A stretch of DNA of 64,000 nt, from NCBI RefSeq assembly GCF_000807675.2, contig NZ_CP019962.1, forward strand, positions 2,294,001-2,358,000, read 5' to 3'. Below, in pieces: positions 1-64,000 of this stretch. Source of the stretch: Eubacterium limosum (GTDB taxonomy: Bacteria > Bacillota > Clostridia > Eubacteriales > Eubacteriaceae). Every line of letters starts with the position of its first letter. Position 1 is the stretch's first letter. The position numbers and the translations under genes are program-made. Below the pieces are notes generated by a model. It did not search any database, had not been told where the DNA came from, and worked only from the letters and a program-made list of their open reading frames with translations.

Positions 1-613
1 GCGGGATAATGCAGAAATTTTGTGTCCAGTGTCCTGTCAGCAGCTGTTCCAGAATGGTCAGGCTGCCTTCACCCTCGATGAGCTCAAGCTCTGTAAGGGA
101 TGAAAACGCGTCAAGCTCCTCCTGTACCTCAGACATATCGTAGGAGCCTGTTCGGATCATCATCATGTAGGTGTAGTTTTTGAAGAGCACCCGCATGATT
201 TTTTTTGACTGCTCTTTTCCGTAGCGTTTAAGCTGGTAGTTCAGGTCTTTTGTCACAGGACACTCTCCCCGAAGCCAGCCTTTTGTGAGGAAATAGGTGT
301 TGCTTCGTATTTCATCCAGGGCTGAGTTATCGTTCAGGAGCATGTCAATACAGTCGCCAAAACGGGGAATCACCATGGCAGCACCAGGGCACTCAATGCC
401 TACAAGGCCGTTTCCGCAGTTTCCGTAACCCAGTAAAACCTGGTCGAAATCTGTTATAGAGCCTAAAACTTCCTGCAGGGCCTCTCGCAGGCGGTCCGGT
501 GCGGCATGAAGTGAGTTTCCCATCCAGTGAACCGGTATTTCCAGCTGATGTGAATCCATTACTTTTTGAATTTCATCCTTCAGGGTTTCGCACGCAATTA
601 ATAATTGCCCCAT
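1..613 (-). CDS. DUF1638 family protein (partial, C-terminus outside window)
   Basis: Reading the minus strand from an ATG at 613 gives an open frame that runs off the left edge after about 204 codons. The start has AGGAGG at 624-629, ten bases upstream. The protein begins MGQLLIACETLKDEI and contains LGYGNCGNGLVGIECPG around residues 60-75, a cysteine-rich pattern I associate with DUF1638. That family has no settled biochemical function; from memory it is often found near corrinoid methyltransferase genes in acetogens and methanogens. No partner gene is visible here because the window ends. Family assignment is from motif memory; function is unknown. Confidence 0.65.
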   Translation of the reverse strand, partial: MGQLLIACETLKDEIQKVMDSHQLEIPVHWMGNSLHAAPDRLREALQEVLGSITDFDQVLLGYGNCGNGLVGIECPGAAMVIPRFGDCIDMLLNDNSALDEIRSNTYFLTKGWLRGECPVTKDLNYQLKRYGKEQSKKIMRVLFKNYTYMMMIRTGSYDMSEVQEELDAFSSLTELELIEGEGSLTILEQLLTGHWTQNFCIIP

Positions 614-711
614 TGGTGTAATGCCTCCTATCCGCATGTAAACATTTAACAGTCTGTATATTATAACACACTTCAAGACATTTGTGTGTCCTTTATGAAC
701 TAAAATGTATC

Positions 712-741
712 TTGTTAATGGGAACAGTGCAGTGCTATAAT
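712..741 (+). promoter_or_regulatory. Sigma-A promoter for the small protein at 770
   Basis: TTGTTA at 712-717 and TATAAT at 736-741 are separated by 18 bases, with TG one base upstream of the -10 box. The ATG at 740 lies inside the -10 box, so it cannot start translation from this transcript; the next in-frame ATG at 770 is the real start. Confidence 0.75.
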
Positions 742-769
742 GAAAAAAACACTTCTTTTGGAGGCAGAG

Positions 770-1123
770 ATGAATTTTAATGATGGATATTTTTTGAACA
801 GTTTTCACAAAGCAAGATTTAAGGATATGGCTCGCCGCAATGGCAGAGTATACCAGGTGCCGGGATACTTGGTCAGCGCTTATATTTTCAGTTCAACCCC
901 TGAGCTGATGGCCAGAACCGAGCCCTGCATGAACGATTCAGCCATTGATTTCGCCAAAATTCTGAACGGAGGGCTGGGCAGTGAGGAAAAGATTCTCGTT
1001 CAGTTTGCCGCCAACTTTTATGATCCGTCAAGGTATGAAAGCCCGTCGGTTTCAGCGTTAATCAACGAGCTCTCAGGTGAAAGCTATACCGTTATGCTGA
1101 ATATTTTTAAAATGTTCAATTAG
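770..1123 (+). CDS. Small uncharacterised protein, possibly DUF6075-like
   Basis: The frame encodes 117 residues beginning MNFNDGYFLNSFHKARFKDM. The start is fixed by GGAGG at 760-764 and by the promoter at 712-741, which rules out the upstream ATG. No signal peptide or membrane segment is visible. The pattern of an early His and Arg, an aromatic-rich YLVSAYIFS segment and a late GSEEKILVQFAANFYD segment recalls small Bacillota proteins of the DUF6075 type, but this is a weak memory match. It stands alone, facing away from the DUF1638 gene. Function unknown. Confidence 0.6.
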   Translation: MNFNDGYFLNSFHKARFKDMARRNGRVYQVPGYLVSAYIFSSTPELMARTEPCMNDSAIDFAKILNGGLGSEEKILVQFAANFYDPSRYESPSVSALINELSGESYTVMLNIFKMFN

Positions 1124-1145
1124 TTTGATGCAAGGGTCAAAAGGG

Positions 1146-1279
1146 CATGTGTTTCATGCTTGCGTGAAAAACATGACTTTGGGATCCGTTAAACATGAGA
1201 AAGCAGCCATTTTTCGTAGAAAAATGAGCGGACTTCGAATGTTTTTTGGATTTCGGGAGTGTGAAACACGGAGAAATCC
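1146..1279 (+). repeat. Intergenic multi-hairpin element
   Basis: This gap holds three successive inverted repeats: an imperfect one at about 1146-1174, a perfect 8-bp stem CATTTTTC/GAAAAATG with a 3-base loop at 1208-1226, and GGATTTC (1248-1254) pairing with GAAATCC (1273-1279) around an inner GTGT/ACAC. None is followed by a T-run, so they are not ordinary terminators. The layout suggests a structured RNA or a dispersed repeat. No second copy is seen in this window. Confidence 0.5.
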
Positions 1280-1372
1280 GAAGGCATCATGAGGCATGAC
1301 GCCAATAACTTAGTTTAAATAAGAAAGAAACAGGGTATATCAAAAGCAGTATTAATGAAAAGGAGAGAAGCA

Positions 1373-1816
1373 ATGAAACGGAAATCCTTTGTTTTAGTGC
1401 TGCTTTTGACCGCTCTTTTATTTCTGGGGGCAGGCTGCAGCATGACGCAGCCTTCTGGCGAAAGCGCGTCAAACCCTGACAGCAGAACCCAGGAAATGGA
1501 TGAAGAAGCCTCAAACGACAGCACAATCAATGAATTCAAACGTGAAACCTCGGAAATCTCGCAGAAAGTGGACGCCGTGGTGCCCATTGAAAATGACATG
1601 AATGAAAAAACTCAGCAGTTCAACGAGATGATGCAGAGAATCAACACCCTGGATCAAAAAATTGACAATTATGAGGACCAGATCGAAGCAGACTATCAAA
1701 ACCAGAAGCTTTCTGAGAGGGATTATAAGGTTGCCAAAATGGATATTGAAAAGGCGGACGATGACCTTGGGGCTGTAAAAGAAAAACTGGAAAACAAGTT
1801 TGCGATGGATGATTGA
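1373..1816 (+). CDS. Coiled-coil lipoprotein
   Basis: The protein has 147 residues. A lipoprotein signal is clear: a KRK start, a hydrophobic stretch and the lipobox LGAGC with the acylated cysteine near residue 22. After a short acidic, Ser-rich linker the rest is charged and heptad-like, for example QFNEMMQRINTLDQKIDNYE, which predicts a helical coiled coil of about 90 residues. The start is the ATG at 1373 preceded by AGGAGAG; the ATG at 1355 has no ribosome site. It is probably tethered to the outer face of the membrane. No enzymatic domain is visible. A terminator follows at 1831. Confidence 0.75.
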   Translation: MKRKSFVLVLLLTALLFLGAGCSMTQPSGESASNPDSRTQEMDEEASNDSTINEFKRETSEISQKVDAVVPIENDMNEKTQQFNEMMQRINTLDQKIDNYEDQIEADYQNQKLSERDYKVAKMDIEKADDDLGAVKEKLENKFAMDD

Positions 1817-1830
1817 TTATAACAAAATAA

Positions 1831-1870
1831 GCCAGAGAAGATGCATAGAGCTAAATTCTCTGGCATTTTT
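1831..1870 (+). terminator. Intrinsic terminator after the lipoprotein gene
   Basis: GCCAGAGAA at 1831-1839 pairs with TTCTCTGGC at 1856-1864 (9 bp), followed by ATTTTTATT. Confidence 0.8.
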
Positions 1871-1922
1871 ATTGAAAATAAAGAAGAAACACTGTGAAAA
1901 GTTTCTATTTTCATATCTTTTT

Positions 1923-1951
1923 TTGACATTATCTCTAGAATTTTGTATAAT
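1923..1951 (+). promoter_or_regulatory. Consensus sigma-A promoter of the LysR-domain gene
   Basis: TTGACA at 1923-1928 and TATAAT at 1946-1951 have a 17-base spacer, a perfect consensus. Transcription should begin near 1958, so the TTG codon at 1951 cannot be the start of the next gene. Confidence 0.85.
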
Positions 1952-1992
1952 TGTATCAATACATTCAAGAAATTATTGAAAGGCCGGAAAAA

Positions 1993-2268
1993 ATGAATCT
2001 TAATCATCTATATTACTTTAAAACTCTGGCTGGATTGGAACATTATGCGAAGGCTGCCAAAGAGCTTAACATCAGTCAGCCAAGCTTGAGCTATGCGATT
2101 GCGGGACTGGAGAAAGAGCTCGGCGTTCCTCTGTTCAGGAAAAAAGGCAGAAATGTGGTACTGACCAGTTATGGGAAGGCTTTTGAAGAGTATGTCGCCA
2201 TTGCCATTGCCCAATTGGAGGACGGTGTCCGTTTTATCCAGAATATGGACGGAGAGGAACAGGCATAG
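1993..2268 (+). CDS. LysR-type DNA-binding domain only (truncated LysR family)
   Basis: The 91-residue protein is a complete LysR winged helix-turn-helix: MNLNHLYYFKTLAGL, then AAKELNISQPSLSYAIAGLEKELG and LFRKKGRNVVLTSYGKAF, ending in the linker helix. A normal LysR protein has about 300 residues with a periplasmic-binding-like effector domain; here the frame stops right after the linker helix. It is not a decayed fragment: it has a consensus promoter (1923-1951) and its own terminator (2305-2329). It may be a constitutive regulator or a competitor of full-length paralogues; both are inference. The start has a weak ribosome site (GAAAGG). Confidence 0.8.
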   Translation: MNLNHLYYFKTLAGLEHYAKAAKELNISQPSLSYAIAGLEKELGVPLFRKKGRNVVLTSYGKAFEEYVAIAIAQLEDGVRFIQNMDGEEQA

Positions 2269-2303
2269 TCTGAAAAGATACGAACAGAATATTTAAAGAG
2301 GCA

Positions 2304-2329
2304 AGAGCAGCATCAGCTGTTCTTTTTTT
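2304..2329 (+). terminator. Terminator of the LysR-domain gene
   Basis: GAGCAG at 2305-2310 and CTGTTC at 2317-2322 form a 6-bp stem with loop CATCAG, followed by seven T. Confidence 0.7.
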
Positions 2330-2422
2330 GTGCATTATAGGGGAGTGGCAAAGCATTAAGGGTGATTTTCAGTAAGTGATAAGGGTATATGGTATGTATG
2401 TCTTACATTGGAGGTTCAACAA

Positions 2423-2941
2423 ATGGAATCACTTGATTATTATAGCACCAGTAACACTTTGAATACTTTTATGACTGCCCTTTTTGGCGCAGCTGCCGGC
2501 GTCGTGGCTATTATCTCTGCCCTGATCGGTATTGCGCTATACCTGCTTTTAGCATATGCTTATTACCGAATGGCAAAAAACCGGGGTCTGCCCCACGCCT
2601 GGACCGCCTGGATACCTATCGCGCAGCTTTACCTGCTGGGGATGCTTATAGACCGACGCGTTTATTTTGGCAGTGCTAAAATTTCCAATGCACATGTTCT
2701 GCTGCCCATCGGTTTTATTTTGGTACCGGCAGTCGCCTTTATTCCGATTATAGGCTACCTTTACGGGGTTGCCTATACGATCTATGCTTTTGCAGCACAC
2801 TACCGGCTTTACCGCCTCTATGGCACGTCCAACCAGGCGTTGGTTTTCCTGATTTTAAGTATAATTTTTCCGGTGACAGAACCCTTTTTCGTCTTTGTAT
2901 TAAGGAATAAGCCTTCGGTTGAATATCAGACATATTTTTAA
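2423..2941 (+). CDS. Multispanning membrane protein of unknown function
   Basis: The 172-residue product starts MESLDYYSTSNTLN. GGAGG at 2410-2414 precedes ATG 2423; the TTG at 2408 overlaps the ribosome site and is rejected. Hydrophobic stretches near residues 20-50, 90-125 and 140-160 suggest four or five membrane helices. A conserved-looking loop YYRMAKNRGLPHAWTAWIP lies between the first and second helices and resembles small Bacillota membrane proteins with unknown roles. A strong terminator follows at 3019, so the gene is monocistronic. Confidence 0.7.
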   Translation: MESLDYYSTSNTLNTFMTALFGAAAGVVAIISALIGIALYLLLAYAYYRMAKNRGLPHAWTAWIPIAQLYLLGMLIDRRVYFGSAKISNAHVLLPIGFILVPAVAFIPIIGYLYGVAYTIYAFAAHYRLYRLYGTSNQALVFLILSIIFPVTEPFFVFVLRNKPSVEYQTYF

Positions 2942-3018
2942 AATAGGAGTAATTATAATTGGATATTCCTAAACATAGTTTAAAACAAAACTGATGGTTA
3001 TAATATTTAGCATAAAGA

Positions 3019-3055
3019 ATCATATCACATTGTAAATGGTGATATGATTTTTTTA
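3019..3055 (+). terminator. Terminator after the membrane protein
   Basis: ATCATATCAC at 3019-3028 pairs perfectly with GTGATATGAT at 3039-3048, followed by a T-rich tract. Confidence 0.8.
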
Positions 3056-3063
3056 TTTTAAGA

Positions 3064-3092
3064 TTGCACTGTAAAAGAAAATCCTGTATAAT
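3064..3092 (+). promoter_or_regulatory. Promoter of the EAL gene transcript
   Basis: TTGCAC at 3064-3069 and TATAAT at 3087-3092 with a 17-base spacer. The predicted start near 3099 leaves an untranslated leader of about 245 bases before the ATG at 3346. Confidence 0.75.
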
Positions 3093-3098
3093 ATAGCT

Positions 3099-3345
3099 GC
3101 TTGGATTATAAGGATAAAAGATGAAGCTGCTTTAAAGCAGATGCTACAATCCGGGCAAAAACTCAGCTATTCTTAAGAGACTCCCTCTCTGATTGAATAG
3201 ACATTTACATTTCTTGCGCAGGGGCTGCCCTGTGCGACGGGTGGAGGAGCGCGCCAATTTCCTCCATTTACTCTTCTTTGAGACAGCACTCATGCTGTCT
3301 CTCTCTTGATATCAGCAAATGCTGGCTTTTATGAAGGAGCAAAAA
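3099..3345 (+). ncRNA. Structured 5' leader, riboswitch or attenuator candidate
   Basis: Five stems follow each other: GCTGCTTT/AAAGCAG near 3124-3140; CTATTC/GAATAG enclosing AGAGA/TCTCT near 3167-3203; a strong stem TTGCGCAGGG/CCCTGTGCGA at about 3216-3239; TGGAGGA/TCCTCCA at about 3242-3266; and GAGACAGCA/TGCTGTCTC at about 3280-3301 followed by TCTCTT, terminator-like and only about 40 bases before the start codon. A four-codon reading frame (ATG 3121, stop 3133) with AAGGA upstream overlaps the first stem. I could not match the leader to the c-di-GMP I or II riboswitch consensus. Control of the downstream phosphodiesterase by conditional termination is inference. Confidence 0.5.
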
Positions 3346-4635
3346 ATGACTGCTCAAATATATAAGACAGACTATCTGCCGGGACAGGAGCAAAAACAGG
3401 AGCTTTTTATCCGGCAGCTGGAGAAAATCCTGAAAGAAAAAAGAACAGAAGCGGTTTTAGCCGCCATGGATATTCAGAATTTTAAATCGGTAAATGAAAT
3501 CTGGGGTATGAGCAATGGCAGCCGTCTGCTGTCAATCATTATCGACCAGTCGCTAAAATTCCTGGGCAGTGGCGAGAGTATTTCTCGCTTTTTTAAGGAT
3601 CGTTTTTATCTGCTGCTGCTGGGACCGGTGAATACCATAAAGGAAAGGCTGGAAGCCATAAGACAGCAGATTGAAGCAGAATTTGTACGTTGCATTAGTT
3701 ATCCCTATTCGTTAGTGGTGAGCCTTGGGCTTTGTGAATACAATGAAGATGTGGAAAGCGGTGACGAATGGCTCATACGGGTAAATTATGCGCTGGAAAG
3801 CGCTGAACTGCCTGTGGGCGATGGTTTTGCGGTTTATGATAACGCCATGCGGAAAAATCTTCATGAGATTCGAAAGATTGAAAAACGGATGCAGTTCGGC
3901 ATTGAGAATAAAGAATTTAAAATATATCTTCAGCCGCAGTTTGAACTGGCAACAGGACGCCTTTCCGGTGCTGAAGCCCTGGTCCGCTGGATCAATCCAG
4001 AGGCAGGGCCAATTAGCTGTCCAGATCAGTTTATTCCTTTGTTTGAGAAAAACGGTTTTATCAGAAAACTGGACTTCTATATGATGGAGCAAGCCTGTCA
4101 GGTGCTAAGCGGCTGGAAAAAGCAGGCTCTGGAACCAGTACCCATTGCGGTAAATATTTCAAGACGCCACATCGGGGAACCGGGATTGGCAGACAGATTG
4201 CTTGAGATTTGCAAGACCAATGGGGTGCCACCAGAATACATTGAAATTGAACTGACCGAGACCTTTGAGCTCTCAGAAAATGAGACGCTCAGGAAAGGAC
4301 TGGGCACACTGAAAAAAGCCGGATTTTCACTGGCTTTGGACGATTTCGGTAAAGAGAACACCTCCATAAGCCTGCTCAGGGAAGCCTGCTTCGATGTGAT
4401 TAAATTTGACAAATCGTTTTTGAATGGCTGTACAGAGAATGAGCGCGCCCAGAATCTGCTGGATTCGATGCTGCGGATGGTTAAAAAACTTGGAATTAAA
4501 ACACATGTGGAGGGCATTGAATGCCGGGAAGAGGAAACTTTGTTAAAAAAATACCAGTGTGACCGGGTTCAGGGGTTTTATTATGCGAAGCCCATGCCCG
4601 CAGAGATGCTGACAAACTATTTGCCAAAAACATAA
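3346..4635 (+). CDS. Cyclic-di-GMP phosphodiesterase, degenerate GGDEF plus EAL
   Basis: The 429-residue protein has an N-terminal GGDEF-like domain (about 1-180) and a C-terminal EAL domain (about 185-428). The GGDEF active site is replaced by FFKDRF, so diguanylate cyclase activity is unlikely. The EAL domain keeps its catalytic signature: EALVRW near residue 208, NISRRH, EIELTET, ALDDFG, IKFDKSF, HVEGIE and QGFYYAKPM, so c-di-GMP hydrolysis to pGpG is expected. No sensor domain or membrane helix is present. Start ATG 3346 is chosen because AAGGAG lies at 3334-3339; ATGs at 3319 and 3331 lack one. A long structured leader precedes it. Confidence 0.88.
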   Translation: MTAQIYKTDYLPGQEQKQELFIRQLEKILKEKRTEAVLAAMDIQNFKSVNEIWGMSNGSRLLSIIIDQSLKFLGSGESISRFFKDRFYLLLLGPVNTIKERLEAIRQQIEAEFVRCISYPYSLVVSLGLCEYNEDVESGDEWLIRVNYALESAELPVGDGFAVYDNAMRKNLHEIRKIEKRMQFGIENKEFKIYLQPQFELATGRLSGAEALVRWINPEAGPISCPDQFIPLFEKNGFIRKLDFYMMEQACQVLSGWKKQALEPVPIAVNISRRHIGEPGLADRLLEICKTNGVPPEYIEIELTETFELSENETLRKGLGTLKKAGFSLALDDFGKENTSISLLREACFDVIKFDKSFLNGCTENERAQNLLDSMLRMVKKLGIKTHVEGIECREEETLLKKYQCDRVQGFYYAKPMPAEMLTNYLPKT

Positions 4636-4652
4636 GCAAAGCTTGTGTTTTT

Positions 4653-4728
4653 AACTCCAACAAAACAGGAAAAGCACAAATAAACGGGGGTATCGTAGCT
4701 GTGTGTTCTGCTTTGTGGGAGTTTTTTT
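4653..4728 (+). terminator. Terminator after the EAL gene
   Basis: AACTCCAACAAA at 4653-4664 pairs with TTTGTGGGAGTT at 4712-4723 (one mismatch) across a long loop, followed by a T-run. Confidence 0.6.
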
Positions 4729-4841
4729 ATTGCTGAAAAAATGCTTTATAAATAATATTTTTAATATTGTAGGTTTTTTAGAACGATTATGGTATAATCA
4801 AGGCTGTTAAATGTGTGTAATCTGGAACCGGAGGACAGAGT

Positions 4842-6290
4842 ATGAGTGAATTAGCCACCCAGAATTTGGCAACCTATGTTTATGAAAACCTGCTGCTTAG
4901 AATCATGACGGGAATACTAAAAAAAGGCGATGTTCTGCCGTCCAGAAAGCAGCTGGCCGAAGAATATAATGTCGCAGAGATTACCATCCGCACAGCGATC
5001 CAGATGCTGGCACTCAACAGTTTGGTGAGCACCTCTCAGGGAAAGGGAACGGTTGTCATCTTTGATATGCAGCATGATGAAAACTCGCAGTTTTACTGGA
5101 ATTTTATGTCTAAACGTGTCGGCTCCATCGTGGATGTGATGCGGGCCACATCGCTGTTTTTTTCGGATATTATGATTCATGCGGCCTTGAACTGTGGCCC
5201 TGAGGACATTGCCCGTTTTAAACAGCTTTACGCAGATTATCAGGAAGCCCGCGGAAGAAACATCGTCGTTTGCTTCAGCCGCTTTTGGATAGAGCTTCTG
5301 GAAACATTGAAAAATCCGCTTGTCAAGGAGCTTTACCAGCAGATGGTCCAGTTTACCGGCTTGTTTTCCATTATTTTTGAAGAGAAAATGATGATGGATT
5401 TTAAAGAATGGTCGCTGCCTTATCTGCAGGTCTTTTTTCAGGGAATGGAGGAAGTCAGCCTGGATAAGCTGCAGCAGGGGCTGGGTGCAGTGTTTGGAGA
5501 TAGCGAGTTTGTGGCGTATTCTGAAAGGTACAATGACAAACTGGGCGCAAAAGAACAGGTCCCATTTTACTGGTTTATCAGCAGTGAACGTCATAATCTG
5601 ACGGATTCCATCATTAATGTTATCCTGAAACGCATTGAAATTGGAGAGTACCAGATAGGTGATTCCATCCCATCCCTTAATAGGATCCGGGAAGAATTCC
5701 AGGTTTCAGTCAAAACGGCCAGAAATGCGCTCAGCGGACTGGAGGAGACTGGCATGATCGAGCGTTCCCAGGGGAAAAAGGCAGTTGTCATTAAGCGTGA
5801 GGCTATCCGGATAGAGCAGGAAAAAATACCGGTCCAGCAGATGCAAAACGACCTGAAAAACCTGCTGGATGCACGGGCTGCGATGATGCTTACCCATAAA
5901 ACCTTTGTCCGTGAGGCGATGAAGGGAAAACGGAAAAATAAGAAAACGGAGCAGCAGGGAAGCCGGCTGAAAACAGTGACCTATCATTCGCCGATTCCTC
6001 TGTTTAATGAAATGGCTCTGCAGATGGAATCACCGACGCTGCGGCATATTTACATGCAGCTTGAAAACATCATGATTAAGGGCAGCCATTACAGACAGAC
6101 CGCGAACTATGATTACAGCAGTCGGGTCAGTGTTATTATGGAAAACTATGAAAGGGCCCTCAACGCTTACCTTGAGGGAAATGAGGAAGATCTGGAAAAA
6201 AACCTGTATGAGGTTATCCGCATACAATACGACGTTACAGCGGACTATTGCCGCAGAATGGGGGTTCCGGTAGAACAGGTTATTACCTAA
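4842..6290 (+). CDS. Transcriptional regulator with two GntR winged-helix domains
   Basis: The 482-residue protein carries two separate GntR-type winged HTH domains. The first (about 8-75) reads LLLRIMTGILKKGDVLPSRK, then LAEEYNVAEITIRTAIQMLA. The second (about 255-322) reads VILKRIEIGEYQIGDSIPSL, then IREEFQVSVKTARNALSGLE. Each is followed by a helical region resembling an effector or dimerisation domain, though I cannot assign FCD or UTRA. The family norm is one HTH in about 240 residues, so this is an internal duplication or fusion. GGAGG precedes ATG 4842 and TATAAT lies at 4793-4798. No adjacent operon identifies its target. Confidence 0.8.
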   Translation: MSELATQNLATYVYENLLLRIMTGILKKGDVLPSRKQLAEEYNVAEITIRTAIQMLALNSLVSTSQGKGTVVIFDMQHDENSQFYWNFMSKRVGSIVDVMRATSLFFSDIMIHAALNCGPEDIARFKQLYADYQEARGRNIVVCFSRFWIELLETLKNPLVKELYQQMVQFTGLFSIIFEEKMMMDFKEWSLPYLQVFFQGMEEVSLDKLQQGLGAVFGDSEFVAYSERYNDKLGAKEQVPFYWFISSERHNLTDSIINVILKRIEIGEYQIGDSIPSLNRIREEFQVSVKTARNALSGLEETGMIERSQGKKAVVIKREAIRIEQEKIPVQQMQNDLKNLLDARAAMMLTHKTFVREAMKGKRKNKKTEQQGSRLKTVTYHSPIPLFNEMALQMESPTLRHIYMQLENIMIKGSHYRQTANYDYSSRVSVIMENYERALNAYLEGNEEDLEKNLYEVIRIQYDVTADYCRRMGVPVEQVIT

Positions 6291-6367
6291 GCCAAAAAGG
6301 GATTTGCCGGATTTAAACAGGTAAAAAGCTTTTGCTGAAATCTGACAAAAAACTACTCTTGCTTTAC

Positions 6368-6416
6368 TTGACGAACGCAGCGATAAAACTTATAATTAAA
6401 AGCGACACGTATGTCG
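6368..6416 (+). promoter_or_regulatory. Promoter and palindromic operator of the TetR gene
   Basis: TTGACG at 6368-6373 and TATAAT at 6391-6396 are 17 bases apart. An inverted repeat CGACA-CGTA-TGTCG lies at 6403-6416, over the expected transcription start, a good position for autorepression by the TetR protein encoded just downstream. Confidence 0.7.
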
Positions 6417-6429
6417 TTTTGGAGGTTTT

Positions 6430-7008
6430 ATGAGTACACTGAAGGCCGATATGAAGCGGAATTATATTTTAGACAAGGCGCGGGATGTTTTTATCCAGAA
6501 GGGTTTTGCCGCCGTTACCATGAAGGACATTGTGGAGGCCTGCGATATCAGCCGGGGCGGACTGTACCGCTATTACGGATCGACCCGGGATATTTTTCTG
6601 GCGTTGTTCCAGCGTGACGCCAAAGAGGAGCTGGAGCGTGTAGAGGTGGCGATTTGGGAGGAAATGTCTGCCAGAGACATTCTTTTTTCCTATATGAAGC
6701 GGCAGAAGTGTGCCTTTGAGCAGGAGAGAACCACCTTATCCAATGCTGCCTATGAGTTCTTTCTTGAAAACCCCGACGACCGGGTGATCTTTCAGTGGCA
6801 GTTTGACGGCATTTCCGAAATGCTGCGGGAAATTTTGGAGTATGGCGTTCGAAAGGGTGAGTTTGTTTTGCCTGACACTGCGGCCTTTGCCAGGCATCTG
6901 GCTCTTTTTATCAACAGCATGCAGCTGTCATTACCCCTGCTAAACTTTCCGGGTCCTCGGATTGAGGAACAGTTCGGATTGCTTTTAAGACCGATTTTAG
7001 CCAGTTAG
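6430..7008 (+). CDS. TetR family transcriptional regulator
   Basis: The 192-residue protein opens with a TetR HTH around residues 10-55: ILDKARDVFIQKGFAAVTMK, then IVEACDISRGGLYRYYGSTR. The C-terminal part is helical and variable, as expected for ligand binding. GGAGG at 6421-6425 precedes ATG 6430. The palindrome at 6403-6416 is a likely autoregulatory operator. The flanking genes are convergent or unrelated, so no regulated neighbour is evident and the ligand is unknown. Confidence 0.88.
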   Translation: MSTLKADMKRNYILDKARDVFIQKGFAAVTMKDIVEACDISRGGLYRYYGSTRDIFLALFQRDAKEELERVEVAIWEEMSARDILFSYMKRQKCAFEQERTTLSNAAYEFFLENPDDRVIFQWQFDGISEMLREILEYGVRKGEFVLPDTAAFARHLALFINSMQLSLPLLNFPGPRIEEQFGLLLRPILAS

Positions 7009-7014
7009 ATAATA

Positions 7015-7058
7015 AAAAATACACAGCCAAATCAAAAAATTCGGCTGTGTATTTTTGT
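7015..7058. terminator. Bidirectional terminator between TetR and DegV genes
   Basis: AAAAATACACAGCC at 7015-7028 pairs with GGCTGTGTATTTTT at 7043-7056. The stem has T-tracts on both strands and serves both convergent genes. Confidence 0.8.
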
Positions 7059-7067
7059 TTTATAAGC

Positions 7068-7913
7068 TTATTTCGCCTTTAAAAAGACAAGGATGACCGC
7101 CCCGGGGCCGGTGTGCGTTCCGATGACACAGCCTACCGGGTGCATTTCAATTTTGTCCAGATGGTGGTCGCGGACGGCCTGGGCTTTAAAGTCCATAACC
7201 TGCTCCTTGTCCCGGGTATAACCAAGATAGACAGGCACATTGGGGTCCAGACCCTGGGCCTTGGCGATCTGCTCAGAAAGGATCTTATTGCCGTTTTTTA
7301 AGCCGCGGGCCTTTGCCAGCATTTCAAGACTGCCCTGGTTCAGGGTAACGATGGGCTTGATCCGCAGCAGGGAGCCCATGGTGGCCGCGCCTTTGCCAAG
7401 GCGGCCGCCCTTTTGCAGGTATTCCAGCGTGTCGACCATGGCCAGCAGCACCAGGCGGTGGCGGGCTTCGTCAAGGACAGAAACGATCTCATCAGCTGTT
7501 TTACCATCAGCCCGCATGTTTACGGCATATTCAACCAGCAGGCGCAGGCCCATGCTGGCGTTTAAGGTGTCGATGATGTGAATGCGGTCGTATTCGGCCA
7601 TGTTTTTGGCCAGAGTTGCGCTCTGAACCGTTCCGCTGATTTTGCTGGACAGCAGCAAGACAATGACATCGTCGCCGGCCTTTTTAGCTTCCTCAAAATA
7701 GGGGAGAAACTGTGTGGGTGTTGGCTGTGAGGTGGTCGGCAGGGTTTTTGAGCTCTCAAGGATCGGGTAAAATTCCTCAATGCTGATATCCACCCCTTCA
7801 TCGTATTGGTTATCGCCTACGATAACCTTAAGCGGGACGATGGAGACGTCCAGCTTTTTAGCCTCCTCCTGTGAGATATCAGAAGTTGAGTCGGTAATAA
7901 TTTTTATGGACAT
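7068..7913 (-). CDS. DegV family fatty-acid-binding protein
   Basis: The 281-residue protein begins MSIKIITDSTSDIS, the hallmark DegV start, and has PTTSQPTP around residue 60 and LLSSKISGTVQSA near residue 88, which form the fatty-acid pocket. Family members bind a fatty acid and some (FakB) present it to the kinase FakA for phospholipid synthesis. No fakA is visible here, so a FakB role is only possible. ATG 7913 is preceded by GAGGAATT. The gene is monocistronic with a bidirectional terminator at its end. Confidence 0.88.
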   Translation of the reverse strand: MSIKIITDSTSDISQEEAKKLDVSIVPLKVIVGDNQYDEGVDISIEEFYPILESSKTLPTTSQPTPTQFLPYFEEAKKAGDDVIVLLLSSKISGTVQSATLAKNMAEYDRIHIIDTLNASMGLRLLVEYAVNMRADGKTADEIVSVLDEARHRLVLLAMVDTLEYLQKGGRLGKGAATMGSLLRIKPIVTLNQGSLEMLAKARGLKNGNKILSEQIAKAQGLDPNVPVYLGYTRDKEQVMDFKAQAVRDHHLDKIEMHPVGCVIGTHTGPGAVILVFLKAK

Positions 7914-8041
7914 GGATAATTCCTCTCTGTTTTACATTTGAAATTTAAAATAACTTTAACTTAAAACTAATAGCATTTATAATTCTATCAAAGAATGCTT
8001 AAATGTCAAGGAGTTTTCAAAAGTTTTCATTTTCCTAAAGT

Positions 8042-8071
8042 AAAAAGCCGCAGCCAAAGACTGGCTGCGGC
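8042..8071 (-). terminator. Terminator of the fetAB operon
   Basis: GCCGCAGCC (8047-8055) and GGCTGCGGC (8063-8071) form a perfect 9-bp stem; on the minus strand it is followed by TTTTTA. Confidence 0.8.
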
Positions 8072-8102
8072 GGGTAAGCTGGCAGAAAATTAAAGGGAGC
8101 GG

Positions 8103-8897
8103 TTACTGCTGGCTGCTGATAAACTGGGCATCTTTCGTGAAAAAGGTTTTATAGCCCAGAGTGACAAACAGAACCACGGTGATGGCTGTGCAGCCCAGAA
8201 TAGCCAGCATGATACCGATCTGGTATTTGATGGCAGTCAGGGGAAAGGTCCCGGAGAGGATCTGCCCGGTCATCATGCCCGGCAGGGAGACAATGCCCAT
8301 GGTAAGCATATTGTTCATGGTGGGGAGAATGGCACTGTCAAAGGCGTCGTTGACGATATCCCGGGTTGCGGCCTTGGGGGTGGCGCCCAGCATGAGGGCG
8401 CTTTCAATCTGGTCATGTCTTTCAAGTATGGCGCTGCACAGCTTGTTGGCCCCCAGGGCGATACCTGTCATGGCATTGCCGACAATCATGCCTGATATGG
8501 GAATAATGTACTGCGGGTTAAACCAGGGAGTAACATGCAGCACTGCCAGCATGAAAATAATTGCAGTGACACCATAGCCAGCCACCATCGATACGGCGAT
8601 GAGCTGCCTGAGCTTTTTGTTCATGGGTGTTTTCACACGTTTCAAAGCATTAAAGATGGCAAATCCAACCATGACGGAGAGCATGAGCAGCGTCAGCCAC
8701 CAGCTGGGATTTTCAAAAACATACATTAAAATATAGCCCATCACTGTGAGCTGAAGGGTCATGCGGGTGGTGGCGATGAGGATCATCTTTTCACGTTTGA
8801 TGCCCCTTGCCTTAAAGATGACCAGCAGCAAGAGCACAAAGATGTAGGCGATGGCGAGATTAAAAATGGAAAGATCCATAACCGTGCTGTTATTCAT
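8103..8897 (-). CDS. fetB: ABC transporter permease, FetB/UPF0014 type
   Basis: The 264-residue protein has about seven hydrophobic segments and family-typical blocks such as IIPISGMIVGNAMTGIALG and MLGATPKAATRDIVNDAF, and SLPGMMTGQILSGTFPLTA. These match the UPF0014 family, whose E. coli member FetB pairs with FetA in an iron-export ABC transporter linked to oxidative stress. The start overlaps the end of the ATPase gene by 8 bases, so the two are translationally coupled. Iron as substrate is by homology only. Confidence 0.82.
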   Translation of the reverse strand: MNNSTVMDLSIFNLAIAYIFVLLLLVIFKARGIKREKMILIATTRMTLQLTVMGYILMYVFENPSWWLTLLMLSVMVGFAIFNALKRVKTPMNKKLRQLIAVSMVAGYGVTAIIFMLAVLHVTPWFNPQYIIPISGMIVGNAMTGIALGANKLCSAILERHDQIESALMLGATPKAATRDIVNDAFDSAILPTMNNMLTMGIVSLPGMMTGQILSGTFPLTAIKYQIGIMLAILGCTAITVVLFVTLGYKTFFTKDAQFISSQQ

Positions 8898-9525
8898 GGG
8901 CGTAGCCTCCTGTCCGTCCGTTTTCGATGCGGATGGTCCCCTCGGGATAAAGGCCGGAGACCTCCTCGGAGTGGGTGACCATGATGAGCGCTTTCTTTTC
9001 GCGCGTCACAAAATCGGCCAGATTAGTGATGATAAAATGTTCCGTTTCCTTATCCAGCGCTGCTGAGGGCTCGTCAAGCAGATAAACTTCTGCATCCATG
9101 AGCATGACGCGGGCCAGGCAGAGGCGCTGCTTTTCACCGCCCGAAAGGCTGAGACAGGGATCATCCAGCGGCTTATCCAGCTTCACCTGCTCGAGGGCGT
9201 TTAGCAGGCGGTCTCTGGACGCGGGCAGCTTCTCAGAAAAACGGAGGCCGATCTGTAAATTTTCTTCCAGGTCGCCGCTGTAAATTACCGGAGTCTGCCC
9301 GAGCATGACCACCTCGCGGCGCAAAGACACAGCCGGGATATCAGCGAGATCGCTGCCGTTGTAGGCAATGGCGCCGCTGTCGGGGGTATACAGCTTGTTT
9401 AAATGCTTGAGCAGTGTAGTTTTTCCGCTGCCCGAGGAGCCGATGATACAGGTGATGGGACGGTCAATGGTTAGAGCCTCAATGTCCAGAATATTTTTGA
9501 ATTTCAGATTACAGATTTCAAACAC
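8890..9525 (-). CDS. fetA: ABC transporter ATP-binding protein, FetA type
   Basis: The 211-residue ATPase has Walker A GSSGSGKTT near residue 32, the signature LSGGEKQR near residue 127 and Walker B VYLLDEPSA, followed by the switch histidine in VTHSEE. Its short length and pairing with a UPF0014 permease identify FetA. It starts at a GTG (9525), supported by AAGGAA eight bases upstream; no nearby ATG is better. It is the first gene of a two-gene operon ending at the terminator at 8042. Confidence 0.82.
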   Translation of the reverse strand: MFEICNLKFKNILDIEALTIDRPITCIIGSSGSGKTTLLKHLNKLYTPDSGAIAYNGSDLADIPAVSLRREVVMLGQTPVIYSGDLEENLQIGLRFSEKLPASRDRLLNALEQVKLDKPLDDPCLSLSGGEKQRLCLARVMLMDAEVYLLDEPSAALDKETEHFIITNLADFVTREKKALIMVTHSEEVSGLYPEGTIRIENGRTGGYAHE

Positions 9526-9669
9526 AGCTTTTTTCCTTTTTTATTTTTATTTTAGCACATTTTGCGTTCTGGGAGTAGCCCAAAAGGGAAGGCGTGCTTT
9601 TAAAAGGTGCGGGATAAACTAAAGAAAGCCAGCGTAAAATGATCTTAATACTAAAAAGGAGTGATATTA

Positions 9670-9987
9670 ATGAAGGTAACCACAGGATTTCAGATGTTTA
9701 TGGAAGAATCAGGCGAGGTAGGCAAAGCCTATTCACAGCTCGTTCAGACAATGGCCCAAAGCAGCGCGTTGGATAAAAAAACCCATGCTCTGGCTTATAT
9801 CTCCGCATTGGCGGCCGCGCAAATGACAGGCGGCCTGGCTTTTCATGTGATGATGGCAAAGCAGGTGGGGGCAAGCAGAGACGAAGTCAGGGACGCTGTG
9901 CTGGTGGGGCTGCCGGCAGTAGGGCTTGCAGTTCTGGAGGCTTTAGAGGTGGCGCTTAACGCCTATGATGAAACAGTGACGGCATAG
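9670..9987 (+). CDS. Carboxymuconolactone decarboxylase-like protein lacking the CxxC motif
   Basis: The 105-residue protein has the all-helical CMD/AhpD pattern: a helix ending DKKTHALAYISALAAAQMTG, then AFHVMMAKQVGASRDEVRDA and a final helix. AhpD-type members carry two redox cysteines before the conserved His (CxxCxxxH). Here that segment reads AQMTGGLAFH with no cysteine, so peroxidase-type thiol chemistry is not expected. AAGGAG at 9656-9661 supports ATG 9670 over the GTG at 9661. Monocistronic with a terminator at 10003. Confidence 0.75.
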   Translation: MKVTTGFQMFMEESGEVGKAYSQLVQTMAQSSALDKKTHALAYISALAAAQMTGGLAFHVMMAKQVGASRDEVRDAVLVGLPAVGLAVLEALEVALNAYDETVTA

Positions 9988-10002
9988 TTTAAGGAAATAA
10001 TT

Positions 10003-10030
10003 AAAAAGATCTGAATTTTGGATCTTTTTT
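10003..10030 (+). terminator. Terminator after the CMD-like gene
   Basis: AAAAAGATC at 10003-10011 and GATCTTTTT at 10021-10029 form a 9-bp stem running into T residues. Confidence 0.7.
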
Positions 10031-10040
10031 TGTGTTGAAT

Positions 10041-10069
10041 TTGACCCGCCTTTTTATATGACGTATAAT
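10041..10069 (+). promoter_or_regulatory. Promoter of the Arn-like operon
   Basis: TTGACC at 10041-10046 and TATAAT at 10064-10069 with a 17-base spacer, 36 bases before the first start codon. No further strong promoter or terminator is seen until 15549, suggesting one transcript for seven genes. Confidence 0.8.
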
Positions 10070-10104
10070 AGGTAGCGTGAGAAATAAACGAACGAGGCGA
10101 CAAT

Positions 10105-11235
10105 ATGATTACATTTAATAAACCGCCCTTTATGGGGGATGAGTTCAAATATATTAAGGAGGCAATCGACAATAAGCAGATCAGCGGTGACGGTGCCTTT
10201 ACGGCCAGATGCAAAGCCTGGCTGGAAAAAAGCTGTAATGCGCCGGAGGTACTGCTGACAACCTCCTGTACCCACGCCCTTGAGATGGCAGCACTGCTCT
10301 TGCAGATACAGCCGGGCGACGAGATCATCATGCCTGCCTATACCTTTGTGTCCACCGCCGATGCTTTTGTTCTGCGGGGGGCACGCATTGTTTTTGTGGA
10401 TATCCGGCCGGATACCCTGAATATTGATGAAAAACAGATTGAAGCTGCGATCACCCCAAAAACCCGCGCCATTGTCCCGGTGCATTATGCCGGTGTTTCC
10501 TGCGAGATGGACACCATAAACGGCATCGCAGCTGCCCATGGCCTTAAGGTGGTAGAGGACGCTGCCCAGGGAGTGATGGCCTTTTATAAAGGAAAAGCCC
10601 TCGGCACCCTCGGTGATTTTGGATGCTTCAGCTTTCATGAAACCAAAAACTACAGCATGGGCGAGGGCGGCGCCATTGTGATCAATGATCTGAAATATAA
10701 GGAAGAGGCTGAAATCATCCGGGAAAAGGGGACCAACCGAAGCCGTTTTTTCCGGGGTGAGATCGACAAATACACCTGGGTGAACCACGGTTCATCCTAT
10801 CTTCCGAGCGATATGAACGCCGCCTATCTGTGGGCACAGCTGGAGCACGCGGATGAAATCAACAATGATCGGCTGGCCAGCTGGGATTATTACCATGACG
10901 CGCTCCTGCCCCTTGCCAGGAGAGAGCAGATTGAGCTGCCCTTTATTCCAGAGGAGTGCACGCACAACGCCCACATGTTTTATATCAAAGCCCGGGATCT
11001 TGAGGAGAGAACCGCGCTTATGGCCCATATGAAGGAAGCCGGCGTCCAGGCGATCTTTCATTATATTCCGCTGCACACCGCGCCTGAAGGGCTGAAGGTT
11101 GGCCGTTTCAGCGGCGAGGACCGCTATACGACCAGGGAAAGTGAACGGATTATGCGGCTGCCAATGTATTATGGACTGGCAAGGGAAGACCAGAACCGGG
11201 TGGTCAGTGCCATCGAAGACTTTTATCGGGTGTGA
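10105..11235 (+). CDS. rffA: PLP-dependent sugar aminotransferase, RffA/WecE type
   Basis: The 376-residue DegT/DnrJ/EryC1/StrS aminotransferase starts MITFNKPPFMGDEFKYI and has SGDGAFT, LLTTSCTHALEM, DEIIMPAYTFVSTADAF, VEDAAQGV and the PLP-lysine segment FHETKNYSMGEGG. Length and motifs match RffA/WecE, which makes TDP-4-amino-4,6-dideoxy-galactose for a surface polysaccharide. It heads an operon with a GT2 transferase, SMR pair and GT-C protein, so the aminosugar is probably attached to a lipid carrier. The exact sugar is inferred. GAGG at 10093 precedes ATG 10105. Confidence 0.82.
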   Translation: MITFNKPPFMGDEFKYIKEAIDNKQISGDGAFTARCKAWLEKSCNAPEVLLTTSCTHALEMAALLLQIQPGDEIIMPAYTFVSTADAFVLRGARIVFVDIRPDTLNIDEKQIEAAITPKTRAIVPVHYAGVSCEMDTINGIAAAHGLKVVEDAAQGVMAFYKGKALGTLGDFGCFSFHETKNYSMGEGGAIVINDLKYKEEAEIIREKGTNRSRFFRGEIDKYTWVNHGSSYLPSDMNAAYLWAQLEHADEINNDRLASWDYYHDALLPLARREQIELPFIPEECTHNAHMFYIKARDLEERTALMAHMKEAGVQAIFHYIPLHTAPEGLKVGRFSGEDRYTTRESERIMRLPMYYGLAREDQNRVVSAIEDFYRV

Positions 11236-11255
11236 ACGTGAAGGAGAATGGATCG

Positions 11256-12386
11256 ATGAAGGAGAAAATTGCAATAATCGGAGCCAGCGAGTTTCAGAAT
11301 CCGCTGATTCTGAGGGCAAAGGAAAAGGGCTATGAGACCCACGTCTTTGCCTGGGAGGCAGGGGACATCGGAGAAGAAACAGCTGATGTCTTTCACCCTG
11401 TCAGCATTGTTGATAAGGAAAAGATTCTGGAAATCTGCAGATCGGAGGGGGTTGCGGGGATCTGCTCCATCGGCTCAGACCTGGCGTCCCTGACGGTCAG
11501 CTATGTGGCTGAAGCGCTGGGGCTCCGGGGGAATTCCATGGCATCCGCTGAGCTCAGCACTAATAAATATGCCATGCGCTGCGCCTTTAAGGCTGCGGAT
11601 GATCCGATCCCCGGATTTATGGAGGGGGATGCGGCCACCCGCCCGCAGGATGTGGCGCTTAAGTATCCGCTGATTGTAAAACCCACGGACCGCTCCGGAA
11701 GCCGGGGGGTTACAAAGATTGAAGGCCCGGATGGACTGGAAGGCGCCATTCATAAAGCCCTTGAGGATTCCTTTGAAAAAAAGGTGATGATTGAGGAATT
11801 TGTGGAGGGCAGGGAGTACAGCGTGGAGTGTATCTCCTATGAGGGGATGCATGTTTTTCTTGCGCTGACGGAGAAAAGAACCACTGGCGCGCCTAATTTT
11901 ATCGAAAAGGGCCATTTACAGCCAGCTGAGGTTACACCCGCCCTGCGCAACCAGATCATCACCATTGTCAAGAAAGCTCTGGACACCCTTCAAATAAGAT
12001 TCGGCGCGTCCCATTCAGAAATCATTATCCAGAAAAACGGAGTTATCCGCATTGTGGAGATTGGCGGACGAATGGGAGGAGACTGTATTGGCTCACATCT
12101 GGTGCCATTGTCAACCGGCTATGACTTTGTGGGCATGGTCATTGATATTGCCTGCGGGAAGGTGCCGGATTTTTCAATTATCCACGAGCCCTCCCCGGTC
12201 GAAATCCGTTTTATTTTCGGGCCGGAGGATCTGGCAGGCTACGAGGCTATGAAAGAGGCGGCAGAGGATCGGATCGTGTGTACCTCTCTGCCTGAAAAGC
12301 TGGATGATCATCCGGTTACAGACAGCTCCAGCCGCTACGGCTTTTATATTTTTGAAAAGGAAAGGATGGGGGCGGATGTCGATTAG
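11256..12386 (+). CDS. ATP-grasp ligase of the Arn-like operon
   Basis: The 376-residue protein shows the three-part ATP-grasp fold: an N-terminal domain MKEKIAIIGASEFQNPLILR, the ATP lid YPLIVKPTDRSGSRGVTKI, and the catalytic region EEFVEGREYSVECISY then RIVEIGGRMGGDCIGSHL with metal-binding Glu. It resembles carbamoyl-phosphate synthase-like or PurK-like members that form an acyl-phosphate and then an amide. Next to an aminotransferase, it could acylate the new sugar amine with an amino acid; that is inference. AAGGAG at 11241-11246 supports ATG 11256. It overlaps the next gene by 11 bases. Confidence 0.78.
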   Translation: MKEKIAIIGASEFQNPLILRAKEKGYETHVFAWEAGDIGEETADVFHPVSIVDKEKILEICRSEGVAGICSIGSDLASLTVSYVAEALGLRGNSMASAELSTNKYAMRCAFKAADDPIPGFMEGDAATRPQDVALKYPLIVKPTDRSGSRGVTKIEGPDGLEGAIHKALEDSFEKKVMIEEFVEGREYSVECISYEGMHVFLALTEKRTTGAPNFIEKGHLQPAEVTPALRNQIITIVKKALDTLQIRFGASHSEIIIQKNGVIRIVEIGGRMGGDCIGSHLVPLSTGYDFVGMVIDIACGKVPDFSIIHEPSPVEIRFIFGPEDLAGYEAMKEAAEDRIVCTSLPEKLDDHPVTDSSSRYGFYIFEKERMGADVD

Positions 12387-13341
12387 CGAAAAAATATCCT
12401 TTGTCATTCCCTGCTACCGTTCAGAGGATACCATAGAGGCTGTGGTGCGGGATATTGATGAGACTGTCAGGCAGCGGCCAGGCTACGATTATGAGGTTGT
12501 TCTGGTCAATGACTGCTCGCCGGACAATACCTATGAGGTGTTAATGCGTCTGGCAGACACAAACCCAAGGGTGCGGGTCGTTAACCTGGCTCGGAATTTT
12601 GGGCAGGCGTCAGCCATTATGGCGGGTTATCACTATGTGACCGGCGACCTGGTCATCAATCTGGACGATGACGGCCAGACCGATCCCAGGGAATTTTATA
12701 AGCTGGTGGACCGGGTGCACGAGGGCGACGATGTGGTCTACGCCAAATATCCGGAAAAAAAGCACAGCGCGTTTCGGAATTTTGGCTCCAAGGTCAATGA
12801 TATGATGGCAGATGCGCTGATCGGCAAGCCCAGACATCTGGTTTTTACCAGTTATTTTTGCGCCAGACGCTTTGTCATCGATGAGGTGCTGCGGTATGAT
12901 AAGCCCTTTCCCTATATTGACGGGCTGCTCATGCGTGTTACCAAGCGAGTGAGCGCTGTTGAGATTCCTCACAGGGAGCGCGAGGCTGGGGAGTCCGGCT
13001 ATACCATCAGCAAGCTTTTTTCACTCTGGCTGGATGGCTTCACGGCCTTTTCAGTCAAGCCCCTCCGAATCGCCACGATTTTAGGTTTCTTGATCGCGAT
13101 GGTGGGGTTTGTCTACGGGGTGGTGACCATTATCAGACAGTTTGTAGAACCCAGTGAGGTTACCGGCTGGGCGTCGCTGATGGCAGCCACGGTTTTTCTG
13201 GGCGGTATGATTATGGTGATGCTGGGGCTTGTGGGCGAGTACATCGGCCGTATTTATATCAGCCAGAACAACGCGCCGCAGTATGTGGTGCGGAACACAC
13301 TGAATATTGAGGACGGAAAAAATGGAAAAGATACGCATTAA
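12376..13341 (+). CDS. Polyprenyl-phosphate glycosyltransferase, GT2 family (ArnC/GtrB-like)
   Basis: The 321-residue protein has a GT2 catalytic domain with SFVIPCYRSEDTIEAVV at the start, the nucleotide-sugar signature VLVNDCSPD, LARNFGQASAIMAGY and the metal-binding LDDDGQTDP near residue 95. Two C-terminal membrane helices (about 228-252 and 265-290) anchor it. This layout is that of ArnC, GtrB and dolichyl-phosphate-mannose synthases, which move a sugar from a nucleotide donor onto undecaprenyl phosphate. It starts inside the end of the ATP-grasp gene. The donor would be the aminosugar made upstream. Confidence 0.85.
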   Translation: MSISEKISFVIPCYRSEDTIEAVVRDIDETVRQRPGYDYEVVLVNDCSPDNTYEVLMRLADTNPRVRVVNLARNFGQASAIMAGYHYVTGDLVINLDDDGQTDPREFYKLVDRVHEGDDVVYAKYPEKKHSAFRNFGSKVNDMMADALIGKPRHLVFTSYFCARRFVIDEVLRYDKPFPYIDGLLMRVTKRVSAVEIPHREREAGESGYTISKLFSLWLDGFTAFSVKPLRIATILGFLIAMVGFVYGVVTIIRQFVEPSEVTGWASLMAATVFLGGMIMVMLGLVGEYIGRIYISQNNAPQYVVRNTLNIEDGKNGKDTH

Positions 13342-13669
13342 GGATTTTGTTTTTCTCCACGTCCTCCTGCTGGTTTACTCCTTCTCCTCAGTTTGCTCAA
13401 AGGCGGCCGCGGCTCAGGCGTTTTTATCATTTCAGTTTTTCATTTATTATGGCCTGGTGCTGGTGATATTGGCAGTTTACGCGCTGCTGTGGCAGCAGGT
13501 GCTTAAGCGGATGCCGCTGACGGTGGCCTTTGCGAACAAAGCGGTGGTGATCATCTGGGGCATTGTCTGGGGCATGCTCTTTTTTGGTGAGACGCTTCGG
13601 ATTTCCATGGTAGTCGGGTCTGTTATCATTATCGCGGGCATTTATCTGGTGGTGAGTGACGATGAATAA
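13322..13669 (+). CDS. SMR/EamA-like membrane protein, ArnE-like flippase subunit
   Basis: The 115-residue protein has four hydrophobic helices and the SMR-like signature LTVAFANKAVVIIWGIVWGM, then GSVIIIAGIYLVV. It begins at ATG 13322, overlapping the end of the GT2 gene by 20 bases. Followed immediately by a second protein of identical length and fold, it looks like half of a heterodimer such as ArnE/ArnF, which flips undecaprenyl-phosphate aminosugar across the membrane. The flippase role rests on context. Confidence 0.72.
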   Translation: MEKIRIKDFVFLHVLLLVYSFSSVCSKAAAAQAFLSFQFFIYYGLVLVILAVYALLWQQVLKRMPLTVAFANKAVVIIWGIVWGMLFFGETLRISMVVGSVIIIAGIYLVVSDDE

Positions 13670-14009
13670 TATGCTTTTTTATACAATCCTGTTTCTGGTT
13701 TCTGTGTTTATATCCTCCATTTCCCAGATTATTCTGAAAAAAAGCGCGGAGGTTAAGTACGCGAGTATTATCCGGGAGTATTTAAACCCCATGGTCATTA
13801 CCGCCTACACCATCTTCCTGGCTTCCACCCTGCTGACGACCTTTGCCTATAAAGAAGTTCCGCTTTCGCTGGGGCCGGTCCTTGAGGCGACAGGCTATAT
13901 CTATGTGGCGGTGCTGGGAACACTTATTTTAAAGGAAAAGCTCAGCCGGAGAAAAATCATCGGTAATGTGCTGATTATTGCGGGGATTATGATTTTTGCG
14001 TTGTTTTAA
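13662..14009 (+). CDS. SMR/EamA-like membrane protein, ArnF-like flippase subunit
   Basis: This second 115-residue four-helix protein has SSISQIILKKSAEVKYASII in the first loop and EATGYIYVAVLGTLILKEKL, typical of EamA/SMR transporters. Its ATG (13662) overlaps the end of the first SMR gene by 8 bases. Tandem SMR pairs next to a GT2 and a GT-C protein are characteristic of Arn-type lipid-sugar systems. The two proteins are clearly different in sequence, consistent with a heterodimer rather than a recent duplication. Confidence 0.72.
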   Translation: MNNMLFYTILFLVSVFISSISQIILKKSAEVKYASIIREYLNPMVITAYTIFLASTLLTTFAYKEVPLSLGPVLEATGYIYVAVLGTLILKEKLSRRKIIGNVLIIAGIMIFALF

Positions 14010-14024
14010 GCGAGGAGGTAATGG

Positions 14025-14201
14025 ATGAAAAAAATATTGACGGTATTATTGGTTTTGCTGCTGCTCTACATTGCGCTGCCTTTTTTGTTCAAAACAGGTA
14101 ATTTTGTGCTGAATGGTGCCCTTGTGCTTGCGGCCGCGGCGTTTCTGGCATTCTGGTTCAGCCTGGTATTCGGAAAGGAACAGGATCGGGATGCAGACTA
14201 A
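14025..14201 (+). CDS. Tiny two-helix membrane protein in the Arn-like operon
   Basis: A 58-residue frame begins MKKILTVLLVLLLLYIALPF and has a second hydrophobic helix LVLAAAAFLAFWFSLVFG before a charged tail EQDRDAD. GAGGAGG at 14012-14018 supports ATG 14025 (the ATG at 14021 is too close to it). The stop lies 11 bases inside the next gene, so translation is coupled. It may be a small accessory subunit of the flippase or transferase. No family is recognised. Confidence 0.65.
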   Translation: MKKILTVLLVLLLLYIALPFLFKTGNFVLNGALVLAAAAFLAFWFSLVFGKEQDRDAD

Positions 14202-15549
14202 AGCTTTTTTCAAAACCTATCAGCGGGAAATTTTCTTTGTGTTGTTCTGTTTCTTCTTTTATTTTGCCTGGTCGCAGCTGATTCCTTACAATAATGCGCC
14301 GGATGAGGACATGCGGTACGACATCGCCCATTTTATTTTTAAGAACGGGGTGCTGCCCTTTGGCAATGAACCGGAAATTGTCAATCCCCTCTGGGGACAG
14401 TCTTACGCCTATCAGCCGATTTTTGCCTACCAGATCGCCGCGGTATTTATGCATGCGGGGGCGCTGTTCGGCATGGCTGAGGATCAGCTTTACCTTGCGG
14501 CCCGTTTTGCCAATACGCTCATTGCCACGGGCACAGTGGTGCTGGTGCTGGCCATTGGCAGAAAGTGCTTTAATGGAAAAGGGGTTTACCTTTTCGCGGT
14601 GCTGGTCTGTCTTCTGCCGCAGTTTGTTTTTATTTCTTCTTATGTGAATAATGACACCCTGGCGCTGTTTTCCACAGCGCTGATCTTTTACTCGTGGATA
14701 CTGGGAATGAAACGCCACTGGGATTTAAAAAGCTGTGTGGTGATGGCTGTGGGGCTTTCACTTTGCTTTTTATCCTATTATAATGCCTATGGATTTATCC
14801 TGTGCAGTGTGATTTTGTATGCAGGAGATTACCTGATAAACCGTAAAAAATGGCCGATTAGGAAGTTTTTGGGCCTGGGCCTGATCATTATCGGGATCTG
14901 CGCTGTGCTGGCAGGCTGGTGGTTTGTGAGAAGCGCCCTGCTGCACGACGGCGATTTTTTCGGCATGCGGACAAGCGCCGCGCTGGCAGAACAGCTGGCC
15001 CAGCCAGCTTATAAGCCCTCGCAGCATGTGACGCCCATGAGCTCAGGCTATTCGATTCTGCAGATGCTGTTTACCTCCTATCAAAATATGGATAAGGTAA
15101 GCCCGCCCTGGATTTTTGTGACCTATATCAGCTTTTTGGGGAACTTTGGTTTTATGAGTATTCCCATGTCGAAGATTGCCTATGTTGTCCTGACGGGTAT
15201 TTTTGGTGTGGGGGGCGTTGGTTTTCTCCTTTGGTGGTTTAAAAAAGCGCGAAAAGAAGAGGGCGTCCGCGGCCATTTATGGACAGTTACGCTGATACTG
15301 GCGATTCTGCTGCCCATTGGTTTGAGCATATGGTATTCTTATTCGTCGGATTACCAGCCCCAGGGGCGCTATGTGATCACCGCGCTCATACCGCTCATGT
15401 ATTTTCTGGCAAAGGGCCTGGTATGGGTGGAAAATGCGTTGCAATCAAGAGGTCTTGCCATTCCAGTAACACTTTTGACAATTTTTGCTGAGGTGGTGGT
15501 CGTTTTTTACGCATTCTGCGGCAATCTGGCGGCAGCGGTGCTTTCCTGA
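14191..15549 (+). CDS. Multispanning GT-C-like glycosyltransferase or DUF2142-like protein
   Basis: The 452-residue protein has roughly ten membrane helices. After the first helix an exoplasmic loop holds the acidic motif YNNAPDEDMRYDIAHF, as in GT-C enzymes (PMT/ArnT families, DUF2142), where acidic residues act at the membrane face. Further features are GQSYAYQPIFAYQIAAVFMH and the large loop near residues 265-310. ATG 14191 lies inside the small upstream gene. As last gene of the operon it is the candidate that transfers the lipid-linked sugar to its acceptor, as ArnT does. Acceptor unknown. Confidence 0.7.
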   Translation: MQTKAFFKTYQREIFFVLFCFFFYFAWSQLIPYNNAPDEDMRYDIAHFIFKNGVLPFGNEPEIVNPLWGQSYAYQPIFAYQIAAVFMHAGALFGMAEDQLYLAARFANTLIATGTVVLVLAIGRKCFNGKGVYLFAVLVCLLPQFVFISSYVNNDTLALFSTALIFYSWILGMKRHWDLKSCVVMAVGLSLCFLSYYNAYGFILCSVILYAGDYLINRKKWPIRKFLGLGLIIIGICAVLAGWWFVRSALLHDGDFFGMRTSAALAEQLAQPAYKPSQHVTPMSSGYSILQMLFTSYQNMDKVSPPWIFVTYISFLGNFGFMSIPMSKIAYVVLTGIFGVGGVGFLLWWFKKARKEEGVRGHLWTVTLILAILLPIGLSIWYSYSSDYQPQGRYVITALIPLMYFLAKGLVWVENALQSRGLAIPVTLLTIFAEVVVVFYAFCGNLAAAVLS

Positions 15550-15637
15550 CAAGCGCCGCCGCTTTACAGGTATGATATAATAGTGTCAGGGTGAAACAAA
15601 ATAAGCCCAATGTGATTATAAAATGATGGAGGTAATG

Positions 15638-16204
15638 ATGGAAACTATTCAGATGATTTCAAATCCAACCATGAGCAGTATTTTAAACCGCCGGAGCATC
15701 CGGAAATACAAACAGGAGTCTGTCGGAATGAGCGAGCTGGCAAGCATTATGGAGGCAGCCCTTCAGGCCCCGACCGGGCGGAACGAGCAGTCCTGCGATA
15801 TTATTATGGTCCAGGACAAGGATCTGCTAATGGAAATGAACGCTGGCTTTAAGGCCTATGCCAACGAGCACGGCAGCCGCTATGATCTGTCTGCGGATAA
15901 CTATTCGGTTTATTACCACGCGCCGGCCTTTGCCTTTATTGTGGGCGATACGGCCAATAAATGGCGCTATGTGGACGGCGGCATTGTGGTTGAAAACATG
16001 GCTCTGGCGGCGGAATCTATGGGTGTGGGCACCTGTATCATCGGTATGATCTTAGATTATATGACCAGCGAGGACGGTGCGGACATGATGAAAAAGATCG
16101 GCGCGCCTGAGGGCTACGAGTTTATCATTGGCCTGGCCCTGGGCTATCCGGACGAAGCGCCGGAAGCGAAGCCGAGGGATGGCTCAAAAGTACGTTTTCT
16201 GTAA
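15638..16204 (+). CDS. Nitroreductase family protein
   Basis: The 188-residue protein shows the nitroreductase FMN-binding start SSILNRRSIRKYKQESV, then ALQAPTGRNEQSCDI, and the C-terminal VENMALAAESMGVGTCIIG and FIIGLALGYPDE. Such FMN enzymes use NAD(P)H to reduce nitro groups, quinones or flavins; the substrate cannot be told. GGAGG at 15628-15632 favours ATG 15638. An extended -10 element TGATATAAT lies at 15573-15581, so the gene has its own promoter. A terminator follows at 16226. Confidence 0.85.
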   Translation: METIQMISNPTMSSILNRRSIRKYKQESVGMSELASIMEAALQAPTGRNEQSCDIIMVQDKDLLMEMNAGFKAYANEHGSRYDLSADNYSVYYHAPAFAFIVGDTANKWRYVDGGIVVENMALAAESMGVGTCIIGMILDYMTSEDGADMMKKIGAPEGYEFIIGLALGYPDEAPEAKPRDGSKVRFL

Positions 16205-16225
16205 TCTGGTTTCACATAAAGTATG

Positions 16226-16256
16226 GGACGCTGTTTTCGGACAGTGTCCTTTTTTA
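16226..16256 (+). terminator. Terminator after the nitroreductase gene
   Basis: GGACGCTGT (16226-16234) pairs with ACAGTGTCC (16241-16249, one G-T pair) and is followed by seven T. Confidence 0.8.
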
Positions 16257-16301
16257 TTGGCGCATGGAAATTTTAGCAGCGCCAAGAATGCGGGCTGAGA
16301 C

Positions 16302-16526
16302 TGTCAAAAAAGTGTCGCGGTCCGAGACTGTGCCTTTTATCCAGAAAAGAAAAAAGTCCAGGCGCTGTGGATCACGGACAGGCATCGTGCCGTGCTGCTG
16401 GCACAGCCGGACACTGGCGAGATAAAGCTTCAACTTTAGAGAAGAAGATATTATTGTGAGGGGAATGCCCGCAGGACACTTTTTTCTTTCTTAGGTAAAA
16501 GGCTTCGTCTCTCGTGTTTTTTGACA
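16302..16526 (+). mobile_element. MITE-like dispersed repeat, copy A
   Basis: A 225-bp non-coding element is bounded by perfect 10-bp inverted ends, TGTCAAAAAA and TTTTTTGACA. A diverged copy in the same orientation lies at 22730-22953. Shared inner blocks include CGAGACTG.GCCTTTTATCC, GTCCAGGCGCTG and TTAGGTAAAAGGCTTCGTCT. A 14-bp direct repeat, CAGCGCCAAGAATG, flanks this copy at 16277-16290 and 16532-16545. It fills most of the 413-base gap between the nitroreductase gene and the next gene. No reading frame is present, so it would be non-autonomous. Confidence 0.65.
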
Positions 16527-16617
16527 CTTAACAGCGCCAAGAATGTCGCTTTTTTACAAGTCCCCAGAATCTGAGATGGTATAATAACAGATATAACAAC
16601 GAAAGGAAGGACTTGCG

Positions 16618-17544
16618 ATGCAGAACGCCCTTTATAATGAAATTAAAACATGGATGTACCGAAACGCGCGGCATGTGGAACTGTGCTTGTGGCAGTATTT
16701 TTTTGAGGATGGGGATAAAAAAGCAGTTGCCGACGCGCTGTTATCCTACCAGAATGAGGACGGCGGCTTTGGCCATGTTCTGGAGCCGGACAACTGGAAT
16801 CCAAATTCCACCCCCACGAGCACCGACCACGCCCTGGGGCTTTTGAGACTTGTCGGCTTCGAGGACATGGAGCATCCCGTTTATCAGGGAATCTGGAAAT
16901 ACCTGGAGGCAGGGAAGGATCTGGCAGACTATGGCTGGCGCTTTACAGTGGAAAGCAACGATGACTACCCTCACGCGCCCTGGTGGAATTACAGCGAGGA
17001 AATGAACCGTAAGGAGTATCTCGGCATGACAGCCAGTTTCTCAGCCTTTATCCTGAAATACGGCGATCCGGAGTCCCCGCTTTACCAGAAGGCACTCACA
17101 TTCACCGATATTTTTATGAACATGCTGGCACAGGATATGAGTTACGGAGAAATGGGCCTGAGCGGGTATATGGTGCTCATCGACACCATCATAGAGATCA
17201 GGCTCGGCGGCTATGATTGTGACGCCCTGGTAAAGGCACTGGGCGGGAAAATAAAAAAAGCCATCGGGGAGGATGAAACCGTCTGGGCGCAGTACGGCGT
17301 CCGTCCGTCAAATTACATCAACAGCCCTTCCAGTGTTTTCTATGAAGATAACGCGGAAATGGTGGGCAAAGAGCTGCAGTATCTGCTGGACACCAAGCCC
17401 AAAGATGGTGTCTGGGGGATTACCTGGACCTGGTTCGATAATATGGCGCAGTACGGCGATGCCTTTATCCTCAGTGAAAACTGGTGGAAGGGCAACCGGG
17501 CCATTATGAACACCCTGTTTTTGAGAAACTTTGGAAAGCTGTAA
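16618..17544 (+). CDS. Alpha-alpha toroid protein, prenyltransferase/terpene-cyclase-like fold
   Basis: The 308-residue protein has a repeat typical of alpha/alpha toroids: LLSYQNEDGGFGHVLEPDNW followed by a helix ALGLLRLVGFEDMEHPVYQG. The QxxDGGFG-type repeat occurs in squalene cyclases and prenyltransferase beta subunits, but cyclase signature motifs are absent and the length is short. Similar bacterial proteins are labelled hypothetical. AAGGAAGG precedes ATG 16618 and TATAAT lies at 16580-16585, just after repeat copy A. Function unknown. Confidence 0.65.
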   Translation: MQNALYNEIKTWMYRNARHVELCLWQYFFEDGDKKAVADALLSYQNEDGGFGHVLEPDNWNPNSTPTSTDHALGLLRLVGFEDMEHPVYQGIWKYLEAGKDLADYGWRFTVESNDDYPHAPWWNYSEEMNRKEYLGMTASFSAFILKYGDPESPLYQKALTFTDIFMNMLAQDMSYGEMGLSGYMVLIDTIIEIRLGGYDCDALVKALGGKIKKAIGEDETVWAQYGVRPSNYINSPSSVFYEDNAEMVGKELQYLLDTKPKDGVWGITWTWFDNMAQYGDAFILSENWWKGNRAIMNTLFLRNFGKL

Positions 17545-17554
17545 AATGGGCATA

Positions 17555-17588
17555 AAAAACGGCACACGCTAAAAGCGGTGCCGTTTTT
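17555..17588. terminator. Bidirectional terminator between convergent genes
   Basis: AAAAACGGCAC at 17555-17565 and GTGCCGTTTTT at 17578-17588 form an 11-bp stem with T-tracts on either strand. Confidence 0.8.
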
Positions 17589-17596
17589 GTGGCTTT

Positions 17597-18640
17597 TTAG
17601 AAAAATTCATCCACATAATATTGGATCGGATAGGTCATGTATTCGACGGGTTCCATTTTTTCAACGGTAAAGTAACCGGCAGGTGCGTTCAGCAGCGCCG
17701 GAATCCGGTTGACAACAGTGGCGCAGGTGTGTTCCACTGTGGCTGGCTTTTCCACATAGAAAGTGGTATCCGGTTCACCGGAAATTTTCCAGTCACACAT
17801 ATCCCCGTCATTGGGGCCATAAACCTTGCCGATACACTGTGTTTCGATCACAGGTCCCTGGAAGGTTTCAGTGGTGACCACAGAGCTCATGCCGATGGCA
17901 TTGCCGCGTTTAATGGTTTCGCCCAGAGTTTCGGAATAAACATCCTCGTCAGAGAAGAAGGGGACGTTTTTCTGTGTCTGAGACTTGATGGTCCACCCCA
18001 TTTTTGAGCACAGCGCTTCGTTGGAGTTCCAAACGTAGGAGGGCTCAAGGGTTTCGGGATGGGCAATCTGTTCTTCAAATTCTTCGGCAGTCAGGCCGGC
18101 TCCGTGGGCCTTGGCCAGCGCCAGGCCGTAATCTTCAACGTTGTAGCTCACAGCACCCTCGATGCGGTCGATCCGGTCAACACCGCCCGCGATGGTACCG
18201 ATCATATTGATCCAGAAAATATCCTGCATGCCGGAGCCCGCAATGGTACAGCCGGTTTCCTTGGCAAGGACATCGAGCCGGTTAGTGATGGCTGGGGAGG
18301 TATTCCAGGGGTAAATCGCTTCCTCACAGGTTGTGATGGCGTTAATACCGCGTTTCGCTACCTTTTCAAGGGCTTCCTCCATATCGTCCATAAAGCTGAA
18401 CATGGTGACAATGGCGACATTCGCGTCTGTATTGTCTAAAACCGCGTCGGCATCATCGCTGATGGTGATGCCCAGTTTTACGCCAAGTTCGGCAAAATCG
18501 CCGATATCCATCCCGACAACATCCGGGTTAACATCAATGGCGCCCACAATTTCTGCGCCTTTTTCATATAAATAGCGGATGATGACCTTGGCCATCTTGC
18601 CGCAGCCGTATTGAACCACACGGACTTTTTCTCTAAACAT
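17597..18640 (-). CDS. 2,4-diaminopentanoate dehydrogenase-like oxidoreductase
   Basis: The 347-residue protein starts [20 protein letters not shown], a Rossmann GxGxM nucleotide site related to dihydrodipicolinate reductase, and continues with [16 protein letters not shown] and [10 protein letters not shown], then [19 protein letters not shown]. These match the NAD(P)-dependent 2,4-diaminopentanoate dehydrogenase of oxidative ornithine fermentation. The other pathway genes are not nearby, so it may act on another amino acid or amine. ATG 18640 is preferred (AGAGGT upstream); a longer frame from 18688 would add unrelated residues. Transcribed away from a hydroxyacid dehydrogenase. Confidence 0.75.
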
Positions 18641-18755
18641 TGGCTTAAAACCTCTTTTCTTTGAATTTGCAGGTTTCCCTGCGTGCATCTTCTTTTAAGA
18701 ATATACCCAAAAGCAAAGGATTAAACAAGGGCTTAAAAAACCTAAGGAACCTGCC

Positions 18756-18784
18756 TTGAAATTACCGGCAGAAACCGCTACAAT
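18756..18784 (+). promoter_or_regulatory. Promoter of the hydroxyacid dehydrogenase gene
   Basis: TTGAAA at 18756-18761 and TACAAT at 18779-18784 with a 17-base spacer, 24 bases before the start codon. Confidence 0.7.
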
Positions 18785-18807
18785 GGGGAAAGAAAGGAAG
18801 CGATAAA

Positions 18808-19797
18808 ATGAAAGTCATTGTTTTAGCCGCCAGAGCGCGGATTGAGAAATACACCGATTTCAGCCAGATTCCAGAGGACTGGGAGCTCGTTTTTGCCCAG
18901 AAGATGACCGACGCCGAAATCTTGGAAAAGGCCGGCGACGCAGCCTTTATTTTTGCCGACCCGGTGCTGCCGGTCAGCGGCAGCCTGATCCGGGGCCTGC
19001 CCAATCTGAAGCTGATCCAGTCTGAAGGCGTGGGGTATAACCGGATTGACCTGGAGGCCGTCAGAGAGAAGGGCGTATATGTGTGTAATAACGCCTCCGC
19101 CAACAGCGGCGCCGTTGCTGAGCAGATCATCCTGTTGATTTTAGCGCTGCAGCGCCGGTTTATGGAGGGTGCCCGCATGGTGTATGAGGGCGAGCAGGCA
19201 GCCGCCAAGCAGCGGTTCATACTGGATGGGCTCATGGAGCTGGGAGACAGCACTGTGGGCATTGTCGGCTTTGGCGCTATCGGTAAGGAGCTGGCCAGAA
19301 GGCTGGACGGTTTTGGGTGCCGGATGCTCTATTATAACCGGCACCGCCTGCCCGAGAAAGAGGAGGCGGAGCGGAATGTTGACTACTGCGACCTTGATAC
19401 TCTGCTCGAGACCTCGGATATTGTGAGTGTCAACCTGCCGGTAACGCCGGAAACCACTGGTTTTATCGACGGGAACTTTTTGAGAAGGATGAAAAAGACC
19501 GGAATCCTCATTAATACAGCCCGGGGTGAGATCATGGATCAGGAGGCTGTGGCCCAGGCGCTGCTTGATGGAACCATTGCCGGCGCCGGAATTGATACCC
19601 TTGCGCCAGAGCCTTTTACGCTGGATAACCCCATTTTAAGGCTGCCTGAGGAAGTCAGGGAAAAGAAGCTGGCCGTCTCGCCCCATGTGGCGGGCACGAC
19701 CTATCACGTTTTTCATAAGATGCACCGGGACAGCTGGAAAAACCTGCGCCTGGTATCTGAGGGAAAAGAGCCGGAAAACATTGTGATCAAACCATAA
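18808..19797 (+). CDS. D-isomer 2-hydroxyacid dehydrogenase
   Basis: The 329-residue protein has the NAD-binding motif VGIVGFGAIGKELARRL around residue 150, the substrate-domain segment IQSEGVGYNRIDLEAV, the arginine region INTARGEIMDQEAV and the catalytic histidine in SPHVAGTT. It reversibly reduces a 2-keto acid to the D-hydroxy acid; the substrate is not evident from motifs. It is divergent from the diaminopentanoate dehydrogenase-like gene, hinting at a shared amino-acid role, but only by position. AAAGGAAG precedes ATG 18808. Confidence 0.88.
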   Translation: MKVIVLAARARIEKYTDFSQIPEDWELVFAQKMTDAEILEKAGDAAFIFADPVLPVSGSLIRGLPNLKLIQSEGVGYNRIDLEAVREKGVYVCNNASANSGAVAEQIILLILALQRRFMEGARMVYEGEQAAAKQRFILDGLMELGDSTVGIVGFGAIGKELARRLDGFGCRMLYYNRHRLPEKEEAERNVDYCDLDTLLETSDIVSVNLPVTPETTGFIDGNFLRRMKKTGILINTARGEIMDQEAVAQALLDGTIAGAGIDTLAPEPFTLDNPILRLPEEVREKKLAVSPHVAGTTYHVFHKMHRDSWKNLRLVSEGKEPENIVIKP

Positions 19798-19835
19798 AAA
19801 AGAGCACGGCACAAAATTGTGCCGTGCTCTTTTTA
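19796..19835. terminator. Bidirectional terminator, CGGCACAA-AATT family
   Basis: A near-perfect palindrome: AAAAAGAGCACGGCAC at its left arm, AATT at the centre, and the reverse complement at its right. It ends the hydroxyacid dehydrogenase gene and, on the minus strand, the histidine kinase gene. It belongs to a recurrent hairpin family in this window. Confidence 0.85.
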
Positions 19836-20741
19836 CGCCTGATTCCAGTAAATGCGGAGGCTGAAAAGTGAGCCGTCCAGACTGGCGGTGACCCGGTGGC
19901 CCATGGCCTCCACCAGATTTTTGACAATGGCCAGACCCAGCCCGGTGTTCTGGCCGGTGCGCATGCGGTCGGCTGTGAAAAAGCGGTCAAAAATCGAAGC
20001 GATGTCCGACTCGGTCAGACCACCGGCCTCGTTTTTGAAAATCGTGACTACGGTATTTCCCTCGGCGTACTGGCGGATTTCAAGGTGCCGGCCTCCGTGC
20101 TTCAGGGAATTTTGGATCAGGTTGGTGAAAATGCGGGTGACTGCGCCCGCGTCAGCACGCACCTCGGGCAGCCCATCCTCAAGGTCAATCTCAAGATGAA
20201 TGTCCTTGTCCGTAAAGTCTTCATAAAAAGCGGCCAGCAGCTCGCAGAGAATGGGGTGGAGCGCAACCGGGCAGAGGTTCAGGGGGTACTCGCCGGATTC
20301 CATCCGGGAGAGATCGTAAAAACCTGTGAGCAGGGTCTGGAGGGTGTGGGAGCGCTTTTCCACCACGGTCAGATATTCGGCCCGGTCCTCGGCGGACAGG
20401 GTGGGATCTTTTAAAAGCTGGGTGTAGCCAAGAATGGCCGTCAGCGGTGTCCGCAGGTCATGGGAGATGTTGGCGATCTGGCGTCTAAGCGCCTTCTCCC
20501 GCCGCAGGGATTCCACCTGAACCGCCTGCTTCTGGTCCATCAGGGTATTGATCTCGCGGACCAGCGACTCAAGGGAGCGCCCGGGCGCCGGCAGGGACAG
20601 GCGCCTGTTCGGCGTGCTTTCATCAGAATGGTTGACGGCGCCCAGGTCATCCCTGAGCTTGCCGAGGCTCCGGCGCTCAAGAAGTAAAAGAGCCAGTAAA
20701 ACGGCCGACAGTGCGATAAAAAAGATGAGTGTCAGGAACAT
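19833..20741 (-). CDS. Sensor histidine kinase of an ABC-linked two-component system
   Basis: The 302-residue kinase has one N-terminal membrane helix (LTLIFFIALSAVLLALLLL), a short linker, a HisKA domain with IANISHDLRTPLTAILGY (phospho-His near residue 94) and an ATPase domain with NLIQNSLKHG, FDRFFTADR and NTGLGLAIVKNL. No extracellular sensor domain exists, as in kinases that sense through an ABC transporter. It follows the permease gene by 37 bases. ATG 20741 is backed by AAAGGAGT; the longer frame to 20810 is not. Transporter-based sensing of a peptide antibiotic is inference from layout. Confidence 0.82.
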   Translation of the reverse strand: MFLTLIFFIALSAVLLALLLLERRSLGKLRDDLGAVNHSDESTPNRRLSLPAPGRSLESLVREINTLMDQKQAVQVESLRREKALRRQIANISHDLRTPLTAILGYTQLLKDPTLSAEDRAEYLTVVEKRSHTLQTLLTGFYDLSRMESGEYPLNLCPVALHPILCELLAAFYEDFTDKDIHLEIDLEDGLPEVRADAGAVTRIFTNLIQNSLKHGGRHLEIRQYAEGNTVVTIFKNEAGGLTESDIASIFDRFFTADRMRTGQNTGLGLAIVKNLVEAMGHRVTASLDGSLFSLRIYWNQA

Positions 20742-20778
20742 GTTTCTGACTCCTTTCAGAAATGTACGATAAAGCCCT

Positions 20779-21627
20779 CTAACGTATTTCCCGGCGTCTG
20801 TAAACCGCAAGGCCGATCAGGGTAGCGATTACCGCGTAGGCCAGACCAAGGATGAGACAGTAGGCGACAGAGGTTCCGGGAAGGGAGGAGGCATTCTGGA
20901 GGTATTCAATGTTATTCACCCTAAAGCCTACTGCCATCATATCGCCCATGTTGGCAATACTGATGTCCATCCCCATGATGGCTGTGTAAAAGGGCGTTAC
21001 CAGAGCAGTGCTGAACAGCGGCATAAAAGCCGGATTCAGCAGGGTCAAGGTATAGAACAGAAGATAGGGGACGATCAGAAAACCCATGTACACAAAGCTG
21101 AAGGCCGTGCTGTTGGGAATGATAAAGGCACAGGCGTTACAGAGGCACAGTGCGCCGATGTACAGGGGAATGGCCGCCGCAATGCGGCTAAAAACCAGGC
21201 CGATCATGCTCATATCTTCGGGGAAACCCAGCAGCAGGAACAGACTGACCAGATAAACCGCCAGAGTGATAAAGAATACGACAACTGCTACAATAATGGA
21301 GACAGCCAGCTTCCCGAAGTAGACCTGGGTTCGCGTGAAGCCAAAAGACAGCGTGTTTTTAAAGGTTTTGTATTTATACTCCTCAGAAAACACAATATCA
21401 ATCATAATCAGCATCATATATACCATAATCAGGAGCATTGGGACAATAATGGAGAGGCTGGTCCGGATGAGCTCCTGAGAATCGGCGGGGTTGCTCCGGA
21501 AGGCAACAAAAAACAGGACGTTGACGGCAACTGCCAGCAGCACAAAAATCAACAGCGTGTTGCGCATATAAACCCGCTTAAAGGTTTTAAAGCATTCTGC
21601 CTTGATGTAATTAAGCATTTTCTTCAC
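20779..21627 (-). CDS. ABC transporter permease (ABC-2 type, antibiotic-export-like)
   Basis: The 282-residue protein has six hydrophobic helices and the ABC-2 pattern: a cytoplasmic start MLNYIKAECFKTFKRVYMRN, a first helix, then EEYKYKTFKNTLSFGFTRTQ between helices two and three. It overlaps the upstream ATPase gene by 17 bases. Together they resemble bacitracin or lantibiotic self-protection exporters (BcrAB, LanEFG). The kinase follows and the response regulator gene lies upstream. Confidence 0.8.
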   Translation of the reverse strand: MKKMLNYIKAECFKTFKRVYMRNTLLIFVLLAVAVNVLFFVAFRSNPADSQELIRTSLSIIVPMLLIMVYMMLIMIDIVFSEEYKYKTFKNTLSFGFTRTQVYFGKLAVSIIVAVVVFFITLAVYLVSLFLLLGFPEDMSMIGLVFSRIAAAIPLYIGALCLCNACAFIIPNSTAFSFVYMGFLIVPYLLFYTLTLLNPAFMPLFSTALVTPFYTAIMGMDISIANMGDMMAVGFRVNNIEYLQNASSLPGTSVAYCLILGLAYAVIATLIGLAVYRRREIR

Positions 21628-22534
21628 CTCCGATAACTGAGATAAAATAGTCCTCGAGATTGGAGCCTTTGGGGGTCAGCGAGTAAAGGCCAACGCCGTT
21701 TTGCGCCAGTGTCTGTGATAAGAGCGGCACCTGGTCCAGAAAGCCGTAGACACGCAGTACGCCGTCGGGGAGAACCTCATAGGCGCGGCAGTCCAGGCAG
21801 GTTTCCAAAACCATGGCAGCCTTTTCGGTGTTGTCCGCGACCACCTCGAGATACTCCTGACATTCGCATTCGAGCTCCCTGGCGGTAATTTCATTGACAA
21901 GACGCCCCTGATGGATAAAGCCATAGCGGGTTGCCAGGGTGGAAAGCTCAGAGAGAATATGGCTGGAAATCAGAATGGTGACCTCCTGCTCCCGGTTAAG
22001 CCGCAGCAGAACGTTCCGGATTGCCACAATGCCCATGGGGTCCAGCCCATTGGTGGGTTCGTCCAGAATCAGCAGGTCGGGCCGGTGCATGATGGCCAGG
22101 GCCAGGCCAAGGCGCTGTTTCATCCCCAGCGAGAATTTCTGGAATTTCTTTTTTCCGGTATCGCTGAGACCAACCAGCTCCAGAGCCTCGTCCACGCATT
22201 CCCTGCCGGCAATGCCCCGCTGTATCCGGTAATATTCCAGATTGTCGCGGGCCGTCATAAAGGGATAAAAGCAGGAATCCTCAACAATGGCGCCAATGCG
22301 GTGGCGCATGGTGTTCAGCCCGCTCGCCGCGGTTTCCCCCCAGAGCTCGATCTCGCCTGCGTCCGGTAATGCCAGCGAGGTGATCAGGCGGATCAGCGTG
22401 GTCTTACCCGCGCCGTTTTTGCCCATGAGGCCGTAGATGTCGCCCTTTTCAAGGGAGAGGGATACGTCCTCTACAGCCGGAACATGATGGTATTTTTTAG
22501 TAAGGTTTCGTGTTTTAAGTACGGTTGTTTTCAT
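21611..22534 (-). CDS. ABC transporter ATP-binding protein (BcrA-like)
   Basis: The 307-residue ATPase has Walker A GLMGKNGAGKTTLIR, the signature FSLGMKQRLGLALA, Walker B LLILDEPTNGLDP and SSHILSEL. The C-terminal 90 residues, ending SNLEDYFISVIGG, are typical of BcrA/LanF exporters. ATG 22534 is chosen because AAAGGA lies at a better distance than for the GTG at 22543. Its promoter has TATAAT but a poor -35 box overlapped by an inverted repeat (22586-22599), which suggests activation by the linked response regulator. Confidence 0.82.
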   Translation of the reverse strand: MKTTVLKTRNLTKKYHHVPAVEDVSLSLEKGDIYGLMGKNGAGKTTLIRLITSLALPDAGEIELWGETAASGLNTMRHRIGAIVEDSCFYPFMTARDNLEYYRIQRGIAGRECVDEALELVGLSDTGKKKFQKFSLGMKQRLGLALAIMHRPDLLILDEPTNGLDPMGIVAIRNVLLRLNREQEVTILISSHILSELSTLATRYGFIHQGRLVNEITARELECECQEYLEVVADNTEKAAMVLETCLDCRAYEVLPDGVLRVYGFLDQVPLLSQTLAQNGVGLYSLTPKGSNLEDYFISVIGGEENA

Positions 22535-22562
22535 GTTGTTCACCTGTCCTTTCGTTGGCTTT

Positions 22563-22599
22563 ATTATACCGGGAAAACTGTAAGGTTTGCTCTAGCAAA
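22563..22599 (-). promoter_or_regulatory. Activator-dependent-looking promoter of the ABC/kinase genes
   Basis: On the minus strand TATAAT occupies 22568-22563. Seventeen bases further upstream the -35 position reads AGCAAA, which is not consensus and is one arm of the inverted repeat TTTGCT-CT-AGCAAA at 22586-22599. A weak -35 buried in a palindrome fits binding by a response regulator. Confidence 0.5.
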
Positions 22600-22729
22600 T
22601 GTTAAGAAAGCGTGAAGTTTGGCCGTCGAAAAAAGCCGCCATGCCTTGCACTTCGACCTTTTTTTAGGCCAAACCAGAGGCTTGCCGAAAGCATAAAAAT
22701 ACTGTGCATTTTGATTGGAATCTTCAGAC

Positions 22730-22953
22730 TGTCAAAAAAGTGGCGCGGCCCGAGACTGCGCCTTTTATCCAGATAAAAAAAGGTCCAGGCGCTGCGAATA
22801 ACGACCAGGAATCGTGCCAAAATACCGGAACAGCCGGTCACTGGTGAGATCAAGGCTCCACTTTAGTGAAGAAGCTGTCCCTGCAAGGGAAGTGTCTGCA
22901 GGACACCTTTTTCTTCCTTAGGTAAAAGGCTTCGTCTTTCAGGTTTTTTGACA
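22730..22953 (+). mobile_element. MITE-like dispersed repeat, copy B
   Basis: This 224-bp copy has the same 10-bp inverted ends (TGTCAAAAAA / TTTTTTGACA) and orientation as the copy at 16302-16526. The inner sequence is diverged but collinear, including CCTTTTATCCAGA, GTCCAGGCGCTG, GCAGGACAC and TTAGGTAAAAGGCTTCGTCT. It lies in the 472-base gap between the response regulator gene and the ABC ATPase gene, separating parts of one functional module. No reading frame is present. Confidence 0.65.
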
Positions 22954-23006
22954 CGATGTCGCGGCTGAAAGTCGCTTTTTTAATTGCTTTTGCGTAACAA
23001 TCATTC

Positions 23007-23699
23007 TCAATTTTCCATCTTAAACCCGATGCCCCACACGGTTTTGATATAGCTGGTGCCAGGGTCGATTTTGGCGAGTTTGCTTCGGATATTGCTGATG
23101 TGGACGTTGACGGTGTTGTCCTCGCCCAGAAACGCGTCCTCCCAGACCTGGGTAAAGAGGTTCTCTCTGGTAAAGACCTTTTTGGGATGGGACATGAGCA
23201 GATGAAGGATTTTGAACTCCCGGACCGTCAGTGAAACAGGCTGATCCTTCAGGCGCACCTCCATGCTGTCCGCGTCCAGGACGAGGTCGCCGCTTGTCAG
23301 AATTTTCACGCTGCCACCGGCTTCTGAAAAAGCCACAGCGCGGCGCAGCTGCGCCTCGACACGGGCCAGCACCTCGCCCACGTCAAAGGGCTTGCAGATA
23401 AAATCATCCGCGCCGAGCTTTAACAGGTCGATGCGGTCGGCCACAGAGGCCTTGGCCGAAATGATGATGATGGGCACCGTGCTCGACTTGCGGATCTGGG
23501 CGACCAGCTCCTCTCCGGTAACGCCGGGAAGCATGAGGTCCAGGAGCACCAGGTCATACTGGTACTGCTCCAGGCACATTTTACCCTCGCTGCCGGAAAA
23601 GGCAGGGCGCACGTGATGGCCGGCCTTGGTCAGCAGCTTTTCCAGAAGGCTGTTAATGTCTGCGTCGTCTTCTACGATAAGAATATTGTATGGGCTCAT
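23007..23699 (-). CDS. OmpR-family response regulator
   Basis: The 230-residue protein has a receiver domain with ILIVEDDADIN, phospho-acceptor Asp near residue 54 in LVLLDLMLPG and the lysine in ICKPFDVGEV, then a winged-helix output domain with SLTVREFKILHLLMSHPKKV and VNVHISNIRSKL. It is the probable partner of the kinase at 19833, though a repeat element and promoter separate it from the ABC/kinase genes. It starts 25 bases after the ybaK stop, so the two may share a transcript. Confidence 0.88.
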   Translation of the reverse strand: MSPYNILIVEDDADINSLLEKLLTKAGHHVRPAFSGSEGKMCLEQYQYDLVLLDLMLPGVTGEELVAQIRKSSTVPIIIISAKASVADRIDLLKLGADDFICKPFDVGEVLARVEAQLRRAVAFSEAGGSVKILTSGDLVLDADSMEVRLKDQPVSLTVREFKILHLLMSHPKKVFTRENLFTQVWEDAFLGEDNTVNVHISNIRSKLAKIDPGTSYIKTVWGIGFKMEN

Positions 23700-23724
23700 A
23701 AACGATTCCTTTCTTTTGCCGGGC

Positions 23725-24210
23725 TTATTTTATAATATCGGCCACGCTGCCCCGCACAAAGGCGACAAGGGCTTCGGGTTCCAGCTCGATCTGATAGCCG
23801 ATCTTTCCCGCGGAGACAATAATATGATGAATGTTTTTGCAGCTTTCATCAAAAACAGTTTTGAAGGATTTTTTCATGCCGATGGGTGAGCAGCCCCCGC
23901 GCACATAGCCGGTGACGCTGTTGATGTCCCTGACAGGGATCATTTCAACAGATTTTTCACCGGCTGCCCGGGCAGCTTTTTTTAAATCCAGCTCCTCTGC
24001 CACCGGGATCACAAAGACGCAGTAATCGCCGGAGTGGCCGTGGCATACCAGCGTCTTAAAGACCTCCTCCACCTTTTGGCCCAGGCGGGCAGCGACGGTA
24101 ACGCCGTCTACAGCGCCGTCCTCATGGTCGTATTCGTGGGGGGTATAGGGGAGCTTCGCTTTATCTAAAATGCGCATCACATTGGTTTTGTTTTTATCCT
24201 TTTTTGCCAA
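23725..24210 (-). CDS. ybaK: Cys-tRNA(Pro) deacylase YbaK/EbsC
   Basis: The 161-residue protein matches YbaK across its length: KTNVMRILDKAKLPYTPHEY near the start, GQKVEEVFKTLVCHG, FVIPVAEELDLKKAARA and the C-terminal TGYVRGGCSPIGMKKSF with the substrate-binding GGxSPxG loop. The enzyme hydrolyses cysteine mischarged on tRNA(Pro). Translation starts at TTG 24210 with AAGGAAG upstream. A terminator of the recurrent family lies just upstream, so the gene has its own promoter. Confidence 0.88.
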   Translation of the reverse strand: MAKKDKNKTNVMRILDKAKLPYTPHEYDHEDGAVDGVTVAARLGQKVEEVFKTLVCHGHSGDYCVFVIPVAEELDLKKAARAAGEKSVEMIPVRDINSVTGYVRGGCSPIGMKKSFKTVFDESCKNIHHIIVSAGKIGYQIELEPEALVAFVRGSVADIIK

Positions 24211-24262
24211 TTTAAGTCACTTCCTTTTTATCTGTGGGTTGATTACGGAGATATTATAGCAC

Positions 24263-24297
24263 AAAAAAAGATCGGCACAAAATTGCGCCGATCTTTT
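24263..24297. terminator. Terminator of the recurrent CGGCGCAA family
   Basis: AAAAGATCGGCACAA and TTGCGCCGATCTTTTT form a long stem around AA, core 24273-24290. It ends the dehydrogenase gene on the minus strand and has A/T tracts on both sides. Confidence 0.85.
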
Positions 24298-24325
24298 TGG
24301 GGTTATATATGAGGTGCAGGGTTGT

Positions 24326-25366
24326 CTAGAATTTTTCGGTTTCAAAGGCTTTCCAGGGGATATCCACTTCGGCGCCCTTGTTAATAATGTCGTCTACGTG
24401 CATGAGCAGCGGGAAGTCGGCCAGGTCGACTTTGCCGTTTTCAGCCAGTCTGCGGACTGCCTTCGCGGTGCGGGTGGCGATGACGATGGATTCCAGTGTG
24501 ACGCCTGCCAGCTCTTCCATGGCGTCGTCGAAGGACAAACCGCGGCCCAGAAGGGTACCGATTTTACGGGTTCTGCCGCCGAAGATGGTAACATAGAGGT
24601 CGCCGGCGCCGTAGATGATATTTTCTTCACCGCCGCCGACTAAATTCAGAAGCTGCTTCATTTCCTTCACGCTCTGTCCGAACAGGGCGGCCTGGGAGTT
24701 GTAATGCTGAACGCCGATGCCTTCATTCTTTTCCGCGATGCCGACTGCCAGGGAAACGCCCAGGGCGTAAGCGTTTTTGAGCGCGACGGCGCATTCAACG
24801 CCGATCACATCGGTTGAGAGGCTTACATGATAGTAGGGAGCAGTGAACATTGCCTTGATTTTGCGCAGGGTTTCAATGTCGCGGCCGCAGAATGCAACGG
24901 CGGAATTGTCCTTGTCGGCCAGCTCATAGCTGGTGCATGGGCCGCCGATGCCGTTGATGGAAAGCTTTTTGCCCTCAGGCAGTCTGGATTCCCAGTAGTG
25001 GGGATAGGTGATCATGGAGCCGTCTTCCTGGTCGATCATGCCCTTGGTCACTGCGATCATCGGGACATCGTCGGGGATGATTGGAAGAATATTTTCTGCA
25101 AACCAGTCTACGCCGAAGCTGCTGACGCCGCATAATACAACATCTGCGTCTTTGAGGGCTTCTTCCACTTCTTCTACCTGATAGTATTTAACCGTGTCTG
25201 GTAGGGTTCGTTTTAAATTGATATGGAAGTTTGATTTGCGAAGCTCGTCAATGACTTCTCTGTCAAGCGGGGTACCCACCAACCGTACTTCGTGTCCGTT
25301 TTCAATTACAGGATAAGTTAATGCAGACGCCATCTGGCCTGCGCCGACATAGGTAAGAATGCTCAT
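24326..25366 (-). CDS. GpsA-like NAD(P)-dependent polyol-phosphate dehydrogenase
   Basis: The 346-residue protein resembles glycerol-3-phosphate dehydrogenase GpsA: an N-terminal VGAGQMASALTYPV dinucleotide site, VLCGVSSFGVDWF, MIAVTKGM, and the C-terminal catalytic segment GVECAVALKNAYALGVSLA, then NIIYGAGDLYVTIFGGRTRK. It lies divergent from a SorC regulator and an FGGY kinase and shares operator-like repeats with them, so it probably acts in a sugar-alcohol pathway rather than lipid synthesis. Substrate unknown. AAAGGAGA precedes ATG 25366. Confidence 0.75.
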   Translation of the reverse strand: MSILTYVGAGQMASALTYPVIENGHEVRLVGTPLDREVIDELRKSNFHINLKRTLPDTVKYYQVEEVEEALKDADVVLCGVSSFGVDWFAENILPIIPDDVPMIAVTKGMIDQEDGSMITYPHYWESRLPEGKKLSINGIGGPCTSYELADKDNSAVAFCGRDIETLRKIKAMFTAPYYHVSLSTDVIGVECAVALKNAYALGVSLAVGIAEKNEGIGVQHYNSQAALFGQSVKEMKQLLNLVGGGEENIIYGAGDLYVTIFGGRTRKIGTLLGRGLSFDDAMEELAGVTLESIVIATRTAKAVRRLAENGKVDLADFPLLMHVDDIINKGAEVDIPWKAFETEKF

Positions 25367-25456
25367 AGTTTTAATCTCCTTTGGTTCTTTTGTTTCTCGT
25401 GGTAATTCGTTGTTGATTATAGAATACGCCTGTTTTTTTGAATTGTCAAGAGAAAA

Positions 25457-25570
25457 ATGAGATTATTTTCAAATATTGAAAAATATCTCATGTATTTGAT
25501 TAGTATTGTTTTTTCACAAAATTAAGCTTGACAAAGTACTGAAAAACCATTACAATGAAAATAATCTCAT
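25457..25570. promoter_or_regulatory. Divergent promoter region with SorC-type operators
   Basis: ATGAGATTATTTTCA at 25457-25471 recurs as its exact reverse complement at 25556-25570. The first copy is also half of an imperfect 35-bp palindrome reaching 25491. TTGACA (25528-25533) and TACAAT (25551-25556) with a 17-base spacer form the promoter of the SorC gene, and the second operator copy covers its start point. The layout suits coordinated control of both divergent transcripts, with possible looping. Confidence 0.75.
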
Positions 25571-25613
25571 ATATTGAAATTTTTCTCTACCATCAAGAAG
25601 GGAAGACAGCATT

Positions 25614-26582
25614 ATGGAACAGAGCAAAGTCAATCAGATCCTTCGCGTCGCTAAGATGTACTATGAACTCAAAATGAGCCAGCAGGATATCGGCGCCAAG
25701 GAAAACATTTCAAAATCCACCGTCAGCCGTCTTTTAAAAAACGCCATGGACCTGGGGTTTGTGGAGGTTCGGATTCGGCAGCCGCATTACGCGCTGGCCG
25801 ATCTGGAGGCTGAATTTACCAACCGTTTCGGAATCCGCAAGGTTGTGATTGCGGCGGATGTTGTGGAAAACAGAGAGGTGCTGGTGCAGGATGTCTGCAG
25901 CGCCATGGCGGCAGACCTGCCCAAGTACATCGAGGATGACAGCGTAGTGGGCGTGGCCTGGGGACGGACCTTGAATGTCCTCATTAAGCACCTGCCAAAA
26001 ATGACCCGCAGCAATACCCTGACCATCCAGCTCAACGGCGGGGCTTCAAGGGCCCTGTACGAGTCGGGCGCGACGGATATTGTCAAGGCATTCAAGAACG
26101 CCATCGGCGGGGACGGCTATCTGCTGCCCGCGCCGGCTATTGTGGACACGCCGCATATTGCCGGGGTGATCATGGGGGATTCCCAGATCAGCTCAGTGCT
26201 CCAGCTGGCACAGCGCTGCCGGACAGCGGTCTTTTCGGTGGGCAACATCACCGAGCGTTCGGTGCTCTATGAGCTGGGCTGCTTTAGCCCGCGGGAGTAC
26301 ATGAGCTTTAAGACCAAGGGTGCAGTGGGCGATGTCTGCTCACATTATATTGATATTGATGGCAACGTGGCGGATGAAAATCTGGACGGCAGAGTTGTGG
26401 GGACCTCCCTTGAGCACATTAAGAAAATACCGAATAAGCTGATGGTAGCAGTGGGGCTTGAAAAGGCCGAGGCCGTTCTGGGCGCTCTGCGCGGCGGCTA
26501 TGCCGATGTGCTTTATCTTGACGAGCCGCTGGCGAGAAAAGTTCTGGAGATCGACGAAAATTCAGAGGACTCGAAAAAATAA
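25614..26582 (+). CDS. SorC/DeoR-type sugar-binding transcriptional regulator
   Basis: The 322-residue protein has an N-terminal HTH, ILRVAKMYYELKMSQQDIGA then ISKSTVSRLLKNAMDLGFV, and a C-terminal sugar-phosphate-binding domain with VVGVAWGRTL, TIQLNGGAS and DVLYLDEPLARKVLE, the standard SorC architecture and length. The effector is likely a phosphorylated sugar from the adjacent kinase or dehydrogenase. GAAGGGAAG precedes ATG 25614. The kinase gene starts 28 bases downstream, in the same operon. Confidence 0.85.
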   Translation: MEQSKVNQILRVAKMYYELKMSQQDIGAKENISKSTVSRLLKNAMDLGFVEVRIRQPHYALADLEAEFTNRFGIRKVVIAADVVENREVLVQDVCSAMAADLPKYIEDDSVVGVAWGRTLNVLIKHLPKMTRSNTLTIQLNGGASRALYESGATDIVKAFKNAIGGDGYLLPAPAIVDTPHIAGVIMGDSQISSVLQLAQRCRTAVFSVGNITERSVLYELGCFSPREYMSFKTKGAVGDVCSHYIDIDGNVADENLDGRVVGTSLEHIKKIPNKLMVAVGLEKAEAVLGALRGGYADVLYLDEPLARKVLEIDENSEDSKK

Positions 26583-26610
26583 ATTTCAAATTTCTAAGGG
26601 GGAAATTTAA

Positions 26611-28116
26611 ATGAAGCAAGCGAATTATTTTATGGGTATTGATTTGGGCACACAGAGTGTGCGTGTGGTGGTAGCTGATATGAGCGGCAACGTGGTGGTA
26701 TCGGACGAGCAGGCTTATGAAACCCTGTACCCCCAGGCGGGATGGGCAGAGCAGCGGCCCGCGGACTGGTGGAGCTGTCTGAACACCGCGGTCGCCAATG
26801 TGACGGATAAGCTGTCCATCGGCCTGCGCTACAGCATATCCGCCATCAGCGTATGCGCCACCTCGCCTACCATTATCCCGGTGGATGAAAACGGCGAGGC
26901 CCTGACCAATGCCATCATGTGGATGGACAACCGGGCGGTTAAGGAGACGGCGTCTGTCAACGCGACCCACCACCCGATCCTCGACTATTGCGGCGGCGAG
27001 GATTCTGTGGAGTGGACCATCCCGAAAATGCTCTGGATTAAAAATAATCAGCCGGAGGTTTACCAGAGGAGCTATAAGATCATCGAGCAGCTTGACTATA
27101 TCAACCATAAGCTCTGCGGCAAATTTACGAACTCGGTCTGCCAGGCGGCCTGTAAAGCCCATTATGTGGCATGTGAGGGCGGCTGGTCCGACGACTTTTT
27201 CAACCAGGCAGGCCTTGAGGATTATAAGGATAAGATGATTCTGGACGTGACCCGGGTGGGTGATGTGCTGGGTACCATCAATAAGGACTTTGCGGAAAAA
27301 TACGATCTGAACCCGGAAATGCTCGTGGTGCAGGGGGGCATCGACGCCCACATCGGTATGCTTGGCCTGGGGGTAGACCGGGCCGGTAAAATGGCCATGA
27401 TCATGGGCACCAGCTTTGTACAGCTCTGCTTCTCCGAACAGAAGCTTCAGCTGGACGGCCTCTGGGGGCCTTACGACGCGCCCATTATCCCGGACGCCTG
27501 GCTGCTGGAGGGGGGACAGACCTCAGCCGGCTCCATTGTAAAATGGTACATGCGTGAGTTTGGCGTGGACAAAATGGACAACCCCTACGCTTATATGAAT
27601 GAACAGATTGAGGGCATTGCCCCCGGGGCCGAGGGACTGGTGGCCCTGGATTTCTTCCAGGGGAACCGTACCCCCTATAAGGACGCCAACGCCAAGGGGG
27701 TTATCTATGGCCTGACCCTCAGCCATACCAAGGCGCATATTTACAGAGCCCTGCTGGAATCCGTGGCCTTTGGCACCAAGAACATCATTGACAGCTTTGA
27801 GCAGAATGGCAGCCCAGTCAATACCATTGTGGGCTGCGGCGGCGTCACCAAGGATAAGGTCTGGATGCAGATCATCTCGGATGTGACCGGAAAACCCATT
27901 GTGGTGACCGAGGACGCAGGCGCCAGCGCTCTGGGCTGTGCCATTGTGGCCTCTGTGGGCTCTAAGGCCTACACGAATTTTGAGGAAGCCACCCGCGGCA
28001 TGGTTAAGGAAGCCTATGTGGTCGAGCCAAACCCGGAAACCCATGCGGTGTACGAAGGCATCTTTGAAAAATATGTGGAAATCTACAATCAGCTGAAGGG
28101 AACCATGGCCCAATAA
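26611..28116 (+). CDS. FGGY-family carbohydrate kinase (xylulokinase-like)
   Basis: The 501-residue kinase begins YFMGIDLGTQSVRVVVADM (phosphate-1 motif), has the substrate segment YPQAGWAEQRPADWW and IMWMDNRAVKE, the catalytic region VVQGGIDAHIGMLGLG and the adenosine motif IVGCGGVTKDKVWMQIISDV. This is the FGGY fold (xylulokinase, ribulokinase, glycerol kinase). Partnered with a GpsA-like dehydrogenase and a SorC regulator, it suggests catabolism of a sugar or polyol without a linked transporter. The substrate cannot be named. GGGGGAAA precedes ATG 26611. Confidence 0.85.
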   Translation: MKQANYFMGIDLGTQSVRVVVADMSGNVVVSDEQAYETLYPQAGWAEQRPADWWSCLNTAVANVTDKLSIGLRYSISAISVCATSPTIIPVDENGEALTNAIMWMDNRAVKETASVNATHHPILDYCGGEDSVEWTIPKMLWIKNNQPEVYQRSYKIIEQLDYINHKLCGKFTNSVCQAACKAHYVACEGGWSDDFFNQAGLEDYKDKMILDVTRVGDVLGTINKDFAEKYDLNPEMLVVQGGIDAHIGMLGLGVDRAGKMAMIMGTSFVQLCFSEQKLQLDGLWGPYDAPIIPDAWLLEGGQTSAGSIVKWYMREFGVDKMDNPYAYMNEQIEGIAPGAEGLVALDFFQGNRTPYKDANAKGVIYGLTLSHTKAHIYRALLESVAFGTKNIIDSFEQNGSPVNTIVGCGGVTKDKVWMQIISDVTGKPIVVTEDAGASALGCAIVASVGSKAYTNFEEATRGMVKEAYVVEPNPETHAVYEGIFEKYVEIYNQLKGTMAQ

Positions 28117-28131
28117 AGAGGCTGTTATCAT

Positions 28132-28159
28132 GAGCATCGCGGTGAGCGGTGCTCTTTTT
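28132..28159 (+). terminator. Terminator after the FGGY kinase gene
   Basis: GAGCATCGC (28132-28140) pairs with GCGGTGCTC (28146-28154), followed by TTTTT. Confidence 0.8.
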
Positions 28160-28248
28160 GGAATTTAATATACATTCACCCCCCTCTGTGGTATGATTAA
28201 TAGAGCGAAAAAGGCGTATAAATAACAATAGAGAAAAGGAGGGTTGCT

Positions 28249-29862
28249 ATGAAAGTAAAACTTTGCGATCTGAAGGCTTTGGAAAACCTCACCATTGCGG
28301 CGTATGACATACCGGATAATATGGTGCTGGCCTCCAAGGCTAAATTTACCAAGGCAGCTGGAAAAAACAACTGCTTTATCTCCGGGGCCCCCTCACAGGC
28401 CATTGACCGGGATCTGGAGGTGCTGTCTGTTTCTGCGCACCGCATATCCTGTACCTACTCCTTCTCCATGAGTGAGAAAGGGTATGAGGAGCTGATCGAA
28501 ACCCTGATGAAACGGTCGGATTTTACCAACAATCCCAAATATAATAAAAAATACCACCGGGTTTTTTATGTGAACAAGCGCAAGTTCACCATCTCCTATT
28601 TTAACAAAAAGCGCATTGCCACCGTCTATGCCAGCAACGATTTGTTTGACACAGACCTGGCCCCCCTGTTCGACCGCCAGTGGGGAGAGCCCATTGACCG
28701 TCAAGCCAGCAAAAAGGAGACACCTGAAAAGGAAACCGCCAAAAAAGAGCCGGCCAAAAAGGCGGCGGTGAAAAACGAAGGCTACAAGTGGGAAAAGAAA
28801 AAGCAGCCCGTGGCCGCGCTCACAGCCCTGCCCGTGGCCGAGGAGCCTCTGAGGCTTGAAAAGAGCGAGCCCCACTGGACAGTACAGGACATCAGCTTCC
28901 GCATTAACCGCATTGTGGTCACCGGCGAGAAGCTGAGCCTCAGCTCGACCAAGAAGCTCAAGGCCATAACGGACAAAAGCAATAACAGCGTCAGCCTGAA
29001 AATTGAAAATACAGGCCCGGGAAAAAGAAAACAGGCGGTCACCCTGACCAGCAACATTAACAGCTACCTGGTGGAAGCCATCGACTGTGTAAAGGCCGAA
29101 TCACCTGAGCCCTTATCCTTTGAGCTACGTTTCCCCATGAAAACCGCCACCTGGGATTATATCTGCCGGAACAGCTGGCTGGACGGCGCAGCCAATGAGT
29201 CTCTGGAAAACGGCTTTAAGATGGTCTCTGAGGGACAGTCCGTATTTTTCAAGCGCAACAACAACACCGGCGTGTGTGAGATGAAGGGCCTGAACACCGA
29301 GCTGCTGCGGGACTGTATTATCCGTCTGGAGGATATTTTTGAGAACAACACCGGTGACCGCAGGGTGGAAAAGGAATCCATCAATGAGGTAATCCGGAAA
29401 AAGATCCCCTATACCATCCGGATCTTAAAGGATCAGGCGGACCAGTTTATCAACCTGATTTCGCCGTCCTTTGTGCTGCTGAACGACGCCAGTATCGAGC
29501 TGACCGACTACAGCCCCATGGTTTTCTCCGTATACCGCGGGGTTGAGCTGTACCTCAAATACCTGGCAGACCTGAGCGGCATCGACCTGGCCAACCAGCC
29601 GGTGGGCAAGATTTTTAAAACCGTCGGGCGCCAGAAGCACCAGTATCTGCAGATGATCAACGACTCCATGAAGGGCGAGATGCTCCAGTCCATTTTTGAG
29701 AACTTTGGGAGCTACAGAAACGCCCTGTTCCACGCCAATCTGGACAATGTCATGGTGATTGGCAGCCGGGAAGCGGCCGAGGACATCTGTATCAGCGCCT
29801 TGCAGAACCTGGAGGCGGCCAGCTTTCAGTTTCATCTGGAAGAGATGACCATCACCATCTGA
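28249..29862 (+). CDS. RnlA-like HEPN ribonuclease toxin candidate
   Basis: The 537-residue protein ends in a helical domain resembling RnlA, the toxin of the RNase LS system: LNDASIELTDYSPMVFSVYR then GVELYLKYLADLSGI, and YRNALFHANL with Arg490 and His495 forming a HEPN Rx4H site, the same spacing as in RnlA. The N-terminal half has two related-looking beta-rich segments (about 50-145 and 210-300) separated by a Lys/Glu/Ala-rich linker (about 150-190). It is about 180 residues longer than E. coli RnlA. No RnlB-like antitoxin is adjacent. GGAGGG precedes ATG 28249. Assignment rests on motif comparison by eye. Confidence 0.6.
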   Translation: MKVKLCDLKALENLTIAAYDIPDNMVLASKAKFTKAAGKNNCFISGAPSQAIDRDLEVLSVSAHRISCTYSFSMSEKGYEELIETLMKRSDFTNNPKYNKKYHRVFYVNKRKFTISYFNKKRIATVYASNDLFDTDLAPLFDRQWGEPIDRQASKKETPEKETAKKEPAKKAAVKNEGYKWEKKKQPVAALTALPVAEEPLRLEKSEPHWTVQDISFRINRIVVTGEKLSLSSTKKLKAITDKSNNSVSLKIENTGPGKRKQAVTLTSNINSYLVEAIDCVKAESPEPLSFELRFPMKTATWDYICRNSWLDGAANESLENGFKMVSEGQSVFFKRNNNTGVCEMKGLNTELLRDCIIRLEDIFENNTGDRRVEKESINEVIRKKIPYTIRILKDQADQFINLISPSFVLLNDASIELTDYSPMVFSVYRGVELYLKYLADLSGIDLANQPVGKIFKTVGRQKHQYLQMINDSMKGEMLQSIFENFGSYRNALFHANLDNVMVIGSREAAEDICISALQNLEAASFQFHLEEMTITI

Positions 29863-29875
29863 GGAAGGTGCGCCC

Positions 29876-30673
29876 ATGTCTTCCTATCTTGCCGATTACC
29901 ACGTTCACACCCGCTTTTCCTTTGACTCGGAGGAGACCATCGGTGCTATCCGCAAGATGGCGGACGCCAGGGAGCTGGACGAGGTGTGCATTACAGACCA
30001 CTTTACAGTAAACCCAAAGGATAAGAGCTTTGGCCTTTACCCCTACCGGGAGGCTTATGAGGAGTACCTCAGGGACAGCGCCGGGGAGGGCCCGGCAGTG
30101 CGCTTCGGCCTTGAGATTGGGGAGGGGCAGTACCGGCGGGATACCCTGGACGATTTTCTGGCCCAGGCCGATTACGATTTTATCATCGGCTCGGTTCACA
30201 ATATCGGGGATATTACCATCCGCCAGACCATCCGGGAGCGCGGCGTCGACTACGCTTTTGACGCTTACTATGACGAGGTGCTGGGGTTGGCCGAGGAGGG
30301 CGACTACGATGTGCTGGGACACCTCGACCTGGTCAACCGCTATGCCTGGGACGAGCAGGGAATCTACCGGCTCGACGCCTATACGGATAAGATTGAAGCG
30401 GTTTTGAAGGCTGTGATCCGCCGGGGCCGGGGCATTGAGATCAACACCTCCAGCCTGAGTAAAAACTGCCGGCAGTTTATGCCAAACCCCTGGATCGCGG
30501 CGCGCTACAGAGCGCTGGGCGGCGAGATCATCACCCTTGGCTCCGACGCCCACAGCGCCGGCCGGGTGGGCGACGGGCTGTCCGAGGCGGCTGCGCTGCT
30601 GAGAGACTGCGGCTTTGAGGCGCTGGCGGTCTTTGAAAAACGGCGGCCAAGGCTTATGCCCATCAGAGCTTAG
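29876..30673 (+). CDS. PHP-domain histidinol-phosphatase-like phosphoesterase
   Basis: The 265-residue protein has the PHP metal motifs in order: DYHVHTRFSFDS (His9, His11), CITDHF, FGLEIGEGQY, IIGSVHNI, VLGHLDLVNRY and GSDAHSAGRVGD. This matches HisK-type histidinol-phosphate phosphatases, although no other his genes are near. It begins 13 bases after the RnlA-like gene, so the two are probably co-transcribed. Other phosphate esters are possible substrates. A bidirectional terminator follows. Confidence 0.82.
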   Translation: MSSYLADYHVHTRFSFDSEETIGAIRKMADARELDEVCITDHFTVNPKDKSFGLYPYREAYEEYLRDSAGEGPAVRFGLEIGEGQYRRDTLDDFLAQADYDFIIGSVHNIGDITIRQTIRERGVDYAFDAYYDEVLGLAEEGDYDVLGHLDLVNRYAWDEQGIYRLDAYTDKIEAVLKAVIRRGRGIEINTSSLSKNCRQFMPNPWIAARYRALGGEIITLGSDAHSAGRVGDGLSEAAALLRDCGFEALAVFEKRRPRLMPIRA

Positions 30674-30680
30674 GACAACA

Positions 30681-30731
30681 AAAAAGTGTAAGGAACAGGC
30701 ACATCTGAGTGCGGTTCCCTACACTTTTTTT
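30681..30731. terminator. Bidirectional terminator between PHP and amidohydrolase genes
   Basis: AAAAAGTGTAAGGAAC at 30681-30696 pairs with GTTCCCTACACTTTTT at 30714-30729 (one mismatch). The loop contains an extra GCAC/GTGC stem. Confidence 0.8.
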
Positions 30732-30734
30732 AGA

Positions 30735-32459
30735 TTATTTTGCGGTGCCCTGCTGGTCCTGGGCATTGTAAACTTCATTGCCCTTGAAGTAGGTCTGGAG
30801 CACGGTGGTATCCTTGATCTCATCGGTCGGGACGGTTAAAAGGTCGCGGTCCAGAACGATGAAATCCGCGCTTTTACCAGCGGTTATACTGCCGATTTCA
30901 TCCCCGGCGTTGACCTGTTTGGCCCCGTTGATGGTATAAGCCTTGATGGCGGTGGCGATGTCGATACCTTCGCTCTTTGGCGGGTCATAATCGTCGGATT
31001 CGCCGCGCTTAACAGCATGGTACATTTCTGTAAAGGGGTTGATGCCAGCCAGCCCGTTGCTCACCGGGGCGTCGCTGCCAAAGGTCAGCAGCGTGCCGTT
31101 TTGGGAAACGGTGTTCAGCGGCATCTGGCGGCCGTAGCGGTCATCACCCAGGGCGGACTTGGTAAATTCATCGCCCAGAGCCCATACAGGGGTGGTCTGG
31201 TAGAAGACATCGGTCTGTTCTGCAAAGCGCTGGATACCATCCTCGGGCAAAATCTGGACATGTGCCATGGTTTTGGTGCCCTCGATATCCCCCAGGTCCC
31301 GGTAGAGGTCAAGGGTTTCGGAGATGGCCTTGTCGCCGATGGCGTGGGTGTGAAGGTTGAAGCCCTTAGCGGCCGCGGCCCTGGCGATCGCCATCATATG
31401 GTCATTGTCCAGGATCTCGACGCCCTCGCCGGAGTGGTCACTGAAATTTTCAAACATGAGGGAGGAATAGTCCTCCAGAGTGCCGTCCTTAAAAAGCTTC
31501 AGGGTGGTGGGGCGTACGGTGTCCGAGGTGTACTTGTCGCGAATAGAGGTCATTTTGGACACGAATTCATCGACAGGGACAGGGTCTCTGTAGACAAAGG
31601 AGGTGAAAACGCGGATGTTGGCGTCTGCCTTGCTGAGAGCGTCGATGGATTCCTCCTCGTCAGCGACGAGCAGGCCCGCGTCATAGTAAGAGGTGTAGCC
31701 ATAGGGGCTCAGAACTGTCTGAGTAAAGACCGGAAAACGGGTTTCGATGGCCTTGCCCGAGGTTAAGCCAAGGTTTTGCAGCATGATGGCCATGGTGGAG
31801 GCTTCCTTGAATTCTCCGGTGGGATTGCCGTTTTCATCCCGTACAAAATAGCTGATCCCCGGCGACGGGTCTGGGGTCGCGGCAGTGACGCCGGCCATTT
31901 CCAGAGCCTTTGTATTGGCCCAGCCGCCGTGGCCGCCGCTGTTGGTGAGTACCACAGGCCTGTCGGAGACGACCTTATCCAGCTCCGAGGCCAGAGGCCT
32001 GGCATCAGTGCCGTAGCCCATCCCTGAAATCACAGGCGCGACCTCGGCAGGGTACTGCTCGGCGTAGTCCTTCACAGCCTCCAGGATCTGGTCGTGGGTC
32101 ATGGCCAGGTCGATCTGGAGGGGCATGACGTCACTGGTCCAGGTGTTGATGGCCAGATAATGGGCGTGGCTGTCGATGAGGCCGGGCAGGATCAAACGGC
32201 CGCCCATGTCGTGGGACGCGGCGCCCGAGCCGGCGAATTTAAGGGCGTCATCGCTGCTGCCCACAAAGCTGATCTTCCCGTCTTTTACCACCAGGGCGCT
32301 GGCTTCGGGCTGGTCATCGTCCGAGGTGAAGATCTTGGCGTTGTAATACACCTCGCCGCCCTGGTTCACCGCTGTGTTTGAGCACCCAGCCGCGAAGATG
32401 ACAGCAGAGACCAGCAGGCCGACGGTGGCGGCCCGGATTTTCTTAGATAATTGAGTCAT
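30735..32459 (-). CDS. Lipoprotein amidohydrolase, YtcJ-like
   Basis: The 574-residue protein has a lipoprotein signal with FAAGC (Cys26) and is therefore anchored outside the cell. The rest is a YtcJ-type amidohydrolase: a beta domain VVKDGKISFVGSSDDAL, metal motif GLIDSHAHYLAIN, TNSGGHGGWANTKALE, LHTHAIGDKAI, LTFGSDAPVSN and the closing GKSADFIVLDRDL. It should hydrolyse an amide or cyclic amide; the substrate is unknown. A membrane-anchored member is less common than cytoplasmic ones. GGGAGG precedes ATG 32459. Confidence 0.82.
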   Translation of the reverse strand: MTQLSKKIRAATVGLLVSAVIFAAGCSNTAVNQGGEVYYNAKIFTSDDDQPEASALVVKDGKISFVGSSDDALKFAGSGAASHDMGGRLILPGLIDSHAHYLAINTWTSDVMPLQIDLAMTHDQILEAVKDYAEQYPAEVAPVISGMGYGTDARPLASELDKVVSDRPVVLTNSGGHGGWANTKALEMAGVTAATPDPSPGISYFVRDENGNPTGEFKEASTMAIMLQNLGLTSGKAIETRFPVFTQTVLSPYGYTSYYDAGLLVADEEESIDALSKADANIRVFTSFVYRDPVPVDEFVSKMTSIRDKYTSDTVRPTTLKLFKDGTLEDYSSLMFENFSDHSGEGVEILDNDHMMAIARAAAAKGFNLHTHAIGDKAISETLDLYRDLGDIEGTKTMAHVQILPEDGIQRFAEQTDVFYQTTPVWALGDEFTKSALGDDRYGRQMPLNTVSQNGTLLTFGSDAPVSNGLAGINPFTEMYHAVKRGESDDYDPPKSEGIDIATAIKAYTINGAKQVNAGDEIGSITAGKSADFIVLDRDLLTVPTDEIKDTTVLQTYFKGNEVYNAQDQQGTAK

Positions 32460-32665
32460 TTGTTAGTCCTCCCAAATAATGTGAATACAATTTGTCCATA
32501 TGCCTTTAGTCTGCAATAAAATATACACCTTACGGCATAATGAGAAACAGGAAGGACGTTTTAATTAAGGATAAATCAAGATTTAAAAAGGCCGGAATTC
32601 CGCTCTTCGGAAGAACAAAAACCGCCGCCTGTTATCGGGTAAATCCTGATAAATTTTTGTCAGCC

Positions 32666-32694
32666 TTGTCATTTTATGTAAATTCAGCTACAAT
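32666..32694 (+). promoter_or_regulatory. Promoter of the molybdenum-cofactor operon
   Basis: TTGTCA at 32666-32671 and TACAAT at 32689-32694 with a 17-base spacer. The remaining part of the 273-base gap (32460-32732) shows no gene; a 68-codon frame there lacks a ribosome site. Confidence 0.7.
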
Positions 32695-32732
32695 AGAAGA
32701 TATGAATTATAGAAAGTGCAGATTATATAAAA

Positions 32733-33956
32733 ATGGAGCTATTTGAAGTAAAAACAACCGATGAAATGAAGGCGCTGATGGAGAAATATTTCTCAGACTA
32801 TGCGCTCGGTACCGAAAGGGTACCCCTTGGGCGTGCCCTCGGAAGAATTTTGGCCGAGCCTGTTGTCTCAGGTGTAAACGTCCCGCACTTCGACCGGTCT
32901 GTGGTGGACGGCTACGCGGTAAAGCTGCGGGATGTCCAGGGCGCCAGCGCGTCCATCCCGGCCTTTTTAAAGCTGACCGGAGCGGCGGAAATGGGCAGGG
33001 AGACAAAGCTCTCCCTGCACGCTGGTGAGACTGTCTATGTGCCCACTGGCGGCATGGTGCCTGAGGGTACTGAGGCCATGGTGATGATCGAGTATACTGA
33101 AAAGTTTAGCGAGGATGAGCTGGCCATCTACAAAGGGGCCGGCTCTCTGGAAAACATGATGCTGACCGGCGACGACATCCGGGCCGGCGAGGCGGTTTTT
33201 GAGGCCGGGCACACCATCAGGCCCCAGGATGTGGGCGTGCTGTCCTCGGTGGGCGTGGTGGACGCTCTGGTGTACAAAAAGCCGGGGATTACCATTATCT
33301 CGACCGGTGATGAGATCGTGCGGCCCGGACAGACTCCGGGGCTGGGCGAGATCGTGGACATCAACACCCCGGCCATCGCGGCACTGACCGAAAAGCTGGG
33401 CGCTGAGGTCGTTGAGATGGCCTACGCGGCCGATGACCCGAAGGCCATCGAAGCAGCCATCACCCGGGGCCTGGAAACCAGCGACGCGGTGGTGCTCTCC
33501 GGCGGCAGCTCGGTGGGGGAACGGGATTATACCCTGACGGTGCTGAATGATCTGGGTGAGGTGTTCCTCCACGGCCTGTCCATTAAGCCAGGCAAGCCCA
33601 CCATCATGGGCAAAGCCCTTGGAAAGCCGGTGATCGGCCTGCCCGGGCAGCCCGCCTCTGCCATCATGGTATACATGGTGGTCATGAAAAAGCTGATGAA
33701 TATTTTCCACCGGACCGATTTGTATAAAAACCAGTACATTGTGGGAACCCTGACCGAAAATGTCCACGCCGCCCCGGGGCGCAGAACCTTCCAGACAGTG
33801 GCGGTTGAGGCAGGAAGGGACGGCGTGCTTGTGAAGCCGACCTATGGCAAATCCGGCATGATCACCCTGCTGGCCTACTCGGACGGATATATTGAGATGA
33901 CTGAAAACGAGGAGGGTAAAAATCCCGGCGACCCCGTTAAGGTGATGCTGTTTTAA
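32733..33956 (+). CDS. moeA: Molybdopterin molybdotransferase MoeA
   Basis: The 407-residue MoeA inserts molybdate or tungstate into adenylylated molybdopterin. Visible motifs are FDRSVVDGYAVKL near residue 53, VPTGGMVPEGTEAMVMIEY, RPQDVGVLSSVG, IISTGDEIV, VVLSGGSSVGERDYT and KPGKPTIMGKALGKPVIGLP. It is the first gene of a five-gene cofactor operon. ATG 32733 has only a poor ribosome site, so translation may be weak or start differently; the MELFEVKTTDEMKA start fits the family. The cofactor probably serves formate dehydrogenase or another oxidoreductase elsewhere. Confidence 0.9.
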   Translation: MELFEVKTTDEMKALMEKYFSDYALGTERVPLGRALGRILAEPVVSGVNVPHFDRSVVDGYAVKLRDVQGASASIPAFLKLTGAAEMGRETKLSLHAGETVYVPTGGMVPEGTEAMVMIEYTEKFSEDELAIYKGAGSLENMMLTGDDIRAGEAVFEAGHTIRPQDVGVLSSVGVVDALVYKKPGITIISTGDEIVRPGQTPGLGEIVDINTPAIAALTEKLGAEVVEMAYAADDPKAIEAAITRGLETSDAVVLSGGSSVGERDYTLTVLNDLGEVFLHGLSIKPGKPTIMGKALGKPVIGLPGQPASAIMVYMVVMKKLMNIFHRTDLYKNQYIVGTLTENVHAAPGRRTFQTVAVEAGRDGVLVKPTYGKSGMITLLAYSDGYIEMTENEEGKNPGDPVKVMLF

Positions 33957-33974
33957 GGAAAGAAGGAGAGAGCA

Positions 33975-35909
33975 ATGGCAAAAATAGTGGATATCAGCCA
34001 GCGCAACCTGTACCTCAAAAATGAGGATTTGGATGACGCTGTCTCTAAATATTTGAAAATGACCGAGGCGGGCAGAACCCGCGCGGCAGAAGAAATGGTG
34101 CCGGTCACCGGCTGTCTGGGCATGGTAACCGCAGAGCCGGTCTTTGCGAAAATATCCTCGCCCTATTACAACGCCTCGGCCATGGATGGTATCTGTGTCA
34201 AGGCGCTGGAGATCGTGGGTGTTGATGAGCGCAGCCCCAGAGTGCTAACCCTCCATGAGGACTTTGAGTTTGTGGACACCGGCGATGTGATCGAGGAACC
34301 CTACAACGCAGTGGTGATGATCGAGGACGTGGTGACAGTGGACGATGCCCATGTGCGCATCGCGAAGCCTGTAGCGCTGTGGCAGCATGTGCGGCCCATC
34401 GGGGAGGACATTGTGGCCGGAGAGCTCATTGTGCCGGCCTACCATAAGCTGCGGGCCATGGACATCGGCGCCCTGCTGGCCGGGGGGATTCTGAGCGTGG
34501 CGGTGCTGAAAAAGCCCCGGGCGGGCATTATCCCCACGGGCACCGAGATCGTCGAGGCTGGATCGCCCATGGAAAAGGGAAAGATCATTGATTCCAATAC
34601 CCGTATGTTCGAGGCCCTGATTAAGGAATACGGCGGCGAGCCCACCCGCTACGCCCCGGTGCCCGATGATTATGAGGTCATCAGGGCCGCGATCCAGAAG
34701 GCAGTGGCCGAAAACGACATGGTGCTCATCTCAGCCGGCTCCTCAGCCGGCACAGAGGATTACACCAGAGCTCTGGTCGAGGAGCTGGGCGAGGTCGCCA
34801 TTCACGGCGTGGCCATAAAGCCGGGCAAGCCTGCTATTCTGGGCTTTATTGAGGGCAAGCCCGTCATCGGCATTCCGGGCTACCCGGTATCGGCTTACTT
34901 TGTGTTTGAAAACTTTGTGAAGCCTGTGATCCTGGGCATGACCCACCAGCTTAATGTGAGCCGACCGGTCATCAAGGCCACCCTGTCCAAGCGGCTCATG
35001 TCCACCCTCAAATACCTGGAATTTGTCCGCATGAAATGCGGCAAAGTGGGAGGCCGTTTTGTGGCCACGCCCCTTGACCGCGGCGCTGGCGTGACCATGT
35101 CTCTGGTCAACGCCGACGGTATCCTGCGGGTGCCTAAAAATGTCGAGGGCTATGAAGCCGGCCAGGAGGTAGACATCGAACTGCTGCGCCCGGTGGAGGA
35201 GATCGAAAATACACTGGTCACCATCGGCAGCCACGATGTCATGATTGACATCATGGCCAATATCATCCATAAAAATAAAAAGCTGGTGAACCTGTCCTCG
35301 GCCCATGTTGGGAGCCTGGGCGGCATCATGGCCTTTAAGAAGGGCGAATGCCACCTGACCCCCACCCATCTGCTGGATGAGGAAACCGGCGACTACAATG
35401 TTCCCGTTATAAAAAAATATCTGGGCGAGGGGAAGGCAGCCCTCATAAAGGGTGTAAAGCGTGTTCAGGGCTTTATGATCCCAAAGGGCAACCCCAAAAA
35501 CATTAAAAGCATTGAGGATCTGACAAGAGACGGCGTGACCTTTGTCAACCGCCAGCGCGGAGCCGGCACCCGGGTGCTTTTTGACTACCTCTTAAAACAG
35601 AAGGGCATTGAGGCAGAGCAGATCGTGGGCTATGACCGCGAGCTCAACACCCACATGATGGTGGCCTCTGCGGTGCAGTCCGGCTCCTGCGACGTGGGCA
35701 TGGGCGTGCTGTCCGCCGCCAATATGATGGGGCTGGACTTTATCCCGGTCGGCGATGAGGAGTACGACTTTATCGTGGCTCAGGAAAACCTGGAGGATGA
35801 AAAGGTTCAGGTCTTTTTAGAAGCGCTGCGAGGCAGCGAGCTGAGGGAGGCCCTCACAGAGCTCGGAGGCTATGGGTTTGATGAGCCCGGAAAAGTGGTG
35901 CTGATTTGA
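33975..35909 (+). CDS. MoeA fused to a periplasmic-binding-like domain
   Basis: The 644-residue protein has a MoeA domain (about 1-405) with YYNASAMDGICVKA, VRPIGEDIVAGE, IIPTGTEIVEAG, SAGSSAGTEDYT and KPGKPAILGFIEGKPVIGIP, then a C-terminal domain (about 420-644) like the LysR-substrate/periplasmic-binding fold: GSHDVMIDIMANIIHKN, HVGSLGGIMAFKKGECHLTP and FVNRQRGAGTRVLFDYLLKQ. This fusion is known in archaea and anaerobes and may bind the oxyanion or cofactor. It lies 18 bases after moeA and overlaps moaA. Two MoeA genes in tandem could give Mo/W selectivity, an inference. Confidence 0.88.
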   Translation: MAKIVDISQRNLYLKNEDLDDAVSKYLKMTEAGRTRAAEEMVPVTGCLGMVTAEPVFAKISSPYYNASAMDGICVKALEIVGVDERSPRVLTLHEDFEFVDTGDVIEEPYNAVVMIEDVVTVDDAHVRIAKPVALWQHVRPIGEDIVAGELIVPAYHKLRAMDIGALLAGGILSVAVLKKPRAGIIPTGTEIVEAGSPMEKGKIIDSNTRMFEALIKEYGGEPTRYAPVPDDYEVIRAAIQKAVAENDMVLISAGSSAGTEDYTRALVEELGEVAIHGVAIKPGKPAILGFIEGKPVIGIPGYPVSAYFVFENFVKPVILGMTHQLNVSRPVIKATLSKRLMSTLKYLEFVRMKCGKVGGRFVATPLDRGAGVTMSLVNADGILRVPKNVEGYEAGQEVDIELLRPVEEIENTLVTIGSHDVMIDIMANIIHKNKKLVNLSSAHVGSLGGIMAFKKGECHLTPTHLLDEETGDYNVPVIKKYLGEGKAALIKGVKRVQGFMIPKGNPKNIKSIEDLTRDGVTFVNRQRGAGTRVLFDYLLKQKGIEAEQIVGYDRELNTHMMVASAVQSGSCDVGMGVLSAANMMGLDFIPVGDEEYDFIVAQENLEDEKVQVFLEALRGSELREALTELGGYGFDEPGKVVLI

Positions 35910-36862
35910 GAGACCACTTTGGAAGAAAAGTCAATTATCTGAGGATATCCATCACCGACCTGTGCAACCTGCGCTGTGTGTACTGCATGCCCGAGGAGGG
36001 CGTGCCCAAGCGCCGGCACGCCACCAACCTTTCCTTTGAGGAGATCGAGGCACTGGTGCGGGCCGGGGCGGACATGGGTATCGACAAGATCCGCCTGACC
36101 GGGGGAGAGCCCCTGGTGCGGGCCGGGGTGCTGGATTTGGTGAAAAAGCTCGGTGCCATCCCCGGCATCAAAGATTTCGCCATGACCACCAACGGCATTC
36201 TGCTGCCTGAAATGGCTGCGGATCTCAAGGCTGCGGGGCTCAGGCGGGTCAACATCAGCCTGGACACCTTTGACCCTGAAAAGTACGCCCGGATCACCCG
36301 GTGCGGAAGGCTTGAGGACGCTCTGGCGGGTATCGACGCGGCGGTATCGGCAGGGCTGACACCGCTGAAGATCAACACGGTTTTAATAAAAGGTTTTAAC
36401 GATGACGAGATCGAGGCCTTTGTGGATTATACAAGAAAAAATCCGGTGGAGGTGCGCTTTATCGAGCTGATGCCCCTGGGCGAGGGCGCCGAGTACGCCT
36501 TTGGCCAGTACATGCCCGGCGAGGCAGTGCTTGCGCGGGTGCCGGAGCTGGTACCGTCAGCGTCCGCGCCCGGCGCGCCGGCCAGGCTCTGTACCCTGCC
36601 CGGCGCCCTGGGAAAGGTGGGGCTCATCAACCCCATCAGCCACCGGTTCTGCTCAGACTGCAACCGCATCCGCCTGACGGCTGACGGCAAGATTAAGCCC
36701 TGCCTCCACTCCGATGAGGAGCTGGACGTGAAGGCGCTGCACAGGGCAGGCAGAAGCTACGGAGAAATCCTCGAAATGGCGGTTTCGGCCAAGCCGGAAC
36801 GCCACCATATCGACGAGCATGAAACCATTAAAAAACGCAATATGAACGAAATAGGAGGATAA
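35906..36862 (+). CDS. moaA: GTP 3',8-cyclase MoaA
   Basis: The 318-residue radical-SAM enzyme catalyses the first step of molybdopterin synthesis on GTP. The SAM cluster CX3CX2C is in DLCNLRCVYCMPEEG (Cys20, 24, 27), GGEPLVRAGV follows, and the C-terminal cluster is in RFCSDCNRIRLTADGKIKPC, with a near-terminal GG. It uses a TTG start at 35906 overlapping the upstream TGA stop, so translation is coupled. Confidence 0.92.
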   Translation: MRDHFGRKVNYLRISITDLCNLRCVYCMPEEGVPKRRHATNLSFEEIEALVRAGADMGIDKIRLTGGEPLVRAGVLDLVKKLGAIPGIKDFAMTTNGILLPEMAADLKAAGLRRVNISLDTFDPEKYARITRCGRLEDALAGIDAAVSAGLTPLKINTVLIKGFNDDEIEAFVDYTRKNPVEVRFIELMPLGEGAEYAFGQYMPGEAVLARVPELVPSASAPGAPARLCTLPGALGKVGLINPISHRFCSDCNRIRLTADGKIKPCLHSDEELDVKALHRAGRSYGEILEMAVSAKPERHHIDEHETIKKRNMNEIGG

Positions 36863-36863
36863 T

Positions 36864-37361
36864 ATGGCCATCTCAGATGAATTTACCCACTTTAACGAAG
36901 AAGGCCGGGGCCGCATGGTGGACGTCACCCACAAAAAGGACACGGCGCGCATGGCCCTGGCCCGGGGCGCCATTTACATGAAGCCCGAAACCCTTGAGAA
37001 AATCCTGAACAACCAGATGAAAAAAGGGGATGTGCTGTCCGTGGCCCAGATCGGGGGCATTATGGGGTGCAAGCGCACCTCGGAGCTGATCCCCATGTGC
37101 CATAACATCCTCATCACCGGCAGTGACCTGCGCTTTGAGCCCGACGTGGAAAACAGCTGCATCCATATCGAGGCTGAGCTCAGGACCACAGGAAAAACCG
37201 GTATTGAGATCGAAGCGCTGACGGCCGTTTCGGTGGCGGCCCTGACCATCTACGATATGTGTAAGGCTGTGGACCGCGAAATGGTCATCGGCGACATCAG
37301 GCTCATTAAGAAAACCGGAGGCCACTCCGGCACCTTTGAGCGGAAGGAGGAAAAGAAATGA
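36864..37361 (+). CDS. moaC: Cyclic pyranopterin monophosphate synthase MoaC
   Basis: The 165-residue protein matches MoaC: MVDVTHKKDTARMALARG, VAQIGGIMGCKRTSELIPMC, EIEALTAVSVAALTIYDMCK and the final LIKKTGGHSG. It converts the MoaA product to cPMP. AGGAGG precedes ATG 36864, two bases after moaA. The next gene overlaps its stop (ATGA). MoaD and MoaE are not in the window. Confidence 0.93.
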   Translation: MAISDEFTHFNEEGRGRMVDVTHKKDTARMALARGAIYMKPETLEKILNNQMKKGDVLSVAQIGGIMGCKRTSELIPMCHNILITGSDLRFEPDVENSCIHIEAELRTTGKTGIEIEALTAVSVAALTIYDMCKAVDREMVIGDIRLIKKTGGHSGTFERKEEKK

Positions 37362-37798
37362 AAGGAAAAGTAATTGCCATTAACCGGAGCGAAAAAAAGG
37401 GTGTGATGAAAACCCCCGTCGGTGAAGGCGTGTTTATCGAAAACTTTGGACTGGAGGGCGACGCCCACGGCGGCAACTGGCACCGCCAGGTCAGCCTTCT
37501 GGGTCAGGAGAGCATTGACAAAATGGTGGCCCTGGGCGCCGGAGAGCTGACGCCCGGCAATTTTGCCGAGAATATCACCACCGAGGGCATCACCGTTTAT
37601 GAGCTGCCTGTGGGCACCCGCCTGAAAATCGGCGAGACCCTGCAGGAGGTTACCCAGATCGGCAAGGAATGCCACAAGGGCTGCGAGATCGCCAAAAAAG
37701 TAGGCGACTGCGTTATGCCCAGAGAGGGGATTTTTACCATTATCCTGAAGGGCGGCGTGGTAAAGCCCGGAGACACCATCGAGGTGCTGGAGGATTAG
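37358..37798 (+). CDS. MOSC domain protein
   Basis: The 146-residue protein is a stand-alone MOSC domain: GVFIENFGLEGDAHGGNWHR, VSLLGQESIDKM, ELTPGNFAENITTEGI, LPVGTRLKIGETLQEVTQIG and the cysteine region ECHKGCEIAKKVG with the likely sulfur-carrier cysteine. MOSC proteins bind molybdenum cofactor or move sulfur to it; here it ends a moe/moa operon, which fits cofactor trafficking. AAGGAGG precedes ATG 37358. A recurrent-family terminator follows. Confidence 0.88.
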   Translation: MKGKVIAINRSEKKGVMKTPVGEGVFIENFGLEGDAHGGNWHRQVSLLGQESIDKMVALGAGELTPGNFAENITTEGITVYELPVGTRLKIGETLQEVTQIGKECHKGCEIAKKVGDCVMPREGIFTIILKGGVVKPGDTIEVLED

Positions 37799-37807
37799 AT
37801 ACAGACT

Positions 37808-37839
37808 GAGATCGGCGCAAAATTGCGCCGATCTTTTTT
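37808..37839 (+). terminator. Terminator of the molybdenum-cofactor operon (recurrent family)
   Basis: AGATCGGCGCAA and TTGCGCCGATCT form a 12-bp stem (core 37813-37830) followed by TTTTTTA. Confidence 0.88.
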
Positions 37840-37889
37840 ACTTTTAAAGCTTGCTCAGATCGAGTATAATAAAGGCAAGGAGGAGCACT

Positions 37890-39257
37890 ATGTGGATGGA
37901 ATTGCTGGCAAGTTTTATAACCTTTCTGGGGCCGCTGTTTATGCGGTATTACCCTTTCCGTAAAAAGCTGAGAATACCGGTCTGGGCGTTGGGGCTGACG
38001 GTTGTGGTTGTCTGGGCCGGGGTGGTGGCAGCGCTTCTGGCTTTTGGCTATTCAGAGGAACACTCCGCGGACATTTACCGTAATATCACCTTTGTCCTTT
38101 TCTTTATCATGTCCTGTTTTGTGATAAGGGACCGGTTTGTCCGGCACTTTTTTGTCTATCTGATCTCCTACACGCTGATGGCAGTGAATATCGGCATCGC
38201 CCAGTTTGCCATGGTTCGTCTCGGCGGCGGATTTCTGACCATGATTCTTTTTACCCTGCTGTTTGACCTGCTGACCTATCCGGTGATCTTTTACTTTTTC
38301 CGCAGGATGCTGGAGCCGGTCATGGATCTGGATAATACGAGAATCTGGAACATCATATGGGTGCCGCCTATGCTGTCTGCCATTCTGGTAGCCGTCGCCA
38401 CGCCGGGGATGCTGGGCGCAGCGCAGATCAGCTATGTGGTGATCCGGTCGCTGCTGGGTCTGGTCAGTGTGATCACCTGTGCGATTCTGGTCATCTGTCT
38501 GGGGCATGTCCGTGAGCAGGCCAGGAAGGAGAGCGCACTGGTACGGGTACAGGAGGTAGCCGATATGAAGGAGGAATTTCTCCACGGCCTGTCCCATGAG
38601 CTTCAGCTGCCCATTACCGTTGTCTCCGGGTTTGCCCAGCTCACCGGAGCCATGATGGGGGACGCGGCGATTGACCGGGACGCTGTCCGGGAGAATATGC
38701 GCCGGGTAGACAGTGAGGCCGGACGCATGGAGCGGATGGTAACCCAGCTTCTGGACGCTGCCGCCATCGAGAACGGCAGCTTTGCCCTGGTGCGCCAGCC
38801 CATGGATCTGTCCATTCTTCTGGAAACCGCCGCCCAAAATTATTTTCCGTTGATCGACATCGGCCGGCATAACACCATTGAGGTAAAGGCAGCTCATGGC
38901 CTGCCGCCTGTGTACGGCGACCGGGAACGCCTGTTACAGGTCGTGCTCAACCTTATTTCCAACAGTGTAAAGCACACGGAAGGGGGACGGATTACCCTTG
39001 AGGCAGAGCTTGAGGGCACAATGGTGGCCGTAGCCGTGGTGGATAATGGCGAGGGGATTCAACCAGAACTGATGCCTAGGCTGTTCACACGGCACAGTGT
39101 CAGGCGAACCCCGGACAGCAGTGGCCTGGGGCTGTATATCGCAGAGCAGATCATACATGCCCACGGAGGAAAAATCAGCGTTGAAAGTGAGCCGGGCAGA
39201 GGAACCAGCGTCCGTTTTACCATACCGGCAGTGAGAGGGGGAGATCAGGATGAATGA
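37890..39257 (+). CDS. Membrane sensor histidine kinase
   Basis: The 455-residue kinase has six or seven membrane helices (residues about 5-205), then a HisKA domain with FLHGLSHELQLPITVVSGFA (phospho-His near residue 236; HELQLP instead of the usual HELRTP) and an ATPase domain with LNLISNSVKHTEGG, VDNGEGIQ and SGLGLYIAEQIIHAHGG. The signal is probably sensed in or at the membrane. AAGGAGG at 37877-37883 supports ATG 37890. It overlaps its response regulator gene by 8 bases. No target operon is adjacent. Confidence 0.87.
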   Translation: MWMELLASFITFLGPLFMRYYPFRKKLRIPVWALGLTVVVVWAGVVAALLAFGYSEEHSADIYRNITFVLFFIMSCFVIRDRFVRHFFVYLISYTLMAVNIGIAQFAMVRLGGGFLTMILFTLLFDLLTYPVIFYFFRRMLEPVMDLDNTRIWNIIWVPPMLSAILVAVATPGMLGAAQISYVVIRSLLGLVSVITCAILVICLGHVREQARKESALVRVQEVADMKEEFLHGLSHELQLPITVVSGFAQLTGAMMGDAAIDRDAVRENMRRVDSEAGRMERMVTQLLDAAAIENGSFALVRQPMDLSILLETAAQNYFPLIDIGRHNTIEVKAAHGLPPVYGDRERLLQVVLNLISNSVKHTEGGRITLEAELEGTMVAVAVVDNGEGIQPELMPRLFTRHSVRRTPDSSGLGLYIAEQIIHAHGGKISVESEPGRGTSVRFTIPAVRGGDQDE

Positions 39258-39939
39258 GAAGAAAGCGCCTGTGATACTTATGGTCGAGGATAATGAGCAC
39301 GTGCGGGCACTCAACTGCTCTGTGCTGGAGCGTGCTGGTTACAGAGTGCTGACAGCACAGAGTCTTGCGGAAACACGCCCGATTTTGGCAAGCAAGCCCG
39401 ACATCAGCATGGTGGTGCTGGATATCCTTTTGCCGGACGGCAATGGGCTCGCGTTTATCGGCGAGCTGCGCCAGTCCACCCACGCACCTGTGCTTTTGCT
39501 GAGCAGCCGGAGGGATTATGAGGATATTGTGAAAGGCCTGACCGGCGGGGCGGACGACTACATGACAAAGCCCTACCGCATCGAGGAGCTGCTGGCCCGG
39601 ATTGTGGCCCTGCTCCGGCGGAAGGAAGCAATGCGTCCGCCGGCAGAGGTGGTGCGGGGGCCACTGGTAATGGATACCGTTGCCCAGAGAGGGTTTCTGT
39701 TTGACAGGGATATGCTGCTGCAGCCGAAGGAATATGCCATTCTTTTGTTCCTGATCCAAAACGAGGGCCAGGGCGTATCCGCCGAGCAGCTCTATGAAGC
39801 TGTCTGGAAGCTCCCGGCCGCCGGCAATGCGGGGGCAGTCAAAACAGCGGTTTCCCGTCTGCGCAGAAAGCTGGCGGGCAGCGGATTTACCATTACCGCT
39901 ACCCGGGGCCGGGGCTATTGCTTTGAGAAGGAACAATAA
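39250..39939 (+). CDS. OmpR-family response regulator
   Basis: The 229-residue protein has a receiver domain (VILMVEDNEHVRALN, phospho-Asp58 in MVVLDILLPDG, lysine in YMTKPYRIEEL) and a winged-helix domain with QPKEYAILLFLIQNEGQ and AVKTAVSRLRRKLAG. It is co-translated with the kinase at 37890. Genes downstream are on the opposite strand, so its regulon lies elsewhere or is autoregulatory. Confidence 0.9.
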   Translation: MNEKKAPVILMVEDNEHVRALNCSVLERAGYRVLTAQSLAETRPILASKPDISMVVLDILLPDGNGLAFIGELRQSTHAPVLLLSSRRDYEDIVKGLTGGADDYMTKPYRIEELLARIVALLRRKEAMRPPAEVVRGPLVMDTVAQRGFLFDRDMLLQPKEYAILLFLIQNEGQGVSAEQLYEAVWKLPAAGNAGAVKTAVSRLRRKLAGSGFTITATRGRGYCFEKEQ

Positions 39940-40339
39940 AAAAGTAGAGTAAGCTGTCAATCTCAACAATAAATTTTGTTTCGTAAAATGCCGAAAAGCC
40001 CCACGAACACTATGCTTTATGTGTTTCTGCTTTAGTGTTCTAAAAATGCTGTTTGACGCCTGCGCTCCACGAGGGTTTATAAAAAGCTGTAAAAAAATAT
40101 AAGATGTTGCGGAAAATATCAATGCTTTCGTTTGACAGACTGTACTTTGTATTCATGATCATATTGCCTGTTTTCTGCCATCTATTCTCTTGATTATATA
40201 CTAAGTTTTTGAGAATAGGGCGTCTGATTTATTTATATAACAGAATTTCGTCCCCATAGGTTGAAAGCATAACAGGGTACTTGAAAGATTGAGAGTCCGG
40301 TTGACTTTGACGATAAATGCCGGGTACTTGATACTCTTG

Positions 40340-40706
40340 TTTTACAAGTGGAGGCCACAGGTGAGCAAGTTTTTATACATTACATTGGAAATTTTGAACC
40401 TTTTTCACTTTGCATTATGCCATTGTCAAAAATGGTTTGATATACTGCTCAAAAAACAACTTTTCTGGAATCCGGGTAATTTGTACTCGATTTTTTCGAA
40501 CTGATAATCCGCCGCTCCAATTGCGCACATGCTTTAAATATCCAATTTCAAACGATGTTTTCTATTATACACAGTCTCATCTTGAAAATGCTGTCAGTCT
40601 GACAGACATTATAAATAACTGTAGCATCAGTCAGGGACATTTGAGCCGACTTTTTAAAAACAGCTGCAACATGTTTTCCCTAGTATTTATAACCGATAGA
40701 GTTTAG
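40340..40706 (+). pseudogene. Remnant of an AraC-family regulator
   Basis: The 855-base gap 39940-40795 has no intact gene. From about 40551 to 40706 one frame reads YTQSHLENAVSLTDIINNCS then ISQGHLSRLFKNSCNMFSLV, the first HTH of an AraC/XylS DNA-binding domain, and then stops after ITDRV where the second HTH should begin. Upstream, two overlapping frames around 40340-40540 contain cupin-like pieces (FHFALCHC, MHYAIVKNG) in different phases, suggesting frameshifts. The remainder of the gap shows only an 8-bp hairpin (GAACACTA/TAGTGTTC, about 40005-40040). Confidence 0.55.
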
Positions 40707-40736
40707 TCAGGCTCCCGCCTAGGCGGGAGCCTGACT
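40705..40736. repeat. 32-bp perfect palindrome at the island edge
   Basis: The arm AGTCAGGCTCCCGCCT (40705-40720) is followed directly by its exact reverse complement to 40736. It is GC-rich in very AT-rich surroundings, has no loop, and has no T-run on either strand. It lies between the AraC remnant and the 3' end of the PTS operon. Confidence 0.8.
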
Positions 40737-40795
40737 GGCATAACCACGCGCAATACATTTTGCATTACTCTTTTCCTGATTCAAATCACAATCGA

Positions 40796-42874
40796 TTAAT
40801 CCTTCGATAAAATTTCATATAAAGCCTGATAGACACTCCTGCTGTCTGGTAAAGTCCTTATCCTGTCTATATCATCTTGATTTTTACCTAATTTGATGAT
40901 TTGTTTAAACAATTCCAAATAATCTGTTTCGCCTTTTTGTGAGAAAAAAAACAGTAGATAAATGGTGTCCCCTTCATCAAAAGTAATACCATCCCGACTT
41001 ACCATCAGACTGATACCATCCTCATATACGCCACTCTCTTTGCTGGCATGAGCAAGTGCAACACCTTGGTTAACAATGATATAACTGCCATATTCCTCTA
41101 TGTTACCGATTGCTTCCTGGACATATCTTTCATCAAAAAAGCCATCTCTTATCATATCTTCAGGTGCAATTTTCATTGCTTGCCGCCAATGGAGTTCACC
41201 GTTTACAATTTTGATATATTTTGATTTGAGCATATTCAGCAGCGCGAAATCTGTGCCTGCGTTATCCATATCAAAAGATGCTTCCAAAATCCGTTCAAGC
41301 TCACGATTCATAAAATCAATTTTCTGGCTATTGTCTGATTCATAAATGGCATAAATTTTTGATAGTACTGGAAAACGTACTCTTGTGTTAGACAATTTTG
41401 TTTTGTTCCGCTGAAAAGCCAGATTTTGTATCTTATTGATGTCCTCTACTGTAAGCAGTGGACTGACGACAATAACGGGAAGGACACTATCTTGAATCAG
41501 GACTGTCGATATAATAAAATCAGTATTTTTAAAGCAGCCCTTAGCTTCCTCCACCTGTTGGGTTGTCATCGTGTCTACAATATCAAAATTAAAATAATTC
41601 TTTATCTGGGCTTCCAAATATTTACTGGTAGCCATACTGCCCGGACAGGATATGATAACAGACAGGGGGGGACTGTTTTTTCTGCCTCTCAACAAGGCGG
41701 CACAGATATGAATAATAATACTATCTTTCATTTTTGAGGTCAGGGGGGAATAGAGATATTTTTCTAATATATAGAATTTTCCTTCCGCTATCTCCTGTAT
41801 CCGCAAAAAATCACTGTTATTTTTATACTCTATATCCCAGTCATAATCTGCATCATTCCAGAGGTTCATTCCCTTCACATGGGAAATCAGAGACTCAACC
41901 AAAAGATTATCTAACTGAATATCTACATCGATTTCCTTGCTTATTTCCATCAGAAAATGGCAGATAACACTGTATAGCCCAAAATCATTAAGATTTTTAA
42001 TTTGGGGGAGCAGTCTTCTTTCAAGTATTTGCTTTTCAACGGTTAGAATCCCATTGACGCCCAAAGACACATATCCTAATTCTGCTGCAACCTCATTTAC
42101 CATGTTCCCAATCATATCTAACTTCCGGGAAGATAAATTCAGTTCTTTAAAGTCCTGCTCTTCACGTTCAATCTGCTGCAGTCTGTTGAGTAAGACAAAA
42201 ATAATGATCGCGATCTCAAAAAATATATCCTTTGGAAATATCAGGTTATTTTCTCTGGTGAAACTGTTCATATGAAAGATGGTATCTCTAAGTGAATAAA
42301 TAAAACCTGCCTTTTTGATGATAAACCTTACAAAAAACGTTTTCTCCAATTTTATATTCGGAATCAGATTTCGAAATATACCGACTAAAAGTTTTTGTGT
42401 TTTTTCTTCTATTGCTTCAATTTTGATTCCATGTTTACTTTTGGCTACAAAGTTTATTTCATATGCCTTCAGATACTCATCTACCAGCCTGCAATCATTC
42501 ACAATGGTATTTCTTGTAACATATAGCTCATCTGCAAGTTGTTGCATCGAATAATAACCTTTATGATAGAGAAGTACAATTATGATATAGATTTTGCGTT
42601 CTTCCGGAGACATTTTGTATTGATAAGGATCCATGGCATACACATTATCTATCAGTTTTCTGATATTCTGTCTTTTATTAAGTTTAAGCTTCTGACTGTC
42701 ACAAAACAAAGTTGATTTAAAACCCGTTTCTCTGGTGAAATTCAGCAAATCTTGTACATCATTCCTCAGTGTTTTTTCAGATATATGGTATTCGTCTGCC
42801 AGTTTTAGAAGGTTCAATTCGCCAGTTGGATTTTGCAGGAGTCTCTGTAAGATTTCTGTACTTCTCTTTTTCAT
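40796..42874 (-). CDS. PRD-containing transcriptional regulator with PTS EIIB/EIIA domains
   Basis: The 692-residue protein has an N-terminal HTH (ILQRLLQNPTGELNLLKLAD then YHISEKTLRNDVQDLL), a second Mga-type HTH (about 95-150; LADELYVTRNTIVNDCRLVD), two PRD modules (about 170-390), a degenerate EIIB-like segment (about 400-490) and a C-terminal EIIA domain with INQGVALAHASKES holding the phospho-His. Such activators are set by PTS phosphorylation according to sugar supply. It is the last gene of the PTS operon and should control it. The gene is AT-rich like the rest of the island. Confidence 0.87.
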   Translation of the reverse strand: MKKRSTEILQRLLQNPTGELNLLKLADEYHISEKTLRNDVQDLLNFTRETGFKSTLFCDSQKLKLNKRQNIRKLIDNVYAMDPYQYKMSPEERKIYIIIVLLYHKGYYSMQQLADELYVTRNTIVNDCRLVDEYLKAYEINFVAKSKHGIKIEAIEEKTQKLLVGIFRNLIPNIKLEKTFFVRFIIKKAGFIYSLRDTIFHMNSFTRENNLIFPKDIFFEIAIIIFVLLNRLQQIEREEQDFKELNLSSRKLDMIGNMVNEVAAELGYVSLGVNGILTVEKQILERRLLPQIKNLNDFGLYSVICHFLMEISKEIDVDIQLDNLLVESLISHVKGMNLWNDADYDWDIEYKNNSDFLRIQEIAEGKFYILEKYLYSPLTSKMKDSIIIHICAALLRGRKNSPPLSVIISCPGSMATSKYLEAQIKNYFNFDIVDTMTTQQVEEAKGCFKNTDFIISTVLIQDSVLPVIVVSPLLTVEDINKIQNLAFQRNKTKLSNTRVRFPVLSKIYAIYESDNSQKIDFMNRELERILEASFDMDNAGTDFALLNMLKSKYIKIVNGELHWRQAMKIAPEDMIRDGFFDERYVQEAIGNIEEYGSYIIVNQGVALAHASKESGVYEDGISLMVSRDGITFDEGDTIYLLFFFSQKGETDYLELFKQIIKLGKNQDDIDRIRTLPDSRSVYQALYEILSKD

Positions 42875-42911
42875 ATGTCACTCTCGCCATTATTTTAATA
42901 TTTTTTAATCT

Positions 42912-43211
42912 TTATGCTTCTGCAATTTGCTTCATCAATTCCAATAGTTTTTTCTCTGCACCTGCCTTGTTTACTCCAGAAATCAGGCCAAATACACTCA
43001 TGTACGGCTTTTCTAACGGATTGCGGTAATTTGCTGTCGTCAGTACAAGATCGACGTCTTTCTGTTTTTCCGGAACTTCCGCAATCGTTGCTTTAATGAT
43101 TTTGACCTTAATTCCTGCATTTTCTGCAATTTCCTTTACGGCTTGTTGTGCAATCGTTGAAGTTGCGACTCCGCTTCCACATGCTACTAAAATTTTAATT
43201 TCCTTTGACAT
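42912..43211 (-). CDS. PTS EIIB component, galactitol family
   Basis: The 99-residue protein begins MSKEIKILVACGSGVATSTI, where the cysteine is the phosphorylated residue of EIIB(Gat)-type subunits. Length and fold fit the family. It passes phosphate from EIIA (43838) to the substrate taken up through EIIC (44294). Position between the SIS gene and the regulator gene keeps it in the same operon. Confidence 0.88.
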   Translation of the reverse strand: MSKEIKILVACGSGVATSTIAQQAVKEIAENAGIKVKIIKATIAEVPEKQKDVDLVLTTANYRNPLEKPYMSVFGLISGVNKAGAEKKLLELMKQIAEA

Positions 43212-43239
43212 AATTTTTTCTCCCTTTATTTTATATTTA

Positions 43240-43779
43240 TTACTCTATACTTGCATGGCGCTTTGCCATTTTTTTATTTGTATCTTCATTTTTTTTGCTC
43301 ATTTTCAGAATTACCGCATCAAAAATCATTAGCAACATCTGTTCGAACAGACTTCCTAAGGGCTGGATGCTGGCTTTTGATTCTGAAAATTTGTTAGCCG
43401 CTTCAATCTGTATTAATGGTTCGTGGTTTCTGCTTAAAGTTGATTCCTGACTGCCTGTTATGACAAGCACATCTACACCTTGTTTGACTCCGTCATCTGC
43501 CGCCGTACATACACTCTGGGTTTCACCTGAAGCAGAGGAAACAATCAATAAATCGCCTTTTTCTATAGATGGTGTTGTCGTTTCTCCTACCACGTAGGAT
43601 TGGTATCCAATCTGCATTAGACGCATAGCCAATGCCTTGAGCATCAGACCTGAACGCCCTGTTCCATATACAAAAATCCTTTTATGTTCATCGATCGTTT
43701 CAATAAACTGATCGATTTGTTCTTCTGTTATTTGTTTAGAAGCATTTTTTAATTCTACGTTAATATCCAGTAATTCCAT
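43240..43779 (-). CDS. SIS-domain sugar isomerase, 6-phospho-3-hexuloisomerase-like
   Basis: The 179-residue protein is a single SIS domain: RIFVYGTGRSGLMLKALAMR, MQIGYQSYVVGETTTPSIEK, LIVSSASGETQSV and SLFEQMLLMIFDAVIL. This is the pattern of 6-phospho-3-hexuloisomerase (HxlB/PHI), which interconverts 3-hexulose-6-phosphate and fructose-6-phosphate. GAAAGGGAT supports ATG 43779 rather than the frame start at 43803. No formaldehyde-fixing HPS partner is present; inside a PTS operon it more likely handles a phosphorylated ketose. Confidence 0.78.
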   Translation of the reverse strand: MELLDINVELKNASKQITEEQIDQFIETIDEHKRIFVYGTGRSGLMLKALAMRLMQIGYQSYVVGETTTPSIEKGDLLIVSSASGETQSVCTAADDGVKQGVDVLVITGSQESTLSRNHEPLIQIEAANKFSESKASIQPLGSLFEQMLLMIFDAVILKMSKKNEDTNKKMAKRHASIE

Positions 43780-43837
43780 TTTATCCCTTTCATTATACTT
43801 CAAAACCAGTTTTTATATCTAAATAAATTGTAAAAAA

Positions 43838-44278
43838 CTAACCAATTTGTTCCTGTAAATATTCAACTATCTTTTCATCGGAAAGTGAATTACATTTTAG
43901 CAGTGCTTCTGGATTATCTAAGAAAGACATCATATTCTGCAGCGCATCCAAATGTTCATTCGGATCTTTTATCGCCAGATTAAAAATCATATCTGTACGA
44001 ACAACTTGTATATCATCATCCATCCGCCGGAAAACAACGGGTTTATCCAATTTCAAAAAACATACGCTACTCTGTGTAATCCCATCATCTTGTACGTGTG
44101 GAATGGCTGTCGGTATTTCCGACGGTAATCCTGTGGGATAATCTCTTTCGCGTTTTACACATAGTTCTCCAAACTTGTCACTGACATATCCCGCTTTAAA
44201 TAAAGCGTCGCCACACATTCGTATTGCTTCCTCTCCATCCTTTGCAGAGCCATGAATAACTACATATTTATTTCCCAT
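43838..44278 (-). CDS. PTS EIIA component, galactitol/fructose family
   Basis: The 146-residue protein has the EIIA(Fru/Mtl/Gat) signature with EEAIRMCGDALFKAGYVSDK near the start and the active histidine in PTGLPSEIPTAIPHVQDD. It takes phosphate from HPr and hands it to EIIB. It follows the EIIC gene by 15 bases in the operon. Confidence 0.88.
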   Translation of the reverse strand: MGNKYVVIHGSAKDGEEAIRMCGDALFKAGYVSDKFGELCVKRERDYPTGLPSEIPTAIPHVQDDGITQSSVCFLKLDKPVVFRRMDDDIQVVRTDMIFNLAIKDPNEHLDALQNMMSFLDNPEALLKCNSLSDEKIVEYLQEQIG

Positions 44279-44293
44279 ATAAATCTCCTTTTT

Positions 44294-45559
44294 TTAACCA
44301 AATAATCCAAACAGCTTATGCACCAATGAAACGATCAGATTACCCGGATTCCATCCAAAATGAGATGCAGTTACCAAATTATCAAAATGAACACCTGTAA
44401 CGGACATCATCTGTGTAGCTTCGGGTATAAACATATTTGCAAAGAACAAAGTCATATACATCATAATTGTCATGCTGATTAGTGTTCTGAAAATATTACC
44501 CTTACTTGTCAACACACACATTGGCGCCAAATAACAAACTTCTGCCAAAATTCCAAGTGGAAAGAACCTCATCCCAGGTACGAGAAAAGCTAACAAAATT
44601 GTAATTGGAATCATGATTGCAGCACATGTGATACAGGCTGGATCACCTAAGCCAAGTGCAATATCCATACCAATATAAATATCTGCATCTTCACCAATTT
44701 TCTTATGCATGTATTCATTCGCCGCATTGCCCATAGGGGTCAGACCTTCCATCATAATACTGACCATTCTTGGTATCAGCACCATAGCTGCGGCAACGCC
44801 CATTCCAATTGTCAAAATGGAACCGAAATCTTGGCTTGTTAATAGTGCCAAAAGCACACCAACGAACAGTCCAATGATTGCCGGATCACCAAACACACCT
44901 AATTTTTTTCCGATTTTATCAACATTTACATCAATTTTGTTTAGTCCGGGGATCAAATCTATAAGTTTATTAATTAAAAATGTAATTGGATAGATCCATG
45001 CACAAAATGCAAATGTCGTACATGTCGTTCCTTCCAATCCAAAGAACTCACCCCATTTTGGCGCCAGCCACTGCGCAAAGAACAGTACAACCAGCCCACA
45101 TGCCACTGCAACAAAAAAACCGATAAATACGTTTCCTGACAAAGCATATGCCAGGGCTCCTGGAACCAGAAAGTGCATGAAGTTCCAAATATCTACATTC
45201 AGTACTTTTGTTATCTTTAAACGAACCAAAACCAAATTCAGGACTATGATAACCGGTATTACAAATACAGCGAAGGGTACAGTCCATGATGCAGCACCAA
45301 GCGCTGCAAATCCAACTTCTAAAGTATCATAGCCCGAGCCCAATGCTTTGTAATATTCCATAACCGGCTGGACAGATGTCGTTAATAAGTTAACTGAAAG
45401 AACAAGACCTTGAAAACCAATACCAACCAGCAACCCTGATTTAATGGCATGCCCGATCTTCATCCCGAAGAACTTACCTAAGATGGCAATGACAAACGGA
45501 AGCAGGACCGCCGCGCCCAGATTAATAAATCCCTGAAAAAATTCTAATACAGCTCCCAT
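44294..45559 (-). CDS. PTS EIIC permease, galactitol family
   Basis: The 421-residue membrane protein has about ten helices and galactitol-family EIIC blocks such as FGMKIGHAIKSGLLVGIGFQ, GVAAAMVLIPRMVSIMMEGL, GLGDPACITCAAIMIPI and the C-terminal SHFGWNPGNLIVSLVH. It imports and phosphorylates a sugar or sugar alcohol with the EIIA and EIIB subunits encoded downstream. The specific substrate cannot be read from the sequence. Confidence 0.88.
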   Translation of the reverse strand: MGAVLEFFQGFINLGAAVLLPFVIAILGKFFGMKIGHAIKSGLLVGIGFQGLVLSVNLLTTSVQPVMEYYKALGSGYDTLEVGFAALGAASWTVPFAVFVIPVIIVLNLVLVRLKITKVLNVDIWNFMHFLVPGALAYALSGNVFIGFFVAVACGLVVLFFAQWLAPKWGEFFGLEGTTCTTFAFCAWIYPITFLINKLIDLIPGLNKIDVNVDKIGKKLGVFGDPAIIGLFVGVLLALLTSQDFGSILTIGMGVAAAMVLIPRMVSIMMEGLTPMGNAANEYMHKKIGEDADIYIGMDIALGLGDPACITCAAIMIPITILLAFLVPGMRFFPLGILAEVCYLAPMCVLTSKGNIFRTLISMTIMMYMTLFFANMFIPEATQMMSVTGVHFDNLVTASHFGWNPGNLIVSLVHKLFGLFG

Positions 45560-45569
45560 ATAATTTCTC

Positions 45570-46322
45570 CTATGCTATTGTTCGTCCGCCATCCATCAGA
45601 ATTGTTTGACCTTGAATGTATGAATTAGCCGGATCGGCCAGGAATACTGCCAAATTGGCAACATCCTCCACCGTGCCAAGACGACGTACAGGAATTTTTT
45701 CCAGCACGGCATCCAAATCAGCCTGTGTCGGGTAATTTACGCGCATCATTTCACCTGTATCAATTAATCTCGGCGCAATGGCATTTACATTTACTCCTTT
45801 TGGTCCTAATTCTTTAGCCAATCCGCGCATCAGACCTTCCCCGCCTGCCTTTGAGGCCGGATAAGATACGCCGCCACCCGTTCCGCTCAATGCAGATCCA
45901 GAACTAATGTATACGATAGAGCCTTTATTTGTTAGGAAATCGTTATAAAACGCCTTTACAGTATTGAATAATCCGTTTAAATTAATACTAAGTGTCTTAT
46001 TCCATTCTTCAAAAGTAATATCATTAACTTTGTTTTTGAACGCTACACCTGCATTAAGTACGAGTGTGTCAATTCGTCCAAACGCTTCAAACACTTTATC
46101 ACGAACGTTTACCATTGCTTCTGGATTTGATACATCTGCCTGGACGAACAGAGATTTCACATAATCGCGTGTAATTTCTGCTGCTGTTTCCGTTCCGGTT
46201 GCTTCATTATAATCAACGATTACCGTATTTGCCCCTTGGCCTGCAAACTGTACCGCAATCTGCTTTCCAATCCCATGTGCCGCTCCTGTTACCAATACTA
46301 CTTTGTTTTCAAATTTTTGCAT
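45570..46322 (-). CDS. Short-chain dehydrogenase/reductase of the PTS operon
   Basis: The 250-residue SDR has the cofactor motif VLVTGAAHGIGKQIAVQF, LVLNAGVAF (NAG motif), catalytic Ser in YISSGSAL, YPASKAG (Tyr-x3-Lys) and PVRRLGTVEDVANLAVFLAD near the end. It probably oxidises the imported polyol phosphate or reduces a ketose. It lies between the EIIC gene and the epimerase gene. Confidence 0.88.
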   Translation of the reverse strand: MQKFENKVVLVTGAAHGIGKQIAVQFAGQGANTVIVDYNEATGTETAAEITRDYVKSLFVQADVSNPEAMVNVRDKVFEAFGRIDTLVLNAGVAFKNKVNDITFEEWNKTLSINLNGLFNTVKAFYNDFLTNKGSIVYISSGSALSGTGGGVSYPASKAGGEGLMRGLAKELGPKGVNVNAIAPRLIDTGEMMRVNYPTQADLDAVLEKIPVRRLGTVEDVANLAVFLADPANSYIQGQTILMDGGRTIA

Positions 46323-46398
46323 TTTTGTTTTCTACCTCTGCGTTTATATTATTTGAATTTTAATCTTTACACTGCCAATCCGATTACGATCACGATCG

Positions 46399-47043
46399 CT
46401 ATTTTATTGCTTCGCGGAGTTTACGGTAGCGTTCTTTCGGATTGTCTGTGAATAAATATCCTCCCACAACAATTAAGTCTGCTCCAGCTTCCTTTACCTG
46501 TTTAGCAATAATATCATTCATGCCGCCGTCAACTTCGATCTGAATGTCACGCTCACCAATCATATTTTTCAGATTGCTAATTTTTTTCAGGCTTTTTTTA
46601 ATAAAAGTCTGCCCCGGTGTCCCTGGATTAATTGTCATAATCAGCACATAATCAATATCATCTAGCAGATATTCAAGAACAGATTCCGGTGTTCCCGGAT
46701 TAAGAACGACTCCGGCTTTTCTTCCCGCATTTTTAATTCGCTGGACCATATTGTGGATATGCGGCGTTGTTTCGTAATGAACCGAAATCATTTCTGCTCC
46801 GGTGGCAATCACATCATCCAAATGATCTTTAGGATGATCTACCATCATATGAACATCAAAAATCATTTTAGAAGCTTTTTTCATTGCAGCAACCTGATTA
46901 GGTCCGAAAGCAATATTTGAAACATAATTCCCATCCATCATATCAACATGCAAAATTCTGGTGTTTTCTTTTTCTAAAAAATCTATCTCTTCTTTTAATC
47001 TTAGAATATCCGCTCCAAAAATCGAGGGTAATATTTCAGCCAT
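46399..47043 (-). CDS. Ribulose-phosphate or allulose-phosphate 3-epimerase family protein
   Basis: The 214-residue TIM-barrel protein has the metal and catalytic motifs of the RPE/AlsE family: LPSIFGAD at the start, LHVDMMDGNYV, MIFDVHMMVDHPKDH, VLIMTINPGTPGQTF and IQIEVDGGMN. It epimerises C3 of a ketose phosphate. As part of a PTS operon, a dedicated hexulose or pentulose phosphate is more likely than the housekeeping pentose pathway. GGAGG precedes ATG 47043; this is the first structural gene after the leader peptide at 47246. Confidence 0.85.
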   Translation of the reverse strand: MAEILPSIFGADILRLKEEIDFLEKENTRILHVDMMDGNYVSNIAFGPNQVAAMKKASKMIFDVHMMVDHPKDHLDDVIATGAEMISVHYETTPHIHNMVQRIKNAGRKAGVVLNPGTPESVLEYLLDDIDYVLIMTINPGTPGQTFIKKSLKKISNLKNMIGERDIQIEVDGGMNDIIAKQVKEAGADLIVVGGYLFTDNPKERYRKLREAIK

Positions 47044-47132
47044 TGGTAATCCTCCAAGTTTCCAGTTCTAAGAAGTGATCAGTTTCTTATGTTGGTATTG
47101 CAAAGTTTTTCGCGCATCAACTTTATGTTTTT

Positions 47133-47161
47133 ATTATATCAGCATATAATTAGCTTTTAAA
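47133..47161 (-). promoter_or_regulatory. Candidate promoter of the PTS operon
   Basis: On the minus strand TATAAT occupies 47138-47133 and a weak -35 TTTAAA lies at 47161-47156, a 17-base spacer. The weak -35 fits activator control by the PRD regulator. Transcription could also come through from the leader-peptide unit upstream. Confidence 0.5.
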
Positions 47162-47218
47162 GAGCAATTTATTACTGACGTTTTAGAAGTGAATTTACTA
47201 ATTAAAAACAGCACAAAA

Positions 47219-47257
47219 AAAACCGACTGACTTTCACTTTTGAAATCAGTCGGTTTT
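47219..47257 (-). terminator. Terminator overlapping the end of a leader peptide
   Basis: On the minus strand AAAACCGACTGA (47257-47246) pairs with TCAGTCGGTTTT (47230-47219), followed by more T residues (8 T in all). The 5' arm contains the last codons and stop of the 13-codon frame at 47246-47287, so a ribosome finishing that frame would cover the arm. Confidence 0.7.
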
Positions 47258-47287
47258 CCACGTTGTTTGAAATACAATGTCGTTCAT
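47246..47287 (-). CDS. 13-residue leader peptide candidate
   Basis: On the minus strand AAAGGAGT (47300-47293) is followed five bases later by ATG 47287 and the frame MNDIVFQTTWKTD ending in TGA at 47246. The ribosome site is as good as any in the window. The stop codon falls in the 5' arm of the intrinsic terminator at 47219-47257, the geometry of ribosome-controlled attenuation. The next gene on this strand is the epimerase at 47043. No codon bias towards one amino acid is obvious, so the sensed signal is unknown. Confidence 0.5.
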   Translation of the reverse strand: MNDIVFQTTWKTD

Positions 47288-47376
47288 GCCGTACTCCTTT
47301 CCTGCAGGATAGCATAAACAGTTATGAGGGCTTATAAGAGGATTTTTGTCTATCAAATCAATAAAAAAATAGCCTA

Positions 47377-47486
47377 AAAGGTTATAAATTAGTAATGATT
47401 CTGTTTTTGTAATAGAATCATCATAGAATCGGAAAGGTTACAAATTAGTAACCTTTCTACTTTTTAGAACAGAAGCATTGTATAAT
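47377..47486 (+). promoter_or_regulatory. Duplicated operator and promoter of the exported-protein operon
   Basis: AAAGGTTAYAAATTAGTAA occurs at 47377-47395 and 47433-47451, 56 bases apart. The second copy is half of an exact inverted repeat, AAAGGTTAC-AAATTA-GTAACCTTT, at 47433-47456. TATAAT lies at 47481-47486 with no recognisable -35 box, and the palindrome ends about 25 bases upstream of it, where an activator would sit. Confidence 0.65.
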
Positions 47487-47492
47487 AGAGGC

Positions 47493-47551
47493 AGGGGTAG
47501 ACATCCCCGAAAAAACAGGAAGCTGACAATTGCGCGGCTTCCTGTTTTATT
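47493..47551 (+). ncRNA. Leader with hairpin and terminator ahead of the exported-protein operon
   Basis: Starting just after the promoter, the transcript would fold GGGG-TAGACAT-CCCC (about 47494-47508) and then ACAGGAAGC/GCTTCCTGT (about 47516-47546) followed by TTTATTTAT, a standard terminator. The right arm, TTCCTGT, can also pair with ACAGGAGG of the downstream ribosome site at 47565-47572. It is either an attenuator or a small RNA. Confidence 0.55.
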
Positions 47552-47580
47552 TATAATATATTGCGACAGGAGGAGGCATT

Positions 47581-48051
47581 ATGGAACATTCCAAAATTAA
47601 AAACATCATCATCGTCGTTCTGGCGGTGCTGCTGCTGGCAGCTGTTGGCTTTATCGCCTGGTATTTTACCCGGCCGGCGGCGCCGGAGCTGGAGCGGGGC
47701 GCGGTTGCCCTGACACCCACGCCCACAGGCCAGCAGGCGCCGGACGGCATTCAGATTCCCGGCTATCCCCAGCTCGTTGCCGACAGTGCCACAGGCGTTG
47801 TCAGTGTGATGTTTCAGAATCCGGAGGGGAACCCCTGCTATTTTCAGATCGACCTGGTGCTTCAGGATACCGGCGAAACCATCTACAAATCAGGTTTGTT
47901 TGAGCCCGGCACAGGGATCGAGAGCCCAAAGCTTGACACCATACCAGCGCCAGGCGTCTACAGCGCCGTGATTGTCTATAACACCCAGAGCCTGACGGAT
48001 AACAGCTCCATGAACGGCGCGTCGATCCAGACCGAGCTGACTGTTCAGTAA
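47581..48051 (+). CDS. Membrane-anchored extracellular protein, first gene of exported-protein operon
   Basis: The 156-residue protein has one N-terminal membrane helix (about 9-30: IIIVVLAVLLLAAVGFIAWY) and a Pro/Thr-rich linker, then a beta-rich outer domain with DSATGVVSVMFQNPEGNPCY and YKSGLFEPGTGIESPKLDTI. The pattern of a short extracellular immunoglobulin-like domain recurs in Bacillota surface clusters. GGAGGAGG precedes ATG 47581. It heads six collinear genes with gaps under 45 bases. Confidence 0.72.
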   Translation: MEHSKIKNIIIVVLAVLLLAAVGFIAWYFTRPAAPELERGAVALTPTPTGQQAPDGIQIPGYPQLVADSATGVVSVMFQNPEGNPCYFQIDLVLQDTGETIYKSGLFEPGTGIESPKLDTIPAPGVYSAVIVYNTQSLTDNSSMNGASIQTELTVQ

Positions 48052-48077
48052 AACGATGAGAGAAAAGGAGTGGCGTG

Positions 48078-48596
48078 ATGAAATTTAAGCGATTAACAGC
48101 CGCGGCAGCCGCAGCGCTTCTGCTGCTGTCTCTGGGAGGAAATGCCCTCGCGGCGGGAGAACAGGAAGGCAAAACCCCCATGTCCATCCATTTTCTGGTA
48201 AAGCCGGATTATGTGGTGGTCATGCCCAAAAGTGTGAGCCTGAGCTATGACCGCGGCACCGCCTATTCGCTGGGCACCGTGTACGCCCCGCAGATAACCA
48301 TGCCCGAGGGGAAGGCCCTGCGGGTGAGCATTCCAGACCGCACTCTGCGGCTGTTCCTCAGCCCGGACCAGCCCGGCCAGGGAGAGCTGGCCTATTCGGC
48401 CTATATGACACCCTGGCAGCAGAAAGACGGCCCAAAAGCCAGCGAAGCTCTGCTCCGTCAGGGCGATCGGTACGATCTGTACGCAAGCTTTAGCTTTGAT
48501 GAGGCCCGGCAGGTGAGCGCAGGAAAATACCGCCCCAAAAGTCCGGCTAAAGGCGATACCCTTTATCTGAAATTTGAAGTTGTGGAGGTGCCGTAA
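48078..48596 (+). CDS. Exported beta-rich surface protein, paralogue 1
   Basis: The 172-residue protein has a signal peptide ending near NALAAG and a domain with IHFLVKPDYVVVMPKSVSLS, the 'xVVxPKxxxL' strand pattern shared with the proteins at 48917, 49490 and 50179. A second half includes KALRVSIPD and YLKFEVVEV. No catalytic motif is visible; a fimbria-like or WxL-like adhesin subunit is possible. AAAAGGAGT supports ATG 48078. Its stop overlaps the next start (TAATG). Confidence 0.7.
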   Translation: MKFKRLTAAAAAALLLLSLGGNALAAGEQEGKTPMSIHFLVKPDYVVVMPKSVSLSYDRGTAYSLGTVYAPQITMPEGKALRVSIPDRTLRLFLSPDQPGQGELAYSAYMTPWQQKDGPKASEALLRQGDRYDLYASFSFDEARQVSAGKYRPKSPAKGDTLYLKFEVVEVP

Positions 48597-48913
48597 TGAG
48601 GCAGTTCATAATAAGCCTGTCCCTTGTGCTGCTGACACTGCTCTGGTGCGCGCCGGCAATGGCGCAGGAGGGCCAGACCTATGGCAGCGACCTGACCGTC
48701 AGCGTTTCTCAGGAGCTCATCGACGCGGACCGGGAGAGCCCGTCTGAGGATAATCCGCGCACCGGCGGTGTTCTCAACGTCCGGCAGGCCGGTTTTCTGG
48801 CGGCGGGCACAGCGGCCATCGGCGTATTGGCAGCCGCGGCCCTTTACAGGAAAAGAAACCAAAAAAGTGACGCACCCGTCCAGGGTGGTAAAAACAAAGC
48901 GCAAAAGGAGTAA
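48596..48913 (+). CDS. Small cell-wall-anchored protein with NPxTG sorting signal
   Basis: The 105-residue protein has a signal peptide (ending APAMAQ), a short mature region, then NPRTGG around residues 53-58, a hydrophobic helix AGFLAAGTAAIGVLAAAAL and the positive tail YRKRNQK. That order is a sortase cell-wall signal of NPxTG type. The mature part is only about 30 residues, so it may anchor or terminate an assembly of the neighbouring proteins, like the small LPxTG protein of WxL clusters. No sortase gene is in the window. Confidence 0.72.
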   Translation: MRQFIISLSLVLLTLLWCAPAMAQEGQTYGSDLTVSVSQELIDADRESPSEDNPRTGGVLNVRQAGFLAAGTAAIGVLAAAALYRKRNQKSDAPVQGGKNKAQKE

Positions 48914-48916
48914 ATC

Positions 48917-49477
48917 ATGAAAAAGAAAATAACCGCACTTGTTCTGGCACTCGGTCTGCTGCTGCTGGCCCAGCCAGCTTTAGCCCAGGGAGAGCCCCTT
49001 CCCACGACAACCATTCCGTCAGACGCTAGAGGAGAAGCCAGCGGGGGAAGCGAGATCAAGGTTACCTTTATGCTTCCGGCTTATACGCTGGTCATCCCGA
49101 AAACCTTAGCCTTTGGAGACACCTTCTGGGTAAAGCAGCAGCATTATACAAAGGATTTTGAAGTCTCTGTTTTTGGCATGGCGGAGGAGGCCCTGAAGCT
49201 GGGCTACGTGGTGGATGTGAAGACAAGCGGCAGCGGCTCGGGCGGCGCTTACACGCTGGAAAAGGGGAGCGGCGGCCCCACAATCGCCTACACGGTTAAA
49301 AACGGGGCCGCAGAGATCCCAGCCAACAGTGAGTTTGCCACCTTTAAGGCAAATAATACGCCCCAGACAGGCACCGTTACACTGAACTCACCGGCAGACA
49401 GCGCCAATGCCGGACAATATCAGGGAAACCTGGTATTTTCAGCGGCATTGGTTCCTCCGGTTAAGACAACCCCGTAA
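48917..49477 (+). CDS. Exported beta-rich surface protein, paralogue 2
   Basis: The 186-residue protein has a signal peptide ending PALAQG, then GSEIKVTFMLPAYTLVIPKT, the shared strand pattern, a Gly/Ser-rich loop (SGSGSGGAYTL) and the C-terminal ADSANAGQYQGNLVFSAAL, which resembles the closing strand 'aGxYxGxlxF' of WxL and camelysin-like beta-sandwiches. AAAGGAG precedes ATG 48917. Secreted, with no membrane anchor of its own. Confidence 0.72.
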   Translation: MKKKITALVLALGLLLLAQPALAQGEPLPTTTIPSDARGEASGGSEIKVTFMLPAYTLVIPKTLAFGDTFWVKQQHYTKDFEVSVFGMAEEALKLGYVVDVKTSGSGSGGAYTLEKGSGGPTIAYTVKNGAAEIPANSEFATFKANNTPQTGTVTLNSPADSANAGQYQGNLVFSAALVPPVKTTP

Positions 49478-49489
49478 GGAGGCAATTCT

Positions 49490-50140
49490 ATGAAAAAGAA
49501 AAAATACCGTATTTTGTCCCTGCTGCTGGCCCTGTGCCTGCTGCTGTCCGCCCAGCCGGTTTTTGCCGGTGACGGGAGCGACCCAATTGTGACCCCCACG
49601 CCGATTCCCACACCGGCCGAGTATCCCTCCAAAGCCGACGGCAGCGCCGATGGGCATGCAGAGGTCAGCGTTACCCTTAACGCGTCGCCAAGTTATACAC
49701 TGGTCATACCGCCCTACATTAAGGCCGGCAATAATGGGATGATCTACCAGTACGATGAAGATGGAAGGACGATCCCCTTTGAGATAAGCATTAAAAACTG
49801 CAAGACTTTTGAATCCGGCCTGTACCGTATAGCCGTGACGGTTACCGGAAGCGGCGGCAAAAACAATGATGAATTTTTGCTTGAAGGTGACGGAGGCGGT
49901 GGAAATATGTACCAACTTGCCTATAGCCTGTACAAAGAAGAATCCGCCGGCAGCTTTACAGAGGTAAAGCCACACGGGGAGTTCGCCAGCTTTTTACATC
50001 CCTTCAACGAAGAAGAATCAATAGCTGCGGGAAAGGTGGTTCTGGCGAACCCGGAAAACCTGCCGGTAAATAGCTCCATGACTTTAACCGGATATCTGTA
50101 TTTTCACGCAGAGGTCGTCAATAAAGGCGCCATCAGCTAA
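49490..50140 (+). CDS. Exported beta-rich surface protein, paralogue 3
   Basis: The 216-residue protein starts with a KKKKYR signal peptide (cleavage near VFAGDG), a Thr/Pro-rich linker (VTPTPIPTPAEYP) and the shared domain AEVSVTLNASPSYTLVIPPY. It is the longest of the four paralogues, with an acidic Gly-rich loop (EGDGGGGNMY). The end MTLTGYLYFHAEVV matches the final strand of the others. AAGGAGG precedes ATG 49490. Confidence 0.72.
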   Translation: MKKKKYRILSLLLALCLLLSAQPVFAGDGSDPIVTPTPIPTPAEYPSKADGSADGHAEVSVTLNASPSYTLVIPPYIKAGNNGMIYQYDEDGRTIPFEISIKNCKTFESGLYRIAVTVTGSGGKNNDEFLLEGDGGGGNMYQLAYSLYKEESAGSFTEVKPHGEFASFLHPFNEEESIAAGKVVLANPENLPVNSSMTLTGYLYFHAEVVNKGAIS

Positions 50141-50178
50141 GCTTAAAGCGCGGTATGTGCCGCGTGGGAGAAAACATT

Positions 50179-50676
50179 ATGAAAAAGAGATTAACACTGT
50201 TCCTGCTGGCCCTGTGCCTGCTGAGCGCACAGCCGGCCCTCGCGGCTGATCAGGAAATCACACCCGGCCCCGGCACCTACGGGGCCGAGGGACCAGTTGA
50301 GGTTGATATGAACATCGAAGAGGGATTTGTGGTCGTAATCCCCAGAGCCCTCACCATCACACCCGGTGTGGGTGGCCGAGAATACGCTGTGGGCGAGGTG
50401 CGCCTGACCGAGGTGCACCTTTACGGCAGCCGCAGCCTGCGCCTTGTCCTGCCCGGTGCCATCCGACTTGACAGTGCCGTGAGCCTCGGCAACCGGGTGG
50501 AGGCCTCGCCCTTTATCGGCCATCCGGGCGGGGGAAAGAAAAACGAAACCCCGCTCTGTCTGGATACCCCGGTTCCAATCAGCGTCTCCTTTGCCCAGCA
50601 CGCCTTTGCGAACGCCGTAGCCGGCAGCTATCAGGGCATCATCCGCTATGATGTCCGGATCGTGCAGGAACAGTAG
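50179..50676 (+). CDS. Exported beta-rich surface protein, paralogue 4
   Basis: The 165-residue protein has a signal peptide nearly identical in plan to paralogue 3 (LLALCLL.SAQP.LA) and the shared strands VEVDMNIEEGFVVVIPRALT and AVAGSYQGIIRYDVRIV. ATG 50179 follows GGGAG; upstream in-frame codons lack a ribosome site. It is the last gene of the operon; a recurrent-family terminator at 50728 follows. Confidence 0.72.
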   Translation: MKKRLTLFLLALCLLSAQPALAADQEITPGPGTYGAEGPVEVDMNIEEGFVVVIPRALTITPGVGGREYAVGEVRLTEVHLYGSRSLRLVLPGAIRLDSAVSLGNRVEASPFIGHPGGGKKNETPLCLDTPVPISVSFAQHAFANAVAGSYQGIIRYDVRIVQEQ

Positions 50677-50727
50677 GCAGGAGGCGATTTGATTTTACCT
50701 CAAACCTTCAACTCTGTCTGAAGTCTG

Positions 50728-50756
50728 AGACCGGCACCATTTTGTGCCGGTCTTTT
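50728..50756. terminator. Terminator of the recurrent family between convergent genes
   Basis: AGACCGGCAC (50728-50737) and GTGCCGGTCT (50744-50753) with loop CATTTT, then TTT. It ends the exported-protein operon and lies near the end of the convergent MATE gene. Confidence 0.82.
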
Positions 50757-50778
50757 ATGCTTTTATCTTCAAACAAAC

Positions 50779-52131
50779 CTATTCCCGCACCAAAGCCAGC
50801 TCCCTGTGAAGCTGTACGGCCATGAACACCGTTACGGCGGCGGAGAGCACATCCGCCATGGGCTGGGCGTACAGGATACCGTTCAGGCCCCAAAAGGCCG
50901 GGAGAATCAGAATGACCGGGACGAAGCAGAGCCCCTGCCGGCAGGCGCCCAGGATACAGCCCTCCTTTGCCCTGCCCATGACCAGAAACAGAAATGAATA
51001 AACCGTATAAAAGCCAAAGAGCGTGAAGGACAGGCCGTTTGCACGGAGCGCCACCGCGCCGATCCGGATCATTTCCATGTCCTCCCTGGTAAACAGGGAC
51101 ATTAGCTGTGGGGAGAAGACAGCCACTGTCAGGCCGAAGGCCACGCAAAACAGGGTAGACCAGAGAAGGGCGGTTTTGATGGCCTCGTGAAGCCGCCCCC
51201 ATTTTCCGGCTCCGTAGCTGAATCCGGCAATGGGCTGGAAGCCCTTCAAAAACCCAAACACCACCAGCGTGCCCATGGACATGATCTTGGTGAGCGGCCC
51301 CATGGCAGCCAGGGCGGAAGCGCCGTAATCCTTGGCGGCGTCGTTGATCATACCGATTGAAAGGCTGGTCAGCAGCTGGAAAACCAGTGTGGGAATCCCG
51401 ATTTTCAGAATCTCGGACAGGATCTCCCGGGAAAAGCAGCATTCCCGGGGGCTGAAGCTGAACACGCTTTTTTTCCTGAGGATATAGCCCAGATAGACCA
51501 GAGTGGAGACCATCTGGGAAAGGGCTGTGGCGATGGCCGCACCGGCAACGCCGAGGCCGAGGGTATAGATGAAAACAGGGTCCAGCGCCACGTTCAGGAC
51601 AGCGCCGGCCATGAGCGCGCACATGGCGGTTTTGGCCGCTCCCTCGCTGGACACGATGTTGTTCATGGTGACGTTAAATACATTGAAGATTGAAAACAGG
51701 ATGTAAATACGGGTATAGGAAAGGGCGTAGGGCATAACGCTCTCGAGGGCGCCGAGCTGTTTTAAAATGGGCTCCAGAAAAAGGACCGAGCCGAGAATGA
51801 CGAGGGCTCCGGTCAGAATACTGCTGTAAAGGGCTGTGCTGGCCACCTTGTCAGCGGTCTCGCCATCGCCCCGGCCCAGCAGCCTTGAGAGGTAAGCGGC
51901 GGCGCCGTTTCCAAAAAGAAGGCCAAGGCCCACGACTATCTGGCCGAGGGGAAAGGCCACGGTAACCGCGCCCATCGCATCGGTCCCAAGGCCGCCGACA
52001 AAATAGGTGTCTGCCAGGTTATACAGCGCGTTGATGAGCATGCCGATCATGGTTGGGAGGCCCAGGGCCAGAAGGGCCCTTGGAATGGGGGCGCTCCCGA
52101 GCAGCGCCATTTTAGAGTTGTGTTCTTTCAT
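50779..52131 (-). CDS. MATE family efflux transporter
   Basis: The 450-residue membrane protein has twelve hydrophobic segments and MATE blocks: LALGLPTMIGMLINALYNLA, DTYFVGGLGTDAMGAVTVAF and the second-half MINDAAKDYGASALAAMGPL. MATE transporters export drugs or metabolites with Na+ or H+. The gene is divergent from a padR gene; its promoter (TTGACA at 52235-52230, TATCAT at 52212-52207) contains a PadR-type operator in the spacer, so repression by that PadR is likely. Confidence 0.88.
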   Translation of the reverse strand: MKEHNSKMALLGSAPIPRALLALGLPTMIGMLINALYNLADTYFVGGLGTDAMGAVTVAFPLGQIVVGLGLLFGNGAAAYLSRLLGRGDGETADKVASTALYSSILTGALVILGSVLFLEPILKQLGALESVMPYALSYTRIYILFSIFNVFNVTMNNIVSSEGAAKTAMCALMAGAVLNVALDPVFIYTLGLGVAGAAIATALSQMVSTLVYLGYILRKKSVFSFSPRECCFSREILSEILKIGIPTLVFQLLTSLSIGMINDAAKDYGASALAAMGPLTKIMSMGTLVVFGFLKGFQPIAGFSYGAGKWGRLHEAIKTALLWSTLFCVAFGLTVAVFSPQLMSLFTREDMEMIRIGAVALRANGLSFTLFGFYTVYSFLFLVMGRAKEGCILGACRQGLCFVPVILILPAFWGLNGILYAQPMADVLSAAVTVFMAVQLHRELALVRE

Positions 52132-52149
52132 GTTTAAATCTCCTTTTAC

Positions 52150-52235
52150 TTGACATAAAATTTAAAATATAGTACTATAAATTACAGTAAAATGATTGAG
52201 GAACCCATGATACTATAAATTATAGTATCTGTCAA
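52150..52235. promoter_or_regulatory. Divergent PadR-controlled promoters with paired operators
   Basis: A perfect palindrome ATACTATAA-A-TTATAGTAT occupies 52210-52228 and a close relative TACTATAAATTACAGTA 52173-52189. The minus promoter (TTGACA 52235-52230, TATCAT 52212-52207, 17-base spacer) encloses the first; the plus promoter (TTGACA 52150-52155, TACTAT 52173-52178, 17-base spacer) has its -10 inside the second. Each operator therefore blocks one promoter. Confidence 0.8.
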
Positions 52236-52254
52236 GAAGAAAAAGGAGGTTATT

Positions 52255-52779
52255 ATGGCAACCATTGATCTGATTGTACTCGGCATGCTCAGAAAGGAAG
52301 CCCTGAGCGCTTACGATATCCAAAAGCAGGTGGAATACCGGAACATATCCAGATGGGTGAAAATCAGTACACCCTCCATCTATAAAAAGGTTATCAAGCT
52401 TGAGGAAAAGGGGTATATTAAAAGCAATGTTGTGAAGGAGGGAAAAATGGCGGAGAAAGCCGTCTATTCCTTAACCGGCGCGGGTGAAAAAGAATTTGAG
52501 AAGCTGATGATGGAAATCGCCTGTAAGCCCATCAATATCTTTCTGGATTTTAACGCGGTCATCGTCAATCTGGACAGCCTTACGCCCGCAAATCAAAAAC
52601 AGTGCCTGGACAACATCGAGGCAAATGTAAAAACTCTGAAGGGCTATCTGGAAGAAAATATCGCGCTGAAGGAAAACCTGCCGGAGATTCCCGAAACCGG
52701 CAAGGCTGTGCTGCAGCAGCAGTTTATACTGGCCGAGGCCATCGAGGCCTGGATCGCCACGCTTAAGGAGCGTTTTTAG
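52255..52779 (+). CDS. PadR family transcriptional regulator
   Basis: The 174-residue protein has the PadR winged helix: LIVLGMLRKEALSAYDIQKQ, STPSIYKKVIKLEEKGYIKS and KAVYSLTGAGEKEFEKLM, then a C-terminal helical dimerisation region typical of the longer PadR subfamily. It lies divergent from a MATE exporter, the classic drug-sensing arrangement. GGAGG precedes ATG 52255. Confidence 0.9.
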   Translation: MATIDLIVLGMLRKEALSAYDIQKQVEYRNISRWVKISTPSIYKKVIKLEEKGYIKSNVVKEGKMAEKAVYSLTGAGEKEFEKLMMEIACKPINIFLDFNAVIVNLDSLTPANQKQCLDNIEANVKTLKGYLEENIALKENLPEIPETGKAVLQQQFILAEAIEAWIATLKERF

Positions 52780-52802
52780 GGCAGGCGCAGCGGCATGGAC
52801 GG

Positions 52803-52840
52803 AAAAAAAGATCGGCGCAATTTTGCGCCGATCTTTTTTA
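52803..52840 (+). terminator. Terminator of padR (recurrent family)
   Basis: AAAAAAAGATCGGCGCAA and its reverse complement flank TT, then the T-run. The core equals those at 24273, 37813 and 57977. Confidence 0.88.
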
Positions 52841-52884
52841 ATGGTAACGACTTTCTTTACCAATGTGGCACAATTGATCCGATC

Positions 52885-52893
52885 TGCTATAAT
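52885..52893 (+). promoter_or_regulatory. Extended -10 promoter of the ferredoxin operon
   Basis: TGCTATAAT at 52885-52893 is an extended -10 element; the -35 region is poor. It lies about 26 bases before the GTG start. Confidence 0.6.
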
Positions 52894-52918
52894 GGTTAAA
52901 GAATGTTAACGAAAGAAG

Positions 52919-53698
52919 GTGGAAGTCATCAATCAACATCACATCAAAATTGACAGGGAAAAATGTATCGGCTGCGGCCTGTGCGAGGGGGACTGTGTGG
53001 CCCACAACATCGCGCTGGAGGACGGAAAGGCCCGCGTAAGGGCCCAGGATTGTATCCTCTGCGGGCACTGCGCGGCAGTCTGCCCGAAGGCGGCGGTCAC
53101 CATCAGCGGTTATGGGGAGAAGCCAGTCCCGGACAAGGGCGGCCGCCTGGACCCGGAGTCGGTGCTGGAGGTGATCCGCTGCCGCCGTACCATCCGGCAG
53201 TTTCAGGACCGGGAAATCCCGGAGTCGGTGCTCGCGCAGGTGCTGGAAGCAGGGAGAATGACCCATACCGCGAAGAATATGCAGGACGTTTCCTTTATTG
53301 TGCTGGACAAAGAAAAGGCAAAAATCGAGCAGATGGCGGTCAGGCTGTTCCGCAGGCTTAAGCCGCTGGCCGGGCTTTTCAGCCCTCTGGCGCGGCGCAG
53401 CCAGATCGGCGATCACTTTTTCTTTTTTCACGCGCCCATCGTGATCGTCATTGCGGCAAAGGTCCCGATAAACGGTGCGCTGGCGGCTCAGAACATGGAG
53501 TTTGTGGCAGAGGCCAACGGGCTGGGCGTGCTGTTCAGCGGCTTTTTTACCACAGCCGCGGGCGCGTCGGGCAGGATCAGAAAAGCCCTTGGCGTCCCCA
53601 GAGGCAAAAAGGCTGTCACCACACTGGTACTGGGCTATCCGGCGGTGAGGTACCAGCGGTCAGCCCAGCGTGAGGCCCTGGATGTCCGGTATTTATAG
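52919..53698 (+). CDS. Ferredoxin-nitroreductase fusion protein
   Basis: The 259-residue protein has an N-terminal 2[4Fe-4S] ferredoxin (about 1-60) with CIGCGLCEGDCV and CILCGHCAAVCPKAA, then a nitroreductase FMN domain (about 80-245) with EVIRCRRTIRQFQDREIPES and AEANGLGVLFSGFF. Electrons from reduced ferredoxin would reduce FMN and then an unknown substrate. It starts at GTG 52919; the ribosome site GAAAGAAGG is very close, so the start is uncertain. It heads an operon with an ArsR regulator and an EFR1 protein. Confidence 0.82.
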   Translation: MEVINQHHIKIDREKCIGCGLCEGDCVAHNIALEDGKARVRAQDCILCGHCAAVCPKAAVTISGYGEKPVPDKGGRLDPESVLEVIRCRRTIRQFQDREIPESVLAQVLEAGRMTHTAKNMQDVSFIVLDKEKAKIEQMAVRLFRRLKPLAGLFSPLARRSQIGDHFFFFHAPIVIVIAAKVPINGALAAQNMEFVAEANGLGVLFSGFFTTAAGASGRIRKALGVPRGKKAVTTLVLGYPAVRYQRSAQREALDVRYL

Positions 53699-53709
53699 GA
53701 GCGAGACTT

Positions 53710-54072
53710 ATGGAAAAAACATGTGAAGAGCGGATCGCTGAGATTACGCAGGGCTTTGAGGCCTGCCGGAATGCCTTTACCGCCATCGGCGATGAGACCA
53801 GACAGCTCATCCTGCTGGTGCTGCTGCAGAGCGACCTGTCCGGTATCCGGGTCGGTGAGATTGCTGAAAAAACCCACCTGACAAGGCCCTCGGTTTCCCA
53901 CCATCTCCAGATTTTGAAAGAGGCGGGCATTGTGAACATGCGGCGGGAGGGAACCCGGAACTACTATTATATCAGCGCGGATGAAACCCAGTGGAAAGCC
54001 CTGGCAGAGCTGGTAAACAAGATTTACGACGGCGTGGTGCACATCGGTGGAAACGGGCATCCAGGCCTTTGA
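53710..54072 (+). CDS. ArsR family transcriptional regulator
   Basis: The 120-residue winged-helix protein has FTAIGDETRQLILLVLLQSD, IAEKTHLTRPSVSHHLQILK and RREGTRNYYYISADE. No CxC metal site is present in the HTH region, so classical arsenic sensing is unlikely; the signal may be redox or a ligand. AGGAGC precedes ATG 53710, 11 bases after the ferredoxin-nitroreductase gene. Confidence 0.85.
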   Translation: MEKTCEERIAEITQGFEACRNAFTAIGDETRQLILLVLLQSDLSGIRVGEIAEKTHLTRPSVSHHLQILKEAGIVNMRREGTRNYYYISADETQWKALAELVNKIYDGVVHIGGNGHPGL

Positions 54073-54087
54073 AAGGAGCAGCTTAAA

Positions 54088-54846
54088 ATGATTTTATATT
54101 TTTCAGGCACCGGAAACAGTGCCTACACAGCCAAAAGGATCGGACAGGAAATCCAGGACGAGACCCTGAACCTTTTTGATAAAATATGGAATCAGGACCA
54201 CAGCGCCCTGTCCTCGGAGCGGCCCTGGGTGGTGGTCGCGCCCACCTACGCGTGGCGGATTCCCCGGCTGGTGAGTGACTGGCTCATGAAAACAGCCCTC
54301 GAGGGCGCCCAGGATATTTATTTTGTGCTGACCTGCGGCGGCAGCATCGGCAACGCCGGCGCTTATCTGAGAAGGCTGAGCGAAGCCAGAGGGCTGCGCT
54401 TTCGCGGGTGCGCAGGGGTTAAGATGCCGGAAAACTACATTGCCCTTTACGACGCGCCTGGCAGGGAGGAGGCCCTAGAAATCATCGGCCGGGCCGAGCC
54501 GGCCATCAGCGGTATTGCCCGGCGCATCGGGGCGGGACAGGCCCTGCCCGGGCAGACGGTCGCTTTTAAGGATAAGGTCCAGAGCGGTCTGATCAACGAC
54601 GTCTTTTACCCGGTAGTGGTGCGTGCCGGCAAGTTCCGGGTCACCGACGCCTGTATTTCCTGCGGAAAATGTGAGGCGGTCTGCCCCCTTTCCAATATCC
54701 GCCTGGAGAATGGAAGGCCACGCTGGGGGAAGCAGTGCACCCACTGTATGGCCTGCATCTGCCGCTGCCCCAGGGAGGCCATCGAGTACGGGAAGCACAG
54801 CCAGGGACAGCCGCGCTACCGCTGCCCAAAGGCTCTTGGAGACTGA
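54088..54846 (+). CDS. EFR1 family flavodoxin-ferredoxin protein
   Basis: The 252-residue protein has an N-terminal flavodoxin-like domain (MILYFSGTGNSAYTAKRIGQ, VVVAPTYAWRIPRLVSDWL, LTCGGSIGNAGAYLRRL) and a C-terminal 2[4Fe-4S] ferredoxin (about 188-240) with CISCGKCEAVCPLSNI and CTHCMACICRCPREAI. This is the EFR1 architecture of anaerobes, an electron carrier or reductase. Operon position suggests it supplies electrons to the nitroreductase fusion. GAAAGGAGC precedes ATG 54088. Confidence 0.86.
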   Translation: MILYFSGTGNSAYTAKRIGQEIQDETLNLFDKIWNQDHSALSSERPWVVVAPTYAWRIPRLVSDWLMKTALEGAQDIYFVLTCGGSIGNAGAYLRRLSEARGLRFRGCAGVKMPENYIALYDAPGREEALEIIGRAEPAISGIARRIGAGQALPGQTVAFKDKVQSGLINDVFYPVVVRAGKFRVTDACISCGKCEAVCPLSNIRLENGRPRWGKQCTHCMACICRCPREAIEYGKHSQGQPRYRCPKALGD

Positions 54847-54848
54847 TT

Positions 54849-55430
54849 TTACAGGAAAAGCGACACTGCGCAGTAAACCAGTAAAAGGGCCATGATCAGG
54901 TTTACGGTTTTGGTATGCCTTGCAAAAAAATGGCAGAAAGCCGCGCCGAACAGGGCCCAGACAAAAGACCCGGACGCGCCGATGAGGGCCAGGAGCGCCG
55001 TGAACCCGGCCAGGGCCCAGGGGGACTGGTAAACCGGCAGAATATACAAAGACATGGCAGTAATGGCATAGATATAAATTTTGGGATTGGCGAACTGCAG
55101 GAGCATGCCCGACATAAAACGGGCCTCTCTGCCGCCTTCGGCCTTTAAATCCGCCGCGCTTTTCCAGACCTTCCAGGCAAGGTACAGCATATAGGCGCCG
55201 CCGAGGACCTGCATGACGAGCTTTACCCTGGGCAGGAGGGTGTAGAGCGCTGCGCTGAAAACCGTACAGAGCGCCATAATGACCATGAACCCGGCCAGGA
55301 TTCCCAGGTTAAAGCGGATGCTGCGCCGGAAACCCAGGCGCGCGGCGTTGCTCATGGACAACAGGTTGTTGGCCCCCGGCGTGTAGGCAGTGATGAAGCA
55401 GTAAATCAGAAAATCGTATAAATGGAACAA
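54849..55430 (-). CDS. LysE family amino-acid exporter
   Basis: The 193-residue protein has six membrane helices and RhtB/LysE motifs: YTPGANNLLSMSNAARLGFR near the start and LQFANPKIYIYAITAMSLYI in the middle. It exports an amino acid or related compound. The TTG start at 55430 has AGAGGGG upstream. It is divergent from an XRE-cupin regulator, a common pairing; the 133-base gap has a candidate operator at 55494. Confidence 0.82.
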   Translation of the reverse strand: MFHLYDFLIYCFITAYTPGANNLLSMSNAARLGFRRSIRFNLGILAGFMVIMALCTVFSAALYTLLPRVKLVMQVLGGAYMLYLAWKVWKSAADLKAEGGREARFMSGMLLQFANPKIYIYAITAMSLYILPVYQSPWALAGFTALLALIGASGSFVWALFGAAFCHFFARHTKTVNLIMALLLVYCAVSLFL

Positions 55431-55493
55431 ATTAATCCCCTCTTTCCTTTACAAAAGTGCTTTTAGATTATATAATAATACAAAGTAAATATT

Positions 55494-55516
55494 ATATCGC
55501 ACAGTATGTGTGATAT
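55494..55516. promoter_or_regulatory. Palindromic operator between lysE-like and XRE-cupin genes
   Basis: ATATCGCACA (55494-55503) and TGTGTGATAT (55507-55516) form an inverted repeat with one mismatch around GTA. TATAAT for the regulator gene (55514-55519) overlaps its right end, so binding would block that promoter. Confidence 0.6.
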
Positions 55517-55563
55517 AATGATATAACTTGTACGATATATTGTCAATGGAAAGGTGTGTTTTT

Positions 55564-56115
55564 TTGGATACCATGAATCAGATCATTGCTAAAAATATAA
55601 AAAGGCTGCGCGAGGAGCATAAGCTGAGCATGGAGGAGCTCGCGAGACTGAGCGGTGTAAGCAAGAGCATGCTCGCACAGATCGAACGGGGAGAGGGCAA
55701 CCCCACCATATCCACCCTGTGGAAGATCTCAAACGGTATGGGCGTCCCCTTTGACGCGCTGACGGTCCGCCCGAAAAAACCCTATGAGATTGTGAAAACA
55801 GCTGAGCTCCAGCCCCTGCTTGAGGATGACGGAAGGGTGAAGAATTACGCGCTTTTCCCCGACGATGAGAACCGCCGCTTTGCCGTCTATTATCTGGAGC
55901 TGGATAAGGGCAGCTGCTGGGCGTCTGAGCCGCACCTCAGAGGAACCACTGAGTTTATTACCCTGTTCGCGGGCAGTATTGAAATTTGTACAGACGGCCA
56001 GCGGCTTGCAGTGGAAAAGGGTGAAAGCATCCGGTTTAAGGCCGATACCGCCCATTCTTACAGGAATACAGGGGATGAGACCGCCGTGCTGCACATGATT
56101 CTTTTTAACCCATGA
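55564..56115 (+). CDS. XRE-family regulator with cupin domain
   Basis: The 183-residue protein has an HTH (about 4-65: NIKRLREEHKLSMEELARLS, KSMLAQIERGEGNPTIST) and a C-terminal cupin (about 105-180: RFAVYYLELDKGS, EFITLFAGSIEI, ADTAHSYRNTGDE). The cupin senses a small ligand. TTG 55564 is chosen from AAAGG nine bases upstream; the ATG at 55573 is an alternative. It is the likely regulator of the divergent LysE-type exporter. Confidence 0.82.
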   Translation: MDTMNQIIAKNIKRLREEHKLSMEELARLSGVSKSMLAQIERGEGNPTISTLWKISNGMGVPFDALTVRPKKPYEIVKTAELQPLLEDDGRVKNYALFPDDENRRFAVYYLELDKGSCWASEPHLRGTTEFITLFAGSIEICTDGQRLAVEKGESIRFKADTAHSYRNTGDETAVLHMILFNP

Positions 56116-56155
56116 TGGCAGCGCGGACTTTTGATAAAACAACGGAGGTAGAAAG

Positions 56156-56665
56156 ATGGTTATCCGACAGGAGACAGAAAAGGATTATGATGAAGTTTAC
56201 GCGGTTGTGAAGGCCGCCTTTGAGCGCGCAGAGCACAGCGACGGCAATGAGCAGGACCTGGTGGCTGCCCTGAGAAAGGGCGCGGCCTTTGTGCCGGAGC
56301 TCTCTCTGGTCGCCCAAAAGGACGGACGGATCGTCGGGCATATCCTGTTGACCAAAGGCTCTGTGGGCGGCCGGGATGTGCTTGTTCTGGCGCCGCTGTC
56401 TGTACTGCCGGAAAACCAGAGGCAGGGCATTGGCAGCGCGCTCATGGAGGAAGGCCGCCAGGCCGCAGAGGCCCTGGGCTATGACTATATCACTGTGCTG
56501 GGGAGTGAGGACTATTATCCCCGGGCGGGCTACATTCCTGCGGAGCAGCTGGGTATCCGGGCGCCCTTTGAGGTGCCGTCCGAAAATTTCATGGCTCTGC
56601 GCCTGCGTGAAGACGCGGCCCCGGTGAGCGGCGTGCTGCGGTACGCGGCGGAATTTGGCCTTTGA
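56156..56665 (+). CDS. GNAT family N-acetyltransferase
   Basis: The 169-residue protein matches predicted acetyltransferases of the YhbS type: VIRQETEKDYDEVYAVVKAA, GHILLTKGSV, acetyl-CoA loop LPENQRQGIGSALMEEGR and GSEDYYPRAGYIPA. The acceptor is unknown. GGAGG precedes ATG 56156, about 40 bases after the XRE-cupin gene, so co-transcription is possible. Confidence 0.87.
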   Translation: MVIRQETEKDYDEVYAVVKAAFERAEHSDGNEQDLVAALRKGAAFVPELSLVAQKDGRIVGHILLTKGSVGGRDVLVLAPLSVLPENQRQGIGSALMEEGRQAAEALGYDYITVLGSEDYYPRAGYIPAEQLGIRAPFEVPSENFMALRLREDAAPVSGVLRYAAEFGL

Positions 56666-56759
56666 GACAAAGCTTAAGGGATGGGCCGGGGGCTTTGCCT
56701 TTGTCCCGGAATATGTTAAAATGAACCGGAACAAATAAGTGAAAAGGAGAAAATGATTT

Positions 56760-56834
56760 ATGTATAAAAACCGTAAAACGGATCTTGCAGCAGGCCGGGA
56801 GGTCTGCGCAGAGTAACGCGGCAGAAAACCTCCC
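56760..56834 (+). promoter_or_regulatory. Leader frame and hairpin ahead of rsgA
   Basis: AAAAGGAG (56743-56750) is followed at nine bases by ATG 56760 and an 18-codon frame, MYKNRKTDLAAGREVCAE, ending at 56816. The stop lies in the loop of a hairpin: GGGAGGT-CTGC (56797-56807) pairs with GCAG (56821-56824) and ACCTCCC (56828-56834). No T-run follows. The arrangement could couple leader translation to rsgA expression. Confidence 0.45.
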
Positions 56835-56872
56835 ATAGGTTTGTATCATACAACTTTAAGGAGGAAAAAACA

Positions 56873-57958
56873 TTGAATAAAATAATATTGAAGCAGATGG
56901 GAATGAACGACCGGATAATAAAGGCAGCAGGCGAATACAGCGGGCTTTACGCCGGACGGGTGGTATCACAGTACAAGGACTCTTACAGGGTTATGACCGA
57001 AAGCGCCGCGCTGATGGCCGAGGTCTCCGGCAAGCTCCGGCATGAAGCGGAGGGGCCAGCGGATTTTCCCGCAGTGGGCGATTTTGTCATGCTGGACCGG
57101 GAGAGCGACGCGAGCGGCCATGCCATCATCCACCATGTGCTCCCGAGAAAAAGCGCCTTTATCCGCAAAGCGGCGGGCACAGCCCAGGCCGGGCAGGTGG
57201 TCGCCAGCAATATCGACACGGTCTTTATCTGTATGGCCATGAACAAGGATTTTAACTTAAGGCGGCTGGAGCGCTATCTGGCCATTGGCTGGGACAGCGG
57301 CGCAGTGCCTGTGGTGGTTCTGACCAAATCCGACCTGTACGGCCATCCGGCAGAGCGCCTGGCAGAGGCGCAGTCAGTGGCCATCGGAGCAGACGTCATC
57401 ATGACCACGACCCAGGGCGGCGGAGGCTTTGAGGCCGCCATGCCCTACATGCGGCCCGGGCAGACTGTAGCCTTTATCGGCTCATCCGGCGTGGGCAAAT
57501 CCACGCTCATCAACGGCCTGGCCGGCGAGGAAATGTTTGCGACAGGCGGCCTGAGAAACGATGACAAGGGCAGGCACACCACCACCCGGCGGGAGCTGAT
57601 TAAACTGCCAGACGGCGCCATGGTCATCGACACACCGGGGATGCGTGAGCTGGGCGTGGAGAGCGCAGACCTGGACAGAGCTTTTGCCGACATCGAGGCC
57701 CTGGCAGAGGACTGCCGGTTCCGGGACTGCACCCATACCACTGAGCCGGGCTGCGCGGTACTCCGGGCAGTGGAAGACGGCGCGCTGGGCGCAGACCGGT
57801 TCGCGAGCTACCAGAAGCTGAAAAAGGAAGCAGGCTATGAAGGGCTGAATTCGAGGCAGATTGAGGCCAAGAAGCTTGAGCGGATGTTTGAGAGCGTAGG
57901 CGGTATGAAAAACGCCCGGCGTTTTATGAAGGAAAAAGACAAAAGAAGAAAGCGATAG
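56873..57958 (+). CDS. rsgA: Ribosome small-subunit-dependent GTPase RsgA
   Basis: The 361-residue protein has the circularly permuted GTPase order of RsgA: an OB-fold start, G4 VVLTKSDLY, then G1 GSSGVGKSTLINGLAG, G2 KGRHTTTRRE, G3 VIDTPGMRELG, and the zinc site CRFRDCTHTTEPGCAV with a basic tail. It checks 30S subunit maturation. It starts at TTG 56873 with AAGGAGG at 56858-56864. A leader with an 18-codon frame lies upstream; a recurrent-family terminator follows. Confidence 0.92.
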   Translation: MNKIILKQMGMNDRIIKAAGEYSGLYAGRVVSQYKDSYRVMTESAALMAEVSGKLRHEAEGPADFPAVGDFVMLDRESDASGHAIIHHVLPRKSAFIRKAAGTAQAGQVVASNIDTVFICMAMNKDFNLRRLERYLAIGWDSGAVPVVVLTKSDLYGHPAERLAEAQSVAIGADVIMTTTQGGGGFEAAMPYMRPGQTVAFIGSSGVGKSTLINGLAGEEMFATGGLRNDDKGRHTTTRRELIKLPDGAMVIDTPGMRELGVESADLDRAFADIEALAEDCRFRDCTHTTEPGCAVLRAVEDGALGADRFASYQKLKKEAGYEGLNSRQIEAKKLERMFESVGGMKNARRFMKEKDKRRKR

Positions 57959-57972
57959 CACGAAAAGCACAG

Positions 57973-58001
57973 GACCGGCGCAATTTTGCGCCGGTCTTTT
58001 T
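57973..58001 (+). terminator. Terminator of rsgA (recurrent family)
   Basis: GACCGGCGCAA (57973-57983) and TTGCGCCGGTC (57986-57996) form an 11-bp stem with loop TT, then TTTTT. Confidence 0.88.
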
Positions 58002-58060
58002 GTGTTTATAGACAAAAGCTTAACGAAAGATTTAGTGATGATGCGCTGAGGGCAAAAGAC

Positions 58061-58103
58061 TTGCATTCAATGAAATACGTGCTACAATGGAGCTAAGAAA
58101 ATG
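58061..58103 (+). promoter_or_regulatory. Promoter pointing into the 3' end of the hxlR gene
   Basis: TTGCAT (58061-58066) and TACAAT (58083-58088) are 16 bases apart, followed by GGAGC and ATG 58101. The frame it would start runs antisense through hxlR for 70 codons with no recognisable product. It may be the head of a deleted gene or may make antisense RNA. Confidence 0.5.
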
Positions 58104-58137
58104 TTTACATTGGAAGGCCGATACCCCAGGGGCGGCA

Positions 58138-58518
58138 TCAGGGCAGCTGGCTGCAGCTTTTGCAGGAGGGCAGCTCTGCCTCGAGATCCCTGGTGGTATG
58201 GGCCTTGGCCCAGGCGCAGATACTCTGGAGAATGGGCAGGACTGACCTGCCCTTATCGGTCAGGGCGTATTCAACCCTTGGGGGAATCTCATTATACTGG
58301 GTGCGGGCAATGAGGCCGTCGGCGATCAGGTCCTTCAGCATGGAGGCCAGGACCGTATCGGTAATGTTGTTCAGCTCTTTTTTCAGCTGTTTATAACGCA
58401 TGGTATCGTCTGTTGACAGAACGCAGATAATGCGGGCTTTCCACTTGCCGCCAAAGGCATCCAGTCCGTGCTCAATGGGGCACATTCTTTCCTTTTCGAG
58501 TTTGTGCTGGTATTTCAT
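58138..58518 (-). CDS. HxlR family transcriptional regulator
   Basis: The 126-residue protein has the HxlR winged helix with CPIEHGLDAFGGKWKARIICVL (conserved Cys near residue 13), LKKELNNITDTVLASMLKDL and RVEYALTDKGRSVLPIL. The tail carries an extra CKSCS pair. Members sense reactive electrophiles, redox state or ligands. It is divergent from the LarC2/unknown/LarB/LarC1 operon; a palindrome at 58597-58614 lies between, so it probably controls both. GGAGGAG precedes ATG 58518. Confidence 0.88.
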   Translation of the reverse strand: MKYQHKLEKERMCPIEHGLDAFGGKWKARIICVLSTDDTMRYKQLKKELNNITDTVLASMLKDLIADGLIARTQYNEIPPRVEYALTDKGRSVLPILQSICAWAKAHTTRDLEAELPSCKSCSQLP

Positions 58519-58596
58519 AAGCGTCTCCTCCTGTTTGTTAAGGTTATTCTAACACAAATCCAGTCAGCAAAAAGAAGAATTTAAGATTTCCCCATT

Positions 58597-58664
58597 ACTC
58601 ATTAATTTATGAGTGGCTCATAAATTTGTGAACAACTTGTTTTGGAGGCAAATGGTGCTAAAAT
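58597..58664. promoter_or_regulatory. HxlR-type operator and promoter of the nickel-pincer operon
   Basis: ACTCAT-TAATTT-ATGAGT (58597-58614) is a perfect inverted repeat, followed by a related half-site CTCATAAATTTGTGA to about 58631. TTGTTT (58637-58642) and TAAAAT (58659-58664), 16-base spacer with TG upstream, form the plus promoter. Confidence 0.65.
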
Positions 58665-58703
58665 GAATTAAGAGACTGATTACATCATGAAAAGGAGGGA
58701 GCT

Positions 58704-59204
58704 ATGGACTTTCATTCTAAAGACGGGCTTGTTTTTATGGTACAGGCCGACCATCTGAGCGGCGAGTGCGTCGGGCAGGCCATCGACCGTCTCTACACCG
58801 CCGGGGCCGCGAACGTGCAGGTGGTGCCGGCCATCACCAAGAAAAACCGGCCGTCCTATCTGTTTTTTATCGACTGTGCGCCGGATTCGGCGGACAGGGT
58901 GGAGCAGGCCATTGCCGGGGAGCTGACCAGCGGCGGCTGGCACCGCATCGACACCGTGCACCGCTATCAGTACAATGAGAAGCTGAAGCGCCTTGTGGAA
59001 CTCTGTTTTCAGGGAGAGACGCTCCCCTTTACCGTGGAGGGCAAGAAATTTGAAAGCGGCAGTCTGCGGCCCGAGCACGACAGTGTTGTGGCGCTGCGGG
59101 AGGCGGTTTATGAAAAGTGGCATAAGCCCGTGACCTACGAAGCGGCTTATCATATGGCGGTTTCAGCATTGCTGGACAGTGAAAAAAGTGTATTTCAAAT
59201 TTAA
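58704..59204 (+). CDS. Separate LarC C-terminal (LarC2) domain protein
   Basis: The 166-residue protein resembles the C-terminal half of LarC, the nickel-insertase for the nickel-pincer nucleotide: VQADHLSGECVGQAIDRLYT, AGAANVQVVPAITKKNRPSY (compare KKNRPG of LarC), and SLRPEHDSVVALREAV. LarC2 binds the nucleotide and CTP. In most genomes it is joined to LarC1, in one frame or by a frameshift; here LarC1 is 2.7 kb downstream (61889), so the protein is made in two genes. ATG 58704 has AGGAGGG upstream. Confidence 0.68.
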   Translation: MDFHSKDGLVFMVQADHLSGECVGQAIDRLYTAGAANVQVVPAITKKNRPSYLFFIDCAPDSADRVEQAIAGELTSGGWHRIDTVHRYQYNEKLKRLVELCFQGETLPFTVEGKKFESGSLRPEHDSVVALREAVYEKWHKPVTYEAAYHMAVSALLDSEKSVFQI

Positions 59205-59227
59205 AGGAATTTTCAGGAGGTATTATC

Positions 59228-61012
59228 ATGAATGATAACGCAAAATGCAGAGTGATCTCTGCGGTTGAGATGGCTTCGGTATCCAATATTTCAAATCTGA
59301 CCAACGACAGGATCGAGGCCCTGGCCGGCGGTCACGGCATGGTTAACATGGCCATCCATACCGTTGCCAATGTGATTACAGACGAGCTGTTAAAAGGGGA
59401 AAAGCTCTCCATTGAGTTCGCGGACGCCAGGCGGCTGCCCATTGACGACATCATGGAAAAGGCCGTCAAGACCGCCAAGAAATCCGGCGCCGACGGGGCC
59501 AACGCGGCCTTGATCACAGCCTGCATCATGTACCTGGCAGGCTCTGCCGCCCAGGTAGGCATTCCGGCAGGCAACCGGAAGCTGGGGGCCACGGCCCGTA
59601 TGCTGGCCGGTGTGGACCGCAGCGGCGTTGCGGCGATCCCGACCGCCAAGATGAACAATAAAATCTCCGCGTTCCCGGCGGTGCTGGCTATCAACAAGGC
59701 CATGCTGGAGGGAACCCTCTCCACGCTGGACGGGCGCAATGTGCCCATGAACGTTGGCGGCGGCCCGCTCTACGGCCACAGCACCCTGGGCGAGGATTAT
59801 GTCTGGCCTGAGCTGGCGGTCAACGGCGCGCGCATCGGCACCCAGGCCATGCTGGACGCCATGGCAGGGGCGGTGATGGTACCCCATCCCTTCACCGCTG
59901 CAGTGCTGGGCGCAGCGGCGATTCTTGAAATCATCCACCCCGACGCCGAGGTGCCAGAGGGCGAGGGCGTTTACGGGCGCACCAGTTCGGCCTATCTGGT
60001 GGGGAAATCCGCGGTGGCTACCGCAGGACTGCCCGAAGAGGTACATTTCAAGGTAACGGGCGAGGCAGTGGATACTGCCAAACTGGTGGGCGATGTGGGC
60101 CTGATCCTCAAGGACATTGGCGCCCCGTCGGTCATTGGCATGATGGCCTTTGATGAAATCTTTTCCTGCTTCCAGGAGGGCATCGCGGGCTTTTCCGGCG
60201 GCCCGGTCAACGCCCCTCTGGGGCATGTGGGCGCCTACGCGGTCATTGGCATGAAAGCTCTGATCAAGAACAACGGCGACGCGGCCAAAACAGGCCAGGA
60301 AATCGTGGCCGAGCGCAGTGCCTGCTCCTTTGACCCGGAGGTGGCCCAGCTCAGCATTAACACCATCTGCCGCAAGGCCAACGAGCTGTGGCGCGGACCG
60401 GTGACCAATATGCTCATCGACGCCACCGAACCGGCAAGGGCCTGGGCCATCCACCGTCGGGCCGAGTACGCCTGCGAACAGCTTGAAGCCGGCGTGAGCC
60501 TGGAGACCATCGTCTCCAAATTTGATGATGACCGCATCGCCGAGGTCGAAAAGAACGCGGGTGTTCTGCTCTCCGGCATGGTGGGCGAACCGGTGAGCAT
60601 CAAGGTGCGCCGGATTGAGCCTGCTGCCCGCAGAACCTCCAAGCTGGCCCAGAAATACTGGTCCTTTGACCCCTCGGTCGACATCACCGTGACTGTGGGC
60701 GACAACGTGGCCGAAATGGACGGCTTTGTCCATGATATTATCCCCAGGGTTGTGAAAGGGGAATGTCAGGATGTGGCCTGGGCCGTGCCTCTTGGCGCAG
60801 CGGTCATGGATGAGCTGGCCCTGTGCGCCTGCAGTATTCTGAACGTGACCGTGCCCGCGGCTGTGGCGGCTGCCATGAAGAAGCATGACCCTGCAGAGGC
60901 GGCGGATATTGTGGAAAAAGCCGCGCACCTGACCCGGGCCATCCCGGGCGGCAAGTTCGCAGCCCAGAAGGTTGCGGCGCTGGCCCTCAGTATTGTGGAA
61001 TACCAGGCATAG
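59228..61012 (+). CDS. Unknown 594-residue protein in the nickel-pincer operon
   Basis: I do not recognise this protein. It is Ala/Gly-rich, without signal peptide or clear membrane helices, and so probably a soluble enzyme. Potential metal or cofactor ligands lie in motifs such as GGHGMVNMAIH, GGGPLYGHSTLGED, MVPHPFTAAV, PLGHVGAYAVIG, AIHRRAEYACEQ and MDGFVHDIIPR. It is flanked by LarC2-like and LarB/LarC1 genes, and LarA and LarE are absent, so a nickel-pincer-nucleotide enzyme is a fair hypothesis. GGAGG precedes ATG 59228. A short copy of its last ten codons recurs at 62700. Confidence 0.75.
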   Translation: MNDNAKCRVISAVEMASVSNISNLTNDRIEALAGGHGMVNMAIHTVANVITDELLKGEKLSIEFADARRLPIDDIMEKAVKTAKKSGADGANAALITACIMYLAGSAAQVGIPAGNRKLGATARMLAGVDRSGVAAIPTAKMNNKISAFPAVLAINKAMLEGTLSTLDGRNVPMNVGGGPLYGHSTLGEDYVWPELAVNGARIGTQAMLDAMAGAVMVPHPFTAAVLGAAAILEIIHPDAEVPEGEGVYGRTSSAYLVGKSAVATAGLPEEVHFKVTGEAVDTAKLVGDVGLILKDIGAPSVIGMMAFDEIFSCFQEGIAGFSGGPVNAPLGHVGAYAVIGMKALIKNNGDAAKTGQEIVAERSACSFDPEVAQLSINTICRKANELWRGPVTNMLIDATEPARAWAIHRRAEYACEQLEAGVSLETIVSKFDDDRIAEVEKNAGVLLSGMVGEPVSIKVRRIEPAARRTSKLAQKYWSFDPSVDITVTVGDNVAEMDGFVHDIIPRVVKGECQDVAWAVPLGAAVMDELALCACSILNVTVPAAVAAAMKKHDPAEAADIVEKAAHLTRAIPGGKFAAQKVAALALSIVEYQA

Positions 61013-61047
61013 CCTGTAAACAGCATCCCCTCTTCAGCAGTGTGACC

Positions 61048-61081
61048 GCCCGCGAATCCGAGGATTTTGGGATTCGCGGGC
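61048..61081 (+). repeat. GC-rich hairpin without T-run inside the operon
   Basis: GCCCGCGAATCC (61048-61059) and GGATTCGCGGGC (61070-61081) form a perfect 12-bp stem with a 10-base loop, followed by GTTGTCTG. It lies in the 117-base gap between the unknown gene and larB and may protect or process the mRNA. Confidence 0.7.
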
Positions 61082-61129
61082 GTTGTCTGTCTGCGGCGGG
61101 GCGCTTTAAAGGAGAAAGGGTAAAATAAA

Positions 61130-61879
61130 ATGATAAAAAAAGAGATGGAACGCATTTTAACCGCGGTGCGCTCCGGCGCCATGGACGTCGGGGACGCCCT
61201 GGAGCAGATGCAGGAAATGCCCTACAAAGATCTGGAATACGCCAAGGTGGATTATCACAGAGAGCTGAGAAACGGCTTTCCCGAGGTTATCTACAGCCCC
61301 GGGAAAAGCCTTGAGCAGATCCAGGGCATTGTGGCAGATATGCTGGAGCGCACAAAAGGCAATATCCTGGCCTCCCGGGCCGATGAGCAGGTCTATGCGG
61401 CCATCCGGGAGCTGACCGAAGACGCCGTCTATTACAAGGACGCCCGGTCGGTGGTGGTCAAACGCCAGGAATACCCGGTATCAGAGGACTATATCGCAGT
61501 GGTGACCGCAGGCACCTCGGACATCCCGGTGGCTGAGGAGGCGGCTGTGACCGCCATGGTCATGGGCAACGCGGTGCGGCGGCTGTACGATGTGGGCGTG
61601 GCCGGAATCCACCGGCTTTTAGACAACGTGGAGGTCATCAACCGGGCCCGGGTCATCATTGTGGTGGCGGGCATGGAGGGCGCACTGGCCTCAGTGGTCG
61701 GCGGTCTCACGGACAAGCCAGTGATCGCTGTGCCCACCAGCATCGGCTATGGGGCCAACTTTGGCGGCATCTCCGCCCTGCTGGGCATGCTGACCTCCTG
61801 CGCCAGCGGCATCGGCGTGGTCAACATCGACAACGGCTTTGGGGCGGCCTGTATGGCCTCGAAAATCAACCAGCTTTAG
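61130..61879 (+). CDS. larB: Nickel-pincer nucleotide biosynthesis protein LarB
   Basis: The 249-residue protein matches LarB, a PurE-like carboxylase/hydrolase acting on nicotinic acid adenine dinucleotide: an N-terminal helical part with RELRNGFPEVIYSPGKSLEQ, then VVTAGTSDIPVAEEAAVTAM, LDNVEVINRARVIIVVAGME and GGLTDKPVIAVPTSIGYGAN. It makes the pyridinium dicarboxylate precursor of the cofactor. GGAGAAAGGG precedes ATG 61130. larC1 follows by 9 bases. Confidence 0.9.
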   Translation: MIKKEMERILTAVRSGAMDVGDALEQMQEMPYKDLEYAKVDYHRELRNGFPEVIYSPGKSLEQIQGIVADMLERTKGNILASRADEQVYAAIRELTEDAVYYKDARSVVVKRQEYPVSEDYIAVVTAGTSDIPVAEEAAVTAMVMGNAVRRLYDVGVAGIHRLLDNVEVINRARVIIVVAGMEGALASVVGGLTDKPVIAVPTSIGYGANFGGISALLGMLTSCASGIGVVNIDNGFGAACMASKINQL

Positions 61880-61888
61880 GAGGCATTC

Positions 61889-62617
61889 ATGAAAATCGTG
61901 TATTTTGACTGCTTTGCGGGCATCAGCGGCGATATGACCCTCGGGGCCTTTCTGGACTGCGGTGTGAGTCCGGAGATCCTGCGGCAGGAGCTTGAAAAGC
62001 TTGGTCTGCCCGGCTTTCACCTTGAGATTGAAAAGACAAAAAAGCGGGGGATCACCGGCACCAGCTGCCAGGTAGCCGCCGACCGGGAGGAGCACTGCCA
62101 TCGCCATTTTGCAGAGATTCAGGAGATGATTGAAAGCAGCAGCCTGGACGCGCCGGTCAAGGCCACAGCCCTGTCCATGTTTGGCCGGGTGGCAAAGGCC
62201 GAGGGAAAGGTACACGGCGTACCGCCCGAAAAGGTCCATTTCCATGAGGTGGGGGCAGTGGATTCCATTGTGGACATTGTGGGCGCGGCCATCTGCGCCC
62301 ACGCGGTGGCAGCGGATAAAATCCTGGCCTCTGCGGTGAACACAGGCCAGGGCTTTGTGGAATGCGCCCACGGCGTCCTGCCAGTGCCGGCGCCGGCCAC
62401 CGCCGAGATTCTGGCGGGAACAGACTTTAAGGTTTACGCCCGATGTGCCGGGGGCGAGGCCGTAACACCGACCGGCGCGGCCATTCTGGCAGAGCTGGCC
62501 AGCCCCGCAGATGGTTTTCCCGCCATGCGTATCCACCGGGTGGGCTATGGCTTTGGCGAGCGTGAGTTTGAAGTGCTTAACGCCCTGCGCGTCTTTATCG
62601 GTGAGGACGACGCTTGA
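61889..62617 (+). CDS. larC1: LarC N-terminal domain (LarC1)
   Basis: The 242-residue protein begins MKIVYFDCFAGISGDMTLGA, the LarC start, and has CHRHFAEIQEMIE, VHFHEVGAVDSIVDIVGAAI, VPVPAPATAEILAG and ends RVGYGFGEREFEVLNALRVF then a stop, where LarC2 would normally continue. Downstream bases do not encode LarC2 in any frame that I can see; the C-terminal half is the separate gene at 58704. LarC inserts nickel into the pincer nucleotide. GGAGG precedes ATG 61889. Confidence 0.82.
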   Translation: MKIVYFDCFAGISGDMTLGAFLDCGVSPEILRQELEKLGLPGFHLEIEKTKKRGITGTSCQVAADREEHCHRHFAEIQEMIESSSLDAPVKATALSMFGRVAKAEGKVHGVPPEKVHFHEVGAVDSIVDIVGAAICAHAVAADKILASAVNTGQGFVECAHGVLPVPAPATAEILAGTDFKVYARCAGGEAVTPTGAAILAELASPADGFPAMRIHRVGYGFGEREFEVLNALRVFIGEDDA

Positions 62618-62652
62618 TCGCTTCGCGTCTGAACCGTCCAGTAACGATCTTC

Positions 62653-62683
62653 AAAAACCTGACAGACATTGTCAGGTTTTTTT
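62653..62683 (+). terminator. Terminator of the nickel-pincer operon
   Basis: AAAAACCTGACA (62653-62664) and TGTCAGGTTTTT (62670-62681) form a 12-bp stem with loop GACAT. An identical hairpin is at 63842-63872. Confidence 0.85.
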
Positions 62684-62699
62684 GACATGTGGGTGAGCT

Positions 62700-62729
62700 G
62701 CTCTCAGTATTGTGGAATATCAGGCATAG
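62700..62729 (+). pseudogene. Duplicated 3' tail of the 594-residue gene
   Basis: Thirty bases encode ALSIVEYQA plus stop with only two silent differences from the last ten codons of the gene ending at 61012. The match breaks down just upstream. It lies after the operon terminator in the 319-base gap before 62937, whose remainder shows a CAGGGCA-CAA-TGCCCTG hairpin (about 62802-62818) and a promoter, TTGCAG (62885-62890) and TATACT (62908-62913). Confidence 0.55.
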
Positions 62730-62936
62730 CAGGCCGAGACGGCAGCCCCGGCAGACCGCGGGCCTCTGTGGAAAGTAAAAGAATCTTTCGCTTAAAGGCA
62801 GGGCACAATGCCCTGTCGTGCCGCCAGAATGGAACCAATGGTGCAGTCACTGCAGAGTGCGAAGACTCAAAGGCTAAGTCTCCGTTGCAGAATTAAGAAA
62901 ATCCTGTTATACTAAAGAAAAAGAGGGGGGAACCGC

Positions 62937-63755
62937 ATGGAAGAGGAATACAGCGCGCTGCCGATCACCAATGATTTTATGTTCACAAGGGTTATGCAGG
63001 ATCCGGAGATATGCAAGGGATTTTTGCAGGAGGTGTTGCCCGACATCCGTATCCGGGATCTGCACTATCTGGAGCCCCAGAAAACACTGGAGGGCAATGT
63101 GGACGCTCACGGCGTGCGCCTGGACGTGTATGTGGAGGACAATGACAAAGTCTACGACATTGAGATGCAGACCGTACCTCAGGGTGATCTTGGCCGCCGG
63201 GCGCGGTACTATCAGGGCCATGTCGATATGGACCTGTTAAAGAAGGGAGAGAAATACGATGAGCTCAGGGACAGCTACATCATCTTTATCTGCACCTTCG
63301 ACCCCTTCGGATTTGAAGAGTATGTCTACACCTTCGAGAACCAGTGTGACGAAGTCAAAGACCTGAAGCTTGAGGACGGCACCTGGAAGCTGTTCCTGAA
63401 CACCAAAGGCAGAAAGGGCCGAAACCGTCCAAACCTGAAGATTGTACTGGACTATTTTGACAACAAGCCCGTAAAGGAACCCACCGAGCTGGTAAAAAAA
63501 ATGGAAACCGCGGTAGAAATAGCGAATAAAGACAAGGGATGGAGGCGAGAAGTCATGAATTTGGAAATGAAACTATACGACCGGGAGAGAATTGGTATGC
63601 AAAAAGGCATACAAAAAGGCATGCAAAAAGGCGAGAAAAAAAAGGCCCGGGAAGTGGCTGTAAATCTGCTGAAACAAAACCTGCCGGTCAACCTTATCGC
63701 CAATGCCACTGGCTTGAGCGAAACGGAAATCGAAGAGCTGAAGCAAGAACTTTAA
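62937..63755 (+). CDS. Rpn family PD-(D/E)XK nuclease/putative transposase
   Basis: The 272-residue protein matches Rpn/PDDEXK_2 proteins: LPITNDFMFTRVMQDPEICK at the start, nuclease core RLDVYVEDNDKVYDIEMQ (Asp ... Glu-x-Gln) and GDLGRRARYYQGHVDMDLL. Such proteins are DNA endonucleases that promote recA-independent recombination. The C-terminal region has a run of MQKG/IQKG repeats, coded by 12-base DNA repeats (63595-63635), a site prone to length change. GAGGGGGG precedes ATG 62937. Confidence 0.85.
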   Translation: MEEEYSALPITNDFMFTRVMQDPEICKGFLQEVLPDIRIRDLHYLEPQKTLEGNVDAHGVRLDVYVEDNDKVYDIEMQTVPQGDLGRRARYYQGHVDMDLLKKGEKYDELRDSYIIFICTFDPFGFEEYVYTFENQCDEVKDLKLEDGTWKLFLNTKGRKGRNRPNLKIVLDYFDNKPVKEPTELVKKMETAVEIANKDKGWRREVMNLEMKLYDRERIGMQKGIQKGMQKGEKKKAREVAVNLLKQNLPVNLIANATGLSETEIEELKQEL

Positions 63756-63766
63756 GGGCTCTTTCT

Positions 63767-63798
63767 GAGAGCATTGCGCATAATTGTGCCGTGCTCTC
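63767..63798 (+). terminator. Degenerate member of the recurrent hairpin family
   Basis: GAGAGCA-TT-GCGCA and TGTGC-CG-TGCTCTC pair around TAAT with one 2-base mismatch. No T-run follows, so termination is probably weak; the next hairpin at 63842 has a T-run. Confidence 0.6.
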
Positions 63799-63841
63799 GG
63801 GTTTGCCCTGCGGCTTATGGAGTAAACTATGCCGGTATGCC

Positions 63842-63872
63842 AAAAACCTGACAGACATTGTCAGGTTTTTTT
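63842..63872 (+). terminator. Second copy of the CCTGACA/TGTCAGG terminator
   Basis: Same stem and loop as 62653-62683, including flanking A and T tracts (over 30 identical bases). TATAAT for the next gene lies at 63875-63880, directly after the T-run. Confidence 0.85.
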
Positions 63873-63918
63873 GGTATAATGGTACAAAGAGCCAAAAGGC
63901 AACAGAGGGAGGAAATCA

Positions 63919-64000
63919 ATGAGTGAAGCGTATATTAATCTGACAGCCGAAAACCTGGACAGCCAGCATGTGTGCTGTGCCATAGCCGACAAAAAGCACC
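63919..64000 (+). CDS. YoaP-like GNAT acetyltransferase (partial, N-terminus only)
   Basis: A frame with GGGAGG at 63907-63912 begins MSEAYINLTAENLDSQHVCC then AIADKKH and runs off the right edge. This start (INLTAENL..xHxCCAIxDKK) is what I recall for YoaP-type GNAT proteins. Only 27 codons are visible, so the assignment is tentative. Confidence 0.55.
   Translation, partial: MSEAYINLTAENLDSQHVCCAIADKKH

Follow-up and report, generated by a model that had tools for sequence, protein, structure and literature searches.

Organization of the X594 operon

The window, meaning the whole stretch of 64,000 nucleotides (64 kb) of Eubacterium limosum DNA that was analysed, carries an operon made of a LarC2-like gene, a gene for a 594-residue protein that we call X594, larB and larC1. 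The operon is real, and all of its open reading frames lie where the sequence-only reading had placed them, with a divergent regulator upstream and hairpins in and behind the operon:

58138-58518, minus strand: HxlR-family regulator, divergent from the operon (PF01638, 93.1 bits against a cut-off of 20.8)
58599-58631, no strand: candidate HxlR operator, an inverted repeat between the two divergent genes (arms of 15 nt, 87% complementary, 3-nt spacer)
58704-59204, plus strand: stand-alone LarC2-like gene (LarC2s), 166 aa (NF052512, 53.1 bits against a cut-off of 50)
59228-61012, plus strand: X594, 594 aa, undescribed family, candidate nickel-pincer cofactor enzyme
61047-61082, plus strand: strong hairpin in the X594-larB gap (part of a 120-nt region that folds at -50.9 kcal/mol, z -3.8)
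61130-61879, plus strand: LarB, 249 aa, a further copy in the genome (NF033503, 296 bits against a cut-off of 175)
61889-62617, plus strand: LarC1, 242 aa, nickel-insertion domain (TIGR00299, 220 bits against a cut-off of 90)
62653-62681, plus strand: intrinsic-terminator-like hairpin with a T-run (fold of -14.9 kcal/mol, z -3.66)

LarB, LarE and LarC make the nickel-pincer nucleotide (NPN), the mass of which is given as about 449 Da (PMC12611868). LarB, LarC1, LarC2 and HxlR of the window all score over their family cut-offs, and a profile search of L058 placed LarC2 only at the start of the operon, leaving LarC1 with no LarC2 half after it. LarA and LarE are missing from the window, as had been read from the sequence, and both are encoded elsewhere in the same genome, LarA at C1:1806745 and LarE at C1:352998 inside a larE-larB-larC operon, which makes the larB of the window operon a further copy. 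The hairpin at 61047-61082 possibly serves an mRNA processing or expression step, and the one at 62653-62681, which is missing from the consensus scan for terminators, likely marks the end of the operon. No Rfam match was found in 58000-63000, which speaks against an RNA element.

X594 defines an undescribed protein family

X594 is a real gene, since it is preceded by a ribosome-binding-like sequence and since 184 of the 223 base changes that separate it from its congener at locus L003 fall at third codon positions. Profile and sequence searches of Pfam, NCBIfam and the PDB sequences gave no family match for X594, and a structure search with its predicted model gave no convincing match to a solved structure, so that the searches proposed by the sequence-only reading returned no confident assignment to a known family. 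When 26 members were compared with families at E<=1, Lar_N and LarA_C were not among the 15 families listed, and X594 does not belong to either. Among the best-matching papers of literature searches, mostly outside subscription journals, none dealt with the protein to judge by title and abstract start. The family is undescribed and has no known relatives.

We collected relatives at 33 loci of Bacillota and Pseudomonadota, 12 of which form a single cluster at 90% identity within a total of 22 clusters. Sinorhizobium terangae also encodes an X594; the copy in a Balneolaceae bin is 79% identical to that of the window, on a contig that may be a contaminant. The family is strongly conserved, with 76 invariant columns across 28 full-length rows, many of them charged, including N116-R117-K118, K141, K145, H184, E189-D190, K295-D296, E310 and H333. 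The invariant lysines are K118, K141, K145, K295 and K576, and H184 and H333 are the only invariant histidines once distant relatives are added; the Gly/His motifs pointed out earlier from the sequence are present. The predicted model (pLDDT 85.7, pTM 0.88) has a mostly helical fold, in which the highly conserved loops 112-115 and 132-144 are among the least confident parts.

We considered whether X594 might be a membrane protein and think this unlikely, given a whole-protein hydropathy mean of 0.21. The idea is kept alive by its best 19-residue windows, which reach 1.98 where the usual mark for membrane segments is 1.6, together with the weak Foldseek matches of the full model, the top ones of which are mostly membrane transporters.

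X594 is linked to lar genes and to a LarC2-like protein, its probable dedicated partner

The most constant neighbour of X594 is LarC2s, found within 8 kb in 30 of the 33 loci (L022 and L035 being partial) and in 19 of the 22 clusters; the three loci without it are cut contigs that end within or just after X594. LarC1 lies within 5 kb of X594 in 23/33 loci (12/22 by cluster), LarB in 19/33 (8/22) and LarE in 15/33 (4/22), and linkage to lar genes is present in every deep branch of the X594 tree. In some alphaproteobacteria the genes X594-LarC2s-LarC-LarE-LarB-nickel transporter stand in a row, and the distant locus L068 reads X594-LarC2s-LarB-LarE-LarC. A neighbourhood with larB and larC, on which the sequence-only reading had staked its proposal, is therefore conserved in relatives across Bacillota and Pseudomonadota. 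Nine of the 33 loci show no LarB, LarC1 or LarE within 6 kb, five of these being truncated on one or both sides; L011, L020, L038 and L039, each flanked by 6.8 kb or more on either side, have LarC2s and none of the three within that distance.

The call of a LarC2 domain at the start of the operon stood, in that the protein passes NF052512, while its reading as a simple detached half of LarC did not. We rejected the latter because LarC2s adjoins full-length LarC in rhizobia, L067 and L068, accompanying X594 there, and because 19 stand-alone LarC2s proteins and 11 fused LarC2 domains split in a tree with 100/100 support, on long branches of which the tool warns (the tree holds 13 of the 30 LarC2s from the 33 loci and 6 others). 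The best PDB sequence match of the window LarC2s is 3c19 (E 3.5e-4), which covers residues 8-74 only and shares a KKNRP segment; we take this entry to be MK0293, an uncharacterised protein of Methanopyrus.

Control of the operon by the divergent HxlR regulator, also proposed from the sequence, is moderately supported. The divergent gap of L003 contains a perfect 11-nt version of the inverted repeat (871-893), which together with the repeat in the window suggests that the operon may be under HxlR control, with 58599-58631 as a putative operator. An HxlR gene lies within 3 kb of X594 in 8 of the 33 loci.

Many genomes carry X594 and cofactor genes without a LarA match

To our knowledge, the known NPN users are LarA relatives, and the NPN papers among the best matches of the literature searches concern, judged by title and abstract, either LarA-family enzymes or the synthesis of NPN. 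LarA has been produced by co-expression in Lactococcus lactis or an E. coli Duet system (PMC11796402, PMC12611868). LarA-family matches are absent from 19 of 32 X594 assemblies, 16 of which match LarB and LarE; over all 32, LarB was matched in 29 and LarE in 29. Among the 16, the LarE gene has an internal stop in four, and several are metagenome-assembled genomes. All 14 alphaproteobacterial X594 assemblies have LarB and LarE and no LarA match, and one more X594 genome (G514) shows the same combination; in six further X594 genomes, Lar_N was over its cut-off in five. LarB is common in the phylum of the window (221 of 398 genomes), so its co-occurrence with X594 there is weak evidence, and the weight falls on gene linkage and on the alphaproteobacteria, in whose order LarB is rare (23 of 327 sampled genomes). 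Lack of LarA is also seen outside the X594 genomes: among the 22 other LarB-bearing Hyphomicrobiales in the sample Lar_N was matched in 17 and in 5 it was not. Of the genomes surveyed in a 2024 paper, about 15% carry larB, larE and larC but lack larA, and the paper suggests that such genomes encode NPN-binding proteins other than LarA (PMC11796402).

Neither LarB nor LarE was over its cut-off in three of the 32 assemblies (G104, G106 and G111): two Anaerosphaera genomes and the Balneolaceae bin, which have X594 with LarC1. The two Anaerosphaera genomes speak against a simple user reading of X594; in all three, the lack of LarB and LarE would mean either that a precursor is imported or that X594 is independent of canonical NPN.

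Neighbouring genes hint at amino-acid substrates in some lineages

Catabolic genes lie beside X594 in four lineages, where PatB (a C-S lyase), a RidA-like gene and a transporter gene stand close by. This weakly suggests that X594 there acts on an amino acid or its product, possibly S-substituted cysteines, and shares a pathway with RidA and a C-S lyase of the PatB type. This set is absent from the window and from most other loci in Bacillota, and the window itself gives no hint of such a substrate. PatB and the RidA-like gene each lie within 8 kb in 9 of the 33 loci, the RidA-like protein of L032 scoring 46 bits, below the NCBIfam cut-off of 106. Among loci that extend for some 7 kb or more on at least one side of X594, no PatB was found in the window, L009, L010, L012, L014, L015, L018, L020, L021, L022, L023, L038 and L040, and L036 has one on the opposite strand. 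S-substituted cysteines in host plants may provide an ecological link for X594 of nodule bacteria; the term djenkolic acid was not found among the best matches for such compounds in host plants.

X594 as a candidate NPN user outside the LarA family

We consider it likely, by a moderate degree, that X594 is an NPN user outside the LarA family with LarC2s as its partner. As its dedicated partner, LarC2s would probably help to complete the cofactor or to hand it over to X594. By analogy with LarA, X594 may hold NPN by an invariant lysine and histidine and may perform reversible hydride transfer. The sequence-only reading had proposed a new user, carrier or chaperone; the 16 X594 assemblies with LarB and LarE and without LarA favour a user over a helper of LarA.

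Our leading alternative, which we regard as unlikely, is that X594 and LarC2s form a pair that handles the cofactor, as carrier, storage, trafficking or late pincer modification, for a true user encoded elsewhere. The constant pairing with a LarC2-like protein would suit such a role, as would the presence of LarA within 8 kb of X594 in 3/33 loci and alongside it in 13/32 assemblies. However, half of the assemblies (16/32) have LarB and LarE and no LarA match to serve, the catabolic neighbours in four lineages do not suit a handling role, and X594 is large, with more invariant columns than we would, in our judgement, expect of a carrier.

Somewhat less probable still is that X594 uses a different nickel/pyridinium cofactor, either an imported one or a variant pincer that LarB, LarC1 and LarC2s of the operon itself would make. 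The further LarB and LarC1 that the window genome keeps for the X594 operon fit this, and so do the separation of LarC2s from fused LarC2 and the order in Anaerosphaera, where a TM1506 protein and an ECF S-component come after X594-LarC2s-LarC1 while LarB and LarE are absent. Yet LarB of the X594 operon shares 81.5% identity with the copy in the genome's larE-larB-larC operon, so the same product is likely, and the matches to LarB and LarE in 29 assemblies each point to the canonical cofactor. Finally, an ordinary metabolic enzyme (or membrane protein) without a pincer cofactor, whose lar neighbours share its pathway or merely travel with it, could be read from several loci where genes of C1 metabolism (FTHFS, FolD, FTCD) or of amino acids lie close to X594, and from the nine loci without nearby LarB, LarC1 or LarE, but is very improbable given the near-constant LarC2s and the compact alphaproteobacterial loci, in which no other candidate cofactor user was found between X594 and the nickel transporter.

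For the NPN-user reading, a broader version is tentative: X594 might found a second, structurally unrelated class of NPN enzymes served by a LarC2-like delivery subunit of its own, acting at least in part in the breakdown of amino acids, perhaps of S-substituted cysteines, by anaerobic Bacillota and root-nodule bacteria, and accounting for part of the cofactor makers that lack LarA. The patchy PatB across loci and the weak RidA-like protein of L032 lowered its odds. Were this so, a second protein scaffold would have evolved pincer chemistry, probably with a new substrate class. The X594 pairing is seen again in bacteria of root nodules and soil where the searches found no LarA-family member. 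Cultivated rhizobia and Eubacterium offer many natural operons, and X594 is a concrete, cloneable candidate.

Comparison with known systems

We tentatively count the subunits of methyl-coenzyme M reductase, the nickel F430 enzyme, among the closest known systems. LarC2s shares the conserved acidic and KK-x-R residues of the LarC2 half of LarC (NF052512; PDB 6bwo and kin) and scores over the NCBIfam cut-off, and differs from it in standing alone, in its extra segments, in its place in the tree and in also occurring beside full LarC. With the LarA superfamily (Lar_N PF09861 / LarA_C PF21113), X594 shares the larB, larC and larE neighbourhood and, likely, NPN dependence. Unlike LarA, X594 is larger (594 versus about 425 aa), has a mostly helical predicted fold and shows no sequence match to the superfamily, with an hhalign probability of 0.2% against three LarA proteins.

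X594 and a stand-alone LarC2-like protein in an NPN gene operon

The 594-residue protein X594 and the LarC2-like protein encoded beside it (LarC2s) form a conserved pair next to nickel-pincer nucleotide (NPN) synthesis genes, also in genomes without the lactate racemase LarA. In Eubacterium limosum the unit comprises five genes, with HxlR on the minus strand and LarC2s, X594, LarB and LarC1 in this order on the plus strand, separated by 23, 117 and 9 bases.

58704-59204, plus strand: LarC2s
59228-61012, plus strand: X594
61047-61082: strong hairpin without a T-run, between X594 and larB
62653-62681: terminator-like hairpin (predicted fold), downstream of LarC1

The first of these hairpins may set the ratio of X594 to LarB product. 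The sequence-only reading had described this operon around a protein that it could not assign, and both points were borne out: HxlR, LarC2s, LarB and LarC1 exceeded curated cut-offs in Pfam/NCBIfam scans, and X594 found no family. Its best Pfam E-value was 0.068, below that family's cut-off, NCBIfam gave zero matches, 26 aligned members gave scattered weak Pfam matches only (best E 0.026), and the family profile found no relative among PDB sequences.

The source genome is a single 4.42 Mb contig, with the window at 2294001-2358000. A larE-larB-larC operon lies near C1:352k, where LarC is full-length (384 aa), and LarA lies at C1:1806745, outside the window. Because this operon and LarA are present elsewhere, the host very probably makes NPN regardless of the window operon, which supplies an additional LarC1 and an additional LarB, 81.5% identical to the copy in the larE-larB-larC operon. 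Three LarB-profile matches occur in this genome at E<=1e-30; there is therefore one LarB besides these two.

Distribution of the X594 family

A single scan across 84,980 species genomes yielded 33 X594 loci, with taxa assigned by record title. These fall in Bacillota (Eubacterium, Sporomusa, Anaerosphaera, Lachnospiraceae) and Pseudomonadota (Rhizobium, Mesorhizobium, Sinorhizobium, Paracoccus, Afipia, one Hyphomicrobiaceae bin and one Burkholderiales bin); single contigs in one Balneolaceae and one Nitrospirales bin may be contaminants. Five plasmid records additionally carry X594, and the copy of E. callanderi, the closest named relative, is 98% identical to that of the window. The gene is rare, being present in 7/101 near relatives, 4/398 genomes of a phylum sample and 1/327 of Sinorhizobium's order, where the single genome was the sample's chosen centre. 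The tree, in which long-branch joins are uncertain, separates Bacillota from Pseudomonadota with strong support and sets apart three distant members from the window's phylum (L065, L067 and L068; 37-42% identity).

X594 appears as two overlapping frames in L038 (8001-9786), split near residue 330 and at the identical position in genome G005, and in L039 (6819-8602), split near residue 120; these may be a natural two-part gene or else sequence error.

Linkage with lar genes and the LarC2s partner

Linkage was counted over the 33 loci with profile HMMs built in this analysis. In 30 loci X594 has LarC2s within 8 kb, and in 29 within 1.5 kb (LarC2s being partial in L022 and L035 and on the opposite strand in L039); the contigs of the three loci without it (L019, L036, L041) stop within or directly past X594. 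Within 5 kb we found LarC1 in 23/33 loci, LarB in 19/33 and LarE in 15/33, and at least one of the three lies within 6 kb in 24/33. As 12 loci fall into one rhizobial 90%-identity cluster, we also counted per cluster (n=22): LarC2s 19, LarC1 12, LarB 8, LarE 4. Rhizobium sp. CCGE532 is annotated as X594 (hypothetical protein)-LarC2s-LarC-adenine nucleotide alpha hydrolase-LarB-HoxN/NixA nickel transporter, the hydrolase matching our LarE profile, and the distant locus L068 reads X594-LarC2s-LarB-LarE-LarC. At L011, L020, L038 and L039, all with long flanks, LarC2s is present and LarB, LarC1 and LarE were not found within 6 kb. Overall the larB/larC neighbourhood proved conserved and no known family was convincingly matched, so the earlier proposal of a new protein that uses, carries or chaperones the cofactor survives both results that would have refuted it.

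LarC2s retains the LarC2 acidic residues and KK-x-R segment and carries extra segments. Nineteen stand-alone and 11 fused LarC2 domains split by kind with 100/100 support, across long branches flagged by the tree tool. Because a full LarC accompanies LarC2s at some loci, LarC2s is best read as a separate paralogue linked to X594. LarC inserts nickel in a CTP-dependent reaction, according to the excerpted text of PMC11796402; LarC2s would deliver or finish the cofactor for X594.

Neighbouring genes and a pathway lead

PatB-family C-S lyases near X594 scored over the TIGR04350 cut-off (428, 406, 398 and 369 bits in L032, L011, L039 and L013). PatB lies within 8 kb in 9/33 loci (5/22 clusters, one on the opposite strand) and a RidA-like gene nearby in 9/33 (4/22 clusters); of six rhizobial-cluster loci extending far enough upstream, five have PatB and all six RidA. 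Both lie on the X594 strand in rhizobia, Sporomusa, one Lachnospiraceae bin and UBA6113, near a transporter gene (amino-acid ABC, amino-acid permease or Na/alanine symporter; a Na/H-antiporter-type carrier in L039). Neither was found at the loci of Paracoccus, the Hyphomicrobiaceae bin, the window or most other Bacillota. Cleavage of an S-substituted cysteine would yield 2-aminoacrylate, a RidA substrate. Many rhizobial X594 hosts nodulate mimosoid legumes, which presumably contain such amino acids; a literature search brought no confirmation of this. C1 genes (FTHFS, FolD, FTCD) lie close by at other loci, so this pathway is a possible lead to the X594 substrate.

In L065 (genome G509) the genes at 11161-16892, beside X594, resemble a tetrahydromethanopterin-type set: they encode a GHMP kinase and a flavoprotein, together with a DUF6513/pterin-binding protein and one of the ATP-grasp type. 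LarA and/or altronate-dehydratase-type (GD_AH) genes occur near X594 in L018 (9825-11564), L039 (3814-6683) and L017 (3618-7777), in neighbourhoods resembling hydroxy-acid catabolic clusters.

X594 in genomes without LarA

The 33 loci represent 32 assemblies (L025 and L026 share one; completeness not stated), of which 29 have LarB and 29 LarE over cut-off and 13 any match to the LarA-family domain Lar_N. LarB and LarE without LarA were matched in 16/32, including all 14 alphaproteobacterial assemblies, many of them closely related and four with a stop inside LarE; the LarB background in Sinorhizobium's order is 23/327 sampled genomes. The excerpted text of PMC11796402 reports larB, larE and larC without larA in ~15% of analysed genomes and proposes non-LarA NPN-binding proteins for larA-less genomes. 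X594 fits as the missing protein in its own hosts, and is far too rare (4/398; 1/327) to account for all such genomes. Judged from gene context and conservation, we lean towards X594 being a non-LarA NPN enzyme.

Two groups depart from this pattern. In Anaerosphaera aminiphila and A. multitolerans neither LarB nor LarE exceeded the cut-off and LarA was not matched; both species retain X594-LarC2s-LarC1, after which a TM1506 protein and an ECF S-component are encoded. An interrupted larE occurs in the Rhizobium tropici group (R. lusitanum, R. leucaenae, R. freirei, R. tropici CIAT 899, CCGE531), where two R. lusitanum strains, R. leucaenae and R. freirei have in-frame stops; the gene is whole in their relative CCGE532.

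TM1506 (DUF1893) gene and ECF transporter S-component, directly after LarC1: L012 11153-12161; L013 11243-12243; L014 11100-12070
Interrupted larE, R. tropici group: L028 4872-5642; L029 5258-6028; L030 5029-5799
Interrupted larE, R. tropici group: L033 11613-12383; L050 12613-13383; L053 12553-13323

Because the TM1506 and ECF genes coincide with LarB/LarE absence, Anaerosphaera may import a cofactor precursor; alternatively, LarC-type handling may suffice for X594. Given the larE stops, the NPN pathway may be lost in part of the R. tropici group. Directly upstream of X594 in both Anaerosphaera species lie selenium/sulfur-transfer-like genes (L012 3478-7573; L014 3277-7365), encoding TusA, a class V aminotransferase, a rhodanese domain protein and a possibly SelD-like relative of AIR synthase in L012, with homologues in L014.

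Predicted structure and comparison with LarA

The X594 model is good overall (pLDDT 85.7, pTM 0.88) and has no convincing match among solved structures. Its weak segments (31-34, 64-69, 112-115, 132-144) include very conserved loops, as might be expected if the model lacks a cofactor or partner. Across 28 full-length sequences 76 columns are invariant, 62 of them within residues 1-333. LarA requires a lysine (covalent link), a histidine (nickel) and an aspartate (ribose), according to the excerpted text of PMC12611868; X594 has invariant residues of these same kinds, a likeness that is only permissive and would be compatible with cofactor binding.
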